Below are positions 1-35,804 of a DNA stretch of 35,804 nt, piece by piece. The stretch lies in IMG/VR virus record IMGVR_UViG_3300006737_000083, positions 1-35,804 of that record; one strand, written 5' to 3'. The notes under the pieces were generated by a model, which saw nothing but the letters and a program-made list of their open reading frames with translations, made no database searches and was not told where the DNA came from. A program made the translations under genes and the position numbers. How positions within the stretch are numbered: the stretch's first letter is position 1; each line of letters starts with the position of its first letter. This stretch comes from a virus.

Positions 1-281
1 TAGCCGAATCAATCGAATACGACAAGATAGAAATTGTCGGTTTATACAAAGCGGTGCAAGTCCGTAAAGCAACTGTCATCAAAAAAGATGGCACAGAAAT
101 GGCAAGGTCTTACGAAAGATATGTACTGCAAGCTGGTACGTTAGATGCTTCTGACAACCTAGTTGATACTGACATATCAGGAGAACCAGCAGAAGTTTCA
201 GCAATTTGTAACGCTGTGTGGACTACTGACGTAAAAGCTGCGTGGAAGGCTAAACTAATAGCAGACAAACCTACCACTTAA
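1..281 (+). CDS. Conserved small hypothetical protein, 5' end cut by the window
   Basis: The frame beginning at base 3 is open to the TAA at 279-281 and runs off the left edge, so the true start is not visible. An in-frame GTG at 54 exists, but the open frame upstream reads as a continuous protein (EYDKIEIVGLYKAVQVRKA), so the gene very probably begins outside the window. The visible part is about 92 residues, soluble, with no membrane segment. The 'KIE(I/V)VG.(Y/F)KAVQVR' pattern resembles small conserved proteins that I recall near the tail fibre of marine T7-like phages; no function is known to me. It is followed after 5 bases by the next gene and probably belongs to the end of the late structural transcript. 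Confidence 0.75.
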   Translation, partial: AESIEYDKIEIVGLYKAVQVRKATVIKKDGTEMARSYERYVLQAGTLDASDNLVDTDISGEPAEVSAICNAVWTTDVKAAWKAKLIADKPTT

Positions 282-286
282 TTGTT

Positions 287-532
287 ATGTCAAAACCCAC
301 AAACGAAGAACTTTTTGCTGAACAAAAAACAATAGCAGAGAGATTCAATGCCAACCAGGATATAAATAACAAGTTAAAAGCTCGTTATGACATTATTACC
401 GCAATCCTGGCAGATAGAGGAGCAGTACTTCCTACTCCAGAACCAACTACACCAACACCTGTAGAACCAGTTGTTGAATCACCAGCTGTTGCTCCAGGAA
501 CAGATGCAGTTACTGTAGAAACAGGAACATAA
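287..532 (+). CDS. Small hypothetical protein with Pro/Thr/Val-rich tail
   Basis: An 81-codon ORF with an ATG start lies 5 bases after the previous stop. The N-terminal half (about residues 5-45) is predicted helical and charged (EELFAEQKTIAERF, NNKLKARYDIITAIL). The C-terminal half is a low-complexity Pro/Thr/Glu/Val stretch typical of flexible linkers in virion-associated proteins. I recognise no domain. Its position after the tail-fibre region and between two other small plus-strand genes suggests a late transcript. A structural or fibre-accessory role is only a guess. Confidence 0.7.
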   Translation: MSKPTNEELFAEQKTIAERFNANQDINNKLKARYDIITAILADRGAVLPTPEPTTPTPVEPVVESPAVAPGTDAVTVETGT

Positions 533-544
533 ATCTATCGGTAA

Positions 545-1030
545 ATGGAAATACCAGAGATAAATCTGCCTGATACAGATTATCTTGTGCCTCCTAGTAC
601 AATATTTTATCCACCTGTGGCAGAGGTTCCATTTTTAGATCCAATCCTTCTACCTTCTCTGGAACAGGTACAGTCGGGACTTGGGGAAGATCAGGAATCT
701 TCTTCTGAAGAAGAAACATCATCTTCAGCGGAGGAAGTAATACCAGGAGGACAACCGCAAGTACCGAGCAACTTGCCAAAAACCATAGAAACTTTATCAA
801 CTGAAGAGGGTATAGCTACTTTTAGCATACCCTTTTTTGGTGAAATGCCTATTCCTGCACCAGAAGTAATTGCATCTTCTGTGATCGCAGCAGGAACTGC
901 CTCTGTTGTAAGTGTGGGAGGTGGAATTGCTATGCAAGCAGTACTAGGTCAAATCAAGAAGATATTTAAAAAGATCTTTACTAAGGTTCTGAAGAAAGAG
1001 GTAAAGGATTTGCAAACAAAGAAGGATTAG
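545..1030 (+). CDS. Putative membrane protein with Pro-rich N-terminus, acidic Ser linker and basic C-terminal helix
   Basis: 161 codons. Residues 1-45 are rich in Pro, Leu and aromatic residues. Residues 48-64 form an acidic Ser/Glu stretch. A hydrophobic segment (about 106-134, Ala/Val/Gly-rich) fits one membrane helix and is followed by a strongly basic amphipathic tail (about 138-160, FKKIFTKVLKKEVK). One membrane helix plus a cationic amphipathic tail is compatible with a membrane-perturbing or membrane-anchored late protein, and T7 has its holin (17.5) just after the tail fibre. I do not recognise a defined family; similar proteins in marine cyanophages are recalled, not verified. Its last 50 bases overlap the convergent gene ending at 981, so the two transcripts collide here. 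Confidence 0.65.
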   Translation: MEIPEINLPDTDYLVPPSTIFYPPVAEVPFLDPILLPSLEQVQSGLGEDQESSSEEETSSSAEEVIPGGQPQVPSNLPKTIETLSTEEGIATFSIPFFGEMPIPAPEVIASSVIAAGTASVVSVGGGIAMQAVLGQIKKIFKKIFTKVLKKEVKDLQTKKD

Positions 1031-1538
1031 CTTTTACATAACTTCGTATATTGATTACATCGTTACAGATGTATGCGAACTTAGATTTAGGATTAATCAT
1101 ATAGCCTGATGCGTGAAGCTGACTACATTTCAAAACACGAACTAGCTGTTTATCATGCACTTGCTTGTCTAGTTGTTCTATGGCTAGGTCTAGCTTTACT
1201 TTGGCTAAATCCGAACACGTTTCGTTATTAGTTCCGAGTGGGATCATAAATGACATCTGAAATCCCCAACCTTCATTAATACTATAAGTTTCACTACTAG
1301 GATTCTCTGCATCATTACCTGTATAGAAAGGTGTAAATGCCATTGTTGGCTGGCTACATACTAAATTTCCAAACTGCAACTTACCTGTCATTCCATTATT
1401 AACATTCATATTCTGATTGATAATACTAGAGTTACCAATCGCATTTGGTTGAGCCTGTACGTTTGTATCGCCTTCGGCTTTTGCTTTACTGACTAAAGAC
1501 AGACAAAGAAGTGATAACGCTAGTAGTTGAAATCGCAT
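981..1538 (-). CDS. Secreted or periplasmic hypothetical protein with signal peptide
   Basis: 185 codons. The N-terminus is a clear Sec signal peptide (basic MR, hydrophobic core LLALSLLCLSLV, then a K-A-K-A site around residue 21). The mature part has an Asn-rich section (about 26-50) and several cysteines (NLVCSQP, ETCSDL, LKCSQL, AYICNDV) that could form disulfides in the periplasm. The C-terminal stretch 'LVRVLKCSQLHASGYMINPKSK..AYICNDV' looks like a conserved motif of exported marine-phage proteins, from memory. It is the last gene of the leftward holin-like/secreted cluster; its start lies 53 bases inside the preceding gene, which suggests translational coupling. The function is unknown; a role in envelope disruption is inferred only from context. 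Confidence 0.7.
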   Translation of the reverse strand: MRFQLLALSLLCLSLVSKAKAEGDTNVQAQPNAIGNSSIINQNMNVNNGMTGKLQFGNLVCSQPTMAFTPFYTGNDAENPSSETYSINEGWGFQMSFMIPLGTNNETCSDLAKVKLDLAIEQLDKQVHDKQLVRVLKCSQLHASGYMINPKSKFAYICNDVINIRSYVKANPSLFANPLPLSSEP

Positions 1539-1851
1539 CTGTTTGTGTAATCTTTTCAGTCATTTGACTAGCTGCCCTAGTAGTTAAAGACAATGACCAA
1601 TCAGCCGTATCGGATTTAGGGGTAAAAATTGCATCTGCATGAGCTATACCACCACTATTAGCACTTGTAACAGCGATATTAGATGCTTCCCAAGTGTTTA
1701 GGGCAGACCCATATTTTTCTGTCACTATGCTACGAGTTATAGTCTGAGTAGTATTTTCAGTTCTATTAGATGAGCCAGTAGTCCAGGTAGGAACTCCATT
1801 GGCATAACAAGGTGCAATTAAAAATAAACCTAGTAAGAGTAATTTCTTCAT
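1486..1851 (-). CDS. Secreted hypothetical protein, Thr/Ser-rich, with signal peptide
   Basis: 121 codons. The signal peptide is textbook (MKKLLLLGLFLIAPCYA, cleavage near residue 17). The mature chain is rich in Thr and Ser with alternating beta-like character (TENTTQTITRSIVTEK) and ends in SVFSQ. There are no catalytic motifs. Its ATG overlaps the stop of the holin-like gene by 4 bases (ATGA type), so the two are co-translated, and the next secreted gene begins inside its 3' end. The three genes form one compact leftward unit. Resemblance to exported proteins in cyanophages is recalled, not tested. Periplasm or outer-membrane action during lysis is an inference. Confidence 0.7.
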   Translation of the reverse strand: MKKLLLLGLFLIAPCYANGVPTWTTGSSNRTENTTQTITRSIVTEKYGSALNTWEASNIAVTSANSGGIAHADAIFTPKSDTADWSLSLTTRAASQMTEKITQTDAISTTSVITSLSVFSQ

Positions 1852-2108
1852 GGGTTTTCTGGTTTTTCTTTATTATCTACTATTTTAGGTGCTTTTGCAT
1901 TTCCGTTATTGTTACCCTTCTTACCGATAGACAAACCCAAGCTAGCAGTTGATGCCGAAAAAATCGAAGCTATGAAAGTTGGGTCAAAATCTACTATCTT
2001 TTTACCGCTAGGTGGCTCCCAATATGAGAGTGTTAATAAAGCTGCCGACCAAACCAAAATAGAAACTTTAACGATGGTTTCGACTTTACTTGTTTCTTGT
2101 TCTTCCAT
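1848..2108 (-). CDS. Two-TM small membrane protein, holin candidate
   Basis: 86 codons. There are two hydrophobic segments (about residues 12-30, VKVSILVWSAALLTLSYW, and about 43-61, TFIASIFSASTASLGLSIG), separated by a short loop with PPSGKK and followed by a hydrophilic, Lys/Asn-rich tail. Size, two close membrane helices and charged C-terminus fit class II holins. Its place at the head of a leftward unit followed by two secreted proteins supports a lysis role. No endolysin is seen next to it, and holin is inferred from topology only; it could be another small inner-membrane protein. Directly upstream on the same strand is a terminator-like structure (2112-2170). Confidence 0.55.
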   Translation of the reverse strand: MEEQETSKVETIVKVSILVWSAALLTLSYWEPPSGKKIVDFDPTFIASIFSASTASLGLSIGKKGNNNGNAKAPKIVDNKEKPENP

Positions 2109-2111
2109 ATT

Positions 2112-2170
2112 AAAAAAACTGCCTTAGTGTGTGAGGAGTAAGCGGTTGACCACTGCTTTCTGCAAGGCAG
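2112..2170 (-). terminator. Possible leftward attenuator or terminator before the holin-like gene
   Basis: Read on the minus strand, CTGCCTT (complement of 2164-2170) pairs with AAGGCAG (complement of 2119-2125), and seven T follow directly (complement of 2112-2118). The loop is long (38 bases) and can fold internally. It would lie between the terminase genes and the holin-like gene on a leftward transcript. The stem is only 7 bp and the loop is large, so this is weak. Confidence 0.25.
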
Positions 2171-2224
2171 CTATGACAAACGTAGCAAATATTGATATGT
2201 TGTAAAGTATTACTCCTTTAAGGT

Positions 2225-2383
2225 ATGTTAAAACTTTTAAAACCGATTCTTTTTAGATTCTTTTCTACGACTGCTGTAAAACGACTTTTGGTGGATATGC
2301 TTCGCACAATTTCTAAGCAGACCTCGAATAGTCTGGATGACAAAGCTGTAGACATTTTAGAAAAGCAATTATTCCCTAAGTAA
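2225..2383 (+). CDS. 52-residue basic hypothetical protein, opposite to its neighbours
   Basis: An ATG at 2225 opens a 53-codon frame ending in TAA at 2381-2383. The product begins MLKLLKPILFRFFSTTAVKR, an amphipathic basic helix, and continues with a charged part ending EKQLFPK. I recall very similar mini-proteins (LKP.L..F.STTAVK..V.DLLR) in marine T7-like phages, which supports a real gene, but cannot verify this. It is the only rightward gene inside the leftward packaging/lysis block. It is tail-to-tail with the next gene with no gap, and head-to-head with the holin-like gene across 116 bases. The SD is weak (AAGG close to the ATG). The amphipathic N-terminus suggests membrane association. 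Confidence 0.55.
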   Translation: MLKLLKPILFRFFSTTAVKRLLVDMLRTISKQTSNSLDDKAVDILEKQLFPK

Positions 2384-2575
2384 TTAAAGTTTTCTTACTG
2401 TAGGAAATTTTGGAAATACTTGAAATGCTTTTACTTCAAAGTCTAAAACTTCCCAATCTTGTGTAAATTGAGCAAGCTTTACAGCTTCTTCTTCGTTTAG
2501 TGCCTGAATTACAGTTTGAAATCCTGTGGCGTTTATTTCTTCCAAGCCTATGTAAACGGCTGGAACTCTAATCAC
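2384..2575 (-). CDS. Small hypothetical protein downstream of and overlapping terL
   Basis: The frame is open leftwards from an ATG at 2671 to the TAA at 2384. The stretch before the terL stop (2568) is probably not this protein, because terL codes there in another frame. I chose the GTG at 2575, which overlaps the terL stop by 8 bases and gives 63 residues; the ATG at 2671 (95 residues) or a TTG between remain possible. The core (AVYIGLEEINATGFQTVIQA) reads as a compact alpha/beta fold with a balanced composition. I recognise no family. It would be translated from the terminase transcript. Confidence 0.5.
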   Translation of the reverse strand: MIRVPAVYIGLEEINATGFQTVIQALNEEEAVKLAQFTQDWEVLDFEVKAFQVFPKFPTVRKL

Positions 2576-4310
2576 CCAAGCTCTGATTCTCAAATCCTGC
2601 AAGGGAGATCCATCCTTCTTCCGTTTCGGCTTGCGGAATCTGATCCAGGGGGAGGCCCAAAATTCTTGCATCTAAAGCTCCTTGTATATCCCCATTGTAA
2701 GCAGCAATTTCAAGATCCCACAACTCTGCGTTACGTTCTTGCATTGCGTTCTCTTCATCTATAGCTAAAGAATCGTTCCAATATTCGACTGCTCCAGCCA
2801 AAGCATCGAGTCTATCGTCATGTTGTAGTGAGTTTCTATCGACTGTCAAATGGGTTAATTGATGGAATAATTGATAAGCCAGGGATGTTTCTACACTATC
2901 TTCGTCTTTTGCCTTACTATCATTCTCGACAACCGACCTATTTATGATTAATCGGTGTTGGTTCATCACAGGTTCTAGCGCATTTATAATTCTTCTTTCT
3001 TTTTGTACGTTACTTCTAGCTGGTTCTACAGTACATGGGTATATTCTACGCAAATATGGCTGTAAAAGGCTCTGTAACATCCCCTGACCAAATTGATCTT
3101 CCAGGATGATTAAGTTTACCTCTTTTCTTCTAGCAGCTTTTGCAAGCCCTTCTAAGACAGGCTCTGTATATCCTTCTCTAAACGATCCTACCTCTAATAC
3201 AAATAGATTTCCGTTAAGTTGAGCGACTATAGCGTATGCTGTTTCATCCATACCCTTACCAGAAGGGTCAACAAACATCACACATCCATCAAACTCTATC
3301 CATTCTCCGTGTATATAAGCTGGTCTATGGTAGTAATCTCCACTAAATCCTACAGCTGGTAAATCTCCTATCCTATATTCTGCTCCTGACGACCATATAA
3401 TCTTCTCTGGAGCGTGGTCATCGACCTCCATTACAACTAAATCTGATAAACGTAAGGGAAATCTTTGTAAATCTGACAGGCTAGTGTCTAGTTGGAACTG
3501 TAAAACAAACTGTGATCGACCATAACTAGCTTCTCTTTCTAACAAATCTATCTCAGAAAACCTATCTGGATCTGTAGGTTTACCTGGACTATCCTTACAT
3601 CCGTCTAAAATTACCTGGGCTAACGCATCTCCGTACTTTTCTGGCTTCTTTGGGTAACGACTTGTCCATATTTTGCAATCATATCCTCTCATTCTTAGCT
3701 TGTTGTAGATACTTTCCTCTGTTTGCGGTGTACCTAAGAACAGAATATCTCCACCAGGTTTAAGAATAGCGTTAAATTCACCAACACAAGCTATAAGTTT
3801 CTCTCTCATACCTACTGTCCAGGCTGTATTTGGTACTTCACAGTCATCAGCAAGTATTAAATCAGCACGACTACCTGTTAACTGCCCGAAAACACCCACA
3901 CTTTTTACAGATGCCGACTGATCTGGTATAGCTGGTCTTACATCGAACCTGTTACTTGCACTTCTTTGCTCTTCTCGATCAGGTTCTAAGCATTGCAGTA
4001 TAGGCATCTCTCGAATAAGCCTTAAACAAAACTGCGCAAAGTCATCTGCCCTGGTCTTCGAGGCCGACACCACCATTATTTTCTTCTGTGGATCGTTCCT
4101 TAGTAACCATAAAGTGTAGGCAGCTGCCATCCACGACTTACCTACTCCTCTAAACGCTTCAATAATCCTACGTTTCTGTCCATTCTGCATATACCCTGCA
4201 ATATCTAACTGTATAGGCGTTGGATTAGGAAGTTGTAGATGCTTCCATACAATCACTAAAAAATATCTAAAGTCTTCATCGTAGGGTTTTGGTAACTTAT
4301 CCCACTTCAT
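2568..4310 (-). CDS. terL: Terminase large subunit (T7 gp19-like)
   Basis: 580 codons, close to T7 gp19 (586). It is the motor that translocates DNA into the prohead through the portal and cuts concatemers. The N-terminal ATPase has a Walker A-type P-loop at residues 53-59 (FRGVGKS), Walker B LILADD at 151-156 and a coupling-motif-like LFLGTPQ at about 190-196. The C-terminal RNase H-like nuclease shows VDPSGKGMDE (D348) and LILEDQFG (E404/D405), with HDDRLDAL near the end as the third acidic cluster. The start overlaps the terS stop as ATGA. Unlike in T7, the gene is on the strand opposite to all structural genes, apparently reading from its own promoter with terS. Confidence 0.97.
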   Translation of the reverse strand: MKWDKLPKPYDEDFRYFLVIVWKHLQLPNPTPIQLDIAGYMQNGQKRRIIEAFRGVGKSWMAAAYTLWLLRNDPQKKIMVVSASKTRADDFAQFCLRLIREMPILQCLEPDREEQRSASNRFDVRPAIPDQSASVKSVGVFGQLTGSRADLILADDCEVPNTAWTVGMREKLIACVGEFNAILKPGGDILFLGTPQTEESIYNKLRMRGYDCKIWTSRYPKKPEKYGDALAQVILDGCKDSPGKPTDPDRFSEIDLLEREASYGRSQFVLQFQLDTSLSDLQRFPLRLSDLVVMEVDDHAPEKIIWSSGAEYRIGDLPAVGFSGDYYHRPAYIHGEWIEFDGCVMFVDPSGKGMDETAYAIVAQLNGNLFVLEVGSFREGYTEPVLEGLAKAARRKEVNLIILEDQFGQGMLQSLLQPYLRRIYPCTVEPARSNVQKERRIINALEPVMNQHRLIINRSVVENDSKAKDEDSVETSLAYQLFHQLTHLTVDRNSLQHDDRLDALAGAVEYWNDSLAIDEENAMQERNAELWDLEIAAYNGDIQGALDARILGLPLDQIPQAETEEGWISLAGFENQSLGD

Positions 4311-4543
4311 GCAGATTTACGCTTAAAAGCTACGACCTTATCTATATCTGGCAACGCTTTAGCAAGATCATCGACAGCACTTCCCTCTGTAGCTGTAGCT
4401 GTTATCTGATTATCCTTAAGAAACTGCCTAATCACATTAAGATCAGCGACTGTCGCCTCTCCACTATCTAGCAAACTAGATAAATGTCCAGCAAGATTAG
4501 CGTGTAGATTACTTAACTGCTCTGCTACATCTTTTTGTTTCAT
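4307..4543 (-). CDS. terS: Terminase small subunit (T7 gp18-like)
   Basis: 78 residues from ATG at 4543 (MKQKDVAEQLSNLHANLAGH), close to T7 gp18 (89). The frame is open further upstream to 4621, but that extension (CFTSAFTLLGIFPWW) is unlike the family, while the ATG at 4543 has an AAAGAA-type SD just before it. The helical N-terminus and the basic end (FKRKSA) match small terminases that recognise concatemer DNA and hand it to TerL. The 4-base ATGA overlap with terL implies coupled translation. A sigma70-type promoter candidate lies about 90 bases upstream. The family assignment rests on position, size and pattern, not on a signature motif. Confidence 0.85.
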   Translation of the reverse strand: MKQKDVAEQLSNLHANLAGHLSSLLDSGEATVADLNVIRQFLKDNQITATATEGSAVDDLAKALPDIDKVVAFKRKSA

Positions 4544-4636
4544 GGTTCTTTGTAATTCTGTAGGGAACTCAACCCACCACGGAAAGATCCCTAAGAGTGT
4601 AAATGCGGAGGTAAAACACATCCTTAATATAACACT

Positions 4637-4665
4637 TATATAACCTTTGTATTACCCATTGTCCA
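4637..4665 (-). promoter_or_regulatory. Candidate sigma70-type promoter for the leftward terminase operon
   Basis: On the minus strand TGGACA (complement of 4660-4665) is followed after exactly 17 bases by TATATA (complement of 4637-4642). The -35 matches the consensus at 5 of 6 positions and the -10 at 4 of 6. Initiation would fall near 4630, leaving a leader of about 87 bases before terS. It is inferred from consensus and spacing only. Confidence 0.45.
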
Positions 4666-4701
4666 CTATAGAAGAACAGGGAGATATACAGAGAGTAGTC
4701 T

Positions 4702-4721
4702 ATCTTAGATATATCTTAGAT
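4702..4721. repeat. Tandem ATCTTAGAT repeat with 11-base spacing
   Basis: ATCTTAGAT occurs at 4702-4710 and again at 4713-4721, one helical turn apart. The two copies create a 10-bp perfect palindrome AGATATATCT at their junction. The 18-mer CTTAGATATATCTTAGAT (4704-4721) recurs exactly at 8878-8895 inside the RNA polymerase gene. Spacing on one face of the helix suits a DNA-binding protein. Confidence 0.6.
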
Positions 4722-4770
4722 TTTAGTTAGAAAAATCTGAGGGGTTAACGTATAGAGGTTGCTAGGCTTT

Positions 4771-4787
4771 CACCCCCCATAGGGGTG
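4771..4787. repeat. Short GC-rich hairpin
   Basis: CACCCC (4771-4776) pairs with GGGGTG (4782-4787) around a 5-base loop. No T-run follows on either strand, so it does not look like an intrinsic terminator. It could be an RNA structure in a leader or simply a dyad in the control region. Confidence 0.4.
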
Positions 4788-4857
4788 TCCAAGATATGTC
4801 CAAAAACAGTCCAGGGGGGTCTATAGTCCTTGCACTCACTAGGTTATTAGTCCTTGA

Positions 4858-4880
4858 AGTATTGTCATATTGACAGTACT
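4858..4880. promoter_or_regulatory. Operator-like 10-bp dyad
   Basis: AGTATTGTCA (4858-4867) and TGACAGTACT (4871-4880) are inverted repeats around TAT, with one T/G mismatch that can wobble in RNA. The right arm overlaps a perfect -35 hexamer TTGACA (4870-4875), although no convincing -10 box follows at 16-18 bases. Symmetry and position suggest a repressor site. Confidence 0.4.
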
Positions 4881-4982
4881 ACAGGTTATTTTGTGGTTTA
4901 TCCTGGATTTCTAGACTATTTATATTTTTATTTAGGAATCTTTGTAAGTCTAGCCGCCCAATACTTGCAATAAGTCAAACAA

Positions 4983-5011
4983 TGGACTAGACTCTAATAG
5001 GATTCTATATT
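4983..5011 (+). promoter_or_regulatory. Candidate sigma70-type early promoter
   Basis: TGGACT (4983-4988), a 17-base spacer and TATATT (5006-5011) match -35 at 4 of 6 and -10 at 5 of 6 positions. The start would fall near 5018, giving a leader of about 27 bases before the first early gene at 5045. Host-polymerase transcription of the early genes is expected in T7-like phages. It is supported by consensus only. Confidence 0.45.
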
Positions 5012-5044
5012 GAATCTAACTATCAACCCACCAGGTTAATTTAA

Positions 5045-5209
5045 ATGATTAATGCGAGGACTCAAAGGTTTCTCAATGAGTATTGGAAACCAAGAATGGG
5101 AGAGTTAAAAAAGAACTCTCAAGGATTGTATTTAATTCCAGGAGGTCGAGGACTAGAACCTATGACCAACGAGCAATTAAATAGATATGCTCAATTCATG
5201 GGGTATTAA
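5045..5209 (+). CDS. Early small hypothetical protein (54 aa)
   Basis: The first rightward gene after the control region has an ATG at 5045 and TAA at 5207-5209. The product is basic and soluble (RTQRFLNEYWKPRMGEL near the start, then GLYLIPGGRGLEPMTNEQL). There is no membrane segment and no motif that I recognise. It lies just behind the early-promoter candidate and 3 bases before the next mini-gene. Position, and T7 precedent for small early proteins that modify the host, suggest a host-takeover factor, but nothing in the sequence shows a target. Confidence 0.55.
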   Translation: MINARTQRFLNEYWKPRMGELKKNSQGLYLIPGGRGLEPMTNEQLNRYAQFMGY

Positions 5210-5212
5210 ATA

Positions 5213-5311
5213 ATGGCTATCTTTGGATATCTATTCTTACTCGCTTATATTGCATTACTTGCCCAGGCTAACCACGCCTTAACCGAGTACATGAAAAATA
5301 GAAAGTATTAA
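5213..5311 (+). CDS. Early membrane mini-protein (32 aa)
   Basis: The ATG at 5213 opens 33 codons to TAA at 5309-5311. Residues 4-20 (FGYLFLLAYIALLAQA) form a single membrane helix, followed by a basic end (EYMKNRKY), so the C-terminus should face the cytoplasm. It is spaced 3 bases from both neighbours in an operon-like string. Its size makes the call less certain, but regular spacing and composition support translation. The function is unknown; it could be a membrane-acting early toxin or exclusion-type peptide. Confidence 0.45.
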   Translation: MAIFGYLFLLAYIALLAQANHALTEYMKNRKY

Positions 5312-5314
5312 AGA

Positions 5315-5428
5315 ATGAAATTAAATCTTTTTATTATCCTTCTTTGTTTCGTTCTTTCTTCCTGGGGTAATTATCCTCCAGGAACAGAACCAACAAGAAA
5401 AGTAAATCAAACCTATCAATTAATTTAA
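5315..5428 (+). CDS. Early exported mini-protein (37 aa) with signal-like N-terminus
   Basis: The ATG at 5315 opens 38 codons to TAA at 5426-5428. The N-terminus (MKLNLFIILLCFVLSSWG) looks like a signal peptide or anchor, and the rest is a short polar tail (NYPPGTEPTRKVNQ). The Cys at residue 11 lies inside the hydrophobic core rather than at a lipobox, so it is not an obvious lipoprotein. The gene is 3 bases after the preceding membrane mini-protein and 2 bases before the next gene, in one early transcript. Two consecutive early membrane or exported peptides hint at envelope targeting. Confidence 0.45.
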   Translation: MKLNLFIILLCFVLSSWGNYPPGTEPTRKVNQTYQLI

Positions 5429-5430
5429 AA

Positions 5431-5838
5431 ATGGAAACTTTAACAGCAAACAAAAAAATTGAAATGTACGCCAGGATCAGAAAGCATGGAGAAGACATCA
5501 AAAAGATATTTTCCATGCCAGCTGCAACTGACCCTATCAAGCTTTGCAAAAGTTTAAGAAGGTTAGAAAGTACAGCGCAAGCAATCCAGGAAACACACGG
5601 AAAGGGATTTTATAAGCTGGCAGCTGCACAAGAAGCAGCATTAATGGTTAAATTAAAAGCTTTATTAATGCCAGCTGCAACGCCAGAAGAGTTTCTAAAA
5701 TTTGGAATTTTTCTTAATACTGATCCTCGAGGCTATGCGCTAAAGATCCCTGATGAATTAGTAAAGGTTAGTGGCTGGACTATTCATAAAGATTGGGGGG
5801 AGTTTGGAATACTTGCGCCCGACCTTAACGAAGATTAA
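5431..5838 (+). CDS. Early hypothetical protein (135 aa)
   Basis: The ATG at 5431 starts a protein with a helical N-terminal two-thirds rich in Ala/Lys, containing a duplicated MPAAT motif (about residues 29-33 and 80-84, encoded by a repeated ATGCCAGCTGCAAC). The C-terminal part includes TDPRGYALKIPDE and KDWGEFGILAPD. The pattern 'DPRGYALK...KDWG.(Y/F)GI.AP' resembles a motif I recall in many phage hypothetical proteins, which supports a real conserved domain of unknown role. It is the largest early gene before the RNA polymerase and is followed by an 82-base gap with two hairpins. Confidence 0.7.
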   Translation: METLTANKKIEMYARIRKHGEDIKKIFSMPAATDPIKLCKSLRRLESTAQAIQETHGKGFYKLAAAQEAALMVKLKALLMPAATPEEFLKFGIFLNTDPRGYALKIPDELVKVSGWTIHKDWGEFGILAPDLNED

Positions 5839-5847
5839 TTCTAACCT

Positions 5848-5872
5848 GGAGGCGTTCCAGCTGGTCGCCTCC
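5848..5872 (+). promoter_or_regulatory. Strong RNA hairpin between two early genes
   Basis: GGAGGCG (5848-5854) pairs perfectly with CGCCTCC (5866-5872); the 11-base loop contains the palindrome CCAGCTGG. Immediately after it, GTAGA and TCTAC form a second 5-bp hairpin with loop TTTA (5876-5889). No T-run follows. A processing site, as RNase III sites between T7 early genes, or an attenuator is plausible. Confidence 0.45.
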
Positions 5873-5920
5873 CTGGTAGATTTATCTACTATCAACACAC
5901 CACACAAAGGAGTTTTAAAC

Positions 5921-6064
5921 GTGGCTTATTTCACAATTACAGACGGCAACGGCACAGCGCACGAAGTCGACTTAACAACAAATGATCCTGCAATGATAGC
6001 TGAAGAGTTTAAAAAGTTTGAAGCAAAGCAGGAAGCAAACAACAAAGACCAGGAGGAGAAGTAA
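5921..6064 (+). CDS. Early small hypothetical protein (47 aa), GTG start
   Basis: I start this gene at GTG 5921 because AAAGGAG lies about 9 bases upstream, a good SD, whereas the same frame opened from ATG 5771 would overlap the preceding gene and lacks an SD. The product begins MAYFTITDGNGTAHEV, a probable beta-hairpin, and ends in a highly charged helix (EEFKKFEAKQEANNKDQEEK). It is acidic, soluble and without known motif. The next gene begins directly after the stop. Confidence 0.6.
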   Translation: MAYFTITDGNGTAHEVDLTTNDPAMIAEEFKKFEAKQEANNKDQEEK

Positions 6065-6271
6065 ATGTTACAGGTAAAAATGGAAACTATAGACGCTGCC
6101 TTCGCAGATGGTAACGAGGGCGCAGAGGCTGCCCGAATCCTGCGCAAGGTAGCCGACCAACTAGAGCAAGAGTCTAAATTGTCCGAGTCCTGCCGACCCC
6201 TAAAAGATTTAAACGGAGGTCGCACAATAGGGTACTTCAAGACCTGGACAGAGCAGAGGGAGGAGGCATAA
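6065..6271 (+). CDS. Early small hypothetical protein (68 aa)
   Basis: ATG at 6065, directly after the previous TAA, preceded by AGGAGGAG. The product is mostly helical and acidic (ARILRKVADQLEQESKLSES) and ends in a Gly/aromatic part (GGRTIGYFKTWTEQ). The stop overlaps the next ATG by one base (TAATG). No family is recognised. It contains the first copy of the AGTCCTG heptamer cluster. Confidence 0.6.
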   Translation: MLQVKMETIDAAFADGNEGAEAARILRKVADQLEQESKLSESCRPLKDLNGGRTIGYFKTWTEQREEA

Positions 6272-6435
6272 TGCACCAGGAATTAAAAGACCGTGAGTAT
6301 TACAACGGCTTTATTATGAACAAATCTTTTAGAGATTGGGTTAAGTCCTGCCCGAAGGAATACACCTGGCAAATGAACCAGGTTACAAAAGATCGAGGCA
6401 CTTACACATTCGTACTAGACGAGGGGGAAGAGTGA
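6271..6435 (+). CDS. Early small hypothetical protein (54 aa)
   Basis: ATG 6271 has one of the best SD sequences in the window (AGGGAGGAGG, about 5 bases ahead). The product (MHQELKDREYYNGFIMNKSF at its start) is rich in aromatic and charged residues, with TYTFVLDEGEE at the end, and is probably a small alpha/beta protein. Its TGA overlaps the GTG of the next gene. Function unknown; it belongs to the early string. Confidence 0.6.
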   Translation: MHQELKDREYYNGFIMNKSFRDWVKSCPKEYTWQMNQVTKDRGTYTFVLDEGEE

Positions 6436-6569
6436 ACAAGAAAGAATTAGACGAAAAGGAAGCGGCAATTAATGACCGCTTTCTTAAAGATCAATCTTAT
6501 AAAGCCTTCGAATATCTAATAGATATTGCAGCTGTTGACCTCGAAAGGGAGGACTTAAAAAACAAATGA
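6432..6569 (+). CDS. Early small acidic hypothetical protein (45 aa), GTG start
   Basis: GTG 6432 overlaps the preceding TGA (GTGA) and is preceded by GAGGGGGA. The product is helical and highly charged (MNKKELDEKEAAINDRFLKD at its start, ending DLEREDLKNK). No motif is recognised. It ends in ATGA, overlapping the next start, so it sits inside a chain of translationally coupled mini-genes. Confidence 0.5.
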   Translation: MNKKELDEKEAAINDRFLKDQSYKAFEYLIDIAAVDLEREDLKNK

Positions 6570-6730
6570 TTAAACACTACATAATAAATAAAAAACTTAT
6601 CCCCGATCTATTGGACTATGGGTGGATAGTTATGAAACAGTCCTGGACTGATTGCCCTCCCTTGACACAAGAAAGAATACAAGAGAACAAAGAACTAGGA
6701 ATAGATGAGGTGCAAATTGAAATACCTTAA
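6566..6730 (+). CDS. Early small hypothetical protein (54 aa)
   Basis: ATG 6566 overlaps the preceding TGA by ATGA; a GGGAGG lies further upstream than usual, so coupling may carry initiation. The product (MIKHYIINKKLIPDLLDYGW at its start) has a hydrophobic/basic N-terminus and an acidic C-terminus (QERIQENKELGIDEVQIEIP). There is no recognised domain. Its last 26 bases overlap the next gene in another frame. Confidence 0.5.
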   Translation: MIKHYIINKKLIPDLLDYGWIVMKQSWTDCPPLTQERIQENKELGIDEVQIEIP

Positions 6731-6908
6731 TTCAGAATCGGAGCAGTTCGCAGCTGCTCACGCCCTGGCCGAGGAATTACCCAGGGATCTAAGGGTAAAG
6801 CTTGCAGTCCTGCTCATAGCTGACGAACTCAGTCCTGCGGATGTTAAGGACATGGCTCTCAAGCTGCTGAACTTATACAATCAGTTAGTCTTGGAACAAA
6901 AAGTATGA
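6705..6908 (+). CDS. Early small helical hypothetical protein (67 aa)
   Basis: ATG 6705 has AGGA 5 bases ahead (TAGGAATAG), supporting this start although it overlaps the previous gene by 26 bases. The product is almost entirely helical and leucine/alanine-rich (EQFAAAHALAEELPRDLRVK, VLLIADELSPADVKDMALK), possibly an oligomeric helical bundle. No family is recognised. Its stop overlaps the next ATG (ATGA). It holds two copies of the AGTCCTG heptamer in two different frames. Confidence 0.55.
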   Translation: MRCKLKYLNSESEQFAAAHALAEELPRDLRVKLAVLLIADELSPADVKDMALKLLNLYNQLVLEQKV

Positions 6909-7090
6909 AGTCCTATCAAATCATTTACAACCATGTAGATATTGAACACCCTAGCAGTCCTGTTGTGGCCTCTAGGGTTATCTTTGCGCCTGATATTACC
7001 GAGGCTCTCAAGAAATTCCTGCACGAATGGAACGGAGCATACGATGAGATCAAAGAAATTAAACTTTACAAGCCAACTAAAAAGAAATGA
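6905..7090 (+). CDS. Early small hypothetical protein (61 aa)
   Basis: ATG 6905 overlaps the preceding TGA by 4 bases. The product begins MKSYQIIYNHVDIEHPSSPV and continues VIFAPDITEALKKFLHEWN with a basic tail (KLYKPTKKK), consistent with a small beta-alpha-beta fold. I recognise no family. It ends in ATGA, overlapping the next gene, so it is part of the coupled early string. Confidence 0.55.
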   Translation: MKSYQIIYNHVDIEHPSSPVVASRVIFAPDITEALKKFLHEWNGAYDEIKEIKLYKPTKKK

Positions 7091-7413
7091 CAATCAACAC
7101 CGACCAGCAAATTTATTTACTTGCAGAAAAGAAACCTAACAGAGCGCACGCCAACAGTAACGGCCACGTTCTTTATTATTATTCTCAGTCAAACACCTGG
7201 ATAGGCTCTAGTTACACCTTCAATCCAGAGGGTGCAACTCATTGGATGATGCTACCCGACAGTCCTGCGCCAACTAAACCACCAGAAGAGTTACAAGATG
7301 AGGCGTTTAACGCCTGGTTGAAGGAAAAGTATGTGGATGTAGTCGTTAGAACTGCTATGTATCCAACACTTAAAGAAGTATTTTTATTAGGAGTCAAACA
7401 TGGAAGCAACTAA
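7087..7413 (+). CDS. Early protein with DUF551-like WMxLP motif (108 aa)
   Basis: ATG 7087 overlaps the preceding stop (ATGA). The central part, aromatic-rich (VLYYYSQSNTWIG) and closing with GATHWMMLPDSPAP, is like DUF551 proteins, whose signature is a Trp-containing 'THWMPLP.PP' end; function unknown. The C-terminal 45 residues are an extra helical extension (EELQDEAFNAWLKEKYVD). The family call is from motif memory. The gene overlaps the next by 14 bases. Confidence 0.6.
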   Translation: MTINTDQQIYLLAEKKPNRAHANSNGHVLYYYSQSNTWIGSSYTFNPEGATHWMMLPDSPAPTKPPEELQDEAFNAWLKEKYVDVVVRTAMYPTLKEVFLLGVKHGSN

Positions 7414-7597
7414 ACCAAAAGGAGAAAAGGTACAGGCAACACTTAGCTCCGAGACTTTTCGCAGAGTCAAGGCACTAGCTAAAGCTAAGAATATATCTGA
7501 TAGTGAGGTTATGAATTACATAGCGCAGTCCTGGATGGTCGATAACTTTGATAAAGAGTATGGATTTTGGAAGAAGAAAATACAAGAACAGAGTTAG
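7400..7597 (+). CDS. Ribbon-helix-helix-like small DNA-binding protein (65 aa)
   Basis: ATG 7400 is preceded by TAGGAGTC. Residues about 10-46 (KVQATLSSETFRRVKALAK followed by NISDSEVMNYIAQSWM) match the beta-strand, helix, helix pattern of Arc/MetJ/CopG-type repressors: a short polar strand, then two amphipathic helices with hydrophobic spacing. A basic tail follows (WKKKIQ). Such proteins dimerise and bind operators. Sitting just before the RNA polymerase gene, it is a candidate regulator of the early region, perhaps acting at the repeats in 4702-4880; this is inference. The gene overlaps the TTG-start version of the RNA polymerase by 31 bases. Confidence 0.6.
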   Translation: MEATKPKGEKVQATLSSETFRRVKALAKAKNISDSEVMNYIAQSWMVDNFDKEYGFWKKKIQEQS

Positions 7598-9948
7598 ACC
7601 AGGAGGAACTGGAAAGGGAGATGCTTACTCTAGGCTGCGATAGAGTTAGACTCCTGGGTAATCGACAAAAGAAAAACAAGATGGAGTCTCTCTCTAAATG
7701 GGGTGAGGCTCTATCTGCACATGGATGTAATGAAATAGTCCTGCACTTACGAGCTATCCGTAAAAAGATAGAGAAGGGAGTAGCTGGTAAGAACTTTGCT
7801 AGTCTTATGCCCTTAACTTTTCTTCCTGCTCAACAAGTAGCTGCTTGCGGAGTGCGTACAGTAGTGGACAGTCTTAGTGCTAATCCAACTTTGCACTCTG
7901 TTGCTACAGATATAGCTGATAAATTATGGATAGAAACCATGCTCGATAGAGCAAGCCTCCTAGAATTGAAAAACTTTAGGCGTGGTAGAAGTAGAAAAGC
8001 ACACAAGATGGCTTACATCAGGAGGATGGAAGCGACAGAGAACTGGCAACCCAAAGAAAGGATGGCATCAGGAGTCCTACTCATCGAACTGATAGAAAAA
8101 TATACAGGCTTGATAAAGATAGAGCTAGATACTGTAGTTAGACCACCGAGAAGAGTAGTCCTGCCGACTGAACAATGCCTTGAATGGGTAAGCAATGTAA
8201 AAGAACAGCAAGAATTGATGACTCCTAACTGGTTGCCTATGTATATTCCTCCTCGACCCTGGACTAGCACCCTCGATGGAGGTTACAGAAACAAAAACCT
8301 ACCGCTAACTCTTATGAAGAGTAACTCTGAGCTAGTAGCACAAAGAACTACAGGTAAAGAACAGTTTATACAGGCAGCAAACATCCATCAATCAGTACCC
8401 TGGATGGTTAACAGTTGGATGTTGGAGCAAGTCACCCACGCATACGAAAGAAACATAGAAGTTGGTTGCTTACTGCCGAGAGAGGGGTGGCCTGTAGATC
8501 CATACCCCAAGCATTTACCAGAAGATCACCCTGGTATAACCAAGTGGAGGTATAAAGCTAGAGCTATACACGAAAAGAACGACAAGACCAGGGGTGGAAG
8601 GATCGCCCAGGCTAAAACATTATGGGTAGCACAGAAATTTAGAGAAGAGAAAGAGATATATTTTCCTATGAGCCTAGACTTCAGAGGCAGATACTACTAC
8701 CGACCTCCTTACCTCAACCCTCAAGGTAATGATGTATCAAGGTCGCTATTATTATTTGCTAACGGCACTAAGATAGATAGTCCAGAGGCAGAGAACTGGT
8801 TACGCATACATGGTGCTAACTTATATGGATTAGGTAAGGCAGATTGGCAGACCAGAATAGATTGGACTAAAGAAAAGCTTAGATATATCTTAGATGCTGG
8901 TAAAGATCCCTGGATTAATGCAGAATTTTGGATGAGAGCAGATAAACCCTGGTCATTCTTAGCATTTTGTCGCTCCTTCTATCTATACAGGACAATTCCA
9001 GATTACAAATGCAATTTACCTGTGATGTTGGACTGCACTTGTTCTGGAATACAGCATTATGCCTCCCTTTTAAGGTCAAAAGAGATGGGATTGCTTGTTA
9101 ATCTTGAGAATGATGAGACACCAAGAGATATATATGCAGAAGTAATCAATAAAGTTAACAATAAACTACGCAAAAGTGACGATCATCGGGCTAAGAAGTG
9201 GTTAATGCTGCAACCTGATAGGTCACTAGCCAAGCCTTGCGTTATGACTACCCCTTACTCTGCTACAAATACAGCATTTTATTATTTTGCATACGATTGG
9301 GCTACAAAAAGAGCAAGAGATTTATTTGGTCACGGCAGCTGGACTACAAATAAAGGATCAATGTCGACTATGCACTACATGGCACGCATATTACATACAG
9401 AAGCAACGTCATTAATAGAGCCAGCAGTCGAAGCAATGAAGTGGTTTAAGTTTATAGGTAAGGTAGCAGGAAAGAATGACGTAGCACTTGAATGGGTCAC
9501 TCCTTCGGGGTTGTTAGTGCATCAGGAGTACAGCGACACAAAGTTATCGAGGATAAGACTTAAGTATTTATCAGATATTTATTTAGATATACGAACACAA
9601 GTAGATAAACCTGGCCTAGATAGCAAGAGAATGAGTTATGCTTTATCTGCAAACGTACTTCATAGTTTTGATAGCAGTCACATGGCAGCTACAACTGTGG
9701 ATTCAATGAAATACATACAAAATATAGGAGGAGTACACGACTGCTTTACCACCACTCCAGCAGAAATGTCACAGCTAAGAGATTCAGTAAGAAAAACTTT
9801 TGCAGATATGTATGCACATGATTGGTTGTCAGATATAAAAGTAAAGCTAACATCACAAATACCAGGCACTAAGGGTATGCCTAGTGAGCCACAGCACGGA
9901 ACTCTCGACCCTAACATCACACGTCATTCAAATTATTTCATCACATGA
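7567..9948 (+). CDS. rpo: Single-subunit T7-type DNA-directed RNA polymerase
   Basis: 793 residues if started at TTG 7567, shorter than T7 gp1 (883). It would transcribe replication and structural genes from phage promoters. Catalytic motifs are intact: motif A LDCTCSGIQHY with D489 (T7 D537), motif B RSLAKPCVMTTPYS with K556 and Y564 (T7 K631, Y639), and motif C VHDCF with D725 (T7 D812). T7 has G640 after the motif B tyrosine; here it is Ser. The start is uncertain: TTG 7567 has AAAGAG about 8 bases ahead, while ATG 7621 has AGGAGG at 7601-7606, 14 bases away. The gene overlaps the RHH-like gene upstream and the SSB gene downstream (ATGA). Confidence 0.97.
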   Translation: MEEENTRTELDQEELEREMLTLGCDRVRLLGNRQKKNKMESLSKWGEALSAHGCNEIVLHLRAIRKKIEKGVAGKNFASLMPLTFLPAQQVAACGVRTVVDSLSANPTLHSVATDIADKLWIETMLDRASLLELKNFRRGRSRKAHKMAYIRRMEATENWQPKERMASGVLLIELIEKYTGLIKIELDTVVRPPRRVVLPTEQCLEWVSNVKEQQELMTPNWLPMYIPPRPWTSTLDGGYRNKNLPLTLMKSNSELVAQRTTGKEQFIQAANIHQSVPWMVNSWMLEQVTHAYERNIEVGCLLPREGWPVDPYPKHLPEDHPGITKWRYKARAIHEKNDKTRGGRIAQAKTLWVAQKFREEKEIYFPMSLDFRGRYYYRPPYLNPQGNDVSRSLLLFANGTKIDSPEAENWLRIHGANLYGLGKADWQTRIDWTKEKLRYILDAGKDPWINAEFWMRADKPWSFLAFCRSFYLYRTIPDYKCNLPVMLDCTCSGIQHYASLLRSKEMGLLVNLENDETPRDIYAEVINKVNNKLRKSDDHRAKKWLMLQPDRSLAKPCVMTTPYSATNTAFYYFAYDWATKRARDLFGHGSWTTNKGSMSTMHYMARILHTEATSLIEPAVEAMKWFKFIGKVAGKNDVALEWVTPSGLLVHQEYSDTKLSRIRLKYLSDIYLDIRTQVDKPGLDSKRMSYALSANVLHSFDSSHMAATTVDSMKYIQNIGGVHDCFTTTPAEMSQLRDSVRKTFADMYAHDWLSDIKVKLTSQIPGTKGMPSEPQHGTLDPNITRHSNYFIT
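8878..8895. repeat. Second copy of the 18-base control-region repeat
   Basis: CTTAGATATATCTTAGAT here is identical to 4704-4721 in the divergent control region. It lies within the RNA polymerase coding sequence (residues LRYILD), so it may be a coincidence of AT-rich sequence or a second binding site. Confidence 0.5.
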
Positions 9949-10559
9949 CTACTAAAAGAAAAACATTAATCACAAAGACACCAGTTTGTAGATTCCAATA
10001 CACCTGGGTAGTAGAGGCAGACACTAAGTATGAACCAATGTGGAAGGTTACTTGCCTCATACCTATGGATAAAGCACTTGACTTAGAGAAAGAGCTAGAA
10101 GGCTTCCTCGAAGAGCATAAGCAAGAGGTTAAATCTGCTGATCCAGATAAGAAATTTAAGTTAGCTAACAAGCCCTGGAGCTATGAAAAGATAGACGATG
10201 GAGAAGGAGAACAGGATTACTTTGTTGTAAAAACTAAGATGCCAACAGGAGGTATTAATAGAACTACAGGAGAGCAATGGCACATGACACCACCTGTATT
10301 ATTTAATGCAGATAACCAGCTGATGACAGAAGATGAGAAACAGAAGGTTAACAAGTGTGGTCAAGGTACACTAGGACAAGTCAACTTACGCTGCCAGGGT
10401 TACTCTGGTAATTTTGGAGTGGGTGTAAAGATACAACCACAAGCAGTAAAGATACACAAACACGTTGAGTATGTTAAATCAGCCCAGGACTTCGGCTTCG
10501 ATGCGCCAAGCAAAGCAGTCATACCACTCGAAGCGGACTTCGACTCAAACGAGTTCTAG
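9945..10559 (+). CDS. ssb: Single-stranded DNA-binding protein (T7 gp2.5-like)
   Basis: 204 residues (T7 gp2.5 has 232). The protein coats ssDNA at the fork and coordinates helicase and polymerase. It has an OB-fold-type core with aromatic/basic strands (VCRFQYTWVVEADTKYEP, KPWSYEKIDDGEGEQDYFVV) and a C-terminal acidic tail ending in Phe (EADFDSNEF), the family's protein-docking feature. The tail is short with few acidic residues compared with T7. The gene sits between RNA polymerase and endonuclease I as in T7 (1, 2.5, 3), starting by ATGA overlap with the polymerase stop. Assignment is by order, tail and general pattern. Confidence 0.88.
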   Translation: MTTKRKTLITKTPVCRFQYTWVVEADTKYEPMWKVTCLIPMDKALDLEKELEGFLEEHKQEVKSADPDKKFKLANKPWSYEKIDDGEGEQDYFVVKTKMPTGGINRTTGEQWHMTPPVLFNADNQLMTEDEKQKVNKCGQGTLGQVNLRCQGYSGNFGVGVKIQPQAVKIHKHVEYVKSAQDFGFDAPSKAVIPLEADFDSNEF

Positions 10560-10923
10560 ATACAGAAGTAAATTCGAGGCAACTGTTGCCAAGAACCTTG
10601 ATGACAACAAAATTAAATTCTCCTATGAAACCCTCAACATTGATTACATCCTCAATAGCAGTTACTGCCCTGACATCATCTTCGATAATGGGATTATATG
10701 CGAAATTAAAGGCGTACTCGATAAGGAAACAAGGAGAAAACATCTTGCGGTCAAGGCGCAACATCCCGAATTAGATATACGTTTTGTATTTCAGAACAGT
10801 AAGAACAAACTAACTAAAGCTAAAGGAAGTCTGACTTACGCCAAGTGGTGTGATAGGCACGGCTTCCTATACGCTGACAAAATTATCCCACCAGAATGGT
10901 ATGACAACCCAGGAAAAAATTGA
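10501..10923 (+). CDS. Endonuclease I, Holliday-junction resolvase (T7 gp3-like)
   Basis: 140 residues from ATG 10501; TTG 10465 or ATG 10471 would give up to 152. I prefer 10501 because it leaves about 20 residues before the conserved YRSKFE, as in T7 gp3 (149 aa). The nuclease motif is complete: YRSKFE (T7 E20), FSYE (E35 region), YCPDI (D55), EIKG (E65, K67), then HPELDIRFVFQNS and PPEWYDNP as in T7. It cleaves branched DNA so that concatemers can be packaged, and in T7 it also degrades host DNA into nucleotides. It overlaps the ssb gene by 59 bases. Confidence 0.95.
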   Translation: MRQAKQSYHSKRTSTQTSSRYRSKFEATVAKNLDDNKIKFSYETLNIDYILNSSYCPDIIFDNGIICEIKGVLDKETRRKHLAVKAQHPELDIRFVFQNSKNKLTKAKGSLTYAKWCDRHGFLYADKIIPPEWYDNPGKN

Positions 10924-10987
10924 ACAGGCAAAGAAAAGGATAAAAGAATTAGAACGACTTATTGCTTATTGGTCTAATGGTAAGTAA
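10901..10987 (+). CDS. Possible 28-residue leader peptide before the primase-helicase
   Basis: ATG 10901 opens 29 codons to TAA 10985-10987 inside the junction of the endonuclease and primase-helicase genes. The product is a charged helix (QEKIEQAKKRIKELERL) ending in IAYWSNGK. There is no clear SD, but the frame bridges both neighbours and could couple translation into the helicase gene, whose own starts lack an SD. Low certainty. Confidence 0.3.
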   Translation: MTTQEKIEQAKKRIKELERLIAYWSNGK

Positions 10988-12590
10988 GTACATAAGCAAA
11001 GAACCTTGCCCTGAGTGTCAGTCAAAAGATAACGTAGCTGTCTATGACGATGGACATAAGTATTGTTTTGGCTGCGGTTGGCAGTTCCAACCACCTAAAG
11101 ATAAACCTATTAAGTTTGAGAAACCATTTAAGATGAAGGTCACACCTCTACTTCCATTCGTTACACCAAAGGAATTACCTAAACGTGGAATCACCAAAGA
11201 GACTTGCGAACTATATGACTATGGGTATGCAGAATTTAACAACCAGGTAGTCCAGGTTGCTACATACCACGACAAGATAGGCAAACCTGTTGCACAGCAT
11301 CTTCGATACAAAGATAAAAGATTCGGATGGGTCGGAGACACTAGCAATATGCAACTTTGGGGTCAAAAAATTTGGAGACAAAACCACGGAACTGAAACCA
11401 ATATCTTTGCTGTAATCACAGAAGGGGAAGTTGATTGCCTTACAATCAGCCAAATTCAAGGCAATCGTTTTCCTGTAGTTAGTTTGCCAAATGGTTGTCA
11501 ATCGGCTAATAAGTACATAGCCGCAAACTTAGAATGGTTATCACAATTCAATCGTATTGTTATTTGTTTCGATAGTGACCAGCCTGGCATGGCTGCTGCC
11601 GAGAAAGCAGTTGAAATCTTACCTCCTGGAAAGGCAGCTATATGTAGATTGCCAAGAAAGGATGCTAACGAAATGCTCCTCGCAGGAGAAGGGGAAGAAC
11701 TTAAGGATCTCTTATGGAAAGCAATCCCTGCTAGACCAGATGGAATACATAACGCCTATGATTTATGGGAACAACTAATAAAGAAAGACGAGACAGGCGT
11801 ATGTAGTTATCCATATCCAATACTTAATAAGATGTGCCAGGGGTTTCGTAAGCAAGCACTCGTAACTATCTGCGCAGGAACAGGATCGGGGAAGAGTTTA
11901 CTCTGTCGAGAATTTGCTTATCACTTCCTAAATAATGGATTAAAGGTTGGTTGGATTGGATTAGAAGAGAGCAGTAAGAGAAGTATGCAAGGCATATTGT
12001 CTGTTGCATTAAACAAACCATTGCATCTTAACCAAGAAGAAGTAGATGAAAAGGAATTACGCCAGGCATTTGACTACTTGTTTGCTGGTAATAGGTTCTT
12101 ACTCCTGGAACATTTTGGCTCACTAGATCCAGATAGGTTATTAGAACAGATAACGTACATGGCAACAGGAGAGAACTGTGACGTTATCTTCCTCGACCAT
12201 ATTAGTATTGTCGTTAGCGGATTAACTGTTGGAGATGAGAGAAAACAAATTGACGTATGTGTTACCAAGTTAAGACAGGTAGTAGAGAAGACAGGGGTAG
12301 GTTTAGTTATGGTCAGTCACTTGCGCAGGACTGATGGTAAACCAGCTGAAGATGGAGGCGACATAAATCTAGCCAGCTTGAGAGGGAGTCAAAGCATAGC
12401 CCAGTTATCTGACCTCGTAATTTGTGGCATCAGATCACAGACTGACGAAGAGAAGAACAATGAACTACAGCTAAAAGTGTTAAAAAATAGACACACAGGT
12501 TGTCTAGGAATGGCAGATAAACTTACATATACAGAAGAGACAGGCAGACTTGCAGCTACAGCTGCGGATTTTTTTGGAGAAAAATTATGA
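10977..12590 (+). CDS. Primase-helicase (T7 gp4-like), full-length with zinc domain, no acidic tail
   Basis: 537 residues from ATG 10977 (TTG 10962 is also possible); T7 gp4A has 566. It unwinds DNA 5' to 3' and makes primers. An N-terminal zinc ribbon (C11, C14, C30, C33: CPEC and CFGC) is present, then TOPRIM motifs (ITEGEVDCLTI; CFDSDQPG), and a RecA-type helicase with Walker A GTGSGKS, Walker B VIFLDHISIVVSG and HLRR. The C-terminus stops at ETGRLAATAADFFGEKL; the acidic tail that in T7 gp4 (ending TDF) docks gp5 DNA polymerase is missing. The stop overlaps the exonuclease start by ATGA, leaving no room for a DNA polymerase gene, which T7 carries in this interval. Confidence 0.97.
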   Translation: MVSKYISKEPCPECQSKDNVAVYDDGHKYCFGCGWQFQPPKDKPIKFEKPFKMKVTPLLPFVTPKELPKRGITKETCELYDYGYAEFNNQVVQVATYHDKIGKPVAQHLRYKDKRFGWVGDTSNMQLWGQKIWRQNHGTETNIFAVITEGEVDCLTISQIQGNRFPVVSLPNGCQSANKYIAANLEWLSQFNRIVICFDSDQPGMAAAEKAVEILPPGKAAICRLPRKDANEMLLAGEGEELKDLLWKAIPARPDGIHNAYDLWEQLIKKDETGVCSYPYPILNKMCQGFRKQALVTICAGTGSGKSLLCREFAYHFLNNGLKVGWIGLEESSKRSMQGILSVALNKPLHLNQEEVDEKELRQAFDYLFAGNRFLLLEHFGSLDPDRLLEQITYMATGENCDVIFLDHISIVVSGLTVGDERKQIDVCVTKLRQVVEKTGVGLVMVSHLRRTDGKPAEDGGDINLASLRGSQSIAQLSDLVICGIRSQTDEEKNNELQLKVLKNRHTGCLGMADKLTYTEETGRLAATAADFFGEKL

Positions 12591-13330
12591 CGCTATTGAT
12601 TGATGCTGATTGGCTAATCTATTCTTCTTGTTGTGCTTGCGAGACAGATTTTAGGGCTGACGATGGATCACATTTACTGCACAGTACAGAGAAAGACTGC
12701 ATGGATCTAGTCGACCTTCGGATAGAAGGATATAAGAAGTTAACTAATGACGACAGCGGAGTGATAATGTGCTTTACTCAATACCCAACCTTTCGTCATG
12801 GGATATACCAGGACTACAAAGCTAACAGGGTAGGCAAACGTCACCCACTAGCTTTGCGTGATGTCATACAAATAACTAAAGAGTGCTATCACTCTGTTGC
12901 TTTTAACGGACTCGAAGGAGATGACGTAATGGGGCTATTGGCAACGAATGGTCAACATGATAATCCTATTATTGTTTCTCCAGATAAAGATATGAGAGGA
13001 GTACCTTGCACCTTACTTGCTAACGATGACCTCGAATTAATTACAAGAAAGAAAGCAGATAGACATTGGATGCAACAAGTATTGTCAGGAGATCATACAG
13101 ATAACATCGAAGGACTTGTAGGAGTTGGACCAAAGACAGCAGAGAAAATGCTAGAGGGCGCAACTACTGTCGAAGAGATGTGGGATAAGGTTGTGAAGAG
13201 TTACGAAAAGAAAAACAAAACCTATGCCGATGCAATAATGACAGCCCAACTTACTCGCATCCTTCGGGATGAAGAGTACAATTACACTACAGGAGAGGTA
13301 CAGTTATGGCAGCCATTGACGATACAGTAA
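12587..13330 (+). CDS. 5'-3' exonuclease / flap nuclease (T7 gp6-like)
   Basis: 247 residues, somewhat shorter than T7 gp6 (300). It removes RNA primers and degrades host DNA 5' to 3'. The PIN/FEN acidic residues are present: LIDADW (D6, D8), GLEGDDVMG (E110, D112, D113), SPDKDM (D133, D135), GDHTDN (D169, D172), followed by the helix-hairpin-helix GVGPKTAEKML (179-189) that grips duplex DNA. ATG 12587 overlaps the helicase stop (ATGA). In T7 gene 5 (DNA polymerase) and several small genes separate these two; here they touch. Confidence 0.95.
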   Translation: MTLLIDADWLIYSSCCACETDFRADDGSHLLHSTEKDCMDLVDLRIEGYKKLTNDDSGVIMCFTQYPTFRHGIYQDYKANRVGKRHPLALRDVIQITKECYHSVAFNGLEGDDVMGLLATNGQHDNPIIVSPDKDMRGVPCTLLANDDLELITRKKADRHWMQQVLSGDHTDNIEGLVGVGPKTAEKMLEGATTVEEMWDKVVKSYEKKNKTYADAIMTAQLTRILRDEEYNYTTGEVQLWQPLTIQ

Positions 13331-13506
13331 ACGAAGGCTATCCAGCGATTGACGAAGCACTTATTATTAAGCTAAAAGAGTTATTTCCAGATCGTTGCCC
13401 TACGATTGATATGACTGATCGTGAGATTTGGTTATATTCTGGTCAGGTAAAGCTGGTAAAAATTCTTGAATCAGTTTATATTGAACAAAACAACCTACAA
13501 AATTAA
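13306..13506 (+). CDS. Small hypothetical protein between exonuclease and structural genes (66 aa)
   Basis: ATG 13306 has AGGAGAG about 8 bases ahead and overlaps the exonuclease by 25 bases. The product is acidic, with IDEALIIKLKELFPDRCP and DMTDREIWLYSGQVKLVKIL. This 'L...FP.......(R/K)EIW...GQ..(V/L)...L' pattern resembles a small protein recalled at this position in marine T7-like phages. Its function is unknown to me. It marks the end of the replication block. Confidence 0.65.
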   Translation: MAAIDDTVNEGYPAIDEALIIKLKELFPDRCPTIDMTDREIWLYSGQVKLVKILESVYIEQNNLQN

Positions 13507-13510
13507 GATT

Positions 13511-13924
13511 ATGTGCAGAGGCGGTGGCGGTGACGATGGTGAAGCCGAAAGAAGGCATCAAGAACAGATGGAAATGCAGAAAGAACAAATGCGTATCCAA
13601 CAAGAACAGTTCGAGAGAAACCTAGAAGCCCAAAGAGAAAGGTTCGAGGCACAGCAACAGGCAGCACTAGCTGCTCCTCCAGCTGCACCAGAGCCAATAG
13701 CTGAAACAGCTGCAAGCGCAACAGAAGTTGCTCCTGCTCCACTTTCCGATCCTTCAATACAAGGTGCTAACGCACAGACAGCTGCTGGCGCAGCATCTAT
13801 GCAGATCGGTTCTTCTTCTGCTCCTTTAACAAACAAAGCTGGTTCTAATAGAAGACGTTATAGAACTGATATAGTTCCAGGTGCTGGTGGTTCTGGCACT
13901 TTGACTATACCTAACACAATGTAA
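13511..13924 (+). CDS. gp7.3-like tail assembly protein (candidate)
   Basis: 137 residues from ATG 13511 (an upstream TTG at 13466 is in frame but overlaps the preceding gene). The start MCRGGGGDDG is followed by a long Gln/Glu/Arg coiled-coil-like helix (about residues 11-55, EQMRIQQEQFERNLEAQRER), an Ala/Pro-rich linker, and a C-terminus RRRYRTDIVPGAGGSGTLTI. T7 gp7.3, a virion protein needed for tail assembly, lies at the same place before the portal and also ends in a basic then Gly/Ser-rich segment (GGGINI). Assignment is by position and C-terminal pattern. The stop overlaps the portal ATG by one base. Confidence 0.6.
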   Translation: MCRGGGGDDGEAERRHQEQMEMQKEQMRIQQEQFERNLEAQRERFEAQQQAALAAPPAAPEPIAETAASATEVAPAPLSDPSIQGANAQTAAGAASMQIGSSSAPLTNKAGSNRRRYRTDIVPGAGGSGTLTIPNTM

Positions 13925-15630
13925 TGAAGATTAAACTTACTAATAATGTTGATGCACAGTCAGCGTTGTATGGCACACCTAACGGCACGGCTTCACAACG
14001 CTACGAGCAGCTGCGAATAGATAGAGACTCGCAGTTAATGCGTGCAAGAGATTGTAGTAAGGTTACTATTCCTGGACTAATAGAAGATGAGAACTATGGA
14101 GATGCTGGTAGGTTGCCAACTCCATATCAATCACTAGGCGCAAGAGGTGTTGGTCACATGACCAGTAAGCTTGCTGGTACTCTTTTCCCTACTAACGAAA
14201 ATTTTTTTAAATTAGAAATAGATAGCCTGGCTTTGATGGCAGATCAACAAGATCCGCAGATGATTACTGAGTTCGATACCGCATTAGTCAAAGTAGAACA
14301 GGCAGTAATGAGATTACTAGAGACTATGGGTGGGCGTGCTGCAATGCACGAAGCAATAAAGCATTTACTTGTAGGTGGTAATGTTCTGTTGTATGTAAGT
14401 GACGAAGGGATAAAGGTTATACATTTAGATTCTTATGTGCTTTGTCGTGACCCTATGGGTAACGTGACAGAGATAGTAGTAGAAGAAGAGATATTTAAAG
14501 ATGCACTTCCAGACGAATACCTGGAGGAGGATGAAGAAGACGAGGAAGAGATGGAGAAACGTATGGTCAAGATATATACCTGTGTTAAATACATGGATAA
14601 CTACTGCTATTGGTATCAAGAAATAAAAGGTAAAGAGATACCAGGCACTCATGGTAAATGCAAGGCAGATGTATCTCCCTGGATTGCATTGAGGCAAGAT
14701 CGGGTGGATTCAGAAATGTACGGAAGGTCGTATGTCGAGCAGTATTATGGCGACTTACTTGCACTAGAAAATTTATACAAAGCTATATTGGAAGCGAGCG
14801 CAAGTCTCAGTAAAGTTTTATTTTTATGTAACCCAAATGGCACAACAAGGCCACGCACACTTAGCCAGGCATCGAATGGATCTATCGTACAAGGCAATGC
14901 AGCAGATGTCACAGTACTCCAGGCTGCTGGTAAATCACAAGATTTACAGATAGCAAACCAAACCATAGAACGAATAGAGCAAAGGTTAGCTTTTGCGTTC
15001 ATGCTTAACACAGCGATACAAAGACCAGGGGAAAGAGTTACAGCAGAAGAGATAAGATATATGGCGCAGGAGCTAGATGCTGGTATCTCAGGATTGTATT
15101 CCATACTTAGCCAAGAACTACAGTTACCACTTGTTAGACGACTGACTCACATACTACGCAAGAAGCGTAAGTTACCTGACTTCCCTAACAGCGAGATAAC
15201 AGGAGAACCATTAATTAAAGAGAAGGCAGTTACAGGTATCGAAGCGATTGGCCGTGGCGATGATCGCAATAAACTTGTAGACTTCATTCAAACTGCCAAC
15301 AATGCACTTGGCCCAGAAGCGATGATGAAGTTTCTTAATGTCGAAGAAGCGCTACGCAGACTTGCAGCTAGTGGTTCAATAGATACAACGAACTTAGTCA
15401 AGACTTCACAGCAGTTACAACAAGAAGCTGCTGCACAAGCAGAGGCAGCCCAACAACAGCAACAACAACAGTTGCTAGAGAAGGGAATCCAATCACCAGC
15501 TATGGCACAGGCAGTTAAGAACTTCCAGGGTACAACCCCTGATAGGGCTGCCGAAGCACTAACTGCAATTACAAATCAAGGAGGAATTGATGCCAGCCAG
15601 TTCGCAGAAACCATCCAAGAAACAGGCTAA
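13924..15630 (+). CDS. Portal protein (head-tail connector, T7 gp8-like)
   Basis: 568 residues (T7 gp8: 536). It forms the dodecameric ring through which DNA enters and leaves, and where terminase docks. The family pattern is visible: LPTPYQSLGARGVGHMTSKLAGTLFP near residues 64-89, then VLLYV, YVEQYYGDLLALENL and RVTAEEIRYMAQELD. Two additions stand out: a very acidic stretch at about 198-211 (EYLEEDEEDEEEME) and a Gln-rich run near 505-520 in the C-terminal helix. It starts at ATG 13924 overlapping the previous stop, and its 3' end contains the SD and start of the next small gene. Confidence 0.97.
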   Translation: MKIKLTNNVDAQSALYGTPNGTASQRYEQLRIDRDSQLMRARDCSKVTIPGLIEDENYGDAGRLPTPYQSLGARGVGHMTSKLAGTLFPTNENFFKLEIDSLALMADQQDPQMITEFDTALVKVEQAVMRLLETMGGRAAMHEAIKHLLVGGNVLLYVSDEGIKVIHLDSYVLCRDPMGNVTEIVVEEEIFKDALPDEYLEEDEEDEEEMEKRMVKIYTCVKYMDNYCYWYQEIKGKEIPGTHGKCKADVSPWIALRQDRVDSEMYGRSYVEQYYGDLLALENLYKAILEASASLSKVLFLCNPNGTTRPRTLSQASNGSIVQGNAADVTVLQAAGKSQDLQIANQTIERIEQRLAFAFMLNTAIQRPGERVTAEEIRYMAQELDAGISGLYSILSQELQLPLVRRLTHILRKKRKLPDFPNSEITGEPLIKEKAVTGIEAIGRGDDRNKLVDFIQTANNALGPEAMMKFLNVEEALRRLAASGSIDTTNLVKTSQQLQQEAAAQAEAAQQQQQQQLLEKGIQSPAMAQAVKNFQGTTPDRAAEALTAITNQGGIDASQFAETIQETG

Positions 15631-15766
15631 GAAACCTGTATCGGATGCACCTGTAGTACCAGGAGTCAAAGAGATAGTCATTAAAGGTTCTGATTTTGTA
15701 GAACCTGATACATCACTACCGACTATTACTCGCAATCCTGATAAAAACGAAATCATTATTAGTTAA
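15590..15766 (+). CDS. Small basic hypothetical protein between portal and scaffold (58 aa)
   Basis: ATG 15590 is preceded by a near-perfect SD (AAGGAGGAATTG), which makes translation very likely although the first 41 bases overlap the portal gene. The product has a Lys/Ser/Pro-rich start (MPASSQKPSKKQAKKPVSDA) and a beta-like end (KEIVIKGSDFVEP, NEIIIS). T7 has no gene here. It may be a small virion or assembly factor; no motif is recognised. The scaffold gene follows after 5 bases. Confidence 0.65.
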   Translation: MPASSQKPSKKQAKKPVSDAPVVPGVKEIVIKGSDFVEPDTSLPTITRNPDKNEIIIS

Positions 15767-15771
15767 AAATT

Positions 15772-16569
15772 ATGCCAGAAGCTATTACCATCAAAGATGA
15801 ACCTACCACAGCTGTAGATCCTGCACTCGCAGAGGAACAACAACTTACTCAAGATGATAATGTTGAGATCCAGGGTGAAGAGAAACTGCTAGCTGGTAAA
15901 TACAAGAGCCAGGAAGAATTAGAGAAGGCTTACATCGAACTGCAAAAGATGCAGAGTCAGCCGTCAAAGTCAGAAGAGCAAGTAACTGAAACACCACAGG
16001 GAACTGCTAAAGAAATTTACGGAGATTTAGTAGGAAGCAAACTAGAAGAAGCTGGTGTTGACTACGGCAACATGAATGAGCGTTGGCAAAAGAATGGAAA
16101 GCTAGAGGATTCAGACTATGAATCACTACAAGGTGCTGGCTTTAGTAGAGATATGGTCGAGTCATATCTTGATGGCTTGCAGTACAGAGCTACAAAAGAT
16201 AATGAACTGAGTGTTCAACAGGCTACTGATTTACAGAATGAATATGGAGGAGCAGAAAGATATAAGGAGATGGTTACTTGGGCTGGACAAAACTTCAACG
16301 AACAAGAGAGGGCAGCCTACGATAAGGCAATGAAATCTACTGACGTTAACTATGTCAAGCTCGCAGTCGATGGACTCCAGGCACGTTACATGGCAGCTAC
16401 AGATCAAGAGCCAAGATTGATTGGAGGCAGATCATCTAGAGGTGGAAGCAATGATAAGTTTGAATCCAATGCACAGTTAGTAGAAGCTATGAATGATCCT
16501 CGTTATCAAAAAGATAGTGCATACAGAAAGAAGGTTAGTGAAAAGTTAGGTCGATCTAACATACTTTAA
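15772..16569 (+). CDS. Capsid assembly scaffolding protein (T7 gp9-like)
   Basis: 265 residues (T7 gp9: 307). It directs capsid assembly into the prohead and leaves before packaging. It is acidic, Gln/Glu-rich and helical, with the characteristic segment LLAGKYKSQEELEKAYIELQ (about 38-57) found in podoviral scaffolds, and a basic C-terminus (YRKKVSEKLGRSNIL) that would contact the capsid shell. It lies between portal and capsid in T7 order. Its last codons form one arm of a large inverted repeat that continues into the intergenic region. Confidence 0.92.
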   Translation: MPEAITIKDEPTTAVDPALAEEQQLTQDDNVEIQGEEKLLAGKYKSQEELEKAYIELQKMQSQPSKSEEQVTETPQGTAKEIYGDLVGSKLEEAGVDYGNMNERWQKNGKLEDSDYESLQGAGFSRDMVESYLDGLQYRATKDNELSVQQATDLQNEYGGAERYKEMVTWAGQNFNEQERAAYDKAMKSTDVNYVKLAVDGLQARYMAATDQEPRLIGGRSSRGGSNDKFESNAQLVEAMNDPRYQKDSAYRKKVSEKLGRSNIL

Positions 16570-16589
16570 ACGCTATAGTTAGATCAACC
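16549..16589 (+). promoter_or_regulatory. Large inverted repeat over the scaffold stop, before the capsid gene
   Basis: GGTCGATCTAAC (16549-16560) and GTTAGATCAACC (16578-16589) pair over 12 bases with one mismatch, and the scaffold stop codon lies in the 17-base loop. Two smaller hairpins follow: CTTCT/AGAAG (16595-16607) and GCAAA/TTTGC (16607-16620). No T-run follows, so a processing or stability element for capsid mRNA is more likely than termination. The rest of the 110-base gap holds no gene. Confidence 0.55.
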
Positions 16590-16679
16590 TAGACCTTCTA
16601 ACAGAAGCAAAGCCCTTTGCGAAGGACACCTATGCAGAAGTAATGGTCTGGATAATCATTAATTCTAGGTATTTAACCG

Positions 16680-17666
16680 ATGGCTAACTTTACGTCATCA
16701 AGGCTCGGACTTGTTAACAATACAGGTACTGGCTACGATGCACTTTTTCTCAAAGTCTTTGCAGGAGAGGTACTTTCAAGTTTTAGAAAGGCAACTATCT
16801 TTGAAGATTTACATACTGTCAGAACTATAAGTTCTGGAAAATCAGCACAATTTCCAATTATTGGACTTTCTAGTACTGCTTATCATACTCCAGGTACACA
16901 ACTTACTGGTAATGCTATCAAGCACGCTGAAGCTACAATAAATATTGACGACAAATTAGTGTCGAATACATTTATTGCAGACATTGACGAGGCCAAGAAT
17001 CACTACGATGTGAGAAGCCAGTACTCAGTTCAGATGGGAAATGCTTTAGCATACCAGTTCGATCAGAACGTAGCTGCTTCAATAGCTCAAGCTGCAAGAA
17101 CAAGTACTAACTTCAACACCGATCTTCCAGGTGGTACAAGAGTTAAGATCCTTAAATCAGGTACAGCTAACACAGCTGCTGCTGTCGCTGCCGTAACTGG
17201 TGCTGACTTAGCAACTGCTTTGTTCTCTGCTGCTGAACAGATGGATGTTAACAACCTTCCAGAAGAGGATAGATACTGTTGTTTAGATCCAGCAAACTAC
17301 TACAAGCTTGCTAAAACTACTGATGTCATCAACAGAGATTGGGGTGGACAAGGAGCATACGCAGAAGGAGAAGTCCTTAAAGTTGCAGGAATCCACATTG
17401 TGAAATCTAACCATTTACCTAAGACAAACAGATCAGCGGTAACTGGAGAGAATAACACATACCACGCTAACTACACCGATAACATTGGTCTTGTATTTAA
17501 CAAGCAAGCTGTTGGTACAGTTAAGTTGATGGATCTTAAGATGGAGCAGACAGGAGCAGATGTCCACGCTTTATACCAGGGAACATTCCTTGTTGGAAGC
17601 ATGGTTCACGGAACAGGCGTACTTCGCCCAGACTGTGCAATCGAACTCTATGCAGCTAACTCATAA
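16680..17666 (+). CDS. Major capsid protein (T7 gp10A-like)
   Basis: 328 residues (T7 gp10A: 345). It forms the icosahedral shell with the HK97-type fold. The start MANFTSSRLGLVNNTGTGYD and the segments LFLKVFAGEVLSSFRKATIF, GKSAQFPIIG and DEAKNHYDVRSQYSVQMG are typical of T7-like capsid proteins. No frameshifted long form, such as T7 gp10B, is evident: a terminator and separate small genes follow directly. The gene is preceded by a structured 110-base gap and followed by an intrinsic terminator, consistent with high and separately controlled expression. Confidence 0.97.
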   Translation: MANFTSSRLGLVNNTGTGYDALFLKVFAGEVLSSFRKATIFEDLHTVRTISSGKSAQFPIIGLSSTAYHTPGTQLTGNAIKHAEATINIDDKLVSNTFIADIDEAKNHYDVRSQYSVQMGNALAYQFDQNVAASIAQAARTSTNFNTDLPGGTRVKILKSGTANTAAAVAAVTGADLATALFSAAEQMDVNNLPEEDRYCCLDPANYYKLAKTTDVINRDWGGQGAYAEGEVLKVAGIHIVKSNHLPKTNRSAVTGENNTYHANYTDNIGLVFNKQAVGTVKLMDLKMEQTGADVHALYQGTFLVGSMVHGTGVLRPDCAIELYAANS

Positions 17667-17677
17667 GCCGTTAATAT

Positions 17678-17704
17678 AAGGGGGTAACACAACCCCCTTT
17701 ATTC
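17678..17704 (+). terminator. Intrinsic terminator after the capsid gene (T-phi-like position)
   Basis: AAGGGGGT (17678-17685) pairs with ACCCCCTT (17692-17699) around the loop AACACA, and TTATTCTT continues the T-rich tract. The 8-bp stem is perfect with five G-C pairs. T7 T-phi lies at the same place after gene 10, where it partly stops phage RNA polymerase so that capsid mRNA is in excess. Confidence 0.85.
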
Positions 17705-17706
17705 TT

Positions 17707-17784
17707 ATGGCTCCTTATGGCAAAGGTACTTATGGTACTAAGGTAGGCAGACCTCCTAAAAAGAAAAAGAAAAAGAAAAAGTAA
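17707..17784 (+). CDS. Lys-rich mini-protein 1 (25 aa)
   Basis: ATG 17707 just behind the terminator opens 26 codons to TAA 17782-17784. The product begins MAPYGKGTYGTKVGRPP and ends in eight consecutive Lys. The 'YGKGTYG.KVGRPPKK' pattern is one I recall in mini-proteins of marine phages, so I accept the gene despite its size. GRP resembles an AT-hook core, which would fit minor-groove DNA binding. The next gene begins directly at the stop. It is possibly packaged with DNA. Confidence 0.6.
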   Translation: MAPYGKGTYGTKVGRPPKKKKKKKK

Positions 17785-18039
17785 ATGGCTACTAAGAAAA
17801 ATGTACGCCTTAAAATGGGCAAACATAAGAGTAGGTCAGGCGGTTTAACAGCTGCTGGTAGAAGAAAGATAAATAAAGCAACAGGTTCTAATCTGAAAGC
17901 ACCTCAACCTGGAGGCGGTAAAAGAAAGAAATCTTTTTGCGCCAGGATGGAAGGGATGAAGAAGAAAAGAACATCTAGCAAAACTGCTAGGAATCCTAAG
18001 AGCAGGATCAACAAAGCCCTTCGTAAATGGAAGTGTTAA
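17785..18039 (+). CDS. Basic small protein with DUF6321-like motif (84 aa)
   Basis: ATG 17785 is immediately after the previous stop. The product is extremely basic. Residues about 17-60 follow the pattern SGGLTAAGRRKINKATGSNL...PQPGGGKRKKSFCARMEGM, which matches DUF6321-type proteins (SGGLTA.GR.K.N..TGS.L......RRKSFCARM.GM) of large viruses and phages; their function is unknown. The C-terminus is basic (ARNPKSRINKALRKWKC). With its neighbours it suggests a DNA-binding or condensing set, by charge and position only. Confidence 0.75.
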   Translation: MATKKNVRLKMGKHKSRSGGLTAAGRRKINKATGSNLKAPQPGGGKRKKSFCARMEGMKKKRTSSKTARNPKSRINKALRKWKC

Positions 18040-18041
18040 CT

Positions 18042-18203
18042 ATGGCAAAAAAGAAAGGACTCTACGCAAACATACACGCAAAGCGTAAGAGAATAAAAGC
18101 TGGCAGTGGAGAGAAGATGCGTAAGCCTGGAGCAAAGGGCGCACCTACTGCTGCTAACTTTAAGAGATCAGCAAAGACTGCTAAGAAAAGGAAGAAGAAG
18201 TAA
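18042..18203 (+). CDS. Basic mini-protein 3 (53 aa)
   Basis: ATG 18042 to TAA 18201-18203, whose last base starts the next gene. The product is about 40 % Lys/Arg, with KKKGLYANIHAKRKRIKAGS, GEKMRKPGAKGAPTAANF and a tail of KKRKKK. The 'GLYANIHAKRKRI..GSGEKMR.PG.KGAPTA..F' pattern is one I recall as conserved in many phages. The role is unknown. It is the third consecutive highly cationic product between the capsid terminator and the tail tube. Confidence 0.75.
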   Translation: MAKKKGLYANIHAKRKRIKAGSGEKMRKPGAKGAPTAANFKRSAKTAKKRKKK

Positions 18204-18808
18204 TGGCACTTAACCGCACCAGCTTTCTAGAAGCAGTTAACAGAGTTCTGCAAATGCTTGGAGAAGCACCTGTTAACAGTTTGCAAGGTCAATTTGGATT
18301 GGCAAAGCAAGCAGAAGATACATTGAACGATGTAAGCAGGACATTGCAATCAGAAGGTTGGTCGTTTAATACAGACCTAGAAAAGAAACTGGAACGGACA
18401 TCGACTAACGAGATAGAGTTATCGAGTAATGTAAGTCGAGTTGTAGTTGATAACTTGGAGTACCCAGATATAGATGTAGTGCAACGAGGAGACAAGTTAT
18501 ACGACAGAAGAAATAATAGATATACATTTGAGTCTGATTTAATAGTTGATATGACAACCATCCTTGAGTGGGATTTACTCCCCGAACACGCACGGCAATA
18601 TATAACTATTAAGGCAGGAAGACAATTACAAGAAGCGATTATTGGTTCTGCTGATTTAACTAAGTTAAACCTGACACAAGAACTGGAGGCTCGAAGTGCT
18701 TTCCTGGAGGAAGAAACAACTAAGACAGAACACAGTATGTTAAGAGGCCATCTAAATAGAACAAGCCCTATCAATACTTACTTACCTTCTCGTACACTTG
18801 AGCGTTAA
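18203..18808 (+). CDS. Tail tubular protein A / adaptor (T7 gp11-like)
   Basis: 201 residues, close to T7 gp11 (196). It forms the ring joining portal to nozzle. The N-terminus MALNRTSFLEAVNRVLQMLG and APVNSL, then TLNDVSRTLQSEGWSFNTD, are characteristic of the family, as is LPEHARQYITIKAGRQLQE (about 124-142). ATG 18203 overlaps the preceding TAA by one base. The nozzle gene follows after two bases, as expected. Confidence 0.95.
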   Translation: MALNRTSFLEAVNRVLQMLGEAPVNSLQGQFGLAKQAEDTLNDVSRTLQSEGWSFNTDLEKKLERTSTNEIELSSNVSRVVVDNLEYPDIDVVQRGDKLYDRRNNRYTFESDLIVDMTTILEWDLLPEHARQYITIKAGRQLQEAIIGSADLTKLNLTQELEARSAFLEEETTKTEHSMLRGHLNRTSPINTYLPSRTLER

Positions 18809-18810
18809 CC

Positions 18811-21231
18811 ATGCCATTAATTAGTAGCTCTATTCCTAACCTTATTAATGGAGTGAGTCAGCAACCAGCTGCACTACGTTTAGCATCCCAGGCAGAAGAA
18901 GTTATTAACTGTATGCCTAGCCCTGTAGAAGGACTAAAGAAAAGGCCACCGATGCAACACATTAAAAAGTTGTTTGCAGGGTCAGCTGGTTCTGGCAGAC
19001 CCTTTACACATATCGTTGATAGAGATGGAGTTATAAGATATTTAATTGTTATCCAGGATAATGCAATCAAAGTATTTGATTTAGATGGCAATGCACAGAC
19101 AGTATCTACACCGAATGGCACAGCCTATTTAGATATAACAGGAGAGCCTAGCTCTACATTTAGGGTTGCTTCTATTGCTGACTTTACTTTCATAGTTAAC
19201 AGAGAGAAGACAGTTGCTATGGACACAAGCAACAACTCCTATAACTGGGGTACAAAGTCAATGGTGTTTATAAAATCTGCTGACTTCTCTACTACTTACA
19301 GAGTTAAGTTAGGGGGTACAGAGAAGAGCGTAACTACAGGTAACTCTTCTGGATCTGCACCTGATACTGTGACTATTGCTAACGACTTAGCTACTCAGTT
19401 AAATACTATTTCTGGATTTACTGTAACCAATACTGACTACATAATTAGAATCACAAAGGATGACGGAGGAGATTATACATTAGAAAGTAGTGACACTAAA
19501 ACTGCTACTGCAACGTCAACAATCAAAGGAACAGTAGATAGTATTACTGACTTGCCTACTATTGCAGAGCATAACTTCACAGTTAAGATCCAGGGTTCAG
19601 CTGCTACAGCCTTCGATGATTACTATGTAAAGTTTGAAGCTACAGCTGGAAGTGGGTTTGGCCCAGGAGTATGGAGAGAGACTGTCGCACCTAATATTAA
19701 TTACCTGTTTGATAAGTCAACAATGCCGCATACATTAGTTAGAAATGCTAATGGTACGTTTACTTTTGCACAGTTTAACTACACAGGTCGAGTAGCTGGA
19801 GACTATACAACTGCACCTAACCCTACATTTGTTGGTAGTCAGATAAAAAACATTAACTTGTTTAGAAACAGACTTGTATTCTTAGCCGATGAAAACGTAA
19901 TACTGTCGGCTGCCGATGCCTTTGAAAGGTTTTTTCCTGAGACAGTACAAACATCTCTAGACTCTGATCCTATTGATATTAGTTCTGGTGGTACATCAGT
20001 TAACTTCTTAAACAGTAGCTTGGCTTTTGCTAATACTTTATTGCTCTTCAGTTTGCATGGTCAGTTCAGATTGGATACAGGATCTACAGCTATAGGTACA
20101 TCCCTTACTCCTAAGACTGCAACCATAACAGCTATAACTACATTTGATATTGTTGATACAGTTGACCCCATAGGTGTAGGTCGTACTGTTTACTTTGGAA
20201 TACCAAAGGGAGACTTTAATGGTTTACGAGAATATTTCCTACCTGATGCTAGTGGCCCAATACCTTTATCAGAAGAAGTAACATCTTCCGTGCCTAGATT
20301 TGTACCTGATAATTTAGTCAGTATGTCTCCTTCTGTATCAGAAGAAGTGATAACAATGATAAGTAAGGATCAGCCTCGAAGGATTTATCTTTACAAGTTT
20401 TTCTTTGACGATGACCAGAAACTGCAATCATCCTGGTCTTATTGGGAAGTAGCAGCAAACAAAAGCTTATTAGGCGGTAGTGTTCTCGACAGCGATTTAT
20501 ATACAGTTGTTGAATATTCAGATGGAGTGTATTTAGAAAAGACACAGCTAAGACCAGAGACAGTAGATAGTGGTACAGAGTTTGAGATACTGCTAGATAG
20601 AAAGACTACAGAGGCTGCTTGCTCTACATCTCTAATTAACTCAGGTGCATTAGGAGTTCAGACTGTTATTACATTGCCTTACCCTATGGCTAATACAGGA
20701 ACAATGGCAGTAGTTGGTAGGTTTGATTCAAGTAATACTATTGCTCACGGCCAAGTTATAAAAGCTACAGCTGAAACTCTTACAGGTGGAGCTAGTGGTA
20801 ATGGAACTATGACTGTGCCTGGAGATTTGAGTAGTGCAAAGTTTTTTGTAGGAGAAATATATAGTATGACTTACCAGTTCTCTACACCATATTTAAAAGA
20901 AACACCTCCAGGAGGAGGATTAGCTGTGCTTGCTGGCCCAAGATTACAGTTGCGTACCTGGAGTATTATCTTTGACGAGACTTCTAATTTTAGCGTAAAG
21001 ATTACGCCATCACAAAGAGATGAACAGACTTATCCTTTTAATGGTTACAAGATAGGTAGTGGTCAATTCCCTGTAGGCACACCTTCTTTAGCTACAGGTA
21101 AGTTTAGAGTTCCTGTAATGGCACAAAACATTGAAGCAAAAATTGTACTCTTTAGCGATTCTCCGCTACCCTGTAGGGTACAGTCAGCTGAATGGGAAGG
21201 ATGGTATCAGGAACGAGCGTCAAGATTATAA
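18811..21231 (+). CDS. Tail tubular protein B / nozzle (T7 gp12-like)
   Basis: 806 residues (T7 gp12: 794). The start MPLISSSIPNLINGVSQQPA and LRLASQAEEVINCMPSPVEG is the family signature, followed by KRPP and a long beta-rich body (for example LVFLADENVILSAADAFERF near residues 353-372), and the C-terminal SAEWEGWYQERASRL. Six copies form the nozzle closing the tail, to which fibres attach. The last 40 bases overlap the gp13-like gene. Confidence 0.97.
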   Translation: MPLISSSIPNLINGVSQQPAALRLASQAEEVINCMPSPVEGLKKRPPMQHIKKLFAGSAGSGRPFTHIVDRDGVIRYLIVIQDNAIKVFDLDGNAQTVSTPNGTAYLDITGEPSSTFRVASIADFTFIVNREKTVAMDTSNNSYNWGTKSMVFIKSADFSTTYRVKLGGTEKSVTTGNSSGSAPDTVTIANDLATQLNTISGFTVTNTDYIIRITKDDGGDYTLESSDTKTATATSTIKGTVDSITDLPTIAEHNFTVKIQGSAATAFDDYYVKFEATAGSGFGPGVWRETVAPNINYLFDKSTMPHTLVRNANGTFTFAQFNYTGRVAGDYTTAPNPTFVGSQIKNINLFRNRLVFLADENVILSAADAFERFFPETVQTSLDSDPIDISSGGTSVNFLNSSLAFANTLLLFSLHGQFRLDTGSTAIGTSLTPKTATITAITTFDIVDTVDPIGVGRTVYFGIPKGDFNGLREYFLPDASGPIPLSEEVTSSVPRFVPDNLVSMSPSVSEEVITMISKDQPRRIYLYKFFFDDDQKLQSSWSYWEVAANKSLLGGSVLDSDLYTVVEYSDGVYLEKTQLRPETVDSGTEFEILLDRKTTEAACSTSLINSGALGVQTVITLPYPMANTGTMAVVGRFDSSNTIAHGQVIKATAETLTGGASGNGTMTVPGDLSSAKFFVGEIYSMTYQFSTPYLKETPPGGGLAVLAGPRLQLRTWSIIFDETSNFSVKITPSQRDEQTYPFNGYKIGSGQFPVGTPSLATGKFRVPVMAQNIEAKIVLFSDSPLPCRVQSAEWEGWYQERASRL

Positions 21232-21692
21232 AGGCGTATCAAAGGCCAGCTAATATAGACGATGTTTCCTATGTAGGAACACACATGAGGAAGGAAGATA
21301 TAGAGGAATGTTTTGCACATTCTGGAGCATCACCCATACAGTCTTTATTTGAGTGCTTCTTTACGAGTAACCCTTGTATGACTATGATTAGTAGACATGG
21401 TAAACCTATGGGAATGTGGGGAATAACAAAGCAACCTAACAATTCTGGACAAGTTTGGATGCTAGGTTGTAAAAATATGCTTGAAGATACTAGAGACAAA
21501 CGTGAGTTTTTAAGGCAATCTAGGATAGAATTAAAAAAATTACACAAAGAGTTTCCTGTTTTGTTTAATTACATTGATGCACGAAACACAGTACATCTTC
21601 GATGGTTAAAGTTTATGGGGTTTACCATAATAAAAAAACATGAAATATTTGGGTACGAAGGTCGACCATTCTACGAATTTGTAAAGATTTAA
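21192..21692 (+). CDS. Internal virion protein (T7 gp13-like, GNAT-type fold)
   Basis: 166 residues from ATG 21192, or 163 from ATG 21201; neither has a well spaced SD. It resembles T7 gp13 (138 aa), which helps morphogenesis of the internal core. Matching features are the beginning IIKAYQRPANIDD, the central GKPMGMWGI then QVWMLGCKNM, and the end NYIDARNTVHLRWLKFMGF, the last being typical of acetyltransferase-like folds. Catalytic acetyltransferase activity is not implied. The gene lies between nozzle and gp14-like genes as in T7. Confidence 0.85.
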   Translation: MGRMVSGTSVKIIKAYQRPANIDDVSYVGTHMRKEDIEECFAHSGASPIQSLFECFFTSNPCMTMISRHGKPMGMWGITKQPNNSGQVWMLGCKNMLEDTRDKREFLRQSRIELKKLHKEFPVLFNYIDARNTVHLRWLKFMGFTIIKKHEIFGYEGRPFYEFVKI

Positions 21693-21694
21693 TT

Positions 21695-22345
21695 ATGTGT
21701 ACCGCTGTTGCTATTGGTATCTTTAGTGGAATTATGAGCATAGGTCAAGCTATTGCTCAAAACGCTGCACAGAACAGAGCGATAGAAGCAGCTAATTTAT
21801 CTGACCAGTTTCAATATGAGTACAATACTCTCTCTGCTCAGAACCAAAGAAACTTTGAAGCTAACCAAGAGACATTAAGAAACGAACAGATGTTTCAGAA
21901 TGAAGAGCTAGCGTTAATAGCAGAAGCAAATAAAATGAACCAGGCTAATCAACAGATAAGACAGATGCAACAGAAGTCAGCACAAGAAACAAGAGAAGCG
22001 CAGTTAGAAGCTAAAGAACAGAAAGGTACGATACTGGCGACAGGTAGAGCAGGAGCTAATGTTGCTAACTTACTTGCAGATGTAAACAGAGAGCTAGGAA
22101 AATACGATTACTATAGTGACACTAACTTAGCCTTTGCTACAGCTGGTAAGCAGACAGAGAAAGTAGGATTCATAACTGAACGAGCTAGTAGAATTGCAAG
22201 CATATCTCCATACTTAAAGAAAACTATTCTCGATCCTATGAAACCTGTACCTAGACCTAAAGTAAGTTTAAGTCCATTCTCTATCGGTGCTGGCATTATG
22301 AGTGGTGTAAATGCTGGTGTCAATTACAAAATCGCTACTAGCTAA
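21695..22345 (+). CDS. Internal virion protein (T7 gp14-like)
   Basis: 216 residues (T7 gp14: 196). The N-terminus (CTAVAIGIFSGIMSIGQAIA) is a hydrophobic glycine-rich helix. It is followed by a long Gln/Asn/Glu helix (about 20-110, QRNFEANQETLRNEQMFQ) and a C-terminal part with GRAGANVANLLADVNRELG and PFSIGAGIMSGVNAGV. In T7, gp14 is ejected first and forms the outer-membrane pore for DNA. Identification is by position, size and pattern. The stop overlaps the next ATG (TAATG). Confidence 0.85.
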   Translation: MCTAVAIGIFSGIMSIGQAIAQNAAQNRAIEAANLSDQFQYEYNTLSAQNQRNFEANQETLRNEQMFQNEELALIAEANKMNQANQQIRQMQQKSAQETREAQLEAKEQKGTILATGRAGANVANLLADVNRELGKYDYYSDTNLAFATAGKQTEKVGFITERASRIASISPYLKKTILDPMKPVPRPKVSLSPFSIGAGIMSGVNAGVNYKIATS

Positions 22346-25191
22346 TGGCAATTTCTCTAGGCAAATCATCAGGCGATAGCAGCCGTAAAACTTCAAGAAG
22401 ATTACTAAGTCAATATGGTGTTGACTCGACTATTACTACTAAGGGTCTTACTCCTCCAGGAATAAAAGTATCTGCTCCTATTGTTGATACTTACCAGCAA
22501 GTAGAAAGGATGAATGTACCTAGTTTGCAGCTAGGAAAGTTCTTTGACAGCAGCATAGGTATGGATAATTCTAGGGATATACAAAACTTAGCTGACTCGC
22601 TTGGACAATTCAACACTCAACTGGTAGCTACAGCTGGTACTTTAGCTAAAAGAACAAAACAAATAGATACAAAAGCAAAGGATTACAGCAAAAGCCTTGC
22701 GTTACAAAACTTTGGTAGTAAAAAATCTCCTGTAGAAATACTGCAAGATACCAGGCAAGACTTGCAAAAGATAGTTGAAGATACAAGCTCAACTATTGAA
22801 CAAAAGAAAGCAGCTGATAAAAGCCTTGATTACATAGATGCAAGAAACAGCTTACTTATACCTCACCTACAGTCGCAAAATAGAATTATAAATATAAAGA
22901 CTAACGCAGCAAGTTTGTCTAGTAAGGCAGCAGGAGCAATAGTAATAGCAGCAGATGGTACTGAAATACCTTTAAACAGTCTTAGGCCAGATAGCGAACT
23001 ATATCAAAAATGGAGAAGGGATACTGTTTATGGGAGTAGCGATGGAAGTGTAATACCTTTAACTGAATTAGAGTCGAAAGAAGTATCTCCTACTGTCTTA
23101 GCTGCTTATGCTAACGACATAAACAGGCAAGAAAAAGCGGTTATTCAATACAACAAAGATAAGTATGAAGAAGAATCCTTAATACAAGTTAATGGATTAG
23201 CAGGGATGCACCTTATAGGTAACAGCGAAGACGAAGTAGTTAAAGAATTAAATGCCATACTCGATGATTCTAGATTTATGCAGCTATATAGAACCAAAGA
23301 AGAAAGAGATAAGTTTATAGAAAAGATTGTTACTCAATGGAAAGACGCTTTATTTATTAATGGTCAAGAAACAGGAAACTTCTTAGAAGCAGATGAAGCA
23401 TTTGATCCCTGGTTAAAATTAATGACAGGGAAGAAAGAAGATCGTATTAGATTTGATAAGGGTAATAAAGAGGTTATAGGTATTAACGAAAATCTATTAT
23501 GGTACAAAGGTGCTGGAGCAGGATGGGAAGCTAATACTAAATACAAATACAACCAGGAATTAGTTAACGCTAGAAATCAACAAAAAACAACACAGGAACA
23601 AAAAGGTAATAACTTTATAGATAAAATGTTTACAGAAGAAATATTACCTGAGTTAAAAAAGATAGATGAGTTAGCTAGTAAGACAGAAGGTGGATTTGCT
23701 TCTGAAAAAATACAAACAGAACTAACAAAAGTTAAACAAAAATTTGAAGAAAGAAAAAACGAAATAATCTCTGGTGTTCCTATAAGACATCAAGAAGGCG
23801 TTTTAACTTACGCAAATAAAAAAATAGTAACAAGTGATGGCTTATTGTTTGGGCCAGAAAGAACATTGTTAGCGACAGAACTAAACAAAGAATACTCACA
23901 AGTATTTCTTAACCCACAAAAAGCAGTTGCGTTTAGAGACAAGGTAACTAGGCTTATTGGCTCTGGTGCAATAGATGCAAATGTTGGAATGAATCTTATA
24001 AATAGAACAAACACTATTGTTAGCGAGGTAGCAAAACCTAATCAAGATTTTGCAGCTGATATTATAAAAAGTAATTTAGATAAATTTGCCAGTTCTAAAA
24101 GTAAAGGTTATTTCTTTGAGTCTGACTCTCCTGGAGGATCAGAATTTATCTTGGAAGAACAGTTAGAATTAAGTAATGCAGAGCAAAAAATGACAAATGG
24201 TGCAAATAAAATAATAGAAGAGGGATTAAAAAATAATAAAAGTTCGTCAGTTATTAACGCAGAACTAACTAAATACTTTCAAGAAACTGACTTTGGTTTA
24301 GTGAGTAAATATCAAGACAAAAATTTAGACGGAGAAACACCAAAAGCATTTGACTCAATACAAGATTTTAAAAATGTAATGATTGGCGTAGATCAAAAAG
24401 GAAAAATTGACAAAGGTGAGGCCACAAGGTTAGTGACTATGTACAAAAGCAAAGTACCTATGTTACCTAAAGAAGATTTAGACAAAATATTAAATGATTG
24501 GAACACTAATGGTATAGACGGAATAGACAAAGATATTAAAAAAATGTTTAGAGCGTTAAAAAAATATAACGGTGTAACTCCATATCAATTTTTTAATAAC
24601 CAATTACATAAGCATGGTATTTCTTTGTCAGAAACAATGATAAATGACATAGATGGATTTAATAAAAAGTACTCAAAGATAAATACCAACACACCAAAAC
24701 CTCCTAGCTTCATACAAAAAGTTGCAATGTTCCCTGTCGAACTATTGCTTGGTGGATCTGTCATGGCAGGAGAAGTTAATAATAATCCCTATAACTACAT
24801 CCCTGCTGAAGGTACACAAACAATTCCTAGTATGCTGAAGATTGCACTTACTTCTGACTTTACAGAGAATGAAGCTGTAATTATGGCAGCAATAGGAATG
24901 GCAGAATCTAGTGGTAGACCACACGCACATAACACAGAAGGAGATGACAACAGTTACGGACTGTGGCAAATAAATATGTTAGATAGACCTGGATTTATGA
25001 TGGGAGAAGAGCGTAGAGGGCAACTTGCGCTAGACTCAAATGAGCAACTGTTCGATCCATTAATCAATGGTAGAGGAGCTAAGTATATCTATGATATGCA
25101 AGGCTTTAAAGCATGGACAGTTTATAGGACAGGTGCTTACCTAAAGTATCTGCCAGCTGCTGAAGAAGCTCTAAAATCACTTTCTAATTAA
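22345..25191 (+). CDS. Internal virion protein gp15-like with C-terminal lytic transglycosylase domain
   Basis: 948 residues (T7 gp15: 747). Most of it is a helical, charged rod (about 60-790), as expected for the periplasmic tube protein. After a hydrophobic segment (about 790-810, FIQKVAMFPVELLLGGSVMA) the last 120 residues carry a lysozyme-like SLT domain: MAESSGRP with catalytic Glu E854, SYGLWQIN at 870-877, then FDPLINGRGAKYIYDMQGF and W.VYRTG. In T7 the murein hydrolase is at the N-terminus of gp16, not in gp15. It would cut peptidoglycan locally for DNA entry. Base composition here is more A-rich than in replication genes. Confidence 0.9.
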   Translation: MAISLGKSSGDSSRKTSRRLLSQYGVDSTITTKGLTPPGIKVSAPIVDTYQQVERMNVPSLQLGKFFDSSIGMDNSRDIQNLADSLGQFNTQLVATAGTLAKRTKQIDTKAKDYSKSLALQNFGSKKSPVEILQDTRQDLQKIVEDTSSTIEQKKAADKSLDYIDARNSLLIPHLQSQNRIINIKTNAASLSSKAAGAIVIAADGTEIPLNSLRPDSELYQKWRRDTVYGSSDGSVIPLTELESKEVSPTVLAAYANDINRQEKAVIQYNKDKYEEESLIQVNGLAGMHLIGNSEDEVVKELNAILDDSRFMQLYRTKEERDKFIEKIVTQWKDALFINGQETGNFLEADEAFDPWLKLMTGKKEDRIRFDKGNKEVIGINENLLWYKGAGAGWEANTKYKYNQELVNARNQQKTTQEQKGNNFIDKMFTEEILPELKKIDELASKTEGGFASEKIQTELTKVKQKFEERKNEIISGVPIRHQEGVLTYANKKIVTSDGLLFGPERTLLATELNKEYSQVFLNPQKAVAFRDKVTRLIGSGAIDANVGMNLINRTNTIVSEVAKPNQDFAADIIKSNLDKFASSKSKGYFFESDSPGGSEFILEEQLELSNAEQKMTNGANKIIEEGLKNNKSSSVINAELTKYFQETDFGLVSKYQDKNLDGETPKAFDSIQDFKNVMIGVDQKGKIDKGEATRLVTMYKSKVPMLPKEDLDKILNDWNTNGIDGIDKDIKKMFRALKKYNGVTPYQFFNNQLHKHGISLSETMINDIDGFNKKYSKINTNTPKPPSFIQKVAMFPVELLLGGSVMAGEVNNNPYNYIPAEGTQTIPSMLKIALTSDFTENEAVIMAAIGMAESSGRPHAHNTEGDDNSYGLWQINMLDRPGFMMGEERRGQLALDSNEQLFDPLINGRGAKYIYDMQGFKAWTVYRTGAYLKYLPAAEEALKSLSN

Positions 25192-25193
25192 TC

Positions 25194-28100
25194 ATGCCTT
25201 TTGAAGAATATAAAGACGAGAACGGAGAAACTAAAACTCGTTACGTTGCTCCAGAGGGATCTATAAAAGAACAACCAAAAGAAGGATTCCAGGAAGGTGG
25301 AGATTTTGATTTAGGTGCATCTGTCGGTAGAACATTTGGACAGGCTGGTAGAGACTTTGTTCAAAATATATACGATTCTGTTTACGATGAAGTAGCTACA
25401 TATAACCCTACTGACGCAATAAAGAATGTAATGTCAGGTGGCAATCTATATGAAAGTATTACAGGTAGAGACTTTTTTACAAACAAACCTAAAGAAACTA
25501 AACCAGGAATAATAGGTAAAGCATTTAATATGCAACCTACTACCTTTGAAAACCCAGATGCTGACATTCCTTTTCTAGGTAAACCATTTGACAATGTTGC
25601 GCAAAACAATGCGGAACACATGATTGGTGGATTACTGGCTTCGATAGGCCAGTTTGCATTAGTTGCTAAAGGACTTAAATCTAGTGGTGTAAAAGCACCG
25701 CAAGTTCCTTTATTTAAAGGCACTATGAAAACTAAGCTTGCAAGTAAAGCACCTAAGTTAAAAGGTTTTTTTGAAAGATCACAAGGTAGATTTATACGAG
25801 GTGCGCAAGAAGGTTGGCTTCCAGGAGCAATAAATGATTTTGCTATAGAAGATCCCTGGGATGGTAATATGGTCAACTTACTTGCTAGTGCCGTACCAGA
25901 CGGAAAATTAAAAAATCTATTAAATGAATTTGCAGTTACAGAAGACGATACCTTAGCAGAAGCAAAATTAAAGAATGGAGTAGTAGGTACATTTATAGCT
26001 GGCCCTTTATTAGGTGGATCACTAGAGCAATTAGGTGGTGGTAAAAGAGAAACTTTAATAATGTTTGATGCTATTGCAGATTATTTTACTAAAGGTGCAA
26101 AAGTTGCTAAGAAAGGAAATACAGCTAGAGGTATAGCTAACCCCTTAAAAGAACTCACAGATCAAGAGTCGGCAGAAGTAGGGATTACGAAACTTACAGG
26201 TAGAGAAAAGAAGTCAGCAACAGAGCAAGCTGTAGAAATTATCCAAGAGCAAGATAAGGCACAAAAAGCAAAAGATTTTCCAGGCACTAGCGGACAGCAA
26301 CTTAATACAGATGGAGTAGATCAAAGCGAATTAGAATTTAATGACGCATTAAATGAATTAGAGCAAGCTAGAAAAAATTTAGAAGTAAAGGCATCAAGGC
26401 AGAAATTTATAGCTGAGTCGACAGGAGGTATAGATGAGACTAAAAGTCTAGATTTACAACCTGTACCTAGTACAGAACTTGCAACTATTGGAGTAAATGA
26501 TATTGCTGTCAATTCACAAAGATTTCAATTTAAACAAGCAGGGCAAACAAAAACTGGACAGAGTGGATCTTTAGGTGCAATAACTAAATACAATACTGAC
26601 TTAGCTGGTGTTGTAAGTGTATGGAGAGATCCAGCTGACGGAAAAACTTATGTTGTTAATGGACATAACAGGTTAGCAGCAGCAAAAAGGCATCAAATAC
26701 CGACTGTAAATGTTAGGTATCTTGATGCTCCAGATGCAGCAACTGCAAGAGTAAAAGGTGCTATGCAGAATATTGCAGAAGGAAATGGTACAGGTGTTGA
26801 TGCAGCAAAGATAATTAGAGAGACAAAGATGGGCGTAGAAGAAATGGTACAGCAAGGTATTAGCCCTAGCGGTGTAGTAATGAAAAAAGCAATACCTTTG
26901 TCAAAGTTACCTGGAGCATTATTTGACCAAGTTGCCACAGGAAGAATGACAGAAGACATGGGAGTAGCGATAGGAAGCAGCAATGCGCAAACTCAAGTAA
27001 TGTTTGACCTGGCAAAAGCTGCAAAGAAGAAAGGCTGGAGTGCATCTAAAACAGCAGAAGCTGGAATGATTGCAAGGCAGTCAAGTGTTATAGAGACTAC
27101 TGATCCAAATGCTCTACCTCTTCTTGGCTATGACACGCTTATTACATCTAACTTTGAGAAACAATTAAATGTACGCATTGCAATTAGACAACAGTTAAGG
27201 TCAGAAATAAACGCATTAGGAGTTGCTGCAAACACAAAAAAAGCAGGAACATTAGAAAGTGTAGGAAATGTTATTGATGTTGATGCTAGTAAAGCTGCAA
27301 GAGATGAATCTTTACAGGGAGAAGTCGTATTTAACAGACTTGTTGGAACGGAAGGTAAGCTAAGTGATTTAGTTAATGACCTAATAAAACAAGTTAAAGG
27401 AAACAAAAAAGCTGCTACTGTCGTGCAAGCAAACATACAAAAAATAAAAACAGTACTTAGAGAAGAAGCAACTTTAACAACAACTAAAAAGCAAGACATT
27501 TTAAGCGGAAAAGAAAAATTAGAAAAATTTGTTGACGAGCAGTTAATGCCTATAGCAGATGCACCAGGAAGCGGATACGCATATAAAACAAATGTTTTAA
27601 AAATTTTTGAAGGTTCAAATGAATATTTACAGACTAGAAAGTTAGAGCTAGAGAAGGAAGGCTATCCTTTATCTGCAAGACAATTAAAAAACATAGAAGG
27701 TTATAGCGGTAAAGATCCAAGAGGTTACGCTAGACAGTTAACAAAAGACCATCATCTTTTCCACATGGAAATAACAACTGATGAGTTTTTAGAAAACTTA
27801 GGTAAAAACACAGAAAAAGAAGCAGAAAGACTGTTTGATATTGAATCAAAGAAATTAGAGGAGAAATATAACGCTTACATGAAAGCTAATAATAATGTGC
27901 AGCGATTAGAGTTAGACCTGGAATATAAAACTATTGTTGAAGAGCAAGTAAAAAGAGGTGGTGTAACTAATAATCCTACAGAAATTAATAAAAAACCAGA
28001 CACAATTTTTGTAAAACAAACTACTGAGACAGTAGCTACAGGTACATCAAACATTATTACAGAGCCAGAACTACCTAAAAGATTAAAAGGAGCTAAGTCT

Positions 28101-31100
28101 AGGTATCGTCAAATGAGTGTATCTTTTGATAATGACATTGATAAAGCTATTTATATAGTTACTAAACGGCCTAACAGAAGAACAGTTGTAGAGATGACAG
28201 GTGGTAGTAAAAATAATCCAGACTACATTAAATTCTTAATGGATGATAATGGCTTTACAGAGCAAGATATTATTCGTATAGCAGATAGCTTATATGATGA
28301 TTTTAAGGCCAACTACAGAGAAGGTGTAGAGTATGTAGCCCAAGCTGGTTACAAGTCACTAGGTTATAAGTCAGGACAACTTAGCTTAGATCCACTTAAC
28401 GGAATAAATCCTATACATAAAAGATCCTACGGAACACTAGGTAACGACTATACAGGCATGAATATGCTGAACTATAGAGAGAAATTTGAGTTGTTAGAAG
28501 AAGTGCAAAGAATGGCTGGCAAAGATGTAAACGTACAATTTGTAGCAGAGTTAGAAGGTAAGCTTACAGCTAAACAAGCAGCTGACTATGGGTTAACAGA
28601 AGGAGATAGCTATAGCGCAGCTGGAGAATTTATCTCTGCTAAAAATCCAGCAGATGATTTAATAATGATTTCTATGTTTAGTAAGGGTGGCTATAGAGGT
28701 TTTAATAAATTATTAAGGACTGCTTTTCACGAATCATTCCACAGAATACAAAAAAGATTACTTAGCAAGGCAGATCAAAAAGCTCTTATTGCAGGAGAAA
28801 GAGAGATAAGAGAGTTAGCTGCTAAGACTATGCCAGAGTTTAGAGACAGCATCCTCGATGGCACATTAGGTAGGCAAGAGATAGAAGCTATAGCGTTTAG
28901 TGATTGGTATATGCGTAACACAGATTATCCAAAAGCAACCTGGTCAGAGCCGTTTAAGAAGATTGCGCAGATTATTGAACGTACAGGTAATTTCTTAAAA
29001 GGTAGAGGTTATCAAACTTGGGATGACGTATTTGAGAGATCAATGCGTGGAGAAACAGCAGAACAAGCTGTATCAAATGACTTAATTGCACCAGCAACAC
29101 AACTTGCTATTGATCCTCCAGATCCAGATAAACTAGCTAACGAAATAAAGAAAAATATAAACGCAATAAATAGCGGAGATATGAGTATAGAAGAAGCTCT
29201 TAAGAACCAAGCAGTAGATGAGCCTAGAAGATTAATTAGTCGCAGCGGTAAAACACAATATGTAGAAACTCCTAGCGAACAGTTAGCTGCATCCTATAAA
29301 GCCTTTAACGATTTAATATACAACCTTACGTTTGACAGAGCAGAAGCTACAGGTATAGCAAATCTTGATAGAGCTATGTTATTTAACCAGGCTGTAGATA
29401 AATTAAAGATGGATGGTGGAGATTCAGATGCAATAATATCAAGCGTAGAAAGAGCATTGAAAGGAGATCCAAGATCGGCAGATGATTTAATAGCTCTAGC
29501 TACACTACAACTACAAACAGACATTGTAAGAAACAAAACAGGAATACAAAGCCAAGCATATTTATCTGCTCCTGAGTCAGAAAAAGGTATTGAACTACAA
29601 AGATTTAAAGCAATGCTAGGAGAGCAACTTAAATTAGATGTTGCGTATATGAGTGTAATGAGAAAGACAGGACAAAGACTAAGTATGGGTAAGTTAATGT
29701 TTAGGGCAGATGACGTAGATTTATCTGATTTACCTAGCGAAGTAACTCTTAGAAAAGGTACATCTAATGAAGCTGGTACAAAAGCTCTTACTGACGGCTT
29801 TGACGTTACCCAGGAAACAGGTGCTATGGGTCAAGCTGTTTATTTTACTACTGACGAAAGCAGTATAAAAGTTATGGATGGCTACGATAATGCAGAAGTA
29901 TATGGTGATTTAATTAACGACATAAAAATATTAGACTTATCTGCAATGAATAAAAGGCTAACTGATTTAGTAGTTGACTTAGGATTAGGTCAGGTAAAGA
30001 AAACCAAGAACGGATTAGAACTAAACCCTGCACAAATAGAAGGTATAAAAGCATATTTAACAGACAGGGGTTATGCAGGAATAAGATACGAGCCTAGAGA
30101 TACTGGTCGCCCTAATGCGCCAGCAGATGAAATAGCTATCTTTGATAACAATTCTGCTAACAGAATCATAGGATCTGATGCAAGCGTACCTCCTAGTGCA
30201 ACTCCAGAAGCACCAAAAAGAACTTTATTAGAACAAGCTATTGCAAAATCAGAAGACTTATTGAACGATAAGTTAGATCCTAAGTTGCTAGATGCTATCG
30301 AAAGCGGAGAACTAACACAAGAAGCAATAGAGCTAGGAGATGTAATGGTTGCTATCTCTAACTACTCACAAAAAAATAGAGGATTTAACAAACATATATC
30401 TGACTTAATTCAACAAACTCCTAAAGGTGGCTTAACGCAAAGAAGACTACTTAACTTTTATCGAGGTGCAATATTACTGTCAGGAGAAACTACCTGGAAG
30501 ATGATGATAGGTGGTTTATATAGAGCAGCTACATTGCCTGTTATACAGACTATGGGAGGCTTTAGTCGAGGCGTAGGCCAATCTATAACAGGAAACAAAG
30601 CAGAGGCGTATAAGAGTTTTAGAAGGGCAAGATTAGGAGCAATGATATATGGACAGTACTACCAAAATTTAGGTAATGCTTTTCGTCTTATGGGCGCAAC
30701 TTTAATGGAGAATGAAACCTTTGGTAACTTAGGTGTAGATCAGATGCAACTAAGAACTAATAGTAGATTTAATCCTGTTGACCAACTTAGCCTGGGAAGT
30801 GATGAAGTACAGGTAAGTAAGAAAAGTGATATATGGCACGCAGATCCAAACAATAAAAACTTTTTTGCTAATGCTGCCTTAAGAGTAATTAGCGCAGTAC
30901 CAAAAGCTACAGGTCGTTTAGCTGGTGGTGTAGATACATTTATGAGTTCATTAGTTGGCCCAAGTATGGAATACGTTAGGTTTTTAGACCAGGAGTTATA
31001 CCACGCAGAGACAGTATTAGGTATGCGCCCTGGATCTAACGAGGCGTTTAACTATGCAAGTGACAGGGCTGTTGAGTTAGTCAAAGCAGAAATGGTAGAT

Positions 31101-32810
31101 GTAACACTTGCTAATGGTAAGAAAATAGAAAATGGTGCGCTTACTGGTCAAAATGCAAGATATATTATGGATTGGGTTAACTTTACTGATTCACTAGATG
31201 TTGTACCAGCACCAAGAACATACGATTATGGTGTAAGAAAAGCTAGAGAAAGTGGTATTACAGATCCTTTAGACGTACATAACTTTGCAAACAAATACAT
31301 AAACGAAGGAAGTAACATATTTAATCAAGGAGGTGTAGCTGGTGGCATGGCAAAAGCATCTCAAGCTGTTGGACTTGTACCAAAAGCACTAGGAAACGTA
31401 GTAGAAAACTACCCTGCATTTGGTCTTATATATCCACTACCTAGAGGGCCAATAAATATTGTAAAGGCAAGCGCAAGAGCATTTCCTATTACTGCTCCAT
31501 TTGTAGATACATTTTGGAGAGATATAACTTCAGAAGATTTATTTACAAGAGATAGAGCTATAGGGGAGATGGCGTTAGGTACTACAACACTAGCTGGTGG
31601 TATAGCGTTACTATCTACAGGATTAGTTGAGTTTACTGGCTTTAGGTCTACTAACTTTAGAAACAGAGAAGCTGGCCCAGAAAGTGTAGAGAGAGGTAGA
31701 GAGCCTATGAGTATAAGATTTAAGAATCCATTTAGCGATAGCGAAGAGTGGACACCCTGGTACTCACTACAGACTTTTGATACATTAAGCAATATCTTTG
31801 GTGCAATAGGAGAATATGCAGAAGTTGGCAATAGCCTTACAGAAGAAGAAAAAGAGGTAGAAAGCTCTATAGTTACAATGAAAATTGCACACGTTGCAAG
31901 AGCATTAGGTATGGGTCAATTTAGCAAACAAATATTATCTAGTATTACTGAAATATTTGACGTTGTGGCTGGTTTCGATGAAGATGCTGCAAGAAGAATG
32001 AAGAAAGGTAAAACTGGTGCATTTAGTAGATATATAGAAAGAAAGCTATCATCATTGCTAGTGCCAGCTGCTATTAGAAAAATTAATATAGGAGAAGCAA
32101 GAAGAGATATTGTAGCTAGTGAACTACCTTTTCCATTTAATGTTGTATCAAACACAGGTCAAAGAATACAATTACAAGTTCCTGGAGCAAGAGAAGGGCT
32201 ACCACCTGTATTACATAACTACTCAGGAGATCCTATAGACGACAGAGATTACGCTGGTACAGGTGCAATACCAGAAGATATGCCCTGGTTAAAGTTTTTC
32301 TATAAAATGATTACACCGACTTCCGCATTTCCTAGTCGCTCTAAATCTACGCATCCTGTCGATGTAGAGCTAAGTAAGTTGTATGGTAAAGGTTCTAACT
32401 ACAAACCCTGGAATGATAATATTTTTAACTTATCAGACAAAGTTTTAAACAGAGAGGAATTAAACAGGCTTATAACAATAGGTACAAAAGAAATAAAAAA
32501 CCAATCTGGTAATACTTTATGGGAAGAACTAACATCGTTAGTCACAAAAGATCCAGTTTATGCCTCTTTAGATTATTATGTTAGCAGCGAAGTTGAAAGC
32601 CCAAGAATGACAATGATTAAGAATGTTGTTGCGGAATTTAAAGACAAAGCAAAATTGAAGTTTTTAGAAGAAAGACCTGATATACAACAAATGATAAATG
32701 ATAAACAACAGAAAATCATTGATAAACAATACACAAGAGATAGACTAAACAGTATGAGCGATAAACAAAGTCGCAATGATTCACAGCAGTTCTTAGCTCA
32801 ACTTAACTAA
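25194..32810 (+). CDS. Giant internal virion / ejection protein (gp16 position) with polyvalent-type effector domains
   Basis: 2538 residues, nearly twice T7 gp16 (1318). It occupies the gp16 slot between gp15-like and fibre genes, so it should be ejected into the host. It lacks the N-terminal transglycosylase of T7 gp16. Visible parts: an N-terminal region with QPTTFENPDADIPFLGKPFD; a ParB/sulfiredoxin-like domain about 430-530 with VVNGHNRLAAAKRHQIP (487-503); a zincin-like HESFHR (H1179, E1180, H1183) with E1229/E1231 downstream; an ADP-ribosyltransferase-like segment about 1515-1660 (LRKG R1520, GQAVYFTT 1546-1553, GYAGIRYEP 1626-1634, DEIAIFD with E1646); and a C-terminal third with hydrophobic helices (for example GTTTLAGGIALLSTGLVEF). 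These resemble phage polyvalent-protein domains; activity is unproven. Confidence 0.85.
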   Translation: MPFEEYKDENGETKTRYVAPEGSIKEQPKEGFQEGGDFDLGASVGRTFGQAGRDFVQNIYDSVYDEVATYNPTDAIKNVMSGGNLYESITGRDFFTNKPKETKPGIIGKAFNMQPTTFENPDADIPFLGKPFDNVAQNNAEHMIGGLLASIGQFALVAKGLKSSGVKAPQVPLFKGTMKTKLASKAPKLKGFFERSQGRFIRGAQEGWLPGAINDFAIEDPWDGNMVNLLASAVPDGKLKNLLNEFAVTEDDTLAEAKLKNGVVGTFIAGPLLGGSLEQLGGGKRETLIMFDAIADYFTKGAKVAKKGNTARGIANPLKELTDQESAEVGITKLTGREKKSATEQAVEIIQEQDKAQKAKDFPGTSGQQLNTDGVDQSELEFNDALNELEQARKNLEVKASRQKFIAESTGGIDETKSLDLQPVPSTELATIGVNDIAVNSQRFQFKQAGQTKTGQSGSLGAITKYNTDLAGVVSVWRDPADGKTYVVNGHNRLAAAKRHQIPTVNVRYLDAPDAATARVKGAMQNIAEGNGTGVDAAKIIRETKMGVEEMVQQGISPSGVVMKKAIPLSKLPGALFDQVATGRMTEDMGVAIGSSNAQTQVMFDLAKAAKKKGWSASKTAEAGMIARQSSVIETTDPNALPLLGYDTLITSNFEKQLNVRIAIRQQLRSEINALGVAANTKKAGTLESVGNVIDVDASKAARDESLQGEVVFNRLVGTEGKLSDLVNDLIKQVKGNKKAATVVQANIQKIKTVLREEATLTTTKKQDILSGKEKLEKFVDEQLMPIADAPGSGYAYKTNVLKIFEGSNEYLQTRKLELEKEGYPLSARQLKNIEGYSGKDPRGYARQLTKDHHLFHMEITTDEFLENLGKNTEKEAERLFDIESKKLEEKYNAYMKANNNVQRLELDLEYKTIVEEQVKRGGVTNNPTEINKKPDTIFVKQTTETVATGTSNIITEPELPKRLKGAKSRYRQMSVSFDNDIDKAIYIVTKRPNRRTVVEMTGGSKNNPDYIKFLMDDNGFTEQDIIRIADSLYDDFKANYREGVEYVAQAGYKSLGYKSGQLSLDPLNGINPIHKRSYGTLGNDYTGMNMLNYREKFELLEEVQRMAGKDVNVQFVAELEGKLTAKQAADYGLTEGDSYSAAGEFISAKNPADDLIMISMFSKGGYRGFNKLLRTAFHESFHRIQKRLLSKADQKALIAGEREIRELAAKTMPEFRDSILDGTLGRQEIEAIAFSDWYMRNTDYPKATWSEPFKKIAQIIERTGNFLKGRGYQTWDDVFERSMRGETAEQAVSNDLIAPATQLAIDPPDPDKLANEIKKNINAINSGDMSIEEALKNQAVDEPRRLISRSGKTQYVETPSEQLAASYKAFNDLIYNLTFDRAEATGIANLDRAMLFNQAVDKLKMDGGDSDAIISSVERALKGDPRSADDLIALATLQLQTDIVRNKTGIQSQAYLSAPESEKGIELQRFKAMLGEQLKLDVAYMSVMRKTGQRLSMGKLMFRADDVDLSDLPSEVTLRKGTSNEAGTKALTDGFDVTQETGAMGQAVYFTTDESSIKVMDGYDNAEVYGDLINDIKILDLSAMNKRLTDLVVDLGLGQVKKTKNGLELNPAQIEGIKAYLTDRGYAGIRYEPRDTGRPNAPADEIAIFDNNSANRIIGSDASVPPSATPEAPKRTLLEQAIAKSEDLLNDKLDPKLLDAIESGELTQEAIELGDVMVAISNYSQKNRGFNKHISDLIQQTPKGGLTQRRLLNFYRGAILLSGETTWKMMIGGLYRAATLPVIQTMGGFSRGVGQSITGNKAEAYKSFRRARLGAMIYGQYYQNLGNAFRLMGATLMENETFGNLGVDQMQLRTNSRFNPVDQLSLGSDEVQVSKKSDIWHADPNNKNFFANAALRVISAVPKATGRLAGGVDTFMSSLVGPSMEYVRFLDQELYHAETVLGMRPGSNEAFNYASDRAVELVKAEMVDVTLANGKKIENGALTGQNARYIMDWVNFTDSLDVVPAPRTYDYGVRKARESGITDPLDVHNFANKYINEGSNIFNQGGVAGGMAKASQAVGLVPKALGNVVENYPAFGLIYPLPRGPINIVKASARAFPITAPFVDTFWRDITSEDLFTRDRAIGEMALGTTTLAGGIALLSTGLVEFTGFRSTNFRNREAGPESVERGREPMSIRFKNPFSDSEEWTPWYSLQTFDTLSNIFGAIGEYAEVGNSLTEEEKEVESSIVTMKIAHVARALGMGQFSKQILSSITEIFDVVAGFDEDAARRMKKGKTGAFSRYIERKLSSLLVPAAIRKINIGEARRDIVASELPFPFNVVSNTGQRIQLQVPGAREGLPPVLHNYSGDPIDDRDYAGTGAIPEDMPWLKFFYKMITPTSAFPSRSKSTHPVDVELSKLYGKGSNYKPWNDNIFNLSDKVLNREELNRLITIGTKEIKNQSGNTLWEELTSLVTKDPVYASLDYYVSSEVESPRMTMIKNVVAEFKDKAKLKFLEERPDIQQMINDKQQKIIDKQYTRDRLNSMSDKQSRNDSQQFLAQLN

Positions 32811-35804
32811 TGGCTTACGCACAAAGAATTATAACTAGCAACTCTGCTGGAGATCAGGAATTTACTTTTACCTTTCCTTACATAAAAGAAGAACACATAA
32901 AAGTATTTGTTAACTTTGTAGAAAAAGCCCAGGGTACAGGAAGTACTGAGTTTCAAGTAATAACTAATACTACTCCTAAGAAAATATCTTTAAATACAGG
33001 ATTAGCTAGTGCAAATACCAGGGTAGAAATAAAAAGAATATCATCGCTAGCTACACCATTAGTTGACTTTGAAGATGGGTCAACTCTTACAGCTGCTGAT
33101 TTAGATACCGCAGAAAAGCAAAGTTTATTTATAGCCCAGGAGTTAGATGACGCACTTAAACAAGGTATATCTATTGATGCAAGTACAGGTATTCCTACTT
33201 TAAGCAGTCAAAGATTATCTAATGTTGCAGATCCAGTAAACGCCCAGGATGTAGTAACAAAAGCGTATCTAGAGAGGAGTGGCAGTATTACATCGACACA
33301 GATTGCTGATGCAACCATAGTTAACGGAGATATTGCAAACACTACAATTACAGGCGCAAAGTTAGTTAACGATACTATTACTGCAACTCAAATTGCAGCT
33401 GACGCTATTACTGCAAGTGAGTTAGCAAACAATGCGGTAGACACAAATGCTGTTGCAGATGATGCAGTTACCTACGCAAAAATTCAAAACGTATCAGCTA
33501 CAGACAGAATTTTAGGTAGAGATTCTAGTGGTGCAGGGGTAGTAGAAGAGATTACGCCAGCTAATGTTCGCACAATGTTGAACGTAGAAGATGGTGCTAC
33601 AGCAGATCAAACAGCAGCAGAAATAAGAACCCTGGTGGAATCTGCATCAGACAGTAATGTTTTTACAGATGCTGACCACACAAAACTAAATGCTATTGAA
33701 GCAAGCGCAGACGTTACAGATGCAACAAATGTAGATGCAGCTGGTGCTGTAATGAACAGCGATACAACTACAGCTGCTATGCAGTTTGTTGTAGACGAAG
33801 ATAATTTTAGTTCTAACTTAGATACAAAAGTACCTACGCAGCAATCAAGCAAAGCCTACATTGCCTCTGTTGCTGCAACTCTTCAGCCTCTCGATAGCGA
33901 GTTAACGCAGTTAGCTGGTATGCAGTCAGGTACGGCATCTAAATTAGCTGACAATACAGCCCTTACTTCTGACATAGCTGATCTTAACCAGTTAGATGGT
34001 ATGGCTAAACAGACCACTATTACTGATGATGACGCAAAGTTTCCTACCTCTGGAGCAGTCGTAGATTATGTAGCTGCACAAATAGCTCCTATTGGTGGAC
34101 TAGAAGTTATAGCAAATGAAACTGTTTTCCCTGCTACGCAACCTTCTTCTGGTGTAGTTATATCTATTGCTGATGCTGGCGGTCTTATTACTAACGGATC
34201 TGGTGTAGCAAGTAACGCAAGAACAAGTGGTAATGGATCTGACAACGTAACAATAAACGGATTTCCTTCTAGTCTATTTAGTCAAACATTAGGTGCTGGA
34301 CTTGGCTTGATGGTTACGTCTACAGGATCTTCTAACACTTACAACTACCATAAATTACTTGCTAAAGAAGTTGACGTTAAACAACTTAGTGACGATATAA
34401 ACGATTTTGGAGAAAGATACAGAGTAGTAGATACAGTTGGCGATGCGACAGGTAACTCAGAAGGAGATTTAATTTACGCAAAAGATCAAAATAAACTTTT
34501 AGTTTACGATACATCTTTATCTCCAGCTGCATTTAAAGAAACTCAATCAGTAGGTAACTTCTTTGTATCTACACTTACCCCTGCTTTTAACGGAAGTCTT
34601 ATTGACTTTACTTTAAGCAATGCACCTGTAAACGCTCAACAAGTATTGCTTAGTATTGCTGGTGTTATACAAAAACCAAACGAAGGTACTGGTAGACCAT
34701 CTGAAGGTTTTTCTTTAAATGGAGGAACACTTCAATTACCTACAGGATCTGCTCCTGCAAGTGGCACAGATTACTTTGTTGTCGTAATGGGTTCTACTGT
34801 TAACCTGGCTACTCCAGGAAACAACACAGTAACAAGTACTATCTTACAGAACGGATCAGTCATAACCGCTAAGTTGGCAGATCAGGCGGTCACTTTAGAT
34901 AAGTTATTACATGGTGATAGCAATAGTAACGGAAAGTTTTTAAGAGCTAATAATGGTGCTGACCCTACGTTTGAGACAGTAGCAGCAGCTACAGGAGCTA
35001 GTAATGCTATTCAAACAACTGATGGGTCAGGAAATTTTACTGCAAGTAATACTTTTACTATTTCTGGAGATACTTTTCAAGGTCACGACATTGTATTAGT
35101 TAGGGATAGCAGTAACGCTGAGCCTACAATTACTCCAGGTAGTTTAGCAAATATAACTTTAAGAACTTGTACAAATGCTAGTGGAGCCTTTGGATCAATC
35201 TTAAATAACTCTGGATTACAACTTGGCAGAAATACCCAGTATGTAAAACTAGCTGCACCATCAGATCAATCAGGACAAGCAAGCTATACATTTACCTTTC
35301 CTCCTATATCAGGAACTAATGGTCAAGCTCTTACTACAAATGGAAGTGGAACTACAAGTTGGACTACAATTAACTCTGACTTAGTATCTGACAGTTCACC
35401 ACAACTAGGCGGTGACTTAGATACAAACAGCCATAATATTTCTTTAGATGATAACCATAAGGTTAACTTTGGAGATTCTTCGGACCTACAAATTTATCAC
35501 GATGGAAGCCATTCTTACCTTGTAAATAGTACTAATTATTTATATCATCGTTCGACTCAAAATCATTTTGAGAATGCAGCAGGTAATCAGGTTCAAGCTA
35601 AATTTATAGAAAACGGAGCTTGTGAATTAAATCATTCAGGTAGTAAAAAATTTGAGACTACAAGTGCTGGAATTAATGTAGATGGCAGTATAACTTGTGA
35701 TGATTTAGTTACTGCTGGTGCTGTTTTACACGAAGGTGATACAAATACATTAATTCACTTTGATGCAAATGATGAAATTGCATTCAAAACTAATGGTACA
35801 ACGA
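32810..35804 (+). CDS. Tail fibre protein (T7 gp17-like), 3' end cut by the window
   Basis: The frame is open from ATG 32810 to the right edge (998 codons visible, no stop). The first 150 residues match the T7 gp17 nozzle-binding domain: QRIITSNSAGDQEFTFTFPY, VEIKRISS, LVDFEDGSTLTAADLDTAEK, FIAQELDDAL. Then come repeated short units rich in Ala/Thr/Asn (IANTTITGAKLVNDTITATQ), likely a trimeric coiled or beta shaft. The visible end includes SDLQIYHDGSHSYLVN and IHFDANDEIAF, units common in marine phage fibres. The tip that decides host range is not visible. The start overlaps the preceding stop by one base. Confidence 0.95.
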   Translation, partial: MAYAQRIITSNSAGDQEFTFTFPYIKEEHIKVFVNFVEKAQGTGSTEFQVITNTTPKKISLNTGLASANTRVEIKRISSLATPLVDFEDGSTLTAADLDTAEKQSLFIAQELDDALKQGISIDASTGIPTLSSQRLSNVADPVNAQDVVTKAYLERSGSITSTQIADATIVNGDIANTTITGAKLVNDTITATQIAADAITASELANNAVDTNAVADDAVTYAKIQNVSATDRILGRDSSGAGVVEEITPANVRTMLNVEDGATADQTAAEIRTLVESASDSNVFTDADHTKLNAIEASADVTDATNVDAAGAVMNSDTTTAAMQFVVDEDNFSSNLDTKVPTQQSSKAYIASVAATLQPLDSELTQLAGMQSGTASKLADNTALTSDIADLNQLDGMAKQTTITDDDAKFPTSGAVVDYVAAQIAPIGGLEVIANETVFPATQPSSGVVISIADAGGLITNGSGVASNARTSGNGSDNVTINGFPSSLFSQTLGAGLGLMVTSTGSSNTYNYHKLLAKEVDVKQLSDDINDFGERYRVVDTVGDATGNSEGDLIYAKDQNKLLVYDTSLSPAAFKETQSVGNFFVSTLTPAFNGSLIDFTLSNAPVNAQQVLLSIAGVIQKPNEGTGRPSEGFSLNGGTLQLPTGSAPASGTDYFVVVMGSTVNLATPGNNTVTSTILQNGSVITAKLADQAVTLDKLLHGDSNSNGKFLRANNGADPTFETVAAATGASNAIQTTDGSGNFTASNTFTISGDTFQGHDIVLVRDSSNAEPTITPGSLANITLRTCTNASGAFGSILNNSGLQLGRNTQYVKLAAPSDQSGQASYTFTFPPISGTNGQALTTNGSGTTSWTTINSDLVSDSSPQLGGDLDTNSHNISLDDNHKVNFGDSSDLQIYHDGSHSYLVNSTNYLYHRSTQNHFENAAGNQVQAKFIENGACELNHSGSKKFETTSAGINVDGSITCDDLVTAGAVLHEGDTNTLIHFDANDEIAFKTNGTT

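Follow-up and report, generated by a model that had tools for sequence, protein, structure and literature searches.

The 35.8 kb stretch of viral DNA analyzed here (the window) carries a T7-type replication module, in which the genes for an SSB, an endonuclease, a primase-helicase (gp4) and an exonuclease follow an RNA polymerase gene (Table 1). An earlier note made from the sequence had described these four replication genes as intact; all four are matched by profiles, and alignments with relatives showed that the zinc-finger, Toprim and Walker motifs of gp4 and likewise the motifs of the exonuclease are conserved. The best start for gp4 is the ATG at 10977, in agreement with the note; the mechanically predicted ORF begins at a TTG at 10962. 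The reported ATGA overlap of the primase-helicase and exonuclease genes was read directly from the sequence (...GAAAAATTATGACGC...), with the gp4 stop codon TGA located at 12588-12590 and the exonuclease ATG starting at 12587.

Table 1. Features of the replication module in the window
Feature	Position	Strand	Support
T7-like single-subunit RNA polymerase	7567..9948	+	phrog_414 2.6e-176, PF00940 1.3e-74
Gp2.5-like single-stranded DNA-binding protein (SSB), C-terminal end DFDSNEF	9945..10559	+	phrog_112 6.5e-17
Endonuclease I (T7 gene 3 type)	10465..10923	+	PF05367 1.8e-41
Primase-helicase (gp4, T7 gene 4 type)	10977..12590	+	phrog_239 3.9e-161, PF03796, PF21268, Toprim
Overlap ATGA of gp4 stop and exonuclease start, slot of the polymerase gene in polymerase-bearing relatives	12587..12590	+	sequence, relatives
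5'-3' exonuclease (T7 gene 6 type, FEN-type)	12587..13330	+	phrog_107 7.6e-57, PF02739, PF01367
66-aa ORF of unknown function, after exonuclease	13306..13506	+	phrog_4970 2.5e-5

The note had placed this junction at the slot of T7 gene 5 (order 4-5-6), a comparison that is right because gene 5 is located between genes 4 and 6 in T7. A polymerase gene also lies between primase-helicase and exonuclease in HTVC200P, HTVC109P, CRP-361 and S42-C7. Homologues of the window's primase-helicase, endonuclease and exonuclease are also part of a T7-type module in pelagiphages HTVC200P and HTVC109P, roseophage CRP-361, cyanophage P-SSP7 and coliphage T7, but in these phages the primase-helicase gene is separated from the exonuclease gene by one for a family A polymerase, whose annotation is split in P-SSP7. 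Features of a T7-type replisome, a gp4-like primase-helicase and a gp2.5-like SSB, are present; however, the window does not encode a complete T7 replisome, since a phage-encoded gp5-like DNA polymerase is missing. The 66-aa ORF downstream of the exonuclease gene is conserved in every polymerase-less genome of the comparison and also occurs in two pelagiphages that have a polymerase.

Relationship to MPP-C cyanopodoviruses

Sequence comparison identified the window as the greater part of a marine cyanopodovirus genome of MPP-C type, related to P-SCSP1. Its gp4 is 96% identical to that of 17 Prochlorococcus phages (P-SCSP1a-u; MPP-C, PMC9860041), the next best match having 51% identity, and the window groups with P-SCSP1 and P-SCSP2 in the gp4 and exonuclease trees, which cover two of the nine core genes. 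MPP-C phages infect Prochlorococcus MED4, and based on this kinship the host is presumably Prochlorococcus. The P-SCSP1a-u phages resemble the window in the order RNA polymerase-SSB-endonuclease-primase/helicase-exonuclease without a polymerase gene, in a nucleotide identity of about 84% over most of the genome and in the inverted orientation of the terminase genes; they differ by about 16% nucleotide divergence, with several early ORFs and the tail-fiber end diverging. Since this divergence falls outside the population cut-off of 95% quoted in PMC9860041, the window represents a separate population. MPP-C phages are described as lacking auxiliary metabolic genes; in the incomplete window, none was seen among the subset of ORFs that was scanned.

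The window is collinear with P-SCSP1b: identity is 84% across positions 7102-34875, and most of the other aligned stretches have 71-90%. This collinearity indicates that about 2-3 kb are missing from the window (MPP-C genomes have 37.3-37.9 kb) and that the unseen segment corresponds to approximately 29-32.4 kb of the complete P-SCSP1b genome, starting inside its tail-fiber gene. The nucleotide match to P-SCSP1b ends at 29.1 kb, and the window goes on into diverged fiber sequence. Besides the end of the fiber gene, the corresponding P-SCSP1b segment contains two small ORFs (150 aa and 68 aa), an ORF of 426 aa (30963-32243) with matches to tail-fiber families, and the first part of an ORF encoding 97 aa. 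At 5430-5835, the window spans the ends of the linear P-SCSP1b record (37821 to 433), which are separated here by some 400 bases without a match; these ends may therefore be arbitrary or a joined terminus.

P-SCSP2 and the uncultured Jalkavirus S08C159 (GU943031) share the polymerase-less gp4-exonuclease junction with the window and fall into one clade with it in the gp4 tree, but their gp4 proteins are just 51-52% identical to that of the window. P-SCSP2 further differs in having an integrase, in carrying TerL on the opposite strand and in lacking homologues of the 948-aa and 2538-aa late proteins of the window. The genes for the large and small terminase subunits (2568-4621) are on the minus strand in the window and in P-SCSP1b, whereas P-SCSP2 and P-SSP7 carry TerL on the plus strand. 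Three small genes on the minus strand at 981-2108, common to P-SSP7 and all polymerase-less genomes compared and not found in two pelagiphages, have a position and size that suggest a lysis cassette. For P-SCSP2, which was stated to have no recognizable endonuclease gene (PMC9860041), we found an unannotated endonuclease I ORF (OM416780.1, 5185-5625, plus strand; phmmer 2.1e-46 to the endonuclease of the window).

Polymerase searches and spread of the junction

The absence of a DNA polymerase ORF from the window, as claimed in the earlier note, was borne out by negative searches with profiles of families A, B (PF00136), C and Y. The Pfam family A profile had no match in the window, whereas 10 of the 14 genomes used as controls gave one. 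With every filter switched off, another profile, constructed from four marine T7-like polymerases, likewise had no match at E <= 10; this search covered the window, P-SCSP1b, P-SCSP2 and GU943031. PF00476 was searched in 25 whole records and matched all four polymerase-bearing controls and none of the 21 polymerase-less records, which comprised the window, two complete isolates and 18 records from IMG/VR with lengths of 33-41 kb. Polymerases of families C, B (PF00136) and Y had no match in nine records; the search for family B_2 (PF03175) was uninformative, because no control matched. MPP-C phages have no identifiable DNA polymerase gene, and none was identified in the window.

Relatives of gp4 were gathered by four scans of IMG/VR and GenBank records were included, yielding 242 loci with gp4. 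The exonuclease gene directly follows gp4, without a polymerase, at 151 of these loci; a polymerase is present at 79, and 12 are too short to tell. By contig name, eight of the 151 polymerase-less loci are second copies, leaving about 143 distinct contigs. The distance between gp4 and exonuclease is -72 to +280 bases (median -6) at polymerase-less loci and 1780-3440 bases (median 2584, 58 measurable loci) at polymerase-bearing ones, with no overlap between the two groups. The comparison with polymerase-lacking cyanopodoviruses that the note had suggested places the window among them, and since the absence of DNA polymerase from the MPP-C clade (P-SCSP1a-u and others) has been published (PMC9860041), the finding as such was already known.

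A gp4 tree was calculated from 67 representatives (12 polymerase-less, 55 polymerase-bearing), leaving out the last 12 residues. The 12 polymerase-less representatives form one clade (support 100/100), requiring one change on the tree, and they are one clade in the exonuclease tree as well (SH-aLRT 99). A single loss is thus the simplest account. Loss is favored over gain because the gene is present in T7 and all other relatives, and is probably the direction of change, which a root on the long T7 branch cannot prove. The trees do not resolve where the polymerase-less clade is placed among the other phages.

The polymerase that copies the phage DNA

T7 gp4 has acidic C-terminal tails that bind to basic patches on gp5; when 17 residues are removed, processivity drops to about 5 kb, from 17 kb (PMC12593628). 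While gp4 of T7 and P-SSP7 both terminate in TDF, gp4 of the window ends in ...DFFGEKL and is without an acidic Phe-ended tail. A tail with an aromatic last residue and an acidic residue among the three preceding positions is found in 37 of 55 polymerase-bearing gp4 representatives and in none of the 12 polymerase-less ones; the remaining 18 polymerase-bearing representatives, including some whole clades, also lack such a tail. Over the last 15 residues, net acidity averages 0.4 in polymerase-less and 3.6 in polymerase-bearing gp4 representatives. This difference is not a replicated correlation, because the polymerase-less helicases share one ancestor and represent a single event. SSB tails end in Phe at nearly all loci, both with and without polymerase.

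With moderate confidence, we read the window as an MPP-C genome from whose lineage the T7-type polymerase was lost, probably once, and whose DNA would be copied by a host polymerase, Pol III being likelier than Pol I. The small ORFs next to the T7-type polymerase gene would have been lost along with it, before the divergence of the P-SCSP1 and P-SCSP2 branches. The gp4 hexamer of the phage would unwind and prime the fork, the Gp2.5-like SSB would coat single strands, and endonuclease I and exonuclease would degrade host DNA and remove primers, with synthesis left to a host polymerase, for which the Pol III holoenzyme is a likelier candidate than Pol I. A functional parallel may be Bacillus phage SPP1, whose replication proteins work with host Pol III (as cited in PMC9860041); SPP1 differs from the window in belonging to another phage family and in having its own initiation protein, none being recognized in the window. 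The preference for Pol III is a judgement. No origin-binding protein was recognized in the window, and a simple pattern scan of SSB, endonuclease, gp4, exonuclease, RNA polymerase and the 66-aa ORF did not reveal any beta-clamp-binding motif, so nothing points positively to recruitment of Pol III.

Host DNA polymerase I, a family A enzyme like T7 gp5, might instead have been recruited in place of the lost phage polymerase, the first option named by Cai et al. (PMC9860041). An enzyme of the same family as the lost one would suit a T7-type fork with little change to helicase or SSB, and the conserved Phe-ended SSB tail could contact it. We nevertheless regard this as rather unlikely, given that the acidic Phe-ended helicase tail, which docks the family A polymerase in T7, is absent across the whole clade, and that Pol I is mainly a repair enzyme with low processivity (general knowledge; also PMC9860041).

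It is very improbable that the phage encodes its own polymerase in a form too divergent to be recognized, an option kept open by Cai et al. (PMC9860041). Such an enzyme could be located, for instance, inside the 2538-aa late protein encoded in internal-virion-protein position (25194-32810, plus strand), most of which is without family match: residues 426-738 match phrog_21 (labelled portal protein) and more than 2000 residues match no family. Searches of this protein gave no Pfam or PDB-sequence match and phrog_21, which is not a polymerase family, as the sole PHROG match, and P-SCSP2 has no homologue of it. The family A, B, C and Y searches were negative, and ORFs of the window longer than about 220 aa are all assigned to structural, packaging, transcription or replication functions or lie in the internal virion block. 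One origin of the polymerase-less state predicts that a substitute enzyme should be common to the clade. The P-SCSP1b proteins were compared with ten genomes, seven without a polymerase (among them P-SCSP1b itself) and three with one. RNA polymerase, SSB, endonuclease, gp4, exonuclease, the 66-aa ORF, structural and packaging genes and the three small genes near the terminase are present in all seven. Apart from the 426-aa tail-fiber-like ORF, each gene common to the seven also occurs in at least one of the three polymerase-bearing genomes, so that no clade-specific shared gene, and with it no substitute polymerase, is apparent. The 426-aa ORF was rejected as a candidate, being tail-fiber-like and matching the tail fiber in the window. 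This result weakens the third hypothesis of Cai et al., a divergent replacement enzyme, as far as gene content can tell.

Although the contig is linear and incomplete, the chance that the polymerase gene was dropped in assembly or lies in the unseen part, as the note had considered, is negligible: the same type of junction recurs in complete isolates and the approximately 143 distinct contigs, the P-SCSP1b segment equivalent to the missing part contains just tail-fiber-like and small ORFs and gives background scores alone with the polymerase profile, and 20 other polymerase-less records are negative for family A polymerases. With a polymerase in the unseen part and assembly loss both contradicted, use of the host DNA polymerase with the phage's own helicase, which the note had proposed, is the remaining and best reading and very probable, supported by elimination.

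Implications for the lineage

The lineage, the absence of the polymerase and the question of mechanism have already been published (PMC9860041), and the published absence implies that these abundant phages are overlooked in surveys that rely on the polymerase gene. The window contributes a further population to this known lineage. As the comparison shows, the absence reaches beyond the isolates to a broader clade and fits a single loss. Modest additions are the finding of a single polymerase-less clade, the lack of a substitute gene and the difference in the helicase tail. Tentatively, and short of an even chance, a wide marine clade may use a hybrid replisome, in which a tail-less T7-type helicase-primase would work with host Pol III, recruited via the Phe-ended SSB tail or other contacts, after one loss of a family A polymerase. 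The comparison also offers a concrete test of a T7-type helicase working without its own polymerase.
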